A DNA stretch of 55,349 bases from Okeania hirsuta (GTDB lineage: Bacteria; Cyanobacteriota; Cyanobacteriia; Cyanobacteriales; Microcoleaceae), in NCBI RefSeq assembly GCF_003838195.1, contig NZ_RCBY01000023.1, positions 1 through 55,349 of the forward strand, in the 5' to 3' direction. The notes under the pieces were generated by a model. The model made no database searches. It saw only the letters and a program-made list of their open reading frames with translations, and had not been told where the DNA came from. Made by a program: the position numbers and the translations under genes. Of this stretch, positions 1-55,349 are shown in pieces; within the stretch, counting starts at the first letter, position 1, and each line of letters begins with the position of its first letter.

Positions 1-244
1 TGGCGTTGCTGAGTGGTAATGATTTTGAGATTAACTTTGGGCGCAAAACATCAGTTTTTCAATTTTACCTTCAGCTAATAGACATCTCCAAGAATCAAAA
101 ATCAATATCTATATCCCAAAGAAATTATCAATTCTTCCCCTCCTGGGAGGGGCGAGGGGTGGGTTCCCTACTGCCTACAGCAAAGCTGCCTACTCCCTAT
201 GGGTGGACTAGATGTCTAATTATCATTACATTTAAGCAACGCCG
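1..244. mobile_element. MITE-like element, TIR GGCGTTGCTGA family (copy 1, at window edge)
   Basis: The left end reads GGCGTTGCTGAG at the window edge and the right end reads TAAGCAACGCC near 234-244, its approximate inverse. Related ends flank 8411-8622 and 27786-28006. The interior has no credible gene and carries a copy of the G-rich hairpin cassette at 137-165. No transposase is present, so it is called a non-autonomous element from its ends alone. Confidence 0.5.
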
Positions 245-330
245 ATATTATTTCTGTTCTTTACCAGACAAAGATGAATAAAGACTATATTTAAAGGTAG
301 AACTTTCTGACAAGCGATCGCTCACTCTTA

Positions 331-449
331 GTTATAGCGCTGCGCGCAGGCAACAGGCAACAGGTAACAGGCAATAGGGAACCCACCCCTCGCCCCTCCC
401 CTTCCCAGGAGGGGAATAAAAAGCTTATAATATAAAATTTTTAGCTATT
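331..449. repeat. Dispersed repeat with G-rich/C-rich hairpin cassette (pair with 34197-34297)
   Basis: The block opens with TATAGCGCTGCGCGCAGG, runs through a period-7 stretch (CAACAGG-like), then the cassette at 380-414, and ends in an AT-rich segment containing TATAATATAA and TTTTAGCTATT. The same order of parts recurs at 34197-34297. The rest of the gap up to base 784 is AT-rich and holds nothing I can name. Confidence 0.55.
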
Positions 450-784
450 GGATAATTCCTGCAATTTGTAAATATGCCAGCGCACATTGCTATACAACAT
501 TACAGTAGTAATTGTATATACAAATTTTATCGGTGCAGTTACTAAGTTAGTTGCTATCCTTAAATCTAGCGAAAGATGGAGTTAATCATTAAAAAAAATT
601 AAATACTTGACTAAGTTTAAATTAAAGCTATAATATTTGAGAAATAAATTTGCTTTATTGCTGATAGATAGTAAGAATAAAAATAGTATAAAATTATTCG
701 ATTCTCTTTAAATTGTTGATCTAAGTATTAAAGCAGATTTGATATATTCTAACTAAGAAAGATGACTTTTAGGAGCTGTATATA

Positions 785-1012
785 ATGACAGATGTAATCA
801 TCAATCATGCTCAAAAATTTGGATTTTTTTGTAATCATGATTTACTCGGTTCTTGGCAGATAGTATCCCATCCCAGAACACCTATATGGAAACTACTCCA
901 GCAAAAAGAAGACTGGTTGCTATTAATCTCGGATGAACCTCATCTAATTTTGTTACCAGAAGAAGTTATTGCTTTTTTAAGATGGCGTTGGTCAACCAAA
1001 AAAAATAATTAG
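785..1012 (+). CDS. Small hypothetical protein (75 aa)
   Basis: I do not recognise this family. The ATG is preceded by AGGAG 9 nt upstream (771-775), which supports the start. The protein is hydrophilic with a Trp-rich tail (FLRWRWSTKK) and no signal peptide or membrane segment. The phrase 'GSWQIVSHPRTPIWKLLQQKEDWLLL' is split by several Trp residues and looks like a small beta-strand protein, but no catalytic motif is visible. It stands alone, about 550 bases upstream of the channel gene, and is probably monocistronic. Confidence that it is a real gene comes from the ribosome binding site and sensible composition. Confidence 0.6.
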   Translation: MTDVIINHAQKFGFFCNHDLLGSWQIVSHPRTPIWKLLQQKEDWLLLISDEPHLILLPEEVIAFLRWRWSTKKNN

Positions 1013-1564
1013 CATCTACAAATTATTAATCAATTTATGTGTAGTGGATAATACCAATAAACATGATATAGCCACTGCCAGAGCAGTTAATGTATAGAGC
1101 GATGATGAATTTTAGAAGGGGAAAAATTTTTCCCACTGTTGCTTGTTGCCTGCTATATGAATAATTTATACCAGTTTAATAAATGTTTGCTATAAATAGC
1201 TAGAATCTTTCTAGGAGTCACCTAGTCAGAATAAATAGCTTAAATATCATTTCTTACTTTTAATATCCCTTTTTTATCTAAAGAAATATCTGACCAAAAA
1301 TATTTTAATTCCTGTTATGATTAATCACATTTTTTTTTCACCCTTGGTATTATACCATTTATCAAAAATAATGGTATACTTATACAAGACTTGAATGACT
1401 AAATAATTAGCAGGATTCCATAACGTTAAGAGCAATTATTAGCCAGTGAGTGTATATTATTCTTATGTTTACTACTGTCTAGGGACTTTGCATGCAACGT
1501 CCCTACCCACCCCTCTGCTCAAGGAAACATAGAAAAGTGTTTGAAATTTGGTATTAGATACCCA
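1013..1564. other. Intergenic, AT-rich, no gene seen
   Basis: The stretch contains a short dispersed motif (CCAGTTTAATAAATGTTTGC at 1172-1191, repeated near 29802) that marks a repeat boundary at both places, and a palindrome-rich AT segment around 1345-1380. No open frame has a ribosome binding site. A TTG at 1541, in frame with the next gene, has AAGGA about 15 nt upstream. Confidence 0.5.
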
Positions 1565-3616
1565 ATGTCCTCATCAACTCCTAACAATCAATATCACAAT
1601 ACAAATTCAACAACTAATACTTTATTCTCACCATCAATAGATAGGTTTTTAATATGTGGGTTAGGTAGTTTAGGACAACATTGTGTAGCTGCTCTAAAAA
1701 AGTTTGGTGTAGTTGTTAACGCCATCGATCTTATACAACCTCAACATTGGGAAGTTTCAGACTTATTTTCACAGTTGAACCAATTAATTATTGGAGATGC
1801 AAGAGAACCTAGTATTTTGACACAAGGTCAAGTTCAACAGTGTCGAGCAATACTTATTGTTACAAGTAACGAACGAATAAATTTAGCGATCGCTCTAGCA
1901 GCAAGATTAATTAATCCTCAAATTCGTCTTGTAGTCCGTTCTGCAAAAGAAAATCTCAATCAACTATTAGGTCAACAACTAGGAAATTATGTAGCATTTG
2001 AACCTACGGAATTACCTGCACCAGCTTTTGCCGTTGCTGCTTTAGATTCAGAAATTATCGGTTTTTTTTACCTAGAAAAATATCAAATAAAGATAGTCAA
2101 ACGTAAAATAAAACCAGATATGCCTTGGTATAATCGTCATGTTTATCAGCTCAATAATCGTCATCGAAAAGTCATTAGTTACGCGACTAATTATACTCAA
2201 TTATTATCAGAATTTTATGATTGGGATAGTGATGAATTAATTCAAGCAAACGACCGAATAATTTATATTGAAAAACCAGATTTTTTGACTACTACAAGTA
2301 ATCAAAAAAAATCTCAGAAAAACCAGTTTAAATTATGGGAAAGATTTCACTCAATTTTAAAAATTCAACCAACGGATGTTAAAAATCTAGTCATTAACTA
2401 TTGGAATTGGATTCACGAAAACCCAATTCGTAACTTAGTTTTTTCTAGTGCCTTAATTTTAGTAATTTTCTTATTCAGTGGTACATTACTATTTTTGCTT
2501 TACTATCCAGAGGCAACTTTAAGAGAAGCTTTTTATGGTACAGCAGTTTTATTACTAGGAGGATTTGGAGATATTTTTGGTGGTATTAAACTAGAGCAGG
2601 ACTTTCCTTGGTGGCTGCAATTGTTTAGTTTGATCGTAACATTAGTAGGAATTATTTTTGTAGCTTTGTTAAATGGTTTAATTACAGAAAGATTATTAAG
2701 TACAAGATTTAAGTTTGCCAGAAAAAATCCTATTCCGACTCAAGACCATGTTGTGATAATTGGTTTAGGAAGGGTTGGTCAGCGAGTAGCTAGTTTATTA
2801 CAAGGATTTAAACAGAAATTAGTAGCAATTAGTTCTACAGCAACTGAATCAGATATAACCCCTCAAATTCCTCTAGTTGTAGGTAATATAATTAAATCTC
2901 TAGAAAAAGTAAATTTAACTACTGCCAAAGGAATTATTGCTGTTACAAATGATGAAATGTTAAATCTAGAAGTAGCATTAATGGGTTACGCTGTTAATCC
3001 AAATATTCGTTTAGTAATTCGTACTTCTGAACAACGTTTTAGCAATAACTTAGCCAAACTTTTACCATATTCTACATTTATTTGTACTTCCGCTGTTGTA
3101 GCAGAAGCTTTTGCCGGAGCAGCATTTGGAGAAAATATATTAAGTTTATTTAGGATAGACCATCAAACAGTATTAGTAACTGAATATAATATTGAGCCAG
3201 GAGATACCTTAAATGGATTAATATTAGCTGAAATAGCTTATGGTTATGGAGTAGTAACAATATTATATCAAAAGCCACCAAATGAATCAAAATTAATGCC
3301 TTCAGATGATATTAGATTGACCGTAGGCGATCGCCTAATTGTTTTAGCAACAATTAATGGTTTAAAAAGAATTGAAAATGGCGAAATAAAACAACCTACT
3401 TGGCAAGTTATGATTGAATCTGCTCCATCAGAATATGCCATATTTCAAGGAGCAAATGAAATTATTGGTATTTCTGGATGTAGCATTAATCAAGCTAGAG
3501 AATTAATGAATAATTTGCCAGGAATATTACCTAAACCACTTTATAAACATCAAGCTCAAAGATTAGTTAGAACTTTGAAAAAAGCTTTTGTGAAAGCCAG
3601 ATTAATCTCAGTATAG
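1565..3616 (+). CDS. Potassium-channel-like protein with two RCK/TrkA-N domains
   Basis: Predicted membrane ion channel gated or regulated by nucleotide-binding RCK domains. Counting from the alternative TTG at 1541, residues about 35-165 form a first TrkA-N Rossmann domain (GLGSLGQH). Two membrane segments lie around 300-330 and 355-385, with a pore-like loop between them containing GGFGD (340-344), close to the K+ filter GYGD. A second TrkA-N domain (GLGRVGQRVA) starts near 410, followed by RCK C-terminal regions. The order RCK-pore-RCK is less usual than the common pore-RCK order. The ATG at 1565 is chosen over TTG 1541 because it is a standard codon, but the TTG has the better, although distant, AAGGA. 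A second pore-like protein is encoded convergently just downstream. Function as a K+ or cation channel is inference from the filter and RCK folds. Confidence 0.8.
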   Translation: MSSSTPNNQYHNTNSTTNTLFSPSIDRFLICGLGSLGQHCVAALKKFGVVVNAIDLIQPQHWEVSDLFSQLNQLIIGDAREPSILTQGQVQQCRAILIVTSNERINLAIALAARLINPQIRLVVRSAKENLNQLLGQQLGNYVAFEPTELPAPAFAVAALDSEIIGFFYLEKYQIKIVKRKIKPDMPWYNRHVYQLNNRHRKVISYATNYTQLLSEFYDWDSDELIQANDRIIYIEKPDFLTTTSNQKKSQKNQFKLWERFHSILKIQPTDVKNLVINYWNWIHENPIRNLVFSSALILVIFLFSGTLLFLLYYPEATLREAFYGTAVLLLGGFGDIFGGIKLEQDFPWWLQLFSLIVTLVGIIFVALLNGLITERLLSTRFKFARKNPIPTQDHVVIIGLGRVGQRVASLLQGFKQKLVAISSTATESDITPQIPLVVGNIIKSLEKVNLTTAKGIIAVTNDEMLNLEVALMGYAVNPNIRLVIRTSEQRFSNNLAKLLPYSTFICTSAVVAEAFAGAAFGENILSLFRIDHQTVLVTEYNIEPGDTLNGLILAEIAYGYGVVTILYQKPPNESKLMPSDDIRLTVGDRLIVLATINGLKRIENGEIKQPTWQVMIESAPSEYAIFQGANEIIGISGCSINQARELMNNLPGILPKPLYKHQAQRLVRTLKKAFVKARLISV

Positions 3617-3716
3617 AACCAATTTGGGAGCCATTAAAAATCAGAAGATAGCTCTTATAAGTTGATATTTAACTGTAACGATTTGCAAACATTTATTTTT
3701 CAGTTCTACATCTCAA

Positions 3717-4175
3717 TCATTTTGCTAATTGCTCATCTTGTTGGTAGTTTTCATTGTTGAGATGAACACGAAATTGACTTAACAAACTATAGACCAAAGG
3801 AGATAAAAGAATTCCCATCGCTATGACAAAAACCAAACCACTAAAGAGTGCATAGACAGAAGCAAATACTTTCGCGCTAGTAGTTGAGAGGGGACTAATT
3901 GGTCCCATACCACTAAGAATCATCGAAGCTTCTACTAGAGAATCTATCCAACTCAAACCCGCTACCCAATGATAGCCAATAATGCCCATCATAAGTCCTA
4001 GAGAGATAAAAAGTGCAGACAGGCCCATGTAGCTAAGAAACTTCCATAGAAAGAGGAAAATTGACCTTGTTCGCTCTGATGAAGTCCAAGTTTTCGGTTC
4101 TTGAATCACATTTAAACTAGAGGAACGGATGAGAAATATTATAATTACTAAAATTAATAGTCCATATATGAGCAT
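3717..4175 (-). CDS. Membrane protein resembling a two-TM ion channel
   Basis: The protein has an N-terminal membrane segment (LIYGLLILVIIIFLI), a second around residues 45-68, and a C-terminal half (SWIDSLVEAS, then GMGP, then SAKVFASVYALFSGLVF) laid out like the P-loop and second helix of a two-TM potassium channel. The position of the GYGD filter reads GMGP, so potassium selectivity is doubtful. The ATG at 4175 is preferred; an in-frame GTG at 4190 would add five residues. The gene converges on the RCK channel gene with about 100 bases between stops. Placement in the channel superfamily is by eye only. Confidence 0.65.
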   Translation of the reverse strand: MLIYGLLILVIIIFLIRSSSLNVIQEPKTWTSSERTRSIFLFLWKFLSYMGLSALFISLGLMMGIIGYHWVAGLSWIDSLVEASMILSGMGPISPLSTTSAKVFASVYALFSGLVFVIAMGILLSPLVYSLLSQFRVHLNNENYQQDEQLAK

Positions 4176-4190
4176 ATTTCTAAAATCCAC

Positions 4191-4628
4191 TTCACGATTA
4201 TCTTAATATATAGGGCTAAAACTAGAGAAACTGCTGTAAGCGTTCCCACCAATTTTGTAATCTTTTTATGGTAAGCTTTTTAAGCTCTTGGTTTCGAGCG
4301 TGGCATAGTCCAAAGCCTTGAGTAGCGTGAGGCTGACTACAACTAATATGCAGCGTGAGTTGTTAGAAAACCATTATAAGTAGGATAGATTTGTAGATTT
4401 GTTAATACGACAGCGCTTTCAATAATGGATAATTGATAATTGATAATTGATAATTGATGATTACCTCTCCCTAAAAGGAAGAGGATTGAATAAAAGCAAA
4501 ATTAATTCATTGTTTCTCCTTTAAAGGAGAGGATTTTTACCTTAATTATTCGGTAATTGTTAATTATTAGACTTGTCGCTTTATAAGGTAAAGTATAGAG
4601 TTAGTAGGGTGTTTGAAATGGGACAATG
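4191..4628. repeat. Intergenic with heptamer array and dispersed AT-rich repeat
   Basis: Bases 4429-4458 carry a period-7 array (ATAATTG). Bases about 4510-4556 hold an inverted copy of a repeat that also occurs near 14409 and 16804 (CTCCTTTAAAGGAGA core plus ACCGAATAATTAAGG). No gene is visible. Confidence 0.5.
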
Positions 4629-5735
4629 TTAGATATCAATCGGGTGCTAAAAGAAGACCGCCTCAGTGCGGGCATTGACTGGACTAAACCGTAAGGCATT
4701 GGATGAATTATTACAAGCTTTTTGTGTCCAACTTGACTCGGAAGCGATACGGCGCTCCGCCACGCTCCGCGAACGCTCTTTTGCCAAAAATCAAGACTCC
4801 GACCTCTGGGAGGAGGAAGAAAAGCGCCATTGCTACAAGCTTCATACAAGTTATTTTTGATCTGGTTCTACTTTAAGTGCTACCCTACCTTTGATGTGCC
4901 AGGAGTGTTGTTTGACTTGCACCGCAGCAGAGCACACCGGATGGATGTTAAGACTACAGCCATTGCGCTTAGAGTGCTTTAGGGCAGAAAATGGCCTTGC
5001 CAAAACGTAAGTTACAGAGCATTGAAGAATTGATTACCAGGTTTCCATCTGCCACAGAGGTGATGATCGATGGTACAGAACGGCCAATCCAGGGTCTAAA
5101 AGACCACCAAAAGCAGAAAAATCATTACTCAGGTAAAAAAAAGTGCCATAGGAGTCAACATCTGGTCATGACTGACCTTGATCAAAGAGTCCTCGTCCGC
5201 TCGAAAGCAAGAGAGGGAAAAGTTGATGGGCATTCGGCAGTTATATAGAATCCGGGTAATTAGTTATCGTATCGCTCTAGGAGTCAGGAGTCAGTCCTCA
5301 GGAGTCAGGAGAAAGAAAAGATTGAAATAGCATGAATTTTTAAATTTGTATTCAGTAGAACATCTGTATTAAGAGAAAGTAATTTTGCAATTACTGTATA
5401 ACCGGATTCTATATTAGATGAAGAAAAATTGGTAGATTTTGTACCTGATGAAGTGAAAATTCATGTAGATTTGGGTTTCCAGGGATGACAGAAGGAATTT
5501 GTCAACATCAATCCGACCCACGAAAAAACCTCGATCTCAGGAATTAACTGACCAACAAAAACATCTCAATCAAGAAAAAAGTAGCGACCGCGTCAAAAGT
5601 GAACAGACAATATCTGGCGTAAAGAGATATAATGCAGCGAGAGGATTGTATCGAAATCACATTAAAGATGCGCGACGATCGCTTCATGTTCACTGCGGTT
5701 GGACTCTGGAATTTCTACTTAATGGCAGGATAATT
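4629..5735 (+). pseudogene. IS5-like transposase, broken by frameshifts and a nested insertion
   Basis: The remnant can be followed through shifting frames: LDINRVLKEDRL near 4629, RALTGLNRKALDELLQAFC from about 4669, FLIWFYFKCYPTFDVPGVLF around 4855-4915, LPKRKLQSIEELITRFPSA from 4994, then MIDGTERPIQ and YSGKKK at about 5060-5150. This order matches a DDE_Tnp_4-type IS5 transposase, with the catalytic Asp in MIDGTE. After an interruption at 5243-5414 it resumes as DEEKLVDFVPDEVKIHVDLG, meets a TGA at a position where FQG-L-QKEF would be expected, and continues to NFYLNG-like residues near 5720. A short GC-rich repeat (about 4751-4781) also seems to have entered the coding sequence. It cannot encode an active enzyme. 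Its terminal inverted repeats were not resolved. Confidence 0.8.
5243..5414. mobile_element. MITE-like insertion inside the transposase pseudogene
   Basis: Perfect 13-bp terminal inverted repeats (ATATAGAATCCGG at 5243-5255 and its reverse complement at 5402-5414) bound about 172 bp. The element splits the transposase reading between 'EGKVDGHSAV' and 'DEEKLVDF'. The ends could include a TA target duplication. Inside is a period-7 AGGAGTC array (5279-5311) and no gene. Confidence 0.7.
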
Positions 5736-5892
5736 TAATGATTGAAAGCCAGAATTTTCCCATTTCACTTTAAGGTTTTATTTCGCGACAAGTCTAATAT
5801 ACCTATTTAGATTGTTTTTCCTTTTTTTCTGATTTGTTTATTACTTCTTCCTTCTTCCTTACTGATACTATAACTAAATATTATTAATAACA

Positions 5893-8217
5893 ATGAAATC
5901 ATCCATAGCAACAGAAACAGACCTTGTACTAATAGGGGGCGGTCATAGCCACGTGATCGCCATTAAAAATTTTGCGATGAACCCCATGCCAGGAGTAAGA
6001 TTAACCCTAATTACAGATGTATATCATACTCCCTATTCTGGGATGCTACCTGGATATGTGGCAGGTTTATATACCTTCGACCAATGTCATATTGACCTGC
6101 ATCCCCTCGCAAAATTTGCCGGAGCTAGGATATTTGTAGACCGCGCCATTGGTCTAAACCTGGAAAAAAATCAGGTAATTTGTGCTAACCGTCCACCCGT
6201 AACTTTTGATGTACTATCCATCGATATTGGCAGTACTCCCGCTAGCTTAACTGTACCGGGAGCAAGAGAATATAGTATTCCTGTCAAACCCATATCAAAA
6301 TTTCTCACCTATTGGCATCAGATAACAGCAACAGTTGCTCAGTTACCAGAACAAAAAATCTGTATCGGAATAGTTGGAGGTGGTGTCGGGGGTGTGGAGT
6401 TAGCATTTGCTGTACAAAGTCATCTCCACAACATTTATCAGAATGCTAGACAACCGACTAATAACCTGGAGTTGCATCTGTTTCATCGAGGTACAAGACT
6501 ATTACCCGGACGCCATCGTTGGGTGGGAAAGCAAGTTGAGAAAATTCTGAAAAGTCGCGGTGTGGTATTGCATTTAGAAGAAAATGTGACTGGGGTGAAG
6601 AGTAAGGATGGGCAAGACAGTGATTTTGCCACGGATGCACGGATGAGTGAGCGGAAAATTCTAGACTTTGCACCCAAAATTATTGAGTGTAATTCGGGAT
6701 TACAAATAGAATGCGATATCCTATTTTGGGTAACTCAAGCATCTGCTGCACCTTGGTTACAAACAGCGGGGTTAGCAACAGACGCCAGTGGCTTTATTTT
6801 AGTCAATGACAAACTACAGTCAATTTCTCATCCGCAAGTGTTTGCTGCTGGAGATGTGGCAACAATGGTTAACCATTCACGGCCAAAAGCTGGAGTTTTT
6901 GCAGTACGACAAGGAAAACCCTTATTGGAAAATTTACAACGCGCTCTCCAGAGAAAACCTCTGAAGTCATTTATACCTCAGAAAAAATTCCTGATTTTAA
7001 TTGGCACTGGAGACCAACGAGCGATCGCTTCTCGTGGCCAAATTGGATTTGGTCCTGAGTCTTTACTCTGGCGTTGGAAAGACCACATTGACCGCAAATT
7101 TATGGATAAGTTTACTAACCTGAAGATGGAAGGTAGAAGTTATCCCTCCTCTGGGAAAGGGAAGAGTAGAAAGAGGAAAGATTCCGAAATTATGCACTGT
7201 GCTGGTTGTGGAGCAAAAGTAGGTAGTAAGGTTTTGGAGAAAGTACTGCACCGTATTCAACAGCAAATACAGAGGGATGATATTTTGATTGGTATGAATA
7301 CTCCTGATGATGCTGCAGTAGTTAGGGTGCCAACAGATAAGGTGATGGTGCAGACTATTGATTATTTTCCGGCATTGGTAGATGACCCCTATTTATTGGG
7401 AAAGATTGCGACTAATCATTGTTTGAGCGATTTATTTGCCATGGGAGCAACACCTCAAAGTGCTTTGGCGATCGCTACTATTCCTTATGCTTCATCTACT
7501 AAACAAGAGGATGATTTATATCAATTGTTATTAGGAGCAACGGAAATTCTTAATCAAGCAGGTGCTGTTTTGATGGGGGGTCATACAACTGAGGGAGCAG
7601 AATTAGCTTTTGGTCTTACCTGCAATGGTTTAGCATTTTCGGAGAAACTATTGTACAACAGTGGGATGCAGTCGGGAGATGTGTTGATCTTGACGAAAGC
7701 GTTGGGTACGGGAGTGTTATTTGCTGCGGATATGCGTCTACGAGCAAAGGGACGTTGGATTGAAAGTGCGATAAAATCAATGTTGGTTTCAAATCAGAAT
7801 GCTGCCAAATTGTTATTGGAATACGGTGCGACTGCTTGTACGGATGTGACGGGATTTGGATTAGTAGGACATTTGCTGGAAATGGTGAAAGCTTCTCAAG
7901 TTGCTGTGGAATTGGAAATGGAGGCGATTTCTGTGTTGCCTGGAGTGGCAGAAATTTTGCAGCAAGGTATTTTTAGTTCGCTGTATCCGGAAAATCTGCG
8001 GATGTCTGCATCAATTCAAAATTCGGAGCAGGTAAGTACCCATGTTCTTTATCCATTGTTGTTTGATCCACAGACTTCTGGTGGATTGCTTGCTACTGTA
8101 CCTGCGGAGTCAGCAAGTGCTTGTTTGCAGGCGTTACAGCAGGAATATTCTGAAAGTAGAATTATTGGCAGAGTAGTAATGTTGGATACGGGAGTACTGC
8201 CAATAAGAATTTGTTAG
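5893..8217 (+). CDS. selD: NADH-dehydrogenase-like flavoprotein fused to selenide, water dikinase (SelD)
   Basis: SelD makes selenophosphate from selenide and ATP for selenouridine tRNA modification or selenocysteine. Residues 1 to about 400 are a pyridine nucleotide-disulphide oxidoreductase with an FAD motif (LIGGGHSHV, about 13-21), an NAD motif (GIVGGGVGGVELA) and the C-terminal FAD motif (VFAAGD). Residues about 430-774 are SelD: CAGCGAKV gives Cys439 and Lys442 at the positions of the E. coli catalytic Cys17 and Lys20, while the neighbouring Cys19 is Ala441. DDAAV and the glycine-rich GDVLILTKALGTG segment are present. This fusion is known in cyanobacteria and other bacteria. The ATG at 5893 lacks a clear Shine-Dalgarno sequence. 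No selA, selB or mnmH lies in the window, so the use of the selenophosphate is unknown here; selenouridine is the usual guess. Confidence 0.93.
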   Translation: MKSSIATETDLVLIGGGHSHVIAIKNFAMNPMPGVRLTLITDVYHTPYSGMLPGYVAGLYTFDQCHIDLHPLAKFAGARIFVDRAIGLNLEKNQVICANRPPVTFDVLSIDIGSTPASLTVPGAREYSIPVKPISKFLTYWHQITATVAQLPEQKICIGIVGGGVGGVELAFAVQSHLHNIYQNARQPTNNLELHLFHRGTRLLPGRHRWVGKQVEKILKSRGVVLHLEENVTGVKSKDGQDSDFATDARMSERKILDFAPKIIECNSGLQIECDILFWVTQASAAPWLQTAGLATDASGFILVNDKLQSISHPQVFAAGDVATMVNHSRPKAGVFAVRQGKPLLENLQRALQRKPLKSFIPQKKFLILIGTGDQRAIASRGQIGFGPESLLWRWKDHIDRKFMDKFTNLKMEGRSYPSSGKGKSRKRKDSEIMHCAGCGAKVGSKVLEKVLHRIQQQIQRDDILIGMNTPDDAAVVRVPTDKVMVQTIDYFPALVDDPYLLGKIATNHCLSDLFAMGATPQSALAIATIPYASSTKQEDDLYQLLLGATEILNQAGAVLMGGHTTEGAELAFGLTCNGLAFSEKLLYNSGMQSGDVLILTKALGTGVLFAADMRLRAKGRWIESAIKSMLVSNQNAAKLLLEYGATACTDVTGFGLVGHLLEMVKASQVAVELEMEAISVLPGVAEILQQGIFSSLYPENLRMSASIQNSEQVSTHVLYPLLFDPQTSGGLLATVPAESASACLQALQQEYSESRIIGRVVMLDTGVLPIRIC

Positions 8218-8292
8218 TAAGGGAGTGAGGGAGTAGGGGAGTGGGGGAGTAGGGAAGTGTGGGAAGTGTGGGAGGCAAGTAAACATACAATA

Positions 8293-8352
8293 GTAGGGGC
8301 GAGTTCCGCCTTAAGTTAATGGTGTCACCCACGACTGGGTAAACTCGCCCCC
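8293..8352. repeat. Inverted repeat with GGGGCGAGTT ends
   Basis: TAGGGGCGAGTT at the left and AACTCGCCCC at the right form inverted ends around a short interior. It follows a purine-rich G run (8218-8275, GGGAGT/GGGAAGT units) just after selD and could form a hairpin in the selD transcript. Similar GTAGGGGCGAA sequence occurs in the element at 18112-18210. Confidence 0.45.
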
Positions 8353-8410
8353 ACCTCAATAATCTAATGCATAAAATTAGATGTGTCAGTCCACTACTGG
8401 ACTACAATTT

Positions 8411-8622
8411 TTGGCGTTGCTGAATTGAAGTATGAATGCGCGATTGTTTGGTTCTAGTCAAGCCCCCTAAATCCCCCGTTCAACAAAAAGCGCAGCAACA
8501 TCTGGCTTCCCCCTTTCCAAGGGGGACGGGAGGGGGATCACGAGGGACTTTTAGAGTTTTATTCCCCCCAAAATTGGGGGGTTAGGGGGGCAAAATCAGA
8601 CCCATAATCAGCAACGCCCAAT
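8411..8622. mobile_element. MITE-like element, TIR GGCGTTGCTGA family (copy 2)
   Basis: TTGGCGTTGCTGA at 8411 and TCAGCAACGCCCAA ending near 8621 are inverted ends. The interior holds AAATCCCC and GGGGG-rich inverted segments and no gene. It lies just upstream of the NACHT gene and may separate it from its original promoter. Confidence 0.6.
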
Positions 8623-8705
8623 TTTTTTAACATCGGGAATTTACAGAAATCAAACTGTAGATATCCAAATATATTGAGCAAAAATTAAAGGAGGAAATAT
8701 TAACT

Positions 8706-11555
8706 ATGGCAAGTAAACTCTGGCGGAATATTTGGCAATTTCTCAACACAGAAATAGAATTGAATTTATCTGAAACTGTTAAAGGTGGAGTTGAGTCTGG
8801 TAAGGCGGTTTTGGAAATAGCAAAAGCTCTACAAGAAAATAAGGATGCTAAAGAGTTAAAACCTTTTATTGAAAATATTGATTCTGTTTTGGATGTACTA
8901 AATTCTCCCCTGGGAAAAGTTGTTGGAGCAGGTTTACCTTTTTTGCCTATTGCAACTGGAATTATTACTTTTATTATTGAAAAAACTCGTCAGGAGCCTA
9001 CTTTAGAAGATGAAGTACAATTGGTGGCTCAGGTGGCTTATTTAGAAAGTTTACGAAGATTTTTAATAGACCATCCTGAAATATCGGAAAAGCTGACAGA
9101 AACTGAGGCATCGGAAGCGGTACAAAAACAGATTAAAAATTTGGATGAAGAAATAGATTTTAATGACCGAGATGCTAGGGATACTTTAATTTGTTTCTAT
9201 GATTCGCCTTTGAGGGAAAAGTTTGATGAAATTTTGGTGAAACGTCTACAAGAATCTGGTTTAGATGAAAATACTGCAAAAATAGTCGCTGAAAGAATCT
9301 CTCGCAGTACCCACCGTTATCTGAAAGAAGCAGTGGCAGTGGTGAAAGACAATGCTAAAAAATTAGCCGGAATTTATGGAGATGGTTGGCAGAAAGATTT
9401 GGAAATTTATGGCAGTATCGATAAATATTTAGAGAAGAATATTGCTACTAAACCAGACGAACAAGTATTTGATGAAAAATTCACTTTTCGACAAATTTAT
9501 GTACCACTTGAAGTAAAAACTGTTAACTCTAATGGAGAAATTGAACAAACAGCAACACCTCAGAATATTGAGGAGTGGGCAAAAACAATTTTGTTGGATG
9601 AAAAGAAACGCAAACAGGTGTTATTTATTCAAGCAGGACCGGGAAGAGGAAAAAGTGTATTTTGCCGAATGTTTGCCGACTGGGTGCGCCAGGAATTACA
9701 TCCTATATATACACCTATTTTGATTCGGTTGCGGGATGTGAGAAATTTTGCAGCAAATATTGATGAGACTTTAGCTGATGCAGTAGGTTGGGATTTTGTT
9801 AAGACTGATAGTGGTTGGTTGACAGACCACAATACTCGATTTCTGTTTTTGCTGGATGGGTTTGATGAATTGTTGTTGGAGCGTGGTGCAAGTAATGAGT
9901 TGAAAGTATTTTTAGACCAGGTGGAACAGTTTCAGAAACAGGCCGCAGAAAATAACGAGCGCGGTCATCGGGTTTTAATTACAGGTAGACCGTTGGCGCT
10001 TTATGGAATTGAAAGGTTGATGCCACCAAATTTAGAGCGGGTGAGTATTTTGCCGATGGATGACGAAATTCAGCAACGGTGGTTTGACAAGTGGCAGACT
10101 ATTGTTGCGGAGGAGGAAACAAAAAAATTTCGGGAATTTTTGCAGAGTGAGGAATGTCCGGAGCAGGTTCAGGAATTGGCGCGGGAACCACTTTTGTTGT
10201 ATTTGCTTGCTGCAATGCACCGGGATAAGCAGTTAAAAGTAGAGATGTTTGCTAATGCTGATGTTGGTGGGGCGAAAGTCTCGGTCTATGAGCAAGCGTT
10301 GAAGTGGGTGCTGGAGAAGCAGCGAGTAGAAGATGGCAGAAATCTTAATCCTGAAATTACGAAGTTGGAGCCAGAAGATTTAGAAATTTTGTTGGCAGAA
10401 GCAGGGTTGTGTGTGGTGCAGTCTGGTGGAGAATATGCTGCAATAAAAATGATTGAAGACCGACTGGTGAAACAGGGATATAAAGATTTGCAAGATTTAA
10501 TTGAGAATGCTCGGCAAAATAAGCGAGAGGATGGATTGAAAAATGCTTTAGCTGCTTTTTATTTGAAATCAGCAGCAGCGGCAGAAAATTCGGTGGAGTT
10601 TTTTCATAAGAGTTTTGGTGAGTTTCTCTGTGCAAAGCGGATGGCAGAAAGTCTGAAATATTTAACGGAGAAAACTGAGAAACGACGTAAAATTACTTAT
10701 TCTGTATCTGATGAAGAGTTGGAATGGCAGGTTTACGATCTGTTTGGTTATGGGAGTTTGACAGCGGAAGTTGTGGAATATTTGATGGCGTTGTTGGTGA
10801 AAAGTCAGGTTGAGTTGGTGGTGTTGTTTGAGCGGTTGCATGGGTTTTATCTAGACTGGAGTGATGGGAAGTTTATTGAGGAGAGGGAGGAAGTTTTACC
10901 TCAGAAAAAGACGAGGCAGTTGTGGCAGTGGGGTATTGAGTCTGGGCAACGTCGGGTGGATATTTATACGGGGTTGAATGTGATGATTTTGTTGTTTGAG
11001 TTGCATCGTTATGGGCAGTCTCAGGAGGAGTTGCGAGAGCAGTTGCATTTTTATCCTTGTGGTAAACGTGGTAGTGAAGATTTTGAGGAAACAAGACTAT
11101 TGGGGATTATTGGTTATAGTCAATGTCTTGGGAAGAATGCTTTTGTGGAAATAGTAGGTAACTTTCTCAGATATGCCGACCTTAGTTATGCTGACCTTAG
11201 TTATGCTGACTTTGAGAATGCCGACCTTGAGAATGCCGACCTTAGTTATGCTGACCTTAGTTATAGCGATTTTTTTGATGCCAAATTCAAAGGTGCCAAC
11301 CTCAGACATGCCGACATCGGTTATGCCAGCCTTAGAGGTGCTGACCTTAGTAATGCCGATCTCAGTGGTGCCGACTCCTTTCTTACCGACCTCAGAGGTG
11401 CTGACCTCAATAATATCACATGGGATAATCAAACCAACTGGTCAAATACTATCGGTTTAGATGAAGCAAGAGAAGTTCCAGAAGACCTACAACAAAATCC
11501 AGAATTTGCCGCAGCAGTTGCTCAGTCGGAAGCAGCAAGTCAACAACAACAGTAA
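8706..11555 (+). CDS. NACHT-domain STAND NTPase with C-terminal pentapeptide repeats
   Basis: Large predicted signalling NTPase. The N-terminal ~280 residues are helical, with a Gly/Pro/Ile-rich hydrophobic stretch (LPFLPIATGIITFII, about 78-92) that could insert in or bind a membrane. The NACHT domain has Walker A GPGRGKS (311-317) and Walker B LLDGFDE (382-388), both well kept, then winged-helix/superhelical regions to about 800. Residues about 824-905 are A(D/N)LXX pentapeptide repeats, ending in the common cyanobacterial tail (WDNQTNW, GLDEAREVPEDL). AGGAGG (8689-8694), 11 nt before the ATG, is a strong ribosome binding site. Family knowledge: bacterial NACHT proteins include NLR-like antiphage systems and regulators; no effector nuclease, TIR or protease domain is visible here, so the output activity is unknown. 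The gene converges on a WD40 gene. Confidence 0.88.
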   Translation: MASKLWRNIWQFLNTEIELNLSETVKGGVESGKAVLEIAKALQENKDAKELKPFIENIDSVLDVLNSPLGKVVGAGLPFLPIATGIITFIIEKTRQEPTLEDEVQLVAQVAYLESLRRFLIDHPEISEKLTETEASEAVQKQIKNLDEEIDFNDRDARDTLICFYDSPLREKFDEILVKRLQESGLDENTAKIVAERISRSTHRYLKEAVAVVKDNAKKLAGIYGDGWQKDLEIYGSIDKYLEKNIATKPDEQVFDEKFTFRQIYVPLEVKTVNSNGEIEQTATPQNIEEWAKTILLDEKKRKQVLFIQAGPGRGKSVFCRMFADWVRQELHPIYTPILIRLRDVRNFAANIDETLADAVGWDFVKTDSGWLTDHNTRFLFLLDGFDELLLERGASNELKVFLDQVEQFQKQAAENNERGHRVLITGRPLALYGIERLMPPNLERVSILPMDDEIQQRWFDKWQTIVAEEETKKFREFLQSEECPEQVQELAREPLLLYLLAAMHRDKQLKVEMFANADVGGAKVSVYEQALKWVLEKQRVEDGRNLNPEITKLEPEDLEILLAEAGLCVVQSGGEYAAIKMIEDRLVKQGYKDLQDLIENARQNKREDGLKNALAAFYLKSAAAAENSVEFFHKSFGEFLCAKRMAESLKYLTEKTEKRRKITYSVSDEELEWQVYDLFGYGSLTAEVVEYLMALLVKSQVELVVLFERLHGFYLDWSDGKFIEEREEVLPQKKTRQLWQWGIESGQRRVDIYTGLNVMILLFELHRYGQSQEELREQLHFYPCGKRGSEDFEETRLLGIIGYSQCLGKNAFVEIVGNFLRYADLSYADLSYADFENADLENADLSYADLSYSDFFDAKFKGANLRHADIGYASLRGADLSNADLSGADSFLTDLRGADLNNITWDNQTNWSNTIGLDEAREVPEDLQQNPEFAAAVAQSEAASQQQQ

Positions 11556-11577
11556 ATTTTAAAGTAGTGCAATCAAT

Positions 11578-11672
11578 GTAGGTTGGGTTGAGGGACGAAA
11601 CCCAACATTAGACGAAACCCAACAGTAGTAAGATTTTGTTGGGTTTCACTGCCGTTCAACCCAACCTACATT
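11578..11672. repeat. Long imperfect inverted repeat between convergent genes
   Basis: TGTAGGTTGGGTTGAGGGAC at the left is matched by GTTCAACCCAACCTACA at the right, with further inverted GAAACCCAAC units inside. It lies between the stops of the NACHT and WD40 genes and, once transcribed, would form a long hairpin that could end transcription from both sides. The sequence type is a common cyanobacterial MITE. A period-7 CTTCCCT-like array follows at 11687-11727. Confidence 0.65.
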
Positions 11673-11728
11673 TTTAGCAATATTTTTCCTTCTTCCCTCT
11701 TCCTTCTTCCCTCTTCCCTCTTCCTTCA

Positions 11729-13987
11729 TTAACCTTCTAAATATAAAAAATGTAATCTCCCAAAATAATCACCAGCAACAATAGTTCTCCCATCCGGTGC
11801 AACTGCGCAACGTTTGAATCCACTACTTCCGATAAAAGTAGCGATCGCCTTCTTAGCTTTTAAATCCCACAATTTCAAAGTATTATCTTCCGAAGCAGAG
11901 ATAGCTCGACCATTTGCTAATCCTACAACATCTAATACAATTGCTTCATGACCTCTAAACACACCAACTTTATCCCCTGTTTCCAAATTCCAAACTCTCA
12001 CATCATGATCATAAGAACCTGAAATAACATACTTACCATCGGGAGTCACTGCAACAGAATTAACGAAGTCATCATGACCAGTCAAAACCAAAACTCTTTC
12101 TTCTGTTTCTAAATCCCAAACCATAACATTTGTATCGTGAGCACCTGAAATAACATACTTACCATCAGGACTTATTGCTATACAAGATACCTCCTCTTCA
12201 TGACCTCCTAAATAGCCAACTTCTTGCTTTAATTCTAAATCCCAAATCTTCATTCCACGGTGTTCCCAATATCCAGAAATAAGAGCTTCACCTTCTGGAG
12301 TTACTACCATGAAATTGCCTAAATGTAAAGGGGATAAAAAACAAAATGTTTCTTGTTGAGTTCTGGGATTACGACATTTCATTTTTCTGATTTCAGTACT
12401 AGGTTCTGAACTACTAAAACCAATAAATATCTGTTTACTATCTGGAGTAATTGCAAAACAATGTACTACTCTAAAGCCTTCTATTTCTATAGTACAAACT
12501 TCAGAAAAATTTGTTAAATCCCAGACTTTTAATTTAAAGTCACAAGCAGCAGAAATTGCCCATTTACCATTAGGAGCAATAGCAACAGCATTAATCTCTT
12601 CTATATGACCAATAGGAGTATAATTTACCCGATTATTTTCCCAAACTTTTGTTAAATCCCAAACTTTTATACTGGGGTCAGAACCACAAGAAATTGCTAG
12701 TTTACCATCCCTTGTAATGACAATATCATTTACATAACGACGATGGTCTCTAAAAGTAGCAATTTCTTTTCCTGTTTCTAAATCCCAAACTTTAATTGTT
12801 GAATCACCGGATGCAGAAACTAAGTGTTTACCATCAGGAGTTACTGCTACAGATTCAACCACACTATCATGACCAGATAATTGAAATATTTGTTCTCCTG
12901 TTTTTATATCCCAAACATAAATCCAACCGAAAAGGAAATCCCATTCTCCATCAAGGTCGTACCCAATAATTCGTTTTCCATCTGGCGTAACAGCAGCTCC
13001 TTCAACTTCTGCAGTATGACCTTTAAGTGTCTTAATTAATTTCCTTGTTTTTCGACTCCAAACTTTGATAGTTTTATCAAAGGAAGCTGAAATTATTTTT
13101 TTTCCATCCTGTGTAATTGTGACAGATTTTACTTCTGCTTTATGAGCTTTAATAGAGTGAAGAAGTTCCCCTGTTTCTAGATTCCAGATTTTAATAGTAC
13201 CATCATCAGAACTAGAAATAAATTCTTTTTCGTCTGGTGTAATAACTACTGAAGTTACTGGTGCATCATGTCTATTTAGGGTAATTATTGGTTTTTTTTC
13301 GATTAAATCCCAAATTTTTATTGTTTCATCTGCTGAGGCTGAAATAAGTAGTTTTCCATCAGATGTTACTGCTAATGATGTGACTTCTTTTTTATGACCA
13401 GTGAGAGTAAATATTTCTTTTCCTGTTTCCAGATTCCAAACTTTAATTTGATTATCTCTAGCACCGGAAATTATGTATTGATTATCCGTTGTAACTACTA
13501 CAGCATTGATAACTGCGGTATGACCTTTGATAGTACGAATTAATTCTGTATCGGGGGGTGGGAAAGTAGGAACTAAAGGACGCAACCAAGCAGTTCTTCT
13601 ACTTTTTTTTGCCCGATCTAATAAGTTTTGAATATCTGGATTTTCAATACCAACTAAACGACTCCAAAGTTGTTCTATTAGTTGTTTTTTATCTTGTTTT
13701 ATAATATCTTCTGAGAGACGAAATACTCCTTGAATTAATCTCAAAGTCTCTATTTGTTGAGCAGTTATATCTGAGGGTTTTGAAGGGTGTAATACTGAGT
13801 TATAATCTTCTATTAATACCTGTAGGTCATCAACAGCAATTTTAGCCTTAATAAAATCAAAATCTATTAAATATTGATATAACTGTTGAAAATTTCCAGC
13901 TTCTAATAACTCCCCAACTTTCATTTGAACAGCAGTTTTTTTGTCTTGAGCAGGAATACTTTTCAACCAGTTACGGACTTCACTCAT
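11729..13987 (-). CDS. Apaf-1-type helical domain plus 14 WD40 repeats, no NTPase
   Basis: Residues 1 to about 150 resemble the helical linker that joins NB-ARC to WD40 in cyanobacterial TIR/NB-ARC/WD40 proteins (FDFIKAKIAVDDLQVLIEDY, LIQGVFRLSEDI, LIEQLWSRL, WLRPLVP). About 14 WD40 repeats follow (GH...V.PDGK..ISGS.D..IKVWDLETG); repeat 9 is degenerate. Fourteen repeats suit two seven-bladed propellers, comparable to the double propeller of Apaf-1. The end (VAPDGRTIVAGDYFGRLHFL) is also typical of the NB-ARC/WD40 family. There is no P-loop, TIR or caspase domain, so the protein is a sensor or scaffold without an engine. A ribosome binding site (AGAGGAG) lies about 10 nt before the ATG. It converges on the NACHT gene; a functional link is inference. 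Confidence 0.88.
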   Translation of the reverse strand: MSEVRNWLKSIPAQDKKTAVQMKVGELLEAGNFQQLYQYLIDFDFIKAKIAVDDLQVLIEDYNSVLHPSKPSDITAQQIETLRLIQGVFRLSEDIIKQDKKQLIEQLWSRLVGIENPDIQNLLDRAKKSRRTAWLRPLVPTFPPPDTELIRTIKGHTAVINAVVVTTDNQYIISGARDNQIKVWNLETGKEIFTLTGHKKEVTSLAVTSDGKLLISASADETIKIWDLIEKKPIITLNRHDAPVTSVVITPDEKEFISSSDDGTIKIWNLETGELLHSIKAHKAEVKSVTITQDGKKIISASFDKTIKVWSRKTRKLIKTLKGHTAEVEGAAVTPDGKRIIGYDLDGEWDFLFGWIYVWDIKTGEQIFQLSGHDSVVESVAVTPDGKHLVSASGDSTIKVWDLETGKEIATFRDHRRYVNDIVITRDGKLAISCGSDPSIKVWDLTKVWENNRVNYTPIGHIEEINAVAIAPNGKWAISAACDFKLKVWDLTNFSEVCTIEIEGFRVVHCFAITPDSKQIFIGFSSSEPSTEIRKMKCRNPRTQQETFCFLSPLHLGNFMVVTPEGEALISGYWEHRGMKIWDLELKQEVGYLGGHEEEVSCIAISPDGKYVISGAHDTNVMVWDLETEERVLVLTGHDDFVNSVAVTPDGKYVISGSYDHDVRVWNLETGDKVGVFRGHEAIVLDVVGLANGRAISASEDNTLKLWDLKAKKAIATFIGSSGFKRCAVAPDGRTIVAGDYFGRLHFLYLEG

Positions 13988-16201
<2,214 letters not shown>

Positions 16202-17175
16202 TTTTTTGCTTGTCCTTAGTATAGTATTAGTTTTTCTTGATTTAATCGTTGATGCTAACTAGACTTGGTAATCTTGTCCTGATTTTAGCGCTTGTCCTTA
16301 GTCTTCGAGACTGATTTGAGTATTTATGCCATACTTTCTTGACTAACTATTACTAAGTAGATTTTTGATATATAGAGTAGCGTAAATTGGCAAGTTATAC
16401 CTAGTTACTAATTATAAATTATTTTCTATTGTCCAGTGATTTAAACTTTTTTTAATAAATTTTACCCCTAAATTTTTAATAACTAATCATATATGTTGAT
16501 TTTCAATAGTGTTTAAATATCTCTCAATCTATAGCAATATGATTTTAGTTGTGAGATATTGGAGACTTTTGTTCTAGGGAATAGGGAATAGGGAATAGGG
16601 AAGAAACGAATACATAAGAATAAGAAAACTGCTATAGCAATATGATTTAAAGGAACACCTCAATTCTCACATCTGATTCCTGATTGCTATAGTTAATAAT
16701 TATTACTCTGATTTTGATTTAATTTGATTTAAGTTACTTTTCCTCAAACCTAACACCTTATTCTGTATCCTCAACTACACTCCCCAATTTTTTGATTTTT
16801 GGTTACCGAATAATTAAGGTTTAAAACCTCTCCTTTAAAGGAGAACCAAGAAAAAATTTTCCTTTGAGTCAATCCTATTCGCTTTCAAGGAGAGGAGAGT
16901 TCATTAATTGATAATTGATAATGGATAATTGATAATGGATAATTGATAATTACCTCTGGTTAAAACCGTTACATAATTGAATATAAGGAAATATTATTTC
17001 TTCTCTTGGTCGATTGGATATGGCGAGGAGACCTCGCCATCCCATCCTACGGAATGCTCCGCAAACGACCGCTTTTTTTTCCTTAAAAGGGGAGGCTTTA
17101 AACCCGAATCATTTAATTATTAATTATTAATTATTAATTATTAATTGTTGAATAACCTAACACCTAAAACCTTCT
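16202..17175. repeat. Gene-free region with dispersed and tandem repeats
   Basis: Holds a GGGAATA heptamer array (16575-16602), a short element with CTATAGCAAT ends (about 16632-16692), a dispersed repeat from 16804 (ACCGAATAATTAAGG, CTCCTTTAAAGGAG) resembling that at 14409, TAATTGA-type heptamers (16905-16962), a GC-rich palindromic mosaic (17005-17078, GGCGAGG/CCTCGCC and GGAATGCTCCGC), and a TTATTAA array (17115-17148). No open frame with coding character. Confidence 0.55.
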
Positions 17176-17829
17176 TCAAATCGTTTTGTTTTTGATTTTA
17201 ATAGAAATTAAACCTACTAAATTATCAATATAACGCCCAGCTTCCATTGGCATTACTTCCATACCATGGAGTACTTTTTGATTCAGAATAAAGTATACTA
17301 AAGAGCCAACAAAAATTCTAGCAGTTGCTTCTGGATCGTCAAGGTTTAATTCTTGATGTTCTTGCAAATATTTTGTCAGAATTTCCACTGCTGGTTTTGC
17401 TATTTGAGTTAAAAATAACTTGGATAAATCTGGATATTTTCCTGACTCAGCAATAATTAATCTGACAAATTCTAAATATTCAGTATCGTTGATGTTTTCT
17501 GTGAGTAATCTATCAGCTAAATTGCGCAATACTTGTTCCGGTTCTCCTTCAAGTGGTTGTGACCAGACAAAATTAAATTTCTTGGTAGCTATTCGCTTGA
17601 CTAAAGCTGTGAATAATCCTTCTTTATCTGTGAAATGACTATATAGTGTCTGTTTAGATACCCCTGCTGCTTTAGCTACTTTGTCCATACTGGTACAAGC
17701 ATAACCATTCTTCAGAAATTCTGGTATTGCTCCTCTTAATATTTGTTCTGCTTTACAGACAGCACCCTGGCCTTGTTTTTTCAACCTCTTGATTTTGGTC
17801 ATTAGCTTTTTTTCTTTCTGAGTTGACAT
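17176..17829 (-). CDS. TetR/AcrR-family transcriptional regulator
   Basis: Ligand-responsive DNA-binding repressor, expected to act as a dimer. The N-terminal helix-turn-helix is clear: FLKNGYACTSMDKVAKAAGV followed by SKQTLYSHFTDKEGLFTAL, near residues 35-75. The C-terminal ~140 residues are the helical ligand and dimer domain (LSKLFLTQIAKPAVEIL, ATARIFVGSLVYFIL) and resemble the AefR-like/TetR_C_7 group. The ATG at 17829 is used; a TTG two codons upstream is also possible, and neither has a good Shine-Dalgarno sequence. The N-terminal 30 residues are strongly basic. No efflux operon adjoins it, so its target is unknown; a short reading frame lies divergently at 17902. Confidence 0.9.
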   Translation of the reverse strand: MSTQKEKKLMTKIKRLKKQGQGAVCKAEQILRGAIPEFLKNGYACTSMDKVAKAAGVSKQTLYSHFTDKEGLFTALVKRIATKKFNFVWSQPLEGEPEQVLRNLADRLLTENINDTEYLEFVRLIIAESGKYPDLSKLFLTQIAKPAVEILTKYLQEHQELNLDDPEATARIFVGSLVYFILNQKVLHGMEVMPMEAGRYIDNLVGLISIKIKNKTI

Positions 17830-17901
17830 TATCAAACTTGTAGTTATATATTGTAATTATAATCAAACTATACGGTCTAGTCTAAGTATAGAATTAGTAA
17901 T

Positions 17902-18060
17902 ATGAGTATAATTTGTATCTCCATATTGGCAACCACAATCATCTTGTCTGACACAATTATTAACGGTAAGCTACAAGTCTCAAAGCGGTTATTCAACTGG
18001 ATAGAAAAAGTTAGCGATCGCTCTCACAAAGAAGGAAATTTTACTGCTAAGTCAGAATAA
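17902..18060 (+). CDS. Possible small membrane peptide (52 aa), divergent from tetR
   Basis: ATG to TAA gives 52 residues with a hydrophobic N-terminal segment (IICISILATTIIL, about 3-15) and a charged C-terminal half ending in TAKSE. There is no strong ribosome binding site. It starts about 70 bases from the TetR start on the opposite strand, where a TetR target often sits. No family is recognised and it may be a chance frame. Confidence 0.3.
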   Translation: MSIICISILATTIILSDTIINGKLQVSKRLFNWIEKVSDRSHKEGNFTAKSE

Positions 18061-18111
18061 TTTTGCTAGTAGTATTTGAGTATCAAAATTTTCACTACTA
18101 ATGGCTAATAT

Positions 18112-18210
18112 TAGTCAGGACTTACACAAATTGACTGTTAAACCACTATCTGTAGGGGCGAATGGCATTCGCCCTCATTGGATTTAGTGTCTGTGCGTAA
18201 GTCCTGATTA
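18112..18210. mobile_element. MITE-like element, TIR TCAGGACTTAC family
   Basis: TAGTCAGGACTTACACA at the left and TGTGCGTAAGTCCTGATTA at the right are near-perfect inverted ends, with TA at each outer edge. The ~99-bp element contains an internal hairpin GGGGCGAATG/CATTCGCCC. Related GGACTTAC ends occur around 46948-47260. A TTATCAG heptamer array follows at 18370-18405. Confidence 0.65.
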
Positions 18211-18423
18211 GTAAAGGAAGATTAATTAGCCATTAGTATGTTTATTGGAAAAAACTTCCCAAAGAGTTTTCTAAAGGTAAAATACAGATATACAATGTCA
18301 AGATGAAAAAATTATGTTTGAAAATTCTTCCATAATTAGTACATCTCCTGAAATTATGGGAGGCACTCTTTCAGTTATCAGTTATCAGTTATCAGTTATC
18401 AGTTGTCAACATGGAGTATAAGA

Positions 18424-18666
18424 TTATAAACTAAGGAGTTGTCTTGCCTTATTTTTATAATCTTCTGGACATTTATCTAACAATTTTTGCTTAATACGAT
18501 CGCTAAGATTTTTTACCTCAACCCACTCTTCGTTATTCAATGACCATTGGTTTCGATCATAAAACCTTTTAACTTGTCCGTCTTCATAAAGAGTATAGTC
18601 ATCATCAAGCATTGAGTTTCCTAGGTACACAGTGCAAATTTCTTTGATTTCTGACATAAATTTCAT
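18424..18666 (-). CDS. Small hypothetical protein (80 aa)
   Basis: Acidic, hydrophilic protein with no membrane segment. Alternating polar and aromatic residues (DDDYTLYEDGQVKRFYD, then NNEEWVEVKNLSDRIKQKLL) suggest a small mixed alpha/beta fold: the middle looks like a beta hairpin reporting 'TLYEDGQVKRFY', followed by a helix. I recognise no named domain. The first ATG is used; an alternative ATG lies three codons in. No clear ribosome binding site. It sits between repeats and the saccharopine-dehydrogenase-like gene on the same strand, separated by about 110 bases. Confidence 0.6.
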   Translation of the reverse strand: MKFMSEIKEICTVYLGNSMLDDDYTLYEDGQVKRFYDRNQWSLNNEEWVEVKNLSDRIKQKLLDKCPEDYKNKARQLLSL

Positions 18667-18777
18667 CTTTGAGCTTAGTAAATTATGCGAGGAAGTCTTA
18701 CTTTTTTAAACATTATGGAGAATTATACACTTATTTAAAGTAATAAAACCCTCAACATTAATTATACCGAAATAGCC

Positions 18778-19914
18778 CTAACTTTTCAGTTGATAAACCA
18801 CAGATTTCTTACCACATATTTTCACAAAACCACGATTCTTCATTACTTGTTCAAATAATTCAGTAGACAAACTATTTTCCACAGACCAAACACCTGGTTT
18901 ATTCAACTTTCCAGACAATATTAATTCGGCAATACCACCAGCACCAATGCCCGTAACAGTTGCAGTATCTTTATGTATAATTGACGAGCAAAAATTAGCT
19001 TTTTTCCCTGACTTTTTACCAATAACTTTCGCTTGAATTGCTACACCAGTACCACTATATTTATCTGTAACTTGAGTCATTTTATAACTAACTTGAGATA
19101 AAAATTCTACTACCCCTGAATTCTTTAACCAACTAACAGGAAATAAATGAGCAGTCATCCAAGTCAGATGATTATAAAAGTCTGGAAAAGAACCAAACTT
19201 TGTAGTTACAGTTTTCACGGGAAAAGAGGTCGGCAAAGTCAAACATTCTGGCAGATCAAACCAGTAAACTCCAATTTTTCCGTAGGGTTTGGGGAAATCA
19301 ATAATTTGGCGATCGCTATAAGGTTTAACAAATTCCCACTTGTTATTTTTCCACACCTCAAAATGATTTTGTAAACCTAAAAAAGTAGTCCGCATAACTG
19401 TTACTCCCGCTCCACCGGAACCACCTACGACATAACTTAAATGAATTTCTTCTGGTTCATCAAATTGTTCTACTGATTGACGAGCCAAACTATTAGAAAT
19501 TCCTGGAAAAATACCTGTATTAATAATTGCTGTAACTCTAGCTTGTTTGGCAGCTTCAGAATATTCTAAAGCTTTAGAAGTAAAACCTCGATAGTCACTA
19601 ACATCAACATAATTAACACCTACTTCAATGCAAGTTTTCAGAACATTAGTATCGCGATGATGAAATGGACCTGCACAATGAATAACTAAATTTTCAGAAG
19701 ATTTACTATAAGAATGAATAATATTTTTGACTCTTTCTTTATCTGTTAAATCTAGAGCTAAATATTTAACTCCAGGAATAGGAATTTCTTTGATATTTGC
19801 CTCTGGTTTACGTCCGGTAATAGTAATTTCTGAGTTTGTATAAGTAGCTAAATCTCTGGCAACACTACTGCCAATTCTGCCATATCCACCGATGATTAAA
19901 ACTTGGTTTTTCAT
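18778..19914 (-). CDS. Saccharopine dehydrogenase-like NAD(P)-binding protein
   Basis: The N-terminus has a classical Rossmann motif, VLIIGGYGRIGSSVARDLA (residues 4-22), followed by ITGRKPE at the end of the second strand and LDLTD later, as in the saccharopine dehydrogenase NADP-binding family. The middle (VIHCAGPFHHRDTNVLKTC, GVNYVDVSDYRGF) fits the same fold. The C-terminal half includes VVGGSGGAGVTVMRTTF and GIGAGGIAELIL. True lysine-pathway saccharopine dehydrogenase is unlikely; members of this family act on diverse or unknown substrates in bacteria. The 378-residue length is normal. No clear Shine-Dalgarno sequence precedes the ATG, where a TTATCAG-type repeat begins. Substrate unknown. 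Confidence 0.82.
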   Translation of the reverse strand: MKNQVLIIGGYGRIGSSVARDLATYTNSEITITGRKPEANIKEIPIPGVKYLALDLTDKERVKNIIHSYSKSSENLVIHCAGPFHHRDTNVLKTCIEVGVNYVDVSDYRGFTSKALEYSEAAKQARVTAIINTGIFPGISNSLARQSVEQFDEPEEIHLSYVVGGSGGAGVTVMRTTFLGLQNHFEVWKNNKWEFVKPYSDRQIIDFPKPYGKIGVYWFDLPECLTLPTSFPVKTVTTKFGSFPDFYNHLTWMTAHLFPVSWLKNSGVVEFLSQVSYKMTQVTDKYSGTGVAIQAKVIGKKSGKKANFCSSIIHKDTATVTGIGAGGIAELILSGKLNKPGVWSVENSLSTELFEQVMKNRGFVKICGKKSVVYQLKS

Positions 19915-20005
19915 TTCGGTTATCAGTTATTAGTTAATAATACCTCTAGCTGTTTGCGTAGCATTCCATAGGAAAGCCAGAAGTGAGTTTTTCTAAATCA
20001 GACTT

Positions 20006-20594
20006 GCTATGAAGCCTGATTTTTTATTCATAATTAATATTAAATTATAAGAAACATCAAGACGTACATTAGAGGATATCTGAAAAGTTGTTTAATACTG
20101 AATTTTACCCCCAAACGCCCCCAATTATGGGGGGAACAAGAATCCATTAGCTGGTAAAAGTTCCCCAATTTTGGGGGATGCGCGGGGGCTATGAAGCCTG
20201 ATTTTTTATTCATAATTAATATTAAATTATAAGAAACATCAAGACGTACATTAGAGGATATCTGAAAAGTTGTTTAATACTGAATTTTACCCCCAAACGC
20301 CCCCAATTATGGGGGGAACAAGAATCCATTAGCTGGTAAAAGTTCCCCAATTTTGGGGGATGCGCGGGGGCTATGAAGCCTGATTTTTTATTCATAATTA
20401 ATATTAAATTATAAGAAACATCAAGACGTACATTAGAGGATATCTGAAAAGTTGTTTAATACTGAATTTTGCCCCCCTAGTACCCCAATTATGGGGGGAA
20501 CAAGAATCCATTAGCTGGTATAAAGTCCCCCAAAATTGGGGGATGCGCGGGGGCGCGTGATGTAGCAAATGAGACTTCTCAGACAACCTCTTAA
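20006..20594. repeat. Three tandem 182-bp repeats ending in a MITE-like terminus
   Basis: Units start at 20006, 20188 and 20370 (each at GCTATGAAGCCTG), an exact 182-bp period. Units 1 and 2 look identical; unit 3 has a few differences near 20470 and 20520. Each unit includes inverted CCCCAATTAT/GGGGG and TTGGGGGA parts. In unit 3 the segment from TTAGAGGATATCTGAAAAGT (about 20433) to ACTTCTCAGACAACCTCTTA (ending about 20594) has inverted ends, so the array may have grown from one MITE. The remaining gap to 20840 is plain AT-rich sequence. Confidence 0.8.
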
Positions 20595-20840
20595 AAAGTG
20601 CGAATTTTGTTTCCTTCCCTACTTCCTTTTATTCCTATTATTAAAGATGGCAGGGAAAAGGAAGCAGTAACAATAAATTTTGCTTTCTTTGCCCACTCTA
20701 AGATTATTAAATACCTTTCACAGGGATTGATAATAGCCGCCTAAAACACCCTACACGAATCGATTTTAATTATCAAAAATAACTTTTAACAATTAATTAG
20801 TAAATTTAAAAGTATAAATTGTCCTTGATTGAATCAATCT

Positions 20841-20888
20841 GAGAAAAAGCAAACTTGAGTGAAGCAACTTTACAAACCTCACCCAAGT
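20841..20888 (-). terminator. Probable intrinsic terminator of the amidotransferase gene
   Basis: Read on the minus strand, ACTTGGGTGA and TCACTCAAGT pair around a ~16-nt loop with one mismatch, and the stem is followed by TTTGCTTTTTC. It lies 26 bases past the stop of the amidotransferase reading frame. Confidence 0.6.
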
Positions 20889-20913
20889 CTTACCGTTGTA
20901 TTAAACTTAATTT

Positions 20914-21891
20914 TTAATCAATATCAAAAGGTTTAATCTCAACTTTTGGTTTTCCCCCGTTATGATTGAAAAAGCAAAGATTTTGAAACGGAATCATTGA
21001 CCAATTTCCGATTTCTTCTGTCAATGGTTCAGATGAAATAATTACAGAACTAATATCTTCATTTCCATTACTAGAAGGTTCCATCTGATATCCTTCATAA
21101 TTACCAAATTTTTTCCCTTTCAATGACCAAACTGGACCTTTTAACCGAGACAAAGAAAATTCTTTTGTTCCTCTAGGATATTCTTTTAAATCTTCCCAGT
21201 TTCCTTCCACATTTAGTTCTCGATTATAGCCAATTCCAACATTAGCTACAAGTACATCATTACTATCTGCTAAAAATAGTTTGAGAGTACTTAGTCCCGT
21301 ACAATTATGTTGAGTTTGAACATCAAGAATAACTTTAATTGTTTTCTTAATAGCTTCAATCATCTCATCAACTTTTCAATCTTTAGTTGGTTCATCTAAC
21401 TGAGACATTAGCAGTGCATAAACAACCTCAGAATCTGTGCTACCTTCTACATATTTGACAATCTCTGGTTTACACCTATTTAATAAATCTAGACGAATTT
21501 CCTTGAATCCATTTACCCCACCATTATGAGCCATAGCTAACCGAAATCCTGGAAAAATAAAAGGATGGCAATTATTTTCATTAACAACAGCTTCATAATT
21601 AAGGCTATCATAGCCACTAGCACGAATATGACACAGAAGGACATTTGTTTCGTGACGCTCACATAGGGAGCCTAAATTGCGGTCATAAAATGGAGGTTTG
21701 ATACCCTTATAAATAAAAGGATAATCTTCACTAAGAGTCCCTTTACTCCAGGTAGCTAAACCAAAGCCAGCTAATTGAATCATATCATGATCTTCTGGAT
21801 CGAAGCTTTGATTCACTATAGAATTATCAGGTCTCAGAAGCAATTGATAAATTTGTAGTGGTTCACCAATATATGCTAAAACTCTACACAG
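20914..21891 (-). pseudogene. Class II glutamine amidotransferase (YafJ-like) with in-frame TGA and CTG start
   Basis: This is an Ntn-type glutamine amidotransferase. The N-terminus reads CRVLAYIGEPLQIYQLL, with the nucleophile Cys at 21886-21888 expected to be exposed by removal of the initiator. The codon before it is CTG (21889-21891), preceded by AGGA about 7 nt upstream; no ATG, GTG or TTG lies in frame between it and the upstream TAA at 21910. LLCHIRASG, AMAHNGGVNGF and STDSEVVYALLMSQL follow, as in the family. At 21376-21378 a single TGA interrupts the frame after PTKD; the same frame then stays open for about 150 more residues to the normal C-terminus. Together they make a full-length protein of about 325 residues. 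Either the gene is recently inactivated, or the two halves are made separately, or there is a sequence error. A methyltransferase gene lies about 100 bases upstream on the same strand. Confidence 0.8.
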
Positions 21892-21996
21892 ATTTTTTCC
21901 TGTGGGTAATTATTAATTATTCGGTCAACTTTAAACATAATTATCAAATTATCATATAACTCACAGGTTAAACAGATTTTTAAGCAACTTTATTTT

Positions 21997-22635
21997 TTAT
22001 TTTTTAACTTGAACTATCTGAAGACTACCACCAGCATATAAAAGGGGTTTAGGTGAGTCAGTATCAACTAAATAAAACCCTACTTCTTGTAATAATTCCA
22101 AGATATTTGTATTAATAAAATTCCAAGAAGTTTCAGTTTCAAATAACCATAAAAATATGGCAAACCCCGGCCAAAAAAGAATATTTACCGGACGATGAAA
22201 GTCAACAAAAGTAAAAATTCCGCCAGGCTTCAGAATGCGATAAACCTCTTGGATAATTTGCTTTAATTGTTCAGAGTTCATCTCATGTAAAGCAGCGCTC
22301 GTATGTACTAAATCAAATTGATTATTTGAGAATGGCATATCCTCAGCAAATGCCTCTACATATTTAGCCGATGGTACATTTTTTTTCGCTCTATTAATTG
22401 ATAGTGGTGAAGCATCTAATCCTGTAACATTTTGGGAGTATTTAACCAGAAAATTAGTTGCTTGACCACTACCACAACAAAGGTCAAGTATTTGAGTATT
22501 TTGCTCAATGGTTAAACCTTGTAAAGCTAGTTGACGAAAGTTACTTTCTCCGCCAACACTAAGAGCTGCTAAACGGGAAATACCGTCATATAACCATTGA
22601 TATTTATAGCTCCAGTCTCTTAAAATTGTTGCCAT
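21997..22635 (-). CDS. Class I SAM-dependent methyltransferase
   Basis: Methyltransf_11-type protein of 212 residues. Motif I is ILDLCCGSGQATNFL (about residues 49-63), motif II includes VTGLDASPLSI, motif III FDLVHTSAALHEM, and the post-motif region RILKPGGIFTFVDFH is intact, so SAM binding is expected. A hydrophobic stretch (ILFWPGFAIFLWLF, about 152-165) suggests contact with membrane or a lipid-like substrate, as in UbiE/MenG-like enzymes, but the substrate cannot be read from sequence. It is divergent from hemH with about 185 bases between starts, and upstream of the amidotransferase remnant on the same strand, possibly cotranscribed with it. A period-7 CAAAAGT array lies just upstream (22648-22675). 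Confidence 0.88.
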   Translation of the reverse strand: MATILRDWSYKYQWLYDGISRLAALSVGGESNFRQLALQGLTIEQNTQILDLCCGSGQATNFLVKYSQNVTGLDASPLSINRAKKNVPSAKYVEAFAEDMPFSNNQFDLVHTSAALHEMNSEQLKQIIQEVYRILKPGGIFTFVDFHRPVNILFWPGFAIFLWLFETETSWNFINTNILELLQEVGFYLVDTDSPKPLLYAGGSLQIVQVKK

Positions 22636-22821
22636 GAGATTAATAAGTCAAAAGTCAAAAGTTAAAAGTCAAAAGTGTATAAATTTTATTTATAGTCGAT
22701 CGCTCAATTGGAATAGATTTGGGGTAGTAGTTGACTCTAAATTTATTAGAAAATATACTTAAGAAAATATTAATATGTTAAATTTAGTAACAAATATTAA
22801 AATTGGAGCCTGATTAATATT

Positions 22822-23985
22822 ATGAGTCGTGTTGGAGTTTTATTACTTAATTTAGGTGGGCCAGAACAACTAGAAGATGTCCGTCCCTTTCTATTCAACT
22901 TATTTTCTGACCCAGAAATTATTCGTTTGCCCTTTCCTTGGCTACAGAAACCTTTAGCATGGCTAATATCCACCCTACGTTTTCAAAAGTCTCAAGAAAA
23001 TTATAAAGAAATTGGCGGTGGTTCTCCATTAAGGTCCATTACCGAACAGCAAGCTTTGGCGATCGAAAAACAGTTAGAAGAAAAAGGATTAACAGCTCAA
23101 ACTTATATAGGAATGCGTTACTGGCATCCTTTTACAGAAGAAGCTCTCACTAGAATTAAGCGCGACCAAATAGAAAGGTTAGTAATTCTACCACTTTATC
23201 CTCAATATTCTATCAGCACTAGCGGTTCTAGCTTTAGATTACTTGATCAACTCTGGCAAAAAGACCCAGAATTACAGAACACTGATTATACCGTTATTCC
23301 CTCTTGGTATCAACGACCAGGATATATTCAGGCCATGGCAGAATTAATTGCTCAAGAATTAGATAACTGTCCAAACTCAGAACAAGTGCATATCTTTTTC
23401 AGTGCCCATGGTGTACCAGTTAGCTACGTTGAAGAAGCAGGAGACCCTTATCAGGCAGAAATTGAAGACTGTGTCGATAAGATTATGAAGGCTTTGAATC
23501 GTTCTAACTCTCATACCTTAGCTTATCAGAGTCGGGTAGGTCCGGTGGAATGGTTGAAACCTTACACTGAAGAGGCCATTCAAGAATTGGCCAGTGATGG
23601 GGTTAAAGATTTATTAGTAGTTCCCATTAGCTTTGTTTCCGAACATATTGAAACTCTGCAAGAAATTGATATGGAATATCGTGAGGTGGCAGAAGAAGCT
23701 GGAATTAGTAATTTTTACCGAGTGCCTGCTCTAAATACCCATCCAGTATTTATCAACGATTTAGCAGATTTAGTTGTTGAAGCTCTGGATGCTCCTACTC
23801 GTCTTTTTTCCGATGCTATCCAGATGAAAAAAATTATCAAAATGTATCCCCAAGAAAAATGGCAATGGGGTTTGACTACCACCGCAGAAGTATGGAATGG
23901 ACGGTTAGCAATGCTTGGGTTTATGGCTTTGTTGTTGGAATTAATTACTGGTTATGGCCCATTACACTTGGCTGGTTTACTTTAG
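22822..23985 (+). CDS. hemH: Ferrochelatase with C-terminal CAB domain
   Basis: Ferrochelatase inserts Fe2+ into protoporphyrin IX, the last step of heme synthesis. The start [21 protein letters not shown] and IGGGSPLR are typical; [19 protein letters not shown] carries the catalytic His196, and [14 protein letters not shown] is the second active-site segment. After residue ~325 a linker leads to a membrane-spanning CAB segment with the light-harvesting-like motif E356-x-x-N359-x-R361 ([10 protein letters not shown]) followed by a hydrophobic helix to the end. This 387-residue form with a chlorophyll-binding tail is specific to cyanobacteria and plastids, where the tail affects dimerisation and links heme to chlorophyll balance. 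GGAG lies 13 nt before the ATG. A hairpin follows at 23999. Confidence 0.97.
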
Positions 23986-23998
23986 AATAGGGACATTT

Positions 23999-24024
23999 GG
24001 CATCTAGCGATGCCCTTTCTAAAA
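23999..24024 (+). terminator. Probable hemH terminator
   Basis: GGCATC, a TAGC loop and GATGCC form a perfect 6-bp stem 13 bases after the hemH stop, followed by CTTTCT. The T tract is weak, so this is a moderate call. Confidence 0.5.
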
Positions 24025-24223
24025 TTAATCTATATAGCTATCAGCTATCAGCTATCAGCTATCAGCTAAAGTCAAAACATTACAGTGAAGAGTTTTGAAG
24101 TTTCTTACTTGTCCTCATCTTCATGGGTAGTGCTATATCCTTAAACCCACATTTTGTAACATGAAAATTAGTATAAAATCCTTAGCTTGTTTAAGTATTT
24201 ATACTATATAAATTATCTTCATT

Positions 24224-24417
24224 TACCTCGATCAGGAGTCAAATTCTCAGTGAAATATTAAGCATAAATACTTACTTAATCGTTGATTTCTATTGACCAC
24301 TATAATTTACTTCTAACTTCTAACTTTTGACTTTTGACTTCTTACTTGATCTACCTCGATCAGGAGTCAAATTCTCAGTGAAATATTAAGCATAAATACT
24401 TACTTAATTGTTGACTT
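24224..24417. repeat. Direct repeat pair of about 66 bp
   Basis: A segment beginning TACCTCGATCAGGAGTCAAA and ending near CTTACTTAAT(C/T)GTTGA occurs at 24224-24289 and again at 24352-24417, offset 128 bp and nearly identical. The spacer holds a period-7 AACTTCT/ACTTTTG run. An AGCTATC heptamer array lies at 24035-24068. No gene in 23986-24515. Confidence 0.7.
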
Positions 24418-24515
24418 GATCGCGGCAGCTATGATTTTCTTCTAAATTCTGTCTCCTGTCTCTTGTCTCCTGACTCCTTCTTCTATGCTACATTTTGTCG
24501 TGCGGAACGTAGGTT

Positions 24516-25058
24516 CTAAAGTCCTTTATAACACCGATACCAATCCTGATAGCTACGAATTGCTAGCCACAACAATAGTAAGGCAATTAATCCTCCTTGT
24601 TGTGGTGCGTCAAAGGCAAAAATTACCAGGCAAATACACAGAACATCTTGCACTAACAGCATCCAGAGAGGCAAACCACGCCATCGATAAAACCATCCGA
24701 CCTGAACAAGTTGCAGCACTAAGGCAAGTAAACCACCAACTACTCCCATCACGATCGTTAACCAGTCTTCTAAATGAGTGGCCTTGGCGATCGCCATACT
24801 CATAATTGCTCCTACTATTGGACTGAATAAAAGTTGAATTAAATTTAGAATGCGTTGGCCTAACAGCCGTTTTGAGGCAAATATTTCAAATAAAGACCAA
24901 CTAACTAAAACTCCCACTACTATTTGTGGGGAAATATTGGACAGCAGAGGTACTTTCGACCATAAATCATTTTGCCATAAACCGATTAACAGTAACGGTA
25001 AGGCTATTCTGATACCTGCTGCTGCTGATGCAGACAAAGCTGCTAGGACTTCTACCAT
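24516..25058 (-). CDS. DUF4126 family membrane protein
   Basis: Integral membrane protein of about 180 residues with five or six hydrophobic segments. The N-terminus (VEVLAALSASAAAGIRIALPLLLIGL) is the signature of the DUF4126 family, and ASKRLLGQRILNLIQLLFSPIVGAI and GVVGGLLALVLQLVQ continue it. The family has no established function. The ATG at 25058 is chosen; a GTG four codons upstream is possible, and neither has a clear ribosome binding site. The gene points toward hemH (convergent) and is separated from it by repeats. Confidence 0.85.
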   Translation of the reverse strand: MVEVLAALSASAAAGIRIALPLLLIGLWQNDLWSKVPLLSNISPQIVVGVLVSWSLFEIFASKRLLGQRILNLIQLLFSPIVGAIMSMAIAKATHLEDWLTIVMGVVGGLLALVLQLVQVGWFYRWRGLPLWMLLVQDVLCICLVIFAFDAPQQGGLIALLLLWLAIRSYQDWYRCYKGL

Positions 25059-25313
25059 AAACGACAACACAGAGTATTACTACTATTACTATCTATTTTA
25101 GTATTTAGTTGCTGATGTCCGGGAGGAATCTCTAGACTCAGGTATTTCACCCCTTTAAAGTAATATTTAAGGATAATTTTTCTGATATTTTTGACTGATA
25201 GATAATAGACATCTCCTCCGAAAGAGGGAGTAGGGAGTAGGGAGTAGGGGGAAAGAATCCATAGTCTCTGTGGGATAATTGATTTGATTTTTTATTCTTG
25301 GAGATGTCTAATA

Positions 25314-25604
25314 TAGGGCTTGCTGATTAAATATCAAAGCATTGACTGATATTGGTTTTAGGCTTTTTATGTCTTGAAAAAGTATGAGCTTTTCAGTTGC
25401 TCAGGTTCATGCTTATGAGCATTTTCGGGAAGCAAAAGCCGAAAAATCACTCTTAATATTATTTTGGCCACTTACTCTGTAATTCCCATTTCTTCTACGT
25501 CCTAACTACTCCCTACTCCCTTTTTCCCCTCCTGGGAGGGGGAGGGGCGAGGGGTGGGTCTCTACTCCCTACCTCAGCAAAAAGACTTTACTCCGCAAAC
25601 CCTA
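25314..25604. mobile_element. MITE family TAGGGYTTGC, copy A
   Basis: Left end TAGGGCTTGCTGATTAAA, right end GCAAACCCTA. About 291 bp with no gene. Other copies lie at 27287-27532, 31561-31815 and 41113-41352. The interior contains GAGCTTTTC-type inverted parts and, at 25526-25559, the G-rich hairpin cassette. Confidence 0.75.
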
Positions 25605-25675
25605 ATTATAGATATCCGCGCAGGATTTTGGAAAAAAAACTGAAGTAACAGAAATTGATGAACTGATCGCTTATA

Positions 25676-25802
25676 TCATGTCCGGATAAGAGCGTGATCA
25701 AAAAAACTTTCTCCTCTTTGATTCTTTCTTCCCTCCTGACTCATGACTCCTGACTCCTGACTCCTCAGTCGTTTATTTATAAGTATTCAACCGGACATGA
25801 TG
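25676..25802. mobile_element. MITE family ATCATGTCCGG, complete copy
   Basis: ATCATGTCCGGATAAGAGCG at the left and TTCAACCGGACATGAT at the right are inverted ends around about 127 bp holding a GACTCCT heptamer array. Partial or diverged ends occur near 27810, 34300, 46885, 47128 and at the window edge (55291). The remaining 25803-26100 stretch is AT-rich with no gene. Confidence 0.65.
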
Positions 25803-26100
25803 TTATCTGGGAAAAAAAATAAAAAGTGGCGATCAATAATGGTCAACCATTTTCAACCAGGAATTATCGGATGGGTTACGGCGAGACCGTTGAGGAAAAA
25901 CTTTTAAGCAATTATGGTCTCGTATTCCAGGTGGGAAATGCTTTTTTTTTCTGTTATTGAATACCAGCAATTAGATTTATTCTATCAGCCTATGTAGCCA
26001 AAATTAATATAAATTTTCGTCTAAGAATGTCAAAAACTTAATAAAATTTAATTTAATTTGTATTCCTTAGTTTTGAGCTACCAAAAAGTAGGAGTTTTGA

Positions 26101-27222
26101 ATGAACAGTACAACAATTTTAAATGAAAGTTTTATTAAAGTCAGAGGCAAAGGTTTCCACTATATCTGGTTGCGTGATAATTGCTTGAATCCTCAGTCTC
26201 GTAATCCAGATACTTTTCGGAGAATTTATGATTATACTGAGAATCCACAACCAAAGCCATTATATGTGGAATTAAATGAAGAAGAATTGATTATTGATTG
26301 GGATGAAAAGCCTTCTCATCGCAGTATATATCCTATTTCCTGGCTGATGAAATATGCCTACGACCCAGATCCAAAGCAAATCTGCAACGAACCAAAACTT
26401 GTATTATGGGATCGATTTTGGTTCGATAAGCATCCTATAGAGCGACACGACATTCATTCATGTCCACAATCACTGTGGATGGACGAACTTTGTGCCTTGG
26501 GATTTACGTTACTCAGTAATATGAGTATTGAGGAAATGGAATCTTTTCTCACAAAATCTATTGGACCAATCAATGCTACATTTGAGATAGTGAGTGATGT
26601 TAAACCTACTCCAGATGCTAAAGATTTGGGCGATTTAATGACAGGTCCAGAGGTATTGCCTCACAATGCTCATAACTATAAATTGAGCAAGTTCTTGATG
26701 CCGTTTTTCTATTGCGTCGAACATAATGCTAAAGGTGGCGAATCAATACTGGTTGATAGTTTTCGGGTTTGTGAAGACTTTCGTCAAAAATATCCTGAAT
26801 ACTTCAAAATTTTGAGCGACACTCCGATTGTTTTTCATAAATTTGACCCCCAGAATAATTATTACTTTTCTGATACTGCTCCGATTATTCAATTAGATAC
26901 ACAAGGTAATATATATCGCATCTGCTTTAACGAAAAAAACTGCGAACGAACTATCCCATTTGAGAAGACAGAAAGTTTTTATGAAGCTTACTCAATCTTC
27001 TATCACTATATGAAAAATCCAGCATATCAGTACCGCTTCCGTCTCAATAATGGGGACTGTTTGCTAATACATAATGTGAGGGTAATGCATGGACGGACAA
27101 CATTCGATCCTAGATCGGGAATTAGACATCTGAAAGCAGGATTTGTGGATTGGGACTACTTTACAGCGCGACGTAACTTCTATCAAAGCAAGCATTTTTA
27201 CTTACAGCAGTTTTCTAGTTGA
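26101..27222 (+). CDS. Gamma-butyrobetaine hydroxylase-like TauD/TfdA enzyme with HxA iron motif
   Basis: Predicted non-haem Fe(II)/2-oxoglutarate enzyme of 373 residues. Residues ~10-100 match the small N-terminal domain of gamma-butyrobetaine hydroxylases (FHYIWLRDNCLNPQSRNPDTF), but most of its zinc-binding Cys residues are missing. The C-terminal domain includes the GGES segment and, near the end, VMHGRTTFD with the distal iron ligand His330 and a conserved GIRHLKAG with Arg342. Where the family has H-x-D (for example HTDLPY), the sequence reads LPHNAHNY: His188-Asn189-Ala190. The carboxylate ligand is therefore replaced by Ala, the change that defines Fe/2-oxoglutarate halogenases such as SyrB2. 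A normal hydroxylase activity is doubtful; halogenation or loss of activity are the alternatives. AGGAG at 26090-26094 supports the start. No neighbouring biosynthetic genes reveal the substrate. Confidence 0.85.
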   Translation: MNSTTILNESFIKVRGKGFHYIWLRDNCLNPQSRNPDTFRRIYDYTENPQPKPLYVELNEEELIIDWDEKPSHRSIYPISWLMKYAYDPDPKQICNEPKLVLWDRFWFDKHPIERHDIHSCPQSLWMDELCALGFTLLSNMSIEEMESFLTKSIGPINATFEIVSDVKPTPDAKDLGDLMTGPEVLPHNAHNYKLSKFLMPFFYCVEHNAKGGESILVDSFRVCEDFRQKYPEYFKILSDTPIVFHKFDPQNNYYFSDTAPIIQLDTQGNIYRICFNEKNCERTIPFEKTESFYEAYSIFYHYMKNPAYQYRFRLNNGDCLLIHNVRVMHGRTTFDPRSGIRHLKAGFVDWDYFTARRNFYQSKHFYLQQFSS

Positions 27223-27286
27223 TGAGGTACAAAGTTTTATTGCTCTAGGGAACAGGGAATAGGAAATATAAGAATAGTCCTATAAG

Positions 27287-27532
<246 letters not shown>

Positions 27533-27637
27533 AGTGTACCTCACTATCCTCAAAAGTGCTGTAAGTTAATAGAAATCTTCAGAAAAGAGGGAGTAGGGAG
27601 TAGGGGGAAATAATTGATAATTGCTGTGCCATAATTG

Positions 27638-27774
27638 ATATTAAATCCGGTAGCATCAGTGTTATTCAGTACTTAAAGATAAGAGTCCATATTGTAGGGG
27701 CAAATGGCATTCTCCCTTAACCACTATATGACGACAATAGAACTATATTACTCCGAAGCCAACGGATTTGATAT
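27638..27774. mobile_element. MITE family ATATCAAATCCG, copy 1 (diverged)
   Basis: ATATTAAATCCGGTAGCATC at the left and CGGATTTGATAT at the right, 137 bp. Related copies: 29905-30091 and 54798-54950. Its interior has GTAGGGGCAAATGGCATTC, similar to the centre of 18112-18210. Confidence 0.65.
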
Positions 27775-27785
27775 GATTTTATTTT

Positions 27786-28006
27786 TTGGCGTTGGTGAAA
27801 AGAGGTATGATATCTGTCCGGATAAGAGCGCTATAGAACGACCTTCCGCTTACCTGACCAAAAAACTTTCTCCTTATACTCGGGATTTCTTCTTCTTTCT
27901 TCCCTCCTGACTCAGTCCGACTGAATTCCCCTCCTGGGAGGGGCAGGGGTGGGTTGACTCCTAAGTAATTAAGATTAATATCATACACGCGCTTCAGCAA
28001 CGCCGT
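27786..28006. mobile_element. MITE family GGCGTTGCTGA, copy 3
   Basis: TTGGCGTTGGTGAA at the left and TTCAGCAACGCCGTTA at the right. The interior contains a TGTCCGGATAAGAGCGC end of another family and the G-rich cassette at 27928-27955, so it is a nest of at least three repeat types. It lies about 90 bases upstream of the glutamate dehydrogenase start. Confidence 0.65.
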
Positions 28007-28094
28007 TATTCTTTATTTTTCTTAATCATTACAGTGAATCAAGAGATTTATGATCTAAATACCAACATAATTTTATTCATCAAAATAGGTATTT

Positions 28095-29381
28095 ATGTCA
28101 GATTCTTTATTTGCTGATGCTAGTCTCAGGTTAGAAAAAGCATTAAAATATGTCTCTCTTTCTGAAGATACAAAAGAGCGTCTCAAACATCCAAAAGCTA
28201 GTTTAATAGTTTCAATTCCTGTCCGAATGGATGATGGTTCATTACGAGTTTTTCAAGGTTATCGAGTTCGTTATGATGATACTAGAGGACCGACAAAAGG
28301 TGGTATTCGTTATCATCCAAATGTTTCTATTGATGAGGTAAAATCTTTAGCTTTTTGGATGACTTTTAAATGTGCAGTTGTGAGTTTACCTTTTGGTGGA
28401 GCGAAGGGTGGAATTACTGTTAACCCGAAAGAGTTATCTCGGATGGAATTAGAACGTTTGAGTCGTGGATATATTGATGCGATCGCTGATTTTATCGGTC
28501 CAGATGTGGATATTCCGGCACCTGATATGTACACTAACCCAATGATTATGGGTTGGATGATGGATGAGTATAGTATTATTCGCAGACAATTAATTCCGGC
28601 AGTTATTACAGGTAAACCTGTTACTATTGGTGGTAGTTTGGGCAGAAATACGGCAACATCAATGGGTGCTTTTTTTACTATTGAAACTATCATGTCCAAG
28701 TTTGGATATATTCCGGAAAAAACTACAGTTGCAGTACAAGGTTTTGGTAATGTAGGAGCATTTTTGGCAGAGTTACTTTGTCAAGCTGGTTATAAGGTAG
28801 TTGCTGTTAGTGATTCTCAGGGTGGTATTTATTATTCAAAGGGTTTAGATATTCCTAGTATTCGACAATATAAGGAGTCTAATAAAGGTATTCAAGCTGT
28901 TTACTGTAAAGGCAGTGTTTGTAATATTGTTGAGCATCAAATTTTGACTAATAAAGAACTTTTAGCTTTAGATGTTGATATATTAATTCCTGCTGCTTTG
29001 GAGAATCAAATTACTGAGGAAAGTGTCAAAGATATTAAAGCAAAATTTATCTTTGAAGCTGCAAATGGTCCGACTACTTCTGCTGCAGATATAATTTTAG
29101 AAGACCGTGGAATTTATGTATTTCCTGATATTTTAGTTAATGCTGGTGGAGTGACTGTAAGTTATTTTGAGTGGGTACAAAATCGCAGTGGTTTGTATTG
29201 GACTTTGGATGAGATTCATCAACGCTTGAAAGAAAAAATGTTGGCAGAAACAGAGCAAATTTGGCAAATATCTCAAGAGTTGTCTGTTTCGATGCGAACT
29301 GCTGCTTATGTGCATGGGTTAAATAGATTGGGAGAGGCAATAAATGCTAAAGGAACTAGGGCATATTATATGAAGGATTAA
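28095..29381 (+). CDS. gdhA: Glu/Leu/Phe/Val dehydrogenase (glutamate dehydrogenase)
   Basis: Oxidative deamination or reductive amination between glutamate and 2-oxoglutarate is the likely reaction. The N-terminal catalytic domain has GYRVRYDDTRGPTKGGIRYH (2-oxoglutarate/glutamate binding) and the active-site LPFGGAKGGI with Lys104, followed by DIPAPDMYT. The C-terminal Rossmann domain starts with VAVQGFGNVGAFLAEL. The 428-residue length and GNVG pattern fit the hexameric bacterial family; coenzyme choice (NAD or NADP) is not certain. The ATG has only a weak AGG upstream. The gene is monocistronic, with MITEs on its 5' side and gene remnants on its 3' side. Confidence 0.92.
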   Translation: MSDSLFADASLRLEKALKYVSLSEDTKERLKHPKASLIVSIPVRMDDGSLRVFQGYRVRYDDTRGPTKGGIRYHPNVSIDEVKSLAFWMTFKCAVVSLPFGGAKGGITVNPKELSRMELERLSRGYIDAIADFIGPDVDIPAPDMYTNPMIMGWMMDEYSIIRRQLIPAVITGKPVTIGGSLGRNTATSMGAFFTIETIMSKFGYIPEKTTVAVQGFGNVGAFLAELLCQAGYKVVAVSDSQGGIYYSKGLDIPSIRQYKESNKGIQAVYCKGSVCNIVEHQILTNKELLALDVDILIPAALENQITEESVKDIKAKFIFEAANGPTTSAADIILEDRGIYVFPDILVNAGGVTVSYFEWVQNRSGLYWTLDEIHQRLKEKMLAETEQIWQISQELSVSMRTAAYVHGLNRLGEAINAKGTRAYYMKD

Positions 29382-29399
29382 TGTATACCGAGAGTTTTA

Positions 29400-29506
29400 G
29401 ACCATTCTTTGAAAATCATCATTATTAAAGAATTAAGAGTGGGAACTTTACAATCTGTTATTCGTAATTCAGGTTTACCTCATTCCTTGTTTGAGGTTGA
29501 TGAATG
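29400..29506 (+). pseudogene. Possible C-terminal remnant of a HicA-like toxin
   Basis: In one open frame after the gdhA stop one reads KELRVGTLQSVIRNSGLP then HSLFEVDE and TGA. The pattern 'H..KELxxGTLxxIIRxSGL' is the C-terminal helix of HicA mRNA interferases. The N-terminal part is not seen, so this would be a dead fragment. The identification is by eye on about 30 residues. Confidence 0.3.
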
Positions 29507-29547
29507 AAGAAGCGATCGCCCCTGGCAGCTATAAAGTTACCCACTTA

Positions 29548-29797
29548 TCAACAGATATCACGAAGATGTTTGGCAAATTGTCTGAGAATACTTACTGCTA
29601 AAAATTCTGGAGATTCTAGCTTTTCATTTATGCGGTTGTCATCTTTATCAGTCTTTTTCCCCGTAATTATTTCGCCTTCCCCTTCTTTAAAGTCTAAAAA
29701 CTTAAAAGGTTTTCCTCTTTGCGATCTTCTCCACCGCAACAATTCTTCAGTAATATAAGGACTTTTTATTCTTTCAGGAATGGCAAGATGATATGTA
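29548..29797 (-). pseudogene. Unrecognised gene fragment (C-terminal part)
   Basis: The minus-strand frame is open from a TAA at about 29806 to TGA at 29548 and encodes residues of coding character (LAIPERIKSPYITEELLRW, SPEFLAVSILRQFAKHL). It lacks a good start and stops abruptly at a dispersed repeat boundary (CCAGTTTAATAAATGTTTGC near 29802), so it looks like the end of a gene cut by a repeat. I do not recognise the family. The opposite strand is also open here but has less natural composition. Confidence 0.35.
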
Positions 29798-29904
29798 ATG
29801 CCAGTTTAATAAATGTTTGCTACGAAAGTTAGGCTATTTCTTAGGAGTCAACCCACCCCTCGCCCCTCCCCCTCCGGTGGAGGGTGACTCAGTCGGACCT
29901 AATC

Positions 29905-30091
29905 ATATCAAATCCGGTAGCATCGGTGTAATTAGATAGTTAATCTAGGAGGACCGAGTCAACCCACCCCTCGCCCCTCCCCCTCCGGTGGAGGGGAAGG
30001 ACCTCCTCAGGAGGGAAGAGAATGCGCGAAACATTTGCTCTTGGATGAAGATGAAAATTTTTTTTATACCGAACCCGAGCGGATTTGATAT
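29905..30091. mobile_element. MITE family ATATCAAATCCG, copy 2
   Basis: ATATCAAATCCGGTAGCATC at the left and CCGAGCGGATTTGATAT at the right (187 bp). It matches 54798-54950 almost base for base on both sides of an internal segment, which here is the G-rich cassette (29962-29997) and there is an AGGAGTC heptamer array. Confidence 0.85.
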
Positions 30092-30642
30092 CACACGGGA
30101 ATTGCTTCAATACCAGTTTTAACGGTCGTAAATTCTCTTTTTCTCTTGGTGCGCTACCAGATGCGACTAGTGTCGTCGAGGGGTCGCACCGCTCTCTTGG
30201 TCAATGGTCAACCAGCGAGGTTCCCTCGCCATCCCACCCTAGGGGAAGTTCCGAAGATCGACCGCTTTGTCAAAGTTACATTTCCTGCAAAATCTTTTGA
30301 TCGCACTTATTATTCAAACACATTATTTTTTCACGCTTGGTATAATTAAAGGCGATTTTTTTTCTTTATATTTGAGTTCAAATACTATATTTCCTTGAGT
30401 ATTTCTAGTTCGTAGTTATCGAAATTTACCTCTTTTTTTCCAAGCTTTTCTCAGCCCATCTGGGGATAATATTCATCAGGATTGAATATCTGTTATAGTT
30501 ATGGAATTTCTCAGATATATATTTTGGCAATAAATTTTGAGCAAGAAGAAAGAATTAGGATACAATGACTGGAGTTTTCTAAAAAGAACTTATTTAGATA
30601 ACTTAGATTGCCTACTATAAAAAATTGAAAATTTTAAATAAA
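30092..30642. other. Intergenic; GC-rich palindromic mosaic then AT-rich promoter region
   Basis: Bases 30150-30265 hold a GC-rich mosaic (GCGAGGTTCCCTCGCC and GGAAGTTCCGAAGATCG parts) akin to 17005-17078. From 30350 to 30642 the sequence is AT-rich with no coding frame; it must contain the promoter of the permease gene. Confidence 0.45.
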
Positions 30643-31563
30643 ATGACTTTTATAGAATTATTTATTCTGGCTGTTTCTGGATTATTTGCTGGTGTATTGG
30701 CTGGATTTTTAGGTATTGGTGGTGGTACTATTCTCGTACCTTTATTAGTGACATTAGGATATGAACCTATACAAGCAGTTGCTACTAGCACTTTATCAAT
30801 TATAATTACGGCTACTTCTGGTAGTATTCAAAACTGGAAAATGGGATATTTAAGTATTAGTCGAGTGCTAGGAATAGGGTTTCCGGCTTTGATTACTGCT
30901 CAGTTGGGGGTATATTTTGCCAATTTATTTGCTTCTCGTTGGTTGTTATTTGCTTTTGGATTATTTCTAGCTTTGAATATCTATTTAGTGGAGTTTCGTA
31001 AACAAATAACAATGAAGAAAAAGCAAGACGAAGAATTACAAAATAATCAGCAGGAAAATCTTAAAGTCAAAGCAGAAAATACTAATAATCAAGATTTTGT
31101 AGTGGAATTTATTTTGCCATTTACTCCCCATCCTTTACCATTAATGTTTGAGAAAATAGTCAAAGAAATAAATTATCAATTTCCAGATAAATATATCAAG
31201 GTTATTGCTAGAGTTATTACTGGTAGTTTAGCTGGATTATTAGCAGGTGTATTTGGTGTGGGAGGTGGTGTAATTATAGTACCTTTGCAAATATTATTAT
31301 TAGGTGAAAGTATTAAGGTAGCTATTCAAACTAGCTTAGGAGTGATTGTAATTACAGCTTTTTCTGCTTGTATAGGTCATGGGATTAGAGGTAATGTTTT
31401 ATGGGAACCTGGAGCATTATTAGGATTTGGTGGTTTATTAGGTGTTCAATTTAGTACGAGATTTCTGCCTAAATTACCAGACAAAGTTATCAGTTTAGCT
31501 TTTCGTGGATTATTAGCAATTCTATCAATTTATATTTTTGGGCAAGCTATTATGAAAGATTAG
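30643..31563 (+). CDS. TauE/SafE-family membrane permease
   Basis: Inner-membrane anion permease of the TauE/SafE (DUF81) family, whose members export sulfite or sulfoacetate or take up related anions. Two halves each start with the family motif: GLFAGVLAGFLGIGGGTILVP near the N-terminus and GLLAGVFGVGGGVIIVP around residues 205-222, each followed by A..TS (AVATSTLS, AIQTSLG). About eight membrane segments are visible, with a hydrophilic central loop rich in Lys, Gln and Asn (about 125-160). The ATG at 30643 is preferred to an in-frame TTG at 30625. The stop codon TAG (31561-31563) is the first three bases of a MITE, so the original C-terminus may have been longer or different. The transported anion is unknown. 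Confidence 0.88.
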   Translation: MTFIELFILAVSGLFAGVLAGFLGIGGGTILVPLLVTLGYEPIQAVATSTLSIIITATSGSIQNWKMGYLSISRVLGIGFPALITAQLGVYFANLFASRWLLFAFGLFLALNIYLVEFRKQITMKKKQDEELQNNQQENLKVKAENTNNQDFVVEFILPFTPHPLPLMFEKIVKEINYQFPDKYIKVIARVITGSLAGLLAGVFGVGGGVIIVPLQILLLGESIKVAIQTSLGVIVITAFSACIGHGIRGNVLWEPGALLGFGGLLGVQFSTRFLPKLPDKVISLAFRGLLAILSIYIFGQAIMKD

Positions 31564-31815
31564 GGTTTGCGTATGGAAAGTCTTTTTGCTGGGGTAGGAG
31601 ACAACCCACCCCTCGCCCCTCCCCCTCCCAGGAGGGGATAAATGGGAATTTAGAGGAGGTAGGAGTAAGAATTGTCCCTTGATTTTTCTGCCCAACTCTT
31701 GCCTAAAATACTAACTTTTTGAGCCTTTTAGACTGAAAACCATGCACTTTTTTCGACCCCAAAAAGGCTAAAGTCTTTATATGTCAATGCTTTTAGATTT
31801 AATCAGCAAGCCCTA
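31561..31815. mobile_element. MITE family TAGGGYTTGC, copy C (inverted orientation)
   Basis: Starts TAGGGTTTGCGTATGGAAAG and ends AATCAGCAAGCCCTA, 255 bp, the inverse of copy B. It overlaps the permease stop codon. The G-rich cassette lies at 31603-31638. The gap after it (31816-32164) holds a GAAGGAA heptamer run (31833-31860) and no gene. Confidence 0.8.
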
Positions 31816-32164
31816 ATTAGATTTTATAGCAGAAGGAAGAAGGAAGAAAGAAGAAGGAAAAACCTTGCTTTGTTTGAGTTTTAAGCTTTTTATCTGTCCT
31901 AACCTTTGCTTCGACTACTATATATGAAATACCAAAAATAATGCTATGCTTATTGATGACTTTATTATATTAAATAATAAGTTAAATTCGGTAATGCGAG
32001 TGAAGAATTATAGCTATGAACTTACAGGAGATTCGGTCGTATATGAAGTCAAATATTAGTGTTTAAATCTCTGTAGTGCGGGCATATTGCCCGCTAGTAC
32101 TGTACCTAACTGAGATGAAATTTTCTATAAGATATATTACCCCCTACTCCCTATTCCCTTTAGG

Positions 32165-33841
32165 TTATTTTACATGACTATAATCTCTACTTCCAGTTCG
32201 ATTTTCACCTCTTAATTTTGTCTTTTTACCAGTTAATTGTTCTAATTTTTCCCGAACTTCAGCAGAAGTGATTTGATTTAAGGGTATACCTTTTTGATTT
32301 GCCATAGCTGCTGCTACTCCTATTGCTTGTCCTTGATAAATACTCATAGTTTGAATTCTTGCTACTGCTACAGCAATTCCTATATATCCAGATGAGCGTC
32401 CGACAACTGCTAAATTATTCACATTTTTAGCTAAAGCACTTTCAATTCCAAAGTTATATATCGGTAGAGGTAAATAATTAATACCTAAACCTTTAACACC
32501 ACCCCTAAAATCAAATTCATAAGAAAAAGTACCAATAGAATTTTCTGCTGAAGTACCCCCTTGAAGAATTTCTTTTCCTGTCAATGGATCAACAACATCC
32601 GTAATATTTAAACTATGTCTAATATAAACTTCAGAAGGTAAAATTACTTTGACATCTTTCCCTGACATTTTTCTCAACCAAGCTTCAAGTTCCTGCATCT
32701 CTGTAATCATGTCTTGAGTTGGTTGAAAGTTATTATTTTCTATTTCTCTCACTTTTTGACTGTTATATTTAAACAAAAATCCATTCAAAGATAATTCCCG
32801 TTGACCCACACGACAAATATTCAGCTTATCAAATAAAAATACTGATGATAAATCTAGATTAAAAGAGTGTTTTCTATGAATATGATAAGCCCCTGCTAAA
32901 GCAATACTTCTGTTAATATAGCCATCTTTATATGTTTTAATTATTGGCAATCTAAATTTTTTTAGGGTAAATTTAGCATCTGTTGGTGCTTGGTCTGCTT
33001 GAATTTTTGTCTTAATTTTTGCCATTTTTTGACGGTTAAACAGTATTTTTGATTCTATTTTTTTGAATTCGTAAATACTTAAACCAGTCACTGTGGGAAC
33101 AATAGAAGTTGCGATAGTTTCATCCCATAGTTGTGGGTTTTGTGATGCAAATCCTAAATAGTAAGGTACACCAGCTTTTCTTGCTAGTTCTGCATCTTGA
33201 GTGCTGTCTATAAAAGCAGCAGCTTTGACTCTAATATTTGTGTCGTCGATCTGTACAAATTTAATTTTTCTATTCTCGACATAAGGTGTAAGAGAAGCAT
33301 TAGAAATAACTACAATTCCCGCCGCTTCTAACATTTCTTTCATTGCTTTTGTTGCTTTGTCTGGAGCAACACAAGCTTCGACAACTTTTGCTTTTTTCAA
33401 AAAGTTAAGAAAGCACTGAGAATATGGTCGATATTGCCAATCTGGTGTTTTATCATAGTCAAGATAAGCTAATCCACTTCGTGTGAGTAAACCACCTAGA
33501 GCTGCATTTTCAGAATTGGAACGTATTAGTACAACTTTACCTGTCTTTCCTAATGTTTTTTTAGCCGAAATAGCAGCACATATTCCTTGAAGTTCATCTC
33601 CATAAATTACGATGTCGAAGTTTTTATAAGTTGCTAGTGGAGGTTTTGGTAGTTTAGATACTGAAGGGGAAGGAGCTGCAGTAGTAAGTGAATTATTGCT
33701 AGTATTTGCTGTTGTTAATTTCTGCCAAAATGTAGAGATAAAATTATTACTAACTTGAGGTAAGTATTGAGCAGTGCTTAATGGAATTAATGATAGAAGT
33801 GCTGTAATTAAAATTAATTTTTTGGGGAAATTAGAAGACAT
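32165..33841 (-). CDS. Exported FAD-dependent oxidoreductase
   Basis: 558-residue protein with an N-terminal hydrophobic signal or anchor (LILITALLSLIPLSTA, residues 9-24) and a Ser/Thr/Pro-rich linker to about residue 70. The FAD-binding motif is DIVIYGDELQGICAAISAKK (GxxxxGxxAA with Asp in place of the first Gly neighbours), then GGLLTRSGLAYLDYD and FIDSTQDAELARKAGV, and near the C-terminus NNLAVVGRSSGYIGIAVAVAR. This layout matches the FAD_oxidored (PF12831) family found in many cyanobacteria and planctomycetes. The substrate is unknown. The protein probably works in the periplasm or thylakoid lumen. The ATG has no strong ribosome binding site. Downstream is a short gap of repeats. Confidence 0.85.
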   Translation of the reverse strand: MSSNFPKKLILITALLSLIPLSTAQYLPQVSNNFISTFWQKLTTANTSNNSLTTAAPSPSVSKLPKPPLATYKNFDIVIYGDELQGICAAISAKKTLGKTGKVVLIRSNSENAALGGLLTRSGLAYLDYDKTPDWQYRPYSQCFLNFLKKAKVVEACVAPDKATKAMKEMLEAAGIVVISNASLTPYVENRKIKFVQIDDTNIRVKAAAFIDSTQDAELARKAGVPYYLGFASQNPQLWDETIATSIVPTVTGLSIYEFKKIESKILFNRQKMAKIKTKIQADQAPTDAKFTLKKFRLPIIKTYKDGYINRSIALAGAYHIHRKHSFNLDLSSVFLFDKLNICRVGQRELSLNGFLFKYNSQKVREIENNNFQPTQDMITEMQELEAWLRKMSGKDVKVILPSEVYIRHSLNITDVVDPLTGKEILQGGTSAENSIGTFSYEFDFRGGVKGLGINYLPLPIYNFGIESALAKNVNNLAVVGRSSGYIGIAVAVARIQTMSIYQGQAIGVAAAMANQKGIPLNQITSAEVREKLEQLTGKKTKLRGENRTGSRDYSHVK

Positions 33842-33885
33842 AATATTTTGAGTATTTAGAGAAAATAATACTTTTCAATATTGAT

Positions 33886-33905
33886 TGACAAATTTTTATT
33901 TGTCA
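33886..33905. other. Perfect hairpin TGACAAAT-tttt-ATTTGTCA
   Basis: An 8-bp perfect stem with a TTTT loop lies 45 bases upstream of the FAD oxidoreductase start and just past the broken sensor-gene remnant. It could be a terminator fragment or an operator; the sequence alone does not decide. Confidence 0.4.
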
Positions 33906-33929
33906 GGTGGGCAAATTTTATCAAAATTA

Positions 33930-34173
33930 CTATTTTCATAAATAAATATGGAATCTTTGTGTAAGTTTTTGTCCGTTTTTCTACCCGACTGCTAATTTCT
34001 TTTTGGAGCTGATTAACAATTTCATTAACTGCTGTTTGGCTATGAACTAATGACAACCATCCTAGTATGCTAATAAAAGCGCATATTTGTCATACTACTG
34101 GTAAGGTCTGAACCAAACGTAATGGCAGTTGTTTTTTAATTCTGGGGTGAAATAGTTTCTTAAATTTTGCCAT
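33930..34173 (-). pseudogene. N-terminal remnant of a cyanobacterial sensor kinase or cyclase
   Basis: From ATG at 34173: KKQLPLRLVQTLPVV, then TGA, then QICAFISILGWLSLVHS and AVNEIVNQLQKEISSRV, all in one frame. This is the N-terminal transmembrane and early Cache-like region typical of cyanobacterial hybrid histidine kinases and cyclases (LPLRLVL..PFVLQI...GWLS..NGQ.AVN..A.QLR). The TGA falls where Leu is usual. After about 33940 the similarity ends and there is no sensor or kinase domain, so this is a truncated, inactivated gene. Confidence 0.65.
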
Positions 34174-34196
34174 GATCTCTTTTTTCTTCAGATATT

Positions 34197-34297
34197 ATAG
34201 CGCTGTGCGCAGGCAACAGCTCATCTGGCAACCCACCCCTAACCCCTCCCAGGAGGGGAATAAATTGCCGATAATATAAGACTTTTAGCTATCATCG
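34197..34297. repeat. Dispersed repeat (pair with 331-449) and following gene-free stretch
   Basis: TATAGCGCTGTGCGCAGG, the cassette at 34230-34259, and the TATAATATAA/TTTTAGCTATC end repeat the block at 331-449. From 34298 to 34806 there is an ATCATGTCCGG-family fragment (about 34300-34325), AT-rich sequence, and three copies of a GGAATGCTGCGCAAACG-like palindrome component (34651, 34680, 34750) before pnp ends. No gene. Confidence 0.55.
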
Positions 34298-34806
34298 TTA
34301 TTTATAAGTATTCAACCGAACATGAGAACAGTGGTTATAAATAAATATAAAACTTTAAGAGGTAGATTTCAGGTAAAGTGAAATACTTTTTAATCAAAAT
34401 TTCCTGTTTTCTGTTCCCTCTTATAAGCATTTTATATTTAATTTTACCAACCTACTTACCAAGTCAAAAGTGTGCCAGTTAATGGGATATTTCCAAAGAA
34501 AAACTTAAATTTTCTATCGGCACAATGACAACAGAATGATTATTACCCATTTCTGAGGTTTTACTTTTGACTTGTAACTATCCTTAACTAGCTATTAGCT
34601 TTTAGCATTCAGTTAGCCTCTTGCAGAGGAACTGCCTCTTTTCCTACGGAATGCTGCGTAAACAGAGGATCTTTCCTATCGGAATGCTGCGCAAACGCTA
34701 ATGTTAACAGCTTTTTGCAGCTCTGGGTTTAAATCCTCATTTCCATTCCGGAATGCTCCGCAAACGCACACATTTACTGCTGACTTCTGATTGCTAATTT
34801 AAGAAC

Positions 34807-36957
34807 TCATTGCATTGCATTTAGTTTAGCAGCAGCAGCTTCATCTGGATGAATATTCAAACGAGTTAAATTCACCCGACCCTTAGCATCAATTTCTCGT
34901 ACCTTAACAATTACTTCATCTCCAACTGCTAACTCATCTTCAACTTTACCAACACGATAATCTGCAATTTGAGATATATGAACCATTCCTTCCTTTCCTG
35001 GAAACACTTCCACAAAAGCACCAATAGGAATAATTCGAGTCACACGACCAACATAAACATCCCCAGCATTCAGTTTCTTGGTCATACCTTGGATAATATT
35101 GCAAGCTTGTTTCGCCTTTTCGCCATCAGTCGCTGCAATAGTCACTGTGCCATCATCATCAATATCAATTTTGACACCCGTTTCCTCAGTAATACCCTTA
35201 ATAGTTTTACCACCAGGTCCAATCACTAAACCAATCATGTCTGGACTAATCTTAAATGTTAATAGTCGTGGTGCATAAGGTGACATATCTGGACGAGCTC
35301 GATCGATAGTACTAAGCATTTTCTCCAAAATATGTAACCGTGCAGGTTTAGCTTGATGAATTGCATCAGAAATCACTGTTAGAGGTAAACCTGTAATTTT
35401 CATATCCATCTGCAAAGCTGTGATACCACTATCAGTACCAGCAACTTTGAAGTCCATATCACCCAAGAAGTCTTCTATACCTTGAATATCTGTGAGGATA
35501 CGAACTTCATCATCTTCTTTAATTAAACCCATAGCTGCTCCACTCACAGGTTTCGTAATGGGAACACCAGCATCCATTAAACCCAAGGTGGAAGCACAAA
35601 CGGAACCCATAGAAGTTGAACCATTTGAAGAAAGCACTTCTGAAACCACTCGAATAACATAGGGAAAAATCTCTGCTGTTGGTATGACTGGGTTCAATGC
35701 ACGTTCAGCTAGAGCACCGTGACCTATTTCACGACGACCAGGCGATCGTAATGGTTTAGTTTCCCCTACAGAAAAAGGAGGGAAATTATAGTGGTGCAGA
35801 TAACGTTTTTCGTCCTGTGGATGTAAGTCGTCTGCTAATTCTTGAGCATCACCAGGTGTTCCCAGAGTTACAGCAGACATTACTTGAGTCAAACCTCGAT
35901 TAAATAGAGAGCTACCGTGGACTCGTGGTGGCAAAACTCCTACCCGACAAGAAACAGGACGGACTTCATCCAATTTACGACCGTCAACCCGGATACCTTC
36001 ATCAATAATTTGTTTACGCATCAGTTTTTTGGTGACACCCTTAAAGACATTCCCTAATGCCATACTATCTGATTCAATGAATACCTTTACAGGTTCCTCT
36101 TCAGGTAGTTCAGCGATCGCTTCTGCAATAGACTCTTTAATTGCATCAAGTTTTTCATCGCGCTGATTTTTATCCAAATCGTATTCAGATAATACCTGTT
36201 TGATCGACTCTGTTGCTTTGTCTTTGATATAATCTTCTAAAGTGGGGTCTACTTCCGGAGGTTCCGATTCAACAAGTTCAATACCCATTTCAGCAATAAT
36301 TTCTCGTTGAGCTTGAATGAGGTCACAAACTGCTTCATAACCAAAATCAATTGCCTCAATAATATCTTGTTCCGGTAACTGATTTGCCCCTGCTTCTACC
36401 ATAATCACCCCTTGAGGAGACCCAGCGACAACCAAATCTAAATCGCCATTTTTGACTTCACGGTAAGTTGGATTGATAATAAAATCGTCTCCTACCAAAC
36501 CTACCCGCACTGCTGCCATTGGGCCATAAAATGGTAATTGAGCTAGTAATACTGCCACAGAAGCACCCGTCACAGCTAGCACATCTGGTGGCACCTCTTC
36601 ATCCATGGACAAAGTTGTGGCCACAATTTGAATATCATTACGCAACCAGCTTGGAAATAAAGGGCGTAGCGGCCTATCAATCAAACGACCAGTAAGTGTC
36701 ACCTTTTCTGGTGGGCGACCTTCCCTACGCAAAAAACCACCTGGAATTTTACCACCAGCGTAGAGTCTTTCTTCGTAGTCCACCAAAAGAGGTAGGAAAT
36801 CTATTCCTTCTCTACCTTTGGAGGTGGTGGCCGTCACTAACACTGCTGTGTCTCCTGACTCTATCATCACGGCACCACCAGCTTGAGGCGCAAATAAACC
36901 AACTTTTAGTCTAATATCCCGTCCATCAAAGGATATGGATTTGTCTATCTCTTCCAT
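34807..36957 (-). CDS. pnp: Polyribonucleotide nucleotidyltransferase (PNPase)
   Basis: Phosphorolytic 3'-5' exoribonuclease and polymerase; in cyanobacteria PNPase also makes the poly(A)-rich RNA tails. All parts are present: first RNase PH domain ([37 protein letters not shown]), alpha-helical linker (about residues 240-310), second RNase PH domain with the catalytic region ([53 protein letters not shown]), a KH domain with GPGG ([12 protein letters not shown], about 565-576) and a C-terminal S1 domain ([20 protein letters not shown]). The 716-residue length is normal. The gene ends a few bases from a repeat cluster. No rpsO lies upstream, unlike in enterobacteria. Confidence 0.97.
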
Positions 36958-37818
36958 CCAGTTTTTTTTCCTTCTCTAATCATATTATTCTTTCGCTTCT
37001 GTGGAAATCGTAACATTGTTAATGGGGCAATTGTAAGGAAGAAGGAAGAAGGAAGAAGGAAGAAGGAAGAAGTTAAGAAGGAAGAAGTTAAGAAGTAAGA
37101 GGGAATAAGTAAGAAGGAAGAAGGGTTTAGTTATCTACCAGAGTCAAGAAAAATCTGGCATTGTCTAAGTTTTAAGCTTTTGATATATCTGCGTCCTTTC
37201 CTTTACACATCTCCAAAAATTAAAAAAAAATTAAAAATAAAATGGAAGAAGCAGCAAGGGGTTTAGTTATCTACCACAGAAGGAACAATCTGGTATTTCC
37301 CTATTTTCTAGAGATGTCTATTAATTTCTACTACCTCTCGTAGAATTTTGATGAACAGAAACCGCTATAATACTTTTATTTTATAACCTTCTATATTCAA
37401 TTACGGAGGCTGCATCCAGTTATTTTAACTAGGATGCCATTTTTGATTTCTATAGTTAAGGAACGAGTTGGTTAGGACTTATGTTGATGATGAATCGGAT
37501 ACAGAGAAAAGCTTTTGCCACGATTCACTATTCCCTGCTATAAAGTTTGATTATTCAACAATTTTTATTAGAAAATATTAGTAATCAAAATATAACCTTA
37601 AGCATTCAGCCGTCAGCTATTAGCTATCAGCTATTAATTTTGAGGGAAGGTAAAATAATTGAGAAATTGAAGCAGAATAAAAATTACTGTTACAGTCTCC
37701 TTCCTAAACCTTAGAAGTAATAATTCATTACTAATTGCTGATAGCTGACTGCTAATAGCTGTTTGCGCGGCATTCCGCAGGAAATGCTTACATATAACCT
37801 TTTTGATAGATATTTAAT
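36958..37818. other. Intergenic between pnp and SNF2 gene, repeats only
   Basis: A GAAGGAA heptamer array occupies 37033-37125. A 6-bp hairpin GCATCC...GGATGC followed by CATTTTTG lies at 37412-37445. A TTAGCTATCAGC array is at about 37615-37640, and a GC-rich palindrome (GCGCGGCATTCCGCAGGAA) at 37764-37783. Divergent promoters for pnp and the helicase should lie here. No gene is supported. Confidence 0.45.
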
Positions 37819-40800
37819 ATGGCGATTTTACATGGTTTTTGGTTTGCTCAGTCTGAACAAGATAGTTATTTCTTTATTTGGGGAGAAACTTGGCGCAGAA
37901 TTACAGAAGAGGATGCTGGTGAAACAGGAAAAATTACTAATAATCCTTATGCAATAAATGTAAATGAACTGTTAAATGTATGTCAGGATAAAATTAATTT
38001 ATCTTTAAAAAACCAGAAAATCACAACAAACCAAACTTTAGCTATTCCCACAAAATCATTAGAATCTAGCCAAAAACTATACCCACTTCATTCTGCCAGT
38101 AATTTCTCAGAAACCACAGAAAAGTTATATCTTTATCCCTGGCAAATAGAAGGAATTTGCCTAAACCCTATACAAACAATAGAATTTTTACGCTCTTTTC
38201 CTCTGGGCAACATCACGGAATCTTTCATTGGGGCAGATTTAAGGTTTTGGTCTCATGTTGCAAGATGGAATCTTGACTTATTAGCAAGATGTAAATTTTT
38301 ACCAACTATTGAACAACAATCAAATGAACAAATTTTTGCTATTTGGCAACCCTTACTTGATAGTGCTACAGACCAAAATCGACTGAAAAATTTTACTCTA
38401 CAAATGCCTCTTGTTTGTCGCACATATCAACTAGATTGGCAGTCGCCTATTTCCTTAGAAAATCTACAAATAATCCCCCAAAATAACACTTCAAAATTAC
38501 CAAACCTCAGAGCAAGTCAAGAACTACTCCAAGATTTCTTGCAAAAAACAATAGACACACAAATTAGACAAATATCATCCGAAATATCTCAAACAGAAAT
38601 TTCCTCATTAAATCCGGTAATTAAACAATGGTTAAAATCCTTATTAGCCAAATCAGCTTTAAAATTACCTGCCACTAAAGAAACACAGCAAATTAGCAAA
38701 ATACTTGAGAATTGGCAATCTCCCCTACAACAATATCAAACTACAGAAAATCAATTTATTACCTGTTTTCATCTTCATTCACCATCCAACAATTCCAAAG
38801 ATTGGATTCTAGAATATTGTCTTCAGGCAATAGACGATCCAGAATTTTTAGTCGATGCCAAGACAATTTGGAAAAATCCTGTAGCAAGTTTCAACTATCA
38901 AGGAAGAACAATTAAATTTCCTCAAGAAACACTGCTAAGTGGCTTAGGTTTAGCATCAAGAATTTATCCAACTATTGAACCTAGTTTACAACAAGCAACT
39001 CCCCAAAGTTGCCAATTCACTCCACACCAAGCTTATGAATTTATTAAAAGTGGGAGTTGGCGGTTTACAGACAGTGGTTTAGGAGTGATTTTACCACCTA
39101 GTTTAGCTAATAGAGAAGGATGGGCTTCCCGCTTAGGTCTAAGTATTCGTGCCCAAGCTCCAAAAATTAAAAAAACTGAAAGACTAGGCTTAAAAAGTCT
39201 CCTCAATTTTCAGTGGGAATTGTCCATTGGAGGTCAGAAATTAACCAAAGCCGAATTTAATAGATTAGTTGCAAAAGATAGTCCCTTAGTAGAAATTAAC
39301 GGCGAGTGGGTCGAACTACAACCCCAAGATGTGCGGGCAGCCCAAAATTTCTTTGCTAGTCGTCAAGACGAAATGGCCTTATCTTTAGAAGACGCTTTGC
39401 GATTGGCCACAGGAGACACTCAAGTTATGGAAAAGTTACCCGTCGTTAATTTTGAAGCTGGCGGTCAACTCCAAGAACTTCTGGACACTTTAACAAATAA
39501 TCGTTCCTTAGAGGAAATTCCGACTCCAAAGAATTTTCGGGGCGAACTACGGCCTTATCAAGCACGGGGCGTAAGTTGGTTAACATTTTTGGAACGTTGG
39601 GGTTTGGGTGCTTGTTTGGCAGATGATATGGGTCTCGGTAAGACTATCCAAACAATAGCATTTCTTCTCAATCAACAAGAACAAGAATTACTAGAAGCAC
39701 CCACATTATTAGTATGCCCAACTTCAGTATTAGGGAACTGGGAACGGGAAGTTAAAAAATTCGGACCAACCTTAAAAGTAATAGTACATCATGGTGATAA
39801 ACGTGCCAAAGGTAAAGAGTTTCTCAAAGTAATTAAAGACAAACATTTAGCAATAACCAGTTACGCTTTATTGTATCGAGATGAAAAAACATTACAGACA
39901 ATAAAATGGCAAGCAGTAATAGTTGATGAAGCTCAAAATATCAAAAATCCAGAGGCAAAACAATCTCAAGCTGTGAGAAAATTAGAAGCATCCTTTAGAA
40001 TTGGTTTAACAGGAACTCCCGTAGAAAATCGCCTTTCAGAATTATGGTCAATTTTAGATTTTTTGAATCCTGGATATTTAGGAAAAAAACAATTTTTCCA
40101 ACGTCGCTTTGCTATTCCTATTGAAAAATATGGAGATACAAATTCATTACAAACTTTGCGTTCTCTGGTGCAACCATTTATTCTACGTAGGCTCAAAACT
40201 GATAAAGATATTATTCAAGACTTGCCAGAAAAACAAGAAAATACTATCTTTTGCCCACTAGCAAATGAGCAAGCAAAACTTTATCAAGACATAGTTGAAA
40301 CTTCCTTAGCAGAAATTGAAGCTGCTGATGGGATTCAGCGGAAAGGTAAAGTTTTAGCCCTATTAGTAAAACTCAAACAACTTTGTAATCATCCCGTACT
40401 TCTGCAGATTAAAAAAGGTAGTAGGAAAAAAGTAGAAATTAGCCATAAAAACTCAGGAAAGCTACAACGTTTATCTGCCATGTTAGAAGAAATAATTTCA
40501 GAAACAGAAAGAGCTATTATTTTTACTCAATTTGCCGAATGGGGAAAAGTTTTACAACCTTATTTGCAAGAAAAATTAGGTAGAGAAGTATCATTTTTAT
40601 ATGGAGCAACTCGCAAAAATCAAAGAGAAGAAATGGTAGACAGATTCCAACAAGACCCTCAAGGTCCACCAGTAATGATTCTTTCTTTAAAAGCGGGAGG
40701 TACTGGTTTAAATTTAACTCGTGCTAATCATGTTTTTCACTTTGATAGATGGTGGAATCCAGCAGTAGAAAATCAGGCTACAGACCGGGTATTTAGAATT

Positions 40801-41001
40801 GGTCAAACCCGGAATGTTCAGGTACATAAATTTGTCTGTACTGGAACTTTAGAAGAAAAAATACACGACTTAATTGAAAGTAAAAAAGAACTAGCAGAAC
40901 AAGTAGTAGGTGCAGGAGAACAATGGTTAACTGAACTAGATACAGACCAGTTGAGAAACTTATTAATACTTGATAGAAATAAAGTAATTGAAGAAGAGTA
41001 A
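37819..41001 (+). CDS. SNF2-family DEAD/DEAH-like helicase
   Basis: Large ATP-dependent DNA translocase of the bacterial SNF2 type (1060 residues). The N-terminus MAILHGFWF...[10 protein letters not shown] is the usual start of the cyanobacterial family, which supports this ATG though no ribosome binding site is clear. A long N-terminal region (to about 560) includes the SNF2-associated helical domain. Helicase motifs: I DDMGLGKT (Lys608), II DEAQ (703-706), [14 protein letters not shown], IV-like [30 protein letters not shown] and VI [11 protein letters not shown]. The DEAQ box is usual in some Snf2 groups. A SWIM zinc-finger gene follows on the same strand, an arrangement common in bacteria and suggesting joint action in DNA handling or transcription recycling. 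Confidence 0.95.
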   Translation: [1060 protein letters not shown]

Positions 41002-41019
41002 ATTTGAGTTATTGAAAAA

Positions 41020-41070
<51 letters not shown>

Positions 41071-41112
41071 TGCTTTTCGGTCTTCAATAATTAATAATTA
41101 ATAATTAATAAT

Positions 41113-41352
41113 TAGGGTTTGCTGAAAAAGTCTTTTAGTAAGGGAAGACCCACCCCTAACCCCTCCCAGGAGGGGAGGGGAAGACAGGATAAATGGGAAT
41201 GAGCGAGAAGGTAGGAGTAAGAATGGTCCCAAAATTTTTCTGCCCAACTATAAGCCTAAAATACGCTCCTTTTTGAGCATTAAGAGCTGAAAACCAGGTA
41301 CTTTTTTCGACCCCAAAAAGGCACTTGTCTTTATCTGTCAATACTTTTCCTA
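41113..41352. mobile_element. MITE family TAGGGYTTGC, copy D (right end truncated)
   Basis: Left end TAGGGTTTGCTGAAAAAG; the interior matches copy C (TTTGAGC, GGTACTTTTTTCGACCCC); the right end stops at TTTTCCTA and lacks the AATCAGCAAGCC part. The G-rich cassette lies at 41148-41176. It separates the helicase from the SWIM gene. Confidence 0.75.
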
Positions 41353-41560
41353 ATTAATAATTACCTCTCCTTAACTTAAAACTCAGACAACGCAAGATTT
41401 TTCCTTTTTACTTCTTACTTCCTCATCAAATTTGAGACTTAATTTCTTCCTTCTTCCTTCTTCCTTCTTCCTTCCTACTTACTCATCAAATTGGAGACTT
41501 AATTTCTTCCTTCTTCCTTCTTCCTTCTTACTTCTTCCTTCTTCCTTCTTAATAAAAAAA

Positions 41561-42397
41561 ATGACTAACTATAACAACTCACAAAACGACAAAGAATGGT
41601 GGACTCAACAATGGATAGACTTGTTAAATTCTTATCGGTTTAAAAAACGATTAGAACGGGCAAGAAATTATGCCAGACAAGGAAACGTTCTGAGTCTAGA
41701 ATTTAAAGACAAAGAAATTATTTCCCAAGTTCAAGGGACAGCTCCAGAACCTTATAAACAATCATTATGGTTAGATACTTTTAGTGATGAAGACTGGAAT
41801 TATGTCATTGAAACAATGTCACAAAGAGCAATTTTTACTGCCAAATTATTAGCAGGAGAAATGCCTCAAAATATAGAAGAAGTTTTTGCTACTAATGGTT
41901 TAAGACTATTTCCATTTACCTTAGATGATATCCATGCTAAATGTGACTGCCCTGACAAAGCTAGAGTTTGTAAACATATTGCAGCAGTTTATTATATCTT
42001 AGGCGATCGCTTTAGTGAAGATCCATTTTTATTATTTCAATTACGCGGTCGTACCAAAGAACAAATATTAGAAGTTCTCCGGCAAAAACGCGGTCAAAGT
42101 GAAGAAGAAAATTCCACAATTAAAGAAAAAATTACAACAGAAAAAAACCAAAAAGCTCTAACTTCAGCAAATAAAGAATATGTAAATTTTGAGGATTTTT
42201 GGAAATACGATCGACAGCTAGATTCTTCCCTAGTAGTGATTACACCACCCCCAAGTAATGAGACAGTTTTAGATGTTTTAGGACCTCTTCCTTTGGGTAC
42301 ATCTGCTGATATTATTAAGGATAATTTTAAGAAGGTTTATCAAAATATTAGTCATCACGCAGTAATAACAGCCTTAAACCAGGGAGAAGATGGGTAA
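41561..42397 (+). CDS. SWIM zinc-finger protein, partner of the SNF2 helicase
   Basis: 278-residue protein. The SWIM zinc finger CDCPDKARVCKHIAAVYY (C-x-C-x(n)-C-x-H) lies near residues 128-146. The N-terminus (EWWTQQWIDLLNSYRFKKRL) and the RARNYARQGNVLSLEF segment are typical of bacterial SWIM proteins coded beside SNF2 helicases. The frame is open upstream to 41432, but those residues (FFLLPSSF repeats) are only translated CTTCTTC heptamers, so the ATG at 41561 is chosen; it lacks a clear ribosome binding site. SWIM domains bind DNA or proteins; a joint role with the helicase is inferred from gene order. Confidence 0.9.
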   Translation: MTNYNNSQNDKEWWTQQWIDLLNSYRFKKRLERARNYARQGNVLSLEFKDKEIISQVQGTAPEPYKQSLWLDTFSDEDWNYVIETMSQRAIFTAKLLAGEMPQNIEEVFATNGLRLFPFTLDDIHAKCDCPDKARVCKHIAAVYYILGDRFSEDPFLLFQLRGRTKEQILEVLRQKRGQSEEENSTIKEKITTEKNQKALTSANKEYVNFEDFWKYDRQLDSSLVVITPPPSNETVLDVLGPLPLGTSADIIKDNFKKVYQNISHHAVITALNQGEDG

Positions 42398-42672
42398 AAA
42401 AATCTACAATATGTTTAGATTAGAGTGAATATAAGCTAGCATTTACAAATGATGAAATATGAACAAATGATCGTGAATAGTCGAAGGTAATAAGATAGTT
42501 TTTGCTAAAATAAAAAAATAAAAATTATAGTTTGATAACTAAGAAGAAAACTCTGTATAGCAATGCTAAAAGTCTAAATATATTAATTACTATCCCTAAA
42601 TAATTAGCAGTTCCCTTTTTTTCTAAATCATTCTATACAAACTTAATTGTAAGTTCGTTTTTCTATTAATTA

Positions 42673-42703
42673 TCGACAATGAAAAAAAACTATATGTTAT
42701 AAT
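42673..42703 (+). promoter_or_regulatory. Candidate promoter for the DUF928/CHASE2 operon
   Basis: A TATAAT box (42698-42703) lies 66 bases before the DUF928 start, with TCGACA (42673-42678) 19 bases upstream as a possible -35. The rest of 42398-42769 is AT-rich and holds no gene. The spacer is slightly long, so this is tentative. Confidence 0.35.
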
Positions 42704-42752
42704 AAGATATAGTAGCTAAAAATAGCAATAGCTATATAACTTGAGTTTATAC

Positions 42753-42760
42753 GGAGGTGA
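42753..42760 (+). promoter_or_regulatory. Strong ribosome binding site GGAGGTGA
   Basis: A perfect anti-Shine-Dalgarno complement ends 9 nt before the ATG at 42770 and fixes the start of the DUF928 gene. Such sites are rare in this window. Confidence 0.75.
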
Positions 42761-42769
42761 TTTTTTATC

Positions 42770-43531
42770 ATGTTTGTACGAAACTTTTTAGGACTTTCTT
42801 TAGTAGGTCTTTTAGTTTCAGCTCCTCCAGTCAATCACCCTCAAACTGCAAAAACTAAGGTGGAATCAAGGCCACAATTACAGGCAGTAACATTTCCACC
42901 AACAACTTCAAGAGGTGCGCCATCGAGAACTAGAGGAGCTGGGTCTCGCGGTCCTTGTAATCCAATAATTAAGCAAGAATTAAGCAACCTCACTGCTGTA
43001 GTACCAGAAAATAATATTGGTACAACAGTTAGTCCTAACCCAACTGTTTACCTTTATGTTCCTCAAAGTAGTAAACGAAAGGCAGAATTTGCTTTATTTG
43101 ATTGGACAAATAGAGTCAGAGAACCAATATATAAAGTAGGTGTATCTCTGCCTCAGTCCGCTGGAATTATCAAAGTAAGTTTGCCAAAAACAGTTGAATT
43201 AGAAACTAATAACACTTATATTTGGCACTTTGGCATAATTTGCGATCCAGAGGAGCGTGCTTTAGATTATTATATTAATGGATGGCTAAGACGTACCCCT
43301 CTCAAGCCAGAAATAGAAGCTAAATTAAAAGAACTGCAGGAAAAACCACTAGAACTAGCTAAACTCTATGCTGAATCATCAGTTTGGAGCGAAACAATTA
43401 CAACTTTAGAAAAATCTCGTGTTGCTTATCCTAATGCGTGGAAAGAACTGTTAAAATCAGTTGGGTTAGAGGACTATGCTGATAGTAAAATATTTGACTG
43501 TTGTCAGGAAATACAACCTGCTCAAAGATAA
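42770..43531 (+). CDS. DUF928 domain protein
   Basis: 253-residue exported or membrane-anchored protein: residues 5-20 (NFLGLSLVGLLVSAPP) form a signal-like stretch, followed by a flexible Arg/Gly/Ser-rich part. The DUF928 core runs from about 65 to 215: LTAVVPENNIGTTVSPNPTVYLYVP, FALFDWTNRV, TYIWHFGIICDPEERA and INGWLRRTPL. The family is almost confined to cyanobacteria and is often coded beside CHASE2-domain proteins and haemagglutinin-type exoproteins, as here; its function is unknown. A strong ribosome binding site precedes it, and the next gene starts only 6 bases after its stop, so the two form an operon. Confidence 0.9.
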   Translation: MFVRNFLGLSLVGLLVSAPPVNHPQTAKTKVESRPQLQAVTFPPTTSRGAPSRTRGAGSRGPCNPIIKQELSNLTAVVPENNIGTTVSPNPTVYLYVPQSSKRKAEFALFDWTNRVREPIYKVGVSLPQSAGIIKVSLPKTVELETNNTYIWHFGIICDPEERALDYYINGWLRRTPLKPEIEAKLKELQEKPLELAKLYAESSVWSETITTLEKSRVAYPNAWKELLKSVGLEDYADSKIFDCCQEIQPAQR

Positions 43532-43537
43532 TATAAA

Positions 43538-45853
43538 TTGTTAGATTACCTAAAAGTTAAACATATTGAGAAACCATTAGTGAAATCTCATTATGATTCT
43601 CGTGGATCAACAGCTACATCATTAATTTGGCAGTGGCGCGGGGTGTGGATAACTACTCCCTGCGTAACTATATTGGTAATATTACTACGCTTAACTGGAA
43701 TATTACAGCTATGGGAGTGGGGTACATACGACTTCTATATGAGAAATAGACCTTTACCTCCAAGGGACAAACGTATCGTAATTGTTGGTATTGATGAAGC
43801 GGATATAAGCAGAGTAGGTCAGGGAATAATTCCTGATTCAACTCTTGCCAAGTTGCTCAAAAAACTCAAAGCAATGGAACCCAGAGCTATTGGTTTAGAT
43901 ATTTACCGAAATTTACCTGTACCTCCTGGTTATCAAGAATTAGTTAAAGTATTTCAAAACACTCCTAATCTAGTTGGGATCCAAAAAGTAGTAGAGGATG
44001 ATAGAGGAGAAGGAGTAGCACCACCATATGCTTTACAAGAAAAAGGACAAGTAGGAGCAAATGATACGCCTATCGATGCAGATAATAGATCTCGGCGAGG
44101 CTTATTTTATTTAGATAATCAAGATGGGGAAATTATTTATAGTTTTAGCCTGCATTTAGCATTACTTTATTTAGAAAAGGAAAATATTAAAGCAGATACA
44201 GTAGAGGGGACCGATCACTGGCGCGTAGGAAATCAGGTATTCCCTCCTTTTCAAAAAAATGAAGGTGGTTATGTCAGAACCGATGCTCGTGGGTATCAAT
44301 TATTAATTAACTATAGAGGGCCGAGCGGTCATTTTGAAACTGTTTCTCTGACAGATCTACTTGATGGACAAGTCCCTCCAGACTGGGGACGCGATCGCAT
44401 AATTCTGATTGGAGCAGTAGGAGAAAGCTTCAACGATCTATTCTATACACCCTATAGTAGTCATTTGTTAGCTCCACCAAGACCAATGACAGGAGTAGAA
44501 CTACAAGCAAATTTTATTAGTCAAATTATTAGTGCTGCTCTAAATGAACGCCCCTTAATCAAAACTTGGTCTGAACCCCAGGAATGGTTATGGATTTTTA
44601 TCTGGTCTGGAGTTGGAACCACAGTTACATGGCAGTGGCGAAATCAAACAAAAAAATTCTTGTCACTAACTTTATTGAAGAACCTAATCCTAGAAGCTGG
44701 AATCATTTTTCTTAGCACTTATATTATGTTTCTTTGGGGATGGTGGCTTCCTGTAGTGCCTCCTTTATTAGCAATAGTAGTTTCTTCATTTGTCATTACA
44801 GGTTATGTTGCTGGCACTGCTAGTCTGATTAGAAAAACTTTTGCTCGTTATCACTCCAATGAAATAGTCAAGAATTTATTGGAAAGTAAAGAGGGTTTAA
44901 AAATAGGAGGTAAGAGGCAATGTATAACTGTATTAACTTCTGATTTAAGAGGGTTTACGGCCTTTTCTGAGCAACTATCCCCAGAAAGTGTTGTAGAAAT
45001 TATTAATATTTATCTCAAAGATATATTAAAAATCATCACTCAATATGGTGGTAGTATTGACAAGCTACTTGGCGATGGAATAATGGTTTTATTCGGCGCT
45101 CCCATAGTTAGGGAAGATGATGCACAGAGAGCTGTGGCCTGTGCATTGGCAATGCAGTTAGAAATGAAATCTATTAATCAAAAAATCAAAGCTCTAGGGT
45201 GGCCAACTTTAGAAATGGGTATTGGTATTCATACAGGGGATGCTGTAGTAGGAAATATTGGCTCTGAAGAACATACTGAATATACTGCTATTGGTTGGGA
45301 AGTTAATTTGGCTTTTCGCATAGAAAGCTATGCCACTGGAAATCAAATTCTGATTTCTAATGCTACTAGGGCAGCGGTCGGTACCTCACAATTAAGGATA
45401 GATAGTACGAAGGAAATTAAGCCTAAAGGTATTAGTAATCCAATTAATATTTATGAAGTGGGAGGAATTAGTGGTAAATATAATCTATTTTTGCCGAAAG
45501 AAGAGGAAATTCTATTACCGATAGAACAACCAATTCCTATCTTTTATTTAATTGTAGAAGGCAAACATATTAGTAATACTGTGTTTAAGGGAAAGTTAGT
45601 TAAGCTTTCTCAAAGAGGATCAGAGATAGAGATTAACAGATATGCTTCAGAAGATTCACTACCATTAATTCACAGTAATATCCAACTTAATTTATTAAAT
45701 CCTAGCAATAAATCGTTTATGAGCGAGCATATTTATGGAAAGGTCTTAAAAGTAAAAGAAGCATCAAAGACTTTTTATATCCGTTTTACTTTCAAACCTC
45801 AGTCTGTTATAGAACAACTTGATAATTTATATCAATCTTCTTTACAGCGATAG
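43538..45853 (+). CDS. CHASE2-domain class III adenylate cyclase
   Basis: Membrane-bound sensor cyclase of about 770 residues. A first membrane helix (about 40-55) precedes an extracytoplasmic CHASE2 domain (WGTYDFYMRNRPLPPRD, IVIVGIDEADI, AIGLDIYRN, LLINYRGP, ILIGAVGES), then two or three membrane helices (350-440). The class III cyclase domain has metal-binding Asp469 (TSDLRGFTAFS) and Asp513 (LLGDGIMVLFG), purine-binding Lys509 and Thr583 (Thr suggests the class IIIb adenylate-cyclase type), and catalytic Asn590 and Arg594 (VNLAFRIE). The usual IGD reads IGW. Residues ~665-771 look like a PilZ-type beta domain (GKLVKLSQRGSEIEI), not certain. TTG at 43538 is taken as start because no ATG occurs before residue 68 apart from it; a GTG at 43580 is an alternative. 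It is probably cotranscribed with DUF928; cAMP output may control the exoproteins downstream (inference). Confidence 0.9.
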   Translation: MLDYLKVKHIEKPLVKSHYDSRGSTATSLIWQWRGVWITTPCVTILVILLRLTGILQLWEWGTYDFYMRNRPLPPRDKRIVIVGIDEADISRVGQGIIPDSTLAKLLKKLKAMEPRAIGLDIYRNLPVPPGYQELVKVFQNTPNLVGIQKVVEDDRGEGVAPPYALQEKGQVGANDTPIDADNRSRRGLFYLDNQDGEIIYSFSLHLALLYLEKENIKADTVEGTDHWRVGNQVFPPFQKNEGGYVRTDARGYQLLINYRGPSGHFETVSLTDLLDGQVPPDWGRDRIILIGAVGESFNDLFYTPYSSHLLAPPRPMTGVELQANFISQIISAALNERPLIKTWSEPQEWLWIFIWSGVGTTVTWQWRNQTKKFLSLTLLKNLILEAGIIFLSTYIMFLWGWWLPVVPPLLAIVVSSFVITGYVAGTASLIRKTFARYHSNEIVKNLLESKEGLKIGGKRQCITVLTSDLRGFTAFSEQLSPESVVEIINIYLKDILKIITQYGGSIDKLLGDGIMVLFGAPIVREDDAQRAVACALAMQLEMKSINQKIKALGWPTLEMGIGIHTGDAVVGNIGSEEHTEYTAIGWEVNLAFRIESYATGNQILISNATRAAVGTSQLRIDSTKEIKPKGISNPINIYEVGGISGKYNLFLPKEEEILLPIEQPIPIFYLIVEGKHISNTVFKGKLVKLSQRGSEIEINRYASEDSLPLIHSNIQLNLLNPSNKSFMSEHIYGKVLKVKEASKTFYIRFTFKPQSVIEQLDNLYQSSLQR

Positions 45854-45963
45854 AATTTAGTGTTAGACTGGGAGAGCGTAAATCAGGAGTAGGTTGGCTT
45901 GAAGAATGACAGGCAAAATTGACAAAAGTAGAGCTATAATTTGAGTTACCACACATAAAACAG

Positions 45964-45989
45964 GCTAGAGAAAAATTTTCAACTCTAGC
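45964..45989 (+). terminator. Possible terminator of the CHASE2 operon
   Basis: GCTAGAG and CTCTAGC form a perfect 7-bp stem around a 12-nt A/T loop, 110 bases after the CHASE2 stop. There is no clear T tract, so it may instead be a processing or operator site. Confidence 0.4.
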
Positions 45990-46230
45990 TGTAGTAGTTA
46001 TTATTAAACTATGAAATTATCAAAAGATAGCTGATTACATTAGGTCTAGATCTTCTAGTTAGTAATCGCTATCTTTAAAAAGATGAGATTTTTTTAGGTA
46101 GAAGAAGATGGTATGTCAATTTTTTATTCTTGGTGGTATACCTAAAGTTAAGACTAAATGTCTGTAATCAATAGCACTACTACTGTCATTACTTAATTAC
46201 CACACACAGGGATCGTAGCCACTACATTAA

Positions 46231-46374
46231 TTAACGACGACGACGACGACGGCCACCAGCTACAGAATCTAAATCCTTGTCAGTTAGCTTTTCCAATGTT
46301 GGCGGCTTGTCAGCAGTAGGCTTTTTCCAGATACTTTCTCGTTTTGGGTTTGGTTTTTGTTGTCTATGTGTCAT
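46231..46374 (-). CDS. 47-residue peptide with double-glycine leader and six-Arg C-terminus
   Basis: Short gene on the minus strand. AGGAGA lies 6 nt before the ATG (46372-46374). The product starts MTHRQQKPNPKRES, continues with IWKKPTADKPPTLEK, then has LTDKDLDSVAGG (30-41) and ends in six consecutive Arg (42-47), all CGT codons, before TAA. The LTxxxLxxVAGG segment is the double-glycine leader pattern cleaved by C39-type peptidase transporters in bacteriocins and many RiPP precursors. If cleaved after Gly41, the released core would be hexa-arginine. No C39 transporter or modifying enzyme lies in the window. Alternatives: a small nucleic-acid-binding protein using the Arg tail, or a natural product precursor acted on elsewhere, for example by a peptide arginase. 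A palindrome sits upstream at 46408-46437. Real gene: likely; role: inference. Confidence 0.65.
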   Translation of the reverse strand: MTHRQQKPNPKRESIWKKPTADKPPTLEKLTDKDLDSVAGGRRRRRR

Positions 46375-46407
46375 TGTCTTTCTCCTAAGTAACTCTTTTA
46401 ACTTAAT

Positions 46408-46437
46408 CTAGGTTGGTATACTGTTGTATACTAACTT
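46408..46437 (-). promoter_or_regulatory. Palindrome upstream of the poly-Arg peptide gene
   Basis: GGTTGGTATAC and GTATACTAAC are inverted half-sites separated by three or four bases, centred about 50 bases before the ATG, where a promoter or operator is expected. The surroundings of the minus-strand start region (46440-46490) are AT-rich. A regulator-binding site is suggested but not shown. Confidence 0.4.
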
Positions 46438-46939
46438 AGATAGAATTTAACTACATATCATATCTTATATTTTAACTTATAATTTACCCTTACCTCTATC
46501 GTATCCCACCAATAATTGGTTGAACCCCTGATCTAGTGAGTATTAAAAAAAAATTCATATTCTTAGTAATATTAACTAGGTACTGACAATCTGTATGTAA
46601 GTGGGTAAATATTGGCCATCCCGAATTAATTGAACTCATTTATAACTACGATACTATATGCAATCTATCCGGAACAGATAAATATTTTACAACAATATAT
46701 ATCCCTCTTTTTTGATCGCTCTTGCTGGAAAAAAATTTGAAAGGACAACTATTTATTAATTGAGGTTGCGATCGCTAAATCTAATACCAAATCTCAAAAC
46801 GTTTGCTGTATATCATCTTCTTGAGTAATAAGGGAGATGGGCAGGTAGGGAGATGGTAATCAAATATAGCTAGGACTTATATTATGTCCAGTTGAATAGT
46901 TATAAGTTAGAAGCTCTCGTAGTTGGGCTTAAGTAAGAA

Positions 46940-47260
46940 GATAGATTAGGACTTACACACCTGCAACGTATTTTCGTAATGGCGACCGGACTGACAGAGA
47001 AGCAATCTCAAATCCTAGTTTTTCATACCTCATGGGTAAGTCTTGTAGATACTTCAAGGGCTAAAGTCTAACTACAAACAAAAATTTTTTGATCGCGTCA
47101 GCGGAACGGAGTTCTATCGTTAATTATCCGGACATGATATTACACACCTGCAACGTATTTTTGTCATTGCGACCGAGAGGGTTTGCGCAGGAGTCCGGAA
47201 CGGATAGCAATCTCAAATCCTAGTTTTTCCTACCTCATGGGTAAGTCCTGATAGTATTAT
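46940..47260. repeat. Two copies of a GGACTTACACACCTGC / GGGTAAGTCCT element
   Basis: At 46948-47045 and about 47143-47250 the order CACACCTGCAACGTATTTT, GCGACCG, GCAATCTCAAATCCTAG and CTCATGGGTAAGTC recurs. The first starts GGACTTAC and the second ends GTAAGTCCTGATAG, the inverted-end type seen at 18112-18210. Between them is an ATCATGTCCGG fragment (about 47128). The rest of 46375-47411 is AT-rich with no gene. Confidence 0.65.
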
Positions 47261-47411
47261 TCTTCAGAAATGGTACGAAGCTATCAGAAATTGGACATAT
47301 TGTTTTTGGGTTGTGCTGCGCTTTACTCAACCTACTGAAATTTTAGATAGTATTAGATACTATAGGTTTTGTCTACAAAATAATAAATCTTAATTAAATT
47401 GGTAATTAGTT

Positions 47412-50400
47412 GTGAAATCCCATTCGTCCCTCTTCGTAGTATCACTAACTTTTTTCTTATGGAATTTTTTCAGTAACTGGAAAACTCAAGCAAATGCTCA
47501 GATAGTTCCAGATAACACCCTTGGTGAAGAAAGTTCTGTTGTCAATTCCATTGATGAACTGAAAGACCAAATTGAAGGAGGAGCTATTCGTGGCTCAAAT
47601 TTATTCCATAGTTTTCAAGAATTTAATATCAGAGAAGGTAGAAGCGTTTATTTTATCAACCCTAACGGCATAGAAAATATTCTGACTAGAATTACAGGTA
47701 ACAACCCCAGTAGTATTTTAGGCAAATTGGGAGTAGATGGCGGGGCAAATTTATTTTTAGTGAATCCCCAAGGCATTTTCTTTGGGCCTAATGCCAGTTT
47801 AGATATTCGGGGTTCATTTATTGCCACAACTGCTAACGAAATTAGACTGGGACAAAATGGACTCTTCAGTGCCACAGCACCTCATACAAGTAATTTATTA
47901 TCAGTAGAACCCTCAGCCTTATTCTCAAATCAACTGGAGACTCAAGCTAGAGGAGCAATTATTAATCAATCGACACATATTAATCAATCAACACAGGAAG
48001 AAGTGGGTTTAGAATTGCCAGGGGAGCAGACCCTAGCTTTGGTAGGAGGAGATATAGAAATAGATGGGGGAAGAATCACAGTACCCCAAGGAAGAATAGA
48101 GCTAGGGAGTATAGGGAATAACTCTGTTGTCAGGTTAAATCCAAGAAACAAAGGTTATGATTTGGATTATTCAGAGGTCGATAATTTTCAAGATGTCAAT
48201 ATAGCTTCTGCTTTTATTGATACTCAAGGAAGTGAGGGTGGTGGTGATATTTCAATTCAAGGCAGACGTATTATTGTTACAGAACTTTCTGAAATTACAG
48301 GAGATACGAATGGATCGGAACCAGGAGGAAATATAGAAATTACTGCTTCGCAAGTAGTGGAAGTAGTTAGTAGTGAAATTTTTAGTGATGTCAGGGAAGA
48401 AGCTACAGCAAATGGAGGTAACATTGATATTGAAACTCAGCGTTTGATTCTCAGGGATGGCTCAGTAATTGCAGCAGAAACTTTTGGTGAAGGTAATGCT
48501 GGAAACTTAACAATACACGCAACATATATTGAAGCTAGAGATTTTCGAGTAGATGAAGAAGGTTTTCCTGTAACCAATTTTATAGCTAGTGGTGTTCAAT
48601 TACCAGAGGTAGAAGGAAGAGTAGCAACAGGAGAAGGAGGAACTTTAACTATTGAGACTCAACGCCTCAGCTTACGAGATGGATCTCAAATAGATTCATC
48701 AACTGCTTCGGAAGGTAAAGCAGGAAGCTTAATAGTACGAGCAAAGGAAATTGAACTTATCGGTGTAGAGGATGTGTTCAGCAGCGGATTATTTGCCTCA
48801 GTTCAAGAAGATACGATTGGGGATGGAGGCGATCTCATTGTTGAAACTCAGAGCTTAAGTATACAGGATGGAGCATTAGTAGGCGTTTTTACTTTTGGTG
48901 CAGGTGATGCTGGAGAACTTAATATTAAGGCTAACGAAATTGAGGTAATTGGCCGTTCTGAGGATGGTAATTTCCCTAGCACTATATCTGCCACAGTAAG
49001 AGATGATGGCGAATTTAGATCCAGTGGTAATGGTGGAGAAATATCCATTGAGACTAATAGTTTAACAATCCGAGATGGAGCTACAGTTGAAGCTCGAACT
49101 GAGGCAGATGGAACAGCAGGAAGCATTGCTATTCGAGCCAATAATAACATTACTGTATCTGGGTTTAGTTCCATTTCTGGTGATTCTAGCGCCATTACTG
49201 CTGGTACAGAGTCAGGTGCAACTGGAAAGGGTGGTAGTATAGAAATTACTACTCCTATCCTGAATATTGACAATGGAGCATTAATTACGGCAAGAAGTAA
49301 AAGTGATTTTGACGGAGGTAATATTTCTCTGAATATCAGCACTTTAAATCTCACGGCAGGCGGCCAAGTTATTACCTCTAGTTTTGGCAGTGGCAATGCA
49401 GGTACAATAGAAGTAAGTGCCAGTGATCGTGTCTTGATATCAGGTATAGATCCCAATGTTAATGAAAGAGAAGAATTGGGAATGATGACAACTGATAGAG
49501 AAATAGAAATCGGCGGTAGTCCAGAAAGCGCGATCGCTTCTCGTGCAACAGATAGTGGTGATGCGGGTTCAGTTACACTCAATACACCCCTACTCAGAGT
49601 GGAAGACCAGGGTATAGTGACTGTTAGTAGTTCCGGTGCAGGTGTAGCAGGTTCGCTGAATATTAATGCTCCATCAATTGAATTGAACAATGGTACTCTG
49701 GCAGCAGAAACTAACGCTGGAGACGAAGGTAATATGACGATCAACTCCTCAAATATCAGTTTAGAAAACAAAAGTTCGATTACTACCAGTGCTGGGGGGA
49801 GTGCTACGGGAGGTAATATTACTATTGATACTACGTTTATTATCGCTAGAGATGGTAGCCAAATTAATGCTAATGCTGTTGAAGGGCAAGGTGGTAATAT
49901 TAATATTACAGCTGAGGGATTATTTTTTGACAACAGCAGCAGTTTGACTGCTAGTTCAGCATTAGGAATTGATGGCACAATTGATGTCAACACTCAAGTG
50001 GACCCCACTCAAGGGGTGGTGACATTATCTCCTGAAGTTGTGGATGCGGAGTCTGTGGTAGCACAAAACCTATGTTTACCAAATCAAGATCGAATAGCAG
50101 GCAGTAGCTTTGTCATTACAGGTCGAGGGGGTCTACCACCAAATCCTACTCAACCTTTAACAGTATTGAGAGGGGTAGTAGATTGGGAAACTGGCGCGAA
50201 AAAAACGACATCATCAGAGATAAAGCAACAAACTGTATTAGTTTACCAGAGACAACAGAGTAAAAAATTACCAGAAATTCTTCAAGCTCAAGGTTGGGTC
50301 ATGAATACATCCGGTAATATTATCCTGACAGCTACTTCCCCCACTGTAAATACAGGTAGTTTACAATTAATTCACCCAGGTTGTTATCTGTTAGAGGGAA

Positions 50401-50438
50401 CAGGGAACAGGGAACAGGGAATAGGGAGGAATAGTTGA
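47412..50438 (+). CDS. Filamentous haemagglutinin-type exoprotein (TpsA-like)
   Basis: Large surface or secreted protein of 1008 residues. A GTG start is followed by a signal peptide (LFVVSLTFFLWNFFSNW, cleavage probably after ANA near residue 30). Residues ~31-165 are the haemagglutination activity (TPS secretion) domain with SNLFHSFQEFNI, NPNGIENILTRITG and FLVNPQGIFFGPNASLDI. The rest is a right-handed beta-helix of irregular ~20-residue repeats (GG.ITIETQRLSLRDGSQI). The C-terminal part (SFVITGRGGLPPNP, QGWVM) is the family's conserved end. The last ~10 residues (GTGNREQGIGRNS) are read from a GGGAACA/GGGAATA heptamer array, so the original stop has been lost or replaced. No TpsB transporter lies in the window. 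Paralogue downstream. Confidence 0.9.
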   Translation: MKSHSSLFVVSLTFFLWNFFSNWKTQANAQIVPDNTLGEESSVVNSIDELKDQIEGGAIRGSNLFHSFQEFNIREGRSVYFINPNGIENILTRITGNNPSSILGKLGVDGGANLFLVNPQGIFFGPNASLDIRGSFIATTANEIRLGQNGLFSATAPHTSNLLSVEPSALFSNQLETQARGAIINQSTHINQSTQEEVGLELPGEQTLALVGGDIEIDGGRITVPQGRIELGSIGNNSVVRLNPRNKGYDLDYSEVDNFQDVNIASAFIDTQGSEGGGDISIQGRRIIVTELSEITGDTNGSEPGGNIEITASQVVEVVSSEIFSDVREEATANGGNIDIETQRLILRDGSVIAAETFGEGNAGNLTIHATYIEARDFRVDEEGFPVTNFIASGVQLPEVEGRVATGEGGTLTIETQRLSLRDGSQIDSSTASEGKAGSLIVRAKEIELIGVEDVFSSGLFASVQEDTIGDGGDLIVETQSLSIQDGALVGVFTFGAGDAGELNIKANEIEVIGRSEDGNFPSTISATVRDDGEFRSSGNGGEISIETNSLTIRDGATVEARTEADGTAGSIAIRANNNITVSGFSSISGDSSAITAGTESGATGKGGSIEITTPILNIDNGALITARSKSDFDGGNISLNISTLNLTAGGQVITSSFGSGNAGTIEVSASDRVLISGIDPNVNEREELGMMTTDREIEIGGSPESAIASRATDSGDAGSVTLNTPLLRVEDQGIVTVSSSGAGVAGSLNINAPSIELNNGTLAAETNAGDEGNMTINSSNISLENKSSITTSAGGSATGGNITIDTTFIIARDGSQINANAVEGQGGNINITAEGLFFDNSSSLTASSALGIDGTIDVNTQVDPTQGVVTLSPEVVDAESVVAQNLCLPNQDRIAGSSFVITGRGGLPPNPTQPLTVLRGVVDWETGAKKTTSSEIKQQTVLVYQRQQSKKLPEILQAQGWVMNTSGNIILTATSPTVNTGSLQLIHPGCYLLEGTGNREQGIGRNS

Positions 50439-50733
50439 CAGTTTCTGGATAATAATTGATTTGATTTTTGATTGTGGGAGATATCTATTAATTATGTAAT
50501 TAAATATAAATATCCTAACTTATTGGCAAAAAAACCCTACCTTCCTACCTTTGCAGAGATACGGTTAGGACTTCTATATAGCAAGGAAAGAGTTGGCGTT
50601 TGACAGAGATTGATGATGAACCTGAGACGCCAGAAATGCTTTTACCACTGTTCCCTGTTCCCTATTCCCTGTTCCCTATTCCCTATTCCCTATTCCCTAT
50701 TCCCTATTCCCTATTCCCTGTTTAATAATAATT
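50398..50733 (+). repeat. Heptamer arrays and gap between the two exoprotein genes
   Basis: GGGAACA/GGGAATA units (50396-50432) overlap the end of the first exoprotein gene. TTCCCTA/TTCCCTG units fill 50643-50722, ending 12 bases before the next ATG. Between them is AT-rich sequence without a gene. The second array is the inverse of the first, so the two could pair. Confidence 0.75.
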
Positions 50734-53700
50734 ATGAAATTAAAATCTCTACCAATTTTGCTCAGTTCAACATCAGGAATATGGCTAATTTTATCTAGTT
50801 TATTTTGCCAAAATCAGGGAAATACTCAAATAATTCCCGATCAAACATTAGGGAAAGAAAATTCAGTTATTAATTCCATAGATAGATTAAAAGAGCAGAT
50901 AGAAGGTGGAGCAATTAGAGGTTCAAATTTATTTCATAGTTTCCAAGAATTTAATGTTGGAGAAAATCGAAGTGTTTACTTCACAAATCCAGCAGGAATT
51001 GAAAATATATTAACAAGAATAACAGGTAATAATGCCAGCAATATATTAGGAAAATTAGGAGTATTAGGAGCAGCAAATTTATTTTTAGTGAATCCTAATG
51101 GTATATTATTCGGACCTAATTCTAGTCTAGATATTAGCGGTTCATTTATTGCTACAACAGCCGACGAAATTAGATTAGGAGAAAATGGTTTATTTAGTGC
51201 TACTAATTTTCAAAATAGTAACTTATTATCAATAAAACCTTCAGCTCTATTTTTTAATCAAATAGCCAGTCAAACTCAAGGAAATATTGTCAGTAAATCA
51301 ACTGCAGAAGAAATTGGTCTACAAGTACCATCTGGAGAAATTTTAGGATTAATAGGAAGGGAGGTAATTATTGACAGTGGAAAACTGACAACAGAACAAG
51401 GAAGAATAGAAATAGGCAGCGTTGGAGATAACAGTTTAGTCAGATTAGAAAACACCAATAATTATACTCTTAATTATTCAGAAGTAGAAAACTTTGAGAA
51501 TATACAAATCAAGAATGGTGCTGTTGTGGATGTAAGTGGAGAAGGTAGTGGTGATATTCAACTCCAAGGTAGACAAGTAAGCATCACAGGAGGTTCAACT
51601 ATTGTAGCTAATACTTTAGGTAGTGAACCAGGAGGCAGCATTTCATTAATATCTTCCGAATTATTGGAAGTAACAGAAAGCTTTGTGAATGCTGATGTAG
51701 GATTTGCTGCAACTGGCAGTGGGGCAACCATTACAACTAATGCTCCACGTTTAATACTCACAAGTGGAGGACAGATAAGTACAGCTACATTTGGCACAGG
51801 TACAAGCGGAGAACTGACAATAAACGCCAATGAAATAGAAGTTATGGATATATCAGCAGATGGTCAAAATCTCAGTGGCATATTTACAGATGTATTACCA
51901 GGAGCAACAGGTAGAGGTGGAGACATAACAATTAATACTCAAAACCTCAAGCTTTTCAATGGGGGACAACTGGGAGCCAACATTTTTGGTGCAGGACAAG
52001 GAGGAAATTTAACTGTTAACGCCACTGAAATAGAAGCCTCTGGTACTATTGTTTTTGAAACAACTGTTCCTCAGCAAGAACTCCTGTTAGAATCTCTCAA
52101 TGGTCAATTTCCCAGTGCAATTTTAGCTCTAGTTATACCGGAAGCTACAGGAAATAGTGGCAAATTAACAATTAATAGCGATCGCATAGTATTACGCAAG
52201 GGAGCGCAAATAGGAACTGGTACATTTGGTGCCGGAGATAGTGGAGAACTAGCAGTTAAGGCAAGGGAAATAGAAGTCAGCGGTACTTCTGAAGATGGTT
52301 TTCTGCCAAGTAGCTTTTTTACTTCAGTTTTATTAGGTGCCACAGGTAAAGGTGGAAATCTTACTATTGATACTCAGTCTCTAACTCTACAAAACGGAGG
52401 ACAAGTAAGAGCTGGTACATCTGGTGTAGGAGATAGTGGAGATGTAACCATAACAGCAAAAGAAATTAACTTACAAGGTAGTTTTGCCAACGATCTTTTT
52501 ATCTTACCTAGCATTATTCAAGCTGCAGTTGAAGATTTATCACCTATAGATCCATTGGGTATTGGTAGTGGTGACGGTGGTCAAATATTGATTACAACAG
52601 ACCGTCTGACTCTTGAAGGTGGAGCTACAATTAGCGCTCGTACTGAAGGAGAAGGTAAAGGTGGAAATATAGAAATTAATGCCACCGATATTGAGGTAAA
52701 TAACAGTTCCATTACTGCTGATAGCAATGAGAGTGCAGCAATAATTAGAAATGGAGATGGAGGAAATTTAACAATTAATACTCAAAATCTAATGTTGACA
52801 AATGGAGGCTCAATTTTAGCATCTACTTCCAGTGAAGGTAAGGGAGGAAATATAGAAATTAATGCCACTGAAATAGAAGCAGTAGGTATTTCACCAGATG
52901 GTCAGTTTCTCAGCGGTATAAATAGTCAAGTTGCATTAGGATCTACAGGGGATGGTGGCAACTTAACTATTTCACCAGATGGTCAGTTTCTCAGCGGTAT
53001 AAATAGTCAAGTTGCATTAGGATCTACAGGGGATGGTGGCAACTTAACAATAGATACCCAACGTCTAATACTACGAGACGGAGCAATAATTCAAGCAGCA
53101 GTCTTCAGCTCCGGTCAAGGAGGAAGCATTACAGTAAATGCAAAGGAAGTAGAGCTATCAGGTAATGCTACCAGTGAAAATTTATTCCCAGAAATATCAT
53201 CTCTAATTCAAAGTATAAATGGCCAAGTTCCTAGTGGTTTGTTGACAACTGTTTTACCCGGAGCAACAGGAAATGGTGGAAATTTAGCAATTAATACTCA
53301 AAGTCTACGGTTAAAAGATGGAGGGTCAATAGGTACTGGAACATTTGCTCAAGGTCAAAGTGGAGATTTAACAGTACGAGCAACAGAAATTAACATGAGT
53401 GGTACTATTCTTAGCGGTCAACTCCCTAGTAGCTTGTTTACTTCAGTCTTTGATGAAGCTACAGGCAATGGCGGAAATTTAACTGTTGACACTGAACGCT
53501 TGAGTTTAAGAAATGGTGCTCAAGTCAGAGCAGGTACATCTGGTGTAGGAGATAGTGGAGACTTAAAAGTAAGAGCAACAGAAATTGAACTCGTTGGTCG
53601 TGCTGAAAATGGTGAACTTCCTAGCAGTATTCTTGCTAGTGTAGAAGACTTAAGAAATTTGTCTCTGGGAGTAGGTAGTGGAGATGGAGGCAACGCATTC

Positions 53701-54747
53701 ATAGAAACAGAACACTTGACAATTCTAGATGGAGCTGAAGTCAGCGCTAGTACCTTTGGAGACGGCAAAGCAGGAAATTTGACGGTCAGTGCCACAGAAA
53801 ATATTACTCTATCTGGAGTAAATTCAATTTCTGGTGACTCCAGCACTATTACTGCTCGCACCCTTGGTAATGGCAATGCTGGGTCTATCAATATTAATAC
53901 ACCGAATTTAAGAGTGGAAGACCAAGCGATCGTTACCGTTAGTAGTTCTGGTAATGGGGTGGCAGGTTCCCTCAATATTAATGCTCCATCCATTGAACTC
54001 AACAATGGTACTCTGAGTGCGGAAACTACAGCTGGAAACCAGGGTAACATTACTATACAAGTTTCAGATATTAACCTAGAAAATAATAGTGCAATTACTA
54101 CCAACGCTACAGAGTCTGCCACAGGTGGAGATATTAATATTGATGCACAATTTATTGTTAGTTCGGACAATAGTAATATTAGCGCCAATGCCATAGAGGG
54201 TCGAGGTGGTAATATTTCTATTAATGCAGAAGGGGTGTTTCTTGACGCTAGTAGCAAAATTACTGCCACCTCAACTTTGGGCATTGACGGCACAGTAGAT
54301 ATTAATACTCAAGTAGACCCCACTCAAGGAATGATCAGATTATCTGCTACAGTCATAGACCCTCAATCATTAGTGGCCAACAATATATGTGCCCCAACTC
54401 AAGCTCAAAAAGAAGGTAGTTCCTTTGTAATTACAGGTCGAGGTGGTCTACCACCAGATCCAACTCAACCATTAACAGTATTAAGAGGAATGGTCGAATG
54501 GGAAACAGAAACATCCGGGTATACAAGTGGTGTGATCAGAGATGATAAACAACCTGTTGTAGTCTACCATCGCTCAGAAGTCGAGAAGTTGCCAGAAATT
54601 CGTCAAGCTCAGGGTTGGGTCATGACTAAAAGTGGTACTATTATACTCACTACTACTGTAACTACTGTCAACTCAGGTGGTTTACAGTTAATTCATCCTA
54701 GTTGTTATCTATTTTCACCTGTGGCATTTGGAACTTTTTCTGATTAA
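50734..54747 (+). CDS. Filamentous haemagglutinin-type exoprotein (longer paralogue)
   Basis: 1337-residue paralogue of the previous gene. A signal peptide (residues ~5-30) precedes the haemagglutination activity domain (SNLFHSFQEFNVGENRSVYF, NPAGIENILTRITG, LVNPNGILFGPNSSLDI). The beta-helix is longer, with repeats of the form GATG.GG(N/D)LTI(N/D)T..L.L..GGQ. An exact 81-bp tandem duplication adds 27 residues (52888-53048). The C-terminus again has SFVITGRGGLPPDP and QGWVM, but ends naturally. The ATG follows directly on a heptamer array and has no ribosome binding site. Probable TPS-type secretion to the cell surface; the partner is not in the window. Confidence 0.9.
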   Translation: MKLKSLPILLSSTSGIWLILSSLFCQNQGNTQIIPDQTLGKENSVINSIDRLKEQIEGGAIRGSNLFHSFQEFNVGENRSVYFTNPAGIENILTRITGNNASNILGKLGVLGAANLFLVNPNGILFGPNSSLDISGSFIATTADEIRLGENGLFSATNFQNSNLLSIKPSALFFNQIASQTQGNIVSKSTAEEIGLQVPSGEILGLIGREVIIDSGKLTTEQGRIEIGSVGDNSLVRLENTNNYTLNYSEVENFENIQIKNGAVVDVSGEGSGDIQLQGRQVSITGGSTIVANTLGSEPGGSISLISSELLEVTESFVNADVGFAATGSGATITTNAPRLILTSGGQISTATFGTGTSGELTINANEIEVMDISADGQNLSGIFTDVLPGATGRGGDITINTQNLKLFNGGQLGANIFGAGQGGNLTVNATEIEASGTIVFETTVPQQELLLESLNGQFPSAILALVIPEATGNSGKLTINSDRIVLRKGAQIGTGTFGAGDSGELAVKAREIEVSGTSEDGFLPSSFFTSVLLGATGKGGNLTIDTQSLTLQNGGQVRAGTSGVGDSGDVTITAKEINLQGSFANDLFILPSIIQAAVEDLSPIDPLGIGSGDGGQILITTDRLTLEGGATISARTEGEGKGGNIEINATDIEVNNSSITADSNESAAIIRNGDGGNLTINTQNLMLTNGGSILASTSSEGKGGNIEINATEIEAVGISPDGQFLSGINSQVALGSTGDGGNLTISPDGQFLSGINSQVALGSTGDGGNLTIDTQRLILRDGAIIQAAVFSSGQGGSITVNAKEVELSGNATSENLFPEISSLIQSINGQVPSGLLTTVLPGATGNGGNLAINTQSLRLKDGGSIGTGTFAQGQSGDLTVRATEINMSGTILSGQLPSSLFTSVFDEATGNGGNLTVDTERLSLRNGAQVRAGTSGVGDSGDLKVRATEIELVGRAENGELPSSILASVEDLRNLSLGVGSGDGGNAFIETEHLTILDGAEVSASTFGDGKAGNLTVSATENITLSGVNSISGDSSTITARTLGNGNAGSININTPNLRVEDQAIVTVSSSGNGVAGSLNINAPSIELNNGTLSAETTAGNQGNITIQVSDINLENNSAITTNATESATGGDINIDAQFIVSSDNSNISANAIEGRGGNISINAEGVFLDASSKITATSTLGIDGTVDINTQVDPTQGMIRLSATVIDPQSLVANNICAPTQAQKEGSSFVITGRGGLPPDPTQPLTVLRGMVEWETETSGYTSGVIRDDKQPVVVYHRSEVEKLPEIRQAQGWVMTKSGTIILTTTVTTVNSGGLQLIHPSCYLFSPVAFGTFSD
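52888..53048 (+). repeat. Exact 81-bp in-frame tandem duplication
   Basis: The 27-codon unit SPDGQFLSGINSQVALGS plus TGDGGNLTI occurs twice in a row with identical DNA, against a background of diverged repeats in the same gene. This indicates a recent duplication. Confidence 0.9.
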
Positions 54748-54797
54748 TTATTTGCTCTTATTTTTGATAGCGAATATGAACTTAAATTTTTCTGATA

Positions 54798-54950
<153 letters not shown>

Positions 54951-55208
54951 AACTGGATAAATACTACCTCTAGTACCATTCTATTTCTGGCTATATTTTT
55001 TTCTCAAAAATCTGTTAATTCTCAAATCATTCCAGATCAAACATTAGGCAAAGAAAATTAAGTTATTAACAGTATCGATCAATTAAAAGAACAGATAGAA
55101 GGTGGAGTAATTAGAGGTGCAAATTTATTTCATAGTTTTCAGGAATTTAATGTTGGGGAAGGTCGCAGCGTCTACTTCACAAATCCAACAGGCATTGAAA
55201 ATATATTA
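54951..55208 (+). pseudogene. Stump of a third haemagglutinin-type exoprotein
   Basis: The frame begins within the signal peptide (TTSSTILFLAIFFSQKS) directly after a MITE, so the start codon is lost. SQIIPDQTLGKEN follows, then TAA where the paralogues have Ser (TCA), then VINSIDQLKEQIEGG, SFQEFNVGEGRSVYF and TGIENIL before the similarity stops at about 55208. Closest to the 50734 gene. It is dead at both ends and in the middle. Confidence 0.88.
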
Positions 55209-55290
55209 CTCCCTTCCCGCCAAAAGATTACCTATTTGATCATCATCAAAACTACATTATTTTAATTCAGGGTTGATGATGACTAATATC

Positions 55291-55349
55291 ATGTCCGGTT
55301 GAACAGTTATAAATAAACGACGAAGGAGTCAGGAGACAGGAGACAGGAG
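55291..55349. mobile_element. MITE family ATCATGTCCGG, partial at window edge
   Basis: ATCATGTCCGGTTGAACAG, then TTATAAATAAACGACGAAGGAG and an AGGAGTC/AGGAGAC heptamer array running off the window. It matches the inverted right end of 25676-25802. Confidence 0.6.

Follow-up and report, generated by a model that had tools for sequence, protein, structure and literature searches.

Does the loss of a carboxylate iron ligand make a halogenase of a protein from the TauD/GBBH branch, or does it mark a gene in decay? This question is raised by a gene in a 55,349-nucleotide stretch of DNA from the cyanobacterium Okeania hirsuta (contig NZ_RCBY01000023.1; the whole stretch is called the window here, and the gene product the window protein). 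An earlier note on this DNA had proposed that the gene carries an H-N-A iron motif, as in Fe/2-oxoglutarate (2OG) halogenases.

An HNA motif in a protein of the TauD/GBBH branch

The window protein matches Pfam TauD (PF02668) with 110.6 bits against a cut-off of 27 (E 1.6e-31). Its closest solved match is TmpA, a 2-trimethylaminoethylphosphonate hydroxylase (PDB 6npb, E 1.2e-37), followed by human BBOX (2e-25) and the dehydrofosmidomycin oxidase DfmD, a natural-product enzyme (PDB 9j0j, 9.6e-23); TmpA and DfmD belong to the same branch. The Pfam match and the alignments to TmpA and BBOX bear out the proposed TauD/GBBH-branch membership. The GBBH-like_N match remains below the Pfam threshold (15.7 bits, cut-off 22.8), and the protein falls under the curated NCBIfam cut-offs of the TmpA, GBBH and TMLD equivalogs alike: the best model, TmpA (NF049936), gives 197.9 bits, half of its cut-off of 400, while GBBH (TIGR02409) gives 170.8 against 414.75 and TMLD (trimethyllysine dioxygenase) 161.1 against 268.3. 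Up to E 1, no halogenase was found among its 11 distinct PDB sequence matches and no halogenase model among its Pfam and NCBIfam matches.

In the alignments to the solved TmpA and human BBOX, the latter covering nearly the whole length, His202, Thr203, Asp204, Ser229, His347 and Arg360 of BBOX correspond to His188, Asn189, Ala190, Ser215, His330 and Arg342. The accessible text of the BBOX study describes the iron triad, a salt bridge from Arg360 to succinate, an aromatic cage and Asn191 (PMC13257696). The window protein retains both histidines and the equivalent of Arg360, and its alanine replaces Asp204, so that HNA...H stands in place of the HxD...H triad of the branch; TmpA and DfmD both read HTD. 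The proposed motif is indeed there, in an open reading frame and with the distal histidine and a nearby arginine kept: HxA in place of HxD/E, as in Fe/2OG halogenases, is present as H188-N189-A190, and the 2OG-binding arginine follows the distal histidine. An AlphaFold model of the protein, built from two alignment rows, has a pLDDT of 37.8, too low to be of use. Judged from its sequence, the gene would encode a stand-alone Fe(II)/2OG enzyme of the TmpA/GBBH branch without a carboxylate iron ligand. Glu162, which is peculiar to the window clade in a comparison with 35 HxD rows and the paralogue L003 (described below), may be a candidate substitute ligand; L003 has Gly there.

Table 1. Coordinates of the gene, its key residues and its surroundings in the window
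Feature	Position	Strand	Remark
TauD/GBBH-branch Fe(II)/2OG enzyme, motif H-N-A, 373 aa	26101..27222	+	ATG start, open frame
CAC AAT GCT, His188-Asn189-Ala190; Ala at the carboxylate iron-ligand position (BBOX Asp204)	26662..26670	+	
His330-Gly331-Arg332; distal iron ligand His, BBOX His347	27088..27096	+	
Arg342, expected 2OG carboxylate clamp, BBOX Arg360	27124..27126	+	Arg in 35/35 HxD rows
Ser215, BBOX Ser229	26743..26745	+	HxD rows: Ser 33/35, Thr 2/35
Ser220	26758..26760	+	Gly in 33/35 HxD rows; Ser also in L003 and L085 (HTD)
Glu162, BBOX Gly178, adjoining cage residue Tyr177	26584..26586	+	Gly in 35/35 HxD rows
Interspersed repeat copy, upstream of the gene	25309..25608	.	
Interspersed repeat copy, downstream of the gene	27283..27533	.	
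Third interspersed repeat stretch flanking the gene	27788-28004		
DUF4126 gene, conserved left neighbour	24516..25070	-	
Glutamate dehydrogenase-like gene, conserved right neighbour	28095..29381	+	named by eye

Recurrence of the HNA motif

Orthologues with 94-96% identity are encoded in three further Okeania genomes (SIO2B3, SIO1I7 and SIO2C9), and the codons CAC AAT GCT are present in each of the four genomes in which the orthologue was found, the window genome included. In addition, the window genome (8.8 Mb) holds three paralogues with 44-48% identity, which read PHTD (L002), PHNA (L003) and PHND (L004); L003 lies 170 bp behind L002 on the same strand. A lone mutation, which the earlier note had named as one outcome that would undo its proposal, or a sequencing error is thus rejected by the HNA motif in four of four orthologues and by the independent second case in L003, and HxA is kept among the closest homologues.

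The motif is covered by 50 of the 51 rows of the final alignment, which read HTD (37), HND (7), HNA (4), HVD (1) and YTD (1). The column of Ala190 holds Asp in 46 of these 50 rows; Ala is confined to the other four, namely the window gene, SIO2B3, SIO1I7 and L003. Since the column is otherwise Asp, Ala190 does not result from an alignment shift, and alignment with the family, as had been suggested, locates the loss at the carboxylate ligand. The following were never rows: the broken SIO2C9 orthologue (L006, HNA), the fragment L025 and the near-duplicate L050, whose last 150 residues are those of a retained row (both HTD), and L008-L010, L021, L024 and L052, which are second copies of the same genes.

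With the window protein as query, the family was found in 10 of 39 near relatives (E 1e-20), 4 of 386 cyanobacteria drawn across the phylum (E 1e-30), 12 of 61 genomes of the same taxonomic family and 7 of 20 of another (both E 1e-35), 24 of 388 genomes of the order and 4 of 217 of a third taxonomic family (both E 1e-60); these genome sets overlap, and several include the window genome. A plasmid search beyond cyanobacteria gave 38 records, all with ≤32% identity to the window protein, and a short DNA pattern search matched 388 of 388 genomes and was hence non-discriminating.

On trees computed with the motif columns omitted, the window clade is sister to L011, an HTD protein with 51% identity (support 99/96), and L003 falls within an 11-row group with L002, L018, L085, L091, L004 and others (support 100/99). 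The branches starred on the tree require at least two changes for HNA; HND requires three. A single HNA clade was rejected with p-AU values of 0.0037 (30 rows) and 0.0123 (39 rows, 12 of the 51 being omitted), to be read with caution for the long branches L003, L011, L060 and L056. The tree tests reject HNA as one old event, and the separate tree places together with the rejected constraint indicate that Asp was most likely lost twice.

Conservation of the rest of the enzyme

The 4 HNA rows were compared with 26 HxD rows, 11 of 41 rows (fragments and distant paralogues) being omitted. The HxD relatives define 53 near-invariant residue columns, in a set that includes one gap column besides; 49 of the 53 are retained in the window protein and 50 in L003. 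In a leave-one-out control, the HxD rows broke 0 to 6 near-invariant columns, the window protein 4 and L003 3, and the SIO2B3 orthologue lost no further ones. According to this control, the HNA proteins are, Asp190 aside, no more decayed than their HxD relatives, and most other conserved residues, the 2OG arginine included, are retained.

The changes common to the window clade and L003 are few. Gly220Ser is found in both HNA lines, and 4 of 416 row pairs with less than 60% identity share at least two such breaks, two of them being window-clade/L003 pairs; as a halogenase-like mark, Gly220Ser is weakened by Ser220 in the HTD row L085 and by Gly in the broken SIO1I7 copy. Tyr366 of BBOX, described as the partner of Asp204 (PMC13257696), is Phe348 in the window protein, and its loss was rejected as diagnostic because Phe occurs in 5 of 35 HxD rows and L003 retains Tyr. 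Gln215, which hydrogen-bonds Fe=O in BBOX (PMC13257696), is absent in four of four HNA rows; as 16 of 35 HxD rows lack it too, it was set aside as an HNA mark. His191, put forward earlier as a possible iron ligand, is replaced by Gln in the SIO1I7 orthologue and by Phe in L003; lacking conservation, it is unlikely to be a ligand and was rejected.

The zinc ligands of BBOX, C38, C40, C43 and H82, are incompletely represented in the window protein, where C28 and H73 are kept and Asn30 and Ser33 stand at the other two places; the full N-terminal set of the BBOX type is missing, two of four being retained. The earlier note was right that zinc-binding cysteines are mostly lost. As a sign of decay, however, the loss was rejected and is unremarkable, since Cys is also missing in intact HxD relatives (20 of 35 at BBOX C40 and 12 of 35 at C43), HTD proteins among them, and in TmpA, which likewise lacks the N-terminal zinc cysteines and reads LRDNALDPETRS at these positions.

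At the BBOX cage residues Tyr177, Trp181 and Tyr194 and at Asn191, the window protein aligns F161, S165 and D175, in a loop of uncertain alignment. Because the residues appear to differ at the substrate positions of BBOX (Trp181, Asn191, Asn293 and Tyr366), the substrate would probably be another N-methylated or cationic amino acid-like molecule.

The locus, selection and broken orthologues

The gene order ferrochelatase, DUF4126, the HNA gene and glutamate dehydrogenase is the same in all four orthologue genomes. The gap between the DUF4126 and dehydrogenase genes is 2.95 kb in the window, 2.1 kb in G010, 0.67 kb in G001 and 0.37 kb in G016. G001 and G016 represent an empty site at this locus, and in G001, which is of the same genus, the best match to the window protein is 50% identical. 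The flanking repeats are multicopy: a query with the region gave 66-97 matches in each of four same-genus genomes, and the majority of the matches listed fall on the flanking repeat stretches. No biosynthetic cluster or substrate hint was found by Pfam names among ten ORFs examined between positions 14861 and 36957, and no paralogue was found beside the gene. A class II glutamine amidotransferase-like gene at 20914-21843 of the window is apparently split in two ORFs, with a Pfam match in the first piece only.

Between the window gene and its SIO2B3 orthologue, both of which are open, dN/dS is 0.237 (p 3.7e-6, Fisher's test on counted sites), and purifying selection acts between these two intact copies. 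All three computed orthologue pairs give 0.20-0.34, which is about three to five times the value of ferrochelatase (0.05-0.08), exceeds that of glutamate dehydrogenase (0.06-0.14) and is akin to that of a neighbouring methyltransferase (0.15-0.30), so that the gene appears loosely constrained and not free. The SIO1I7 copy is interrupted by a TAG in frame at residue 144; in the SIO2C9 copy the frame stops at residue 62, and an insert of 124 bp (L006 10262-10385) lies at residue 87. These breaks were read from MAGs, in which assembly error is possible. A 16-base piece of the insert is present in 6 of 84 loci examined, all of them stretches of the same genome region. As the gene is broken in two of four strains, its function looks dispensable, probably in part of the genus.

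These observations bear on the possibility of decay, in which Asp was lost with the function and the intact window and SIO2B3 copies are remnants yet unbroken. The two broken orthologues, the dN/dS above that of ferrochelatase, the variation of residue 201 among P, L and V in the orthologues, the stand-alone gene in a repeat-flanked place and the absence of an orthologue at this site in G001 all speak for it. We nevertheless consider decay unlikely, since non-synonymous change between the intact copies runs at about a quarter of the neutral level, dN/dS is like that of the methyltransferase, SIO2B3 has kept its remaining near-invariant columns, Ala190 is common to all four copies, and the same change occurred independently in L003, which has an open frame and likely sits in a cluster. 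From the dN/dS and the shared Ala190, despite the broken copies, we infer that the gene has probably been kept for some time with alanine in place.

Gene neighbourhoods of the relatives

Thirty regions were compared, 25 of them outside the window clade, and 12 of these 25 extend over just about 4 kb. The recurrent BLAST groups near the relatives, which were named by Pfam or NCBIfam from one or two members each, include CmcI-like (7 regions), Sulfotransfer_5-like (6) and HD-domain proteins (5), and a PhyH group reading HQG (4). The relatives adjoin methyltransferase, CmcI, sulfotransferase, HD-domain and PhyH genes, in a setting resembling that of natural-product clusters.

TmpA works with TmpB, an HD-domain oxygenase. 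Small HD-domain proteins are encoded near TmpA-like genes (L034:6564-7139; the BLAST group also occurs in L040, L041, L044 and L059), and the one member tested matches PhnZ/TmpB weakly. Given this partnership and the nearby HD genes, several of the loci give the impression of a pair of the TmpA/TmpB type recruited into biosynthesis. In L044 the gene is adjoined by an ORF of 3116 aa in which an NRPS-like adenylation motif was recognised by eye, and in L041 by an ORF of 2702 aa from that BLAST group. L035 (7873-17993) and L037 contain a cluster with HTD copies, an aspartate decarboxylase-like gene (named by eye), a pterin-binding enzyme and two SDRs, with CmcI in L035. Homologues of DfmD are also described in operons with methyltransferases (PMC9296572).

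The neighbourhood of L003 comprises a partial methyltransferase, CmcI, the HTD copy L002, L003 itself and a sulfotransferase, beyond which an amine oxidase and an exporter follow on the other strand (the exporter and the methyltransferase were named by eye or BLAST group), and L002 and L003 likely sit in a biosynthetic cluster. The tandem of an HTD and an HNA copy in the window genome also favours a non-catalytic role, in which an iron-poor paralogue would pair with an HTD paralogue (L002 with L003, and the window protein with another of the copies). TlxI, which pairs with TlxJ, offers a precedent (PMC12141560), and BBOX is a homodimer (PMC13257696). This role is quite unlikely, since TlxI is marked by the loss of the 2OG-binding arginine and by a short loop (PMC12141560), whereas the window protein retains Arg342, both histidines and Ser215, and no paralogue adjoins its gene.

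PhyH proteins near other family members include SyrB2-like ones. SyrB2/CytC3-like proteins are encoded at L034:10752-11849 (window genome, near the HND paralogue L004) and in L095-L099; at the halide-site column, where SyrB2 and CytC3 read WHQA, two of five loci have HQN and three HQT, neither of which ends in Asp, Ala or Gly, and the window genome has one of each. An ectoine/leucine-hydroxylase-like PhyH family (L040:16656-17579, L100-L113) reads HQG in 7 of 14 loci, HSG in 1, HQL in 2, HQD in 1 and HAD in 3; two of the seven HQG loci are alike and come from one genome. HQG genes adjoin the TauD copies L030, L047, L053 and L085, and the HQG-type proteins are candidate halogenases or other carboxylate-free enzymes. 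If the HNA proteins are halogenases, the HQN, HQT, HQG and HQL motifs of these neighbouring enzymes would make carboxylate loss a repeated route in these pathways.

Discussion

In SyrB2 and CytC3 the carboxylate ligand is replaced by Ala, as in the window protein, and in SyrB2, BesD and DAH an anion occupies the place of Asp. SyrB2 and CytC3 are of the PhyH-type family, which lies outside the PDB matches that the window protein gives up to E 1. If the window protein acted in this manner, His188 and His330 would hold the iron, to which 2OG would be chelated; a halide ligand, be it chloride, bromide or a pseudohalide, would fill the site freed by Ala190, and O2 would yield a halo-ferryl that abstracts hydrogen from a small free substrate, followed by halogen rebound.

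The plant dechloroacutumine halogenase DAH, an HxG enzyme, adjoins HxG and HxD paralogues (PMC12346261). Its setting, with an HxG copy near an HxD copy and broken sister copies, resembles L002/L003 and the broken orthologues, with the differences that DAH belongs to the plant flavonol-synthase branch and that its activity is demonstrated (PMC12346261). Converting other enzymes has failed: FLS D230G had no activity (PMC12346261), and P4H D414A and D414G were not halogenases (PMC2767507).

A further explanation is a carboxylate-free hydroxylase, desaturase or decarboxylase with water at the third site. Human AspH hydroxylates with two His (HxG) and without a carboxylate ligand, its variants with one His retain activity (PMC10947486), and the closest solved relatives of the window protein are oxygenases, none of them a halogenase. 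AspH, which shares the missing carboxylate ligand with the window protein, lies outside the PDB matches of the latter up to E 1. We regard such a role as very unlikely because AspH is described as very unusual for a hydroxylase of known structure, FIH accepted Gly and not Ala in place of Asp (both PMC10947486), and the hydroxylase activity of P4H D414A was not rescued (PMC2767507). Since AspH hydroxylates with two His, HxA alone is no proof of halogenation: by these comparisons, P4H and FLS show that it does not suffice for halogenation, and AspH that it is compatible with hydroxylation.

The best reading, which we put forward tentatively, is an Fe/2OG enzyme without a carboxylate ligand that is retained under selection. 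That the window protein is a radical Fe/2OG halogenase of the TauD/GBBH branch is the likeliest of the readings, if short of probable: two independent losses of Asp, the retention of the cofactor residues, the signs of selection and the precedent of DAH argue for it, and the broken copies, the lack of a cluster at the gene, the failed P4H and FLS conversions and AspH argue against it. Somewhat doubtful is the wider proposal of a halogenase (or pseudohalogenase) line in the GBBH/TauD branch that would have arisen through an Asp-to-Ala change on two or more occasions within one cyanobacterial gene family, once in a stand-alone gene and once in the tandem partner of a hydroxylase sister. Within the titles and abstract openings of the papers listed, most subscription literature being outside this scope, no halogenase of the TauD/GBBH branch was found described. 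A 2026 halogenase-mining preprint has 22 Fe/2OG entries, and the word TauD is absent from its main text as accessible (PMC12871659).

If active, the window protein would represent a new family among the free-substrate Fe/2OG halogenases, with substrate classes so far unused by them (betaine-like, small cationic), and the second Asp-to-Ala case in the same genome hints at a new kind of halogen-adding enzyme. L002 and L003 provide, within one genome, a naturally occurring pair of HTD and HNA sisters, and L011 is the nearest HTD relative of the window protein; together they may tell what besides Asp must change to make a halogenase, given that the D-to-A/G mutants of P4H and FLS failed. If inactive, the gene would be a clean case of the HxA motif alone misleading genome mining.
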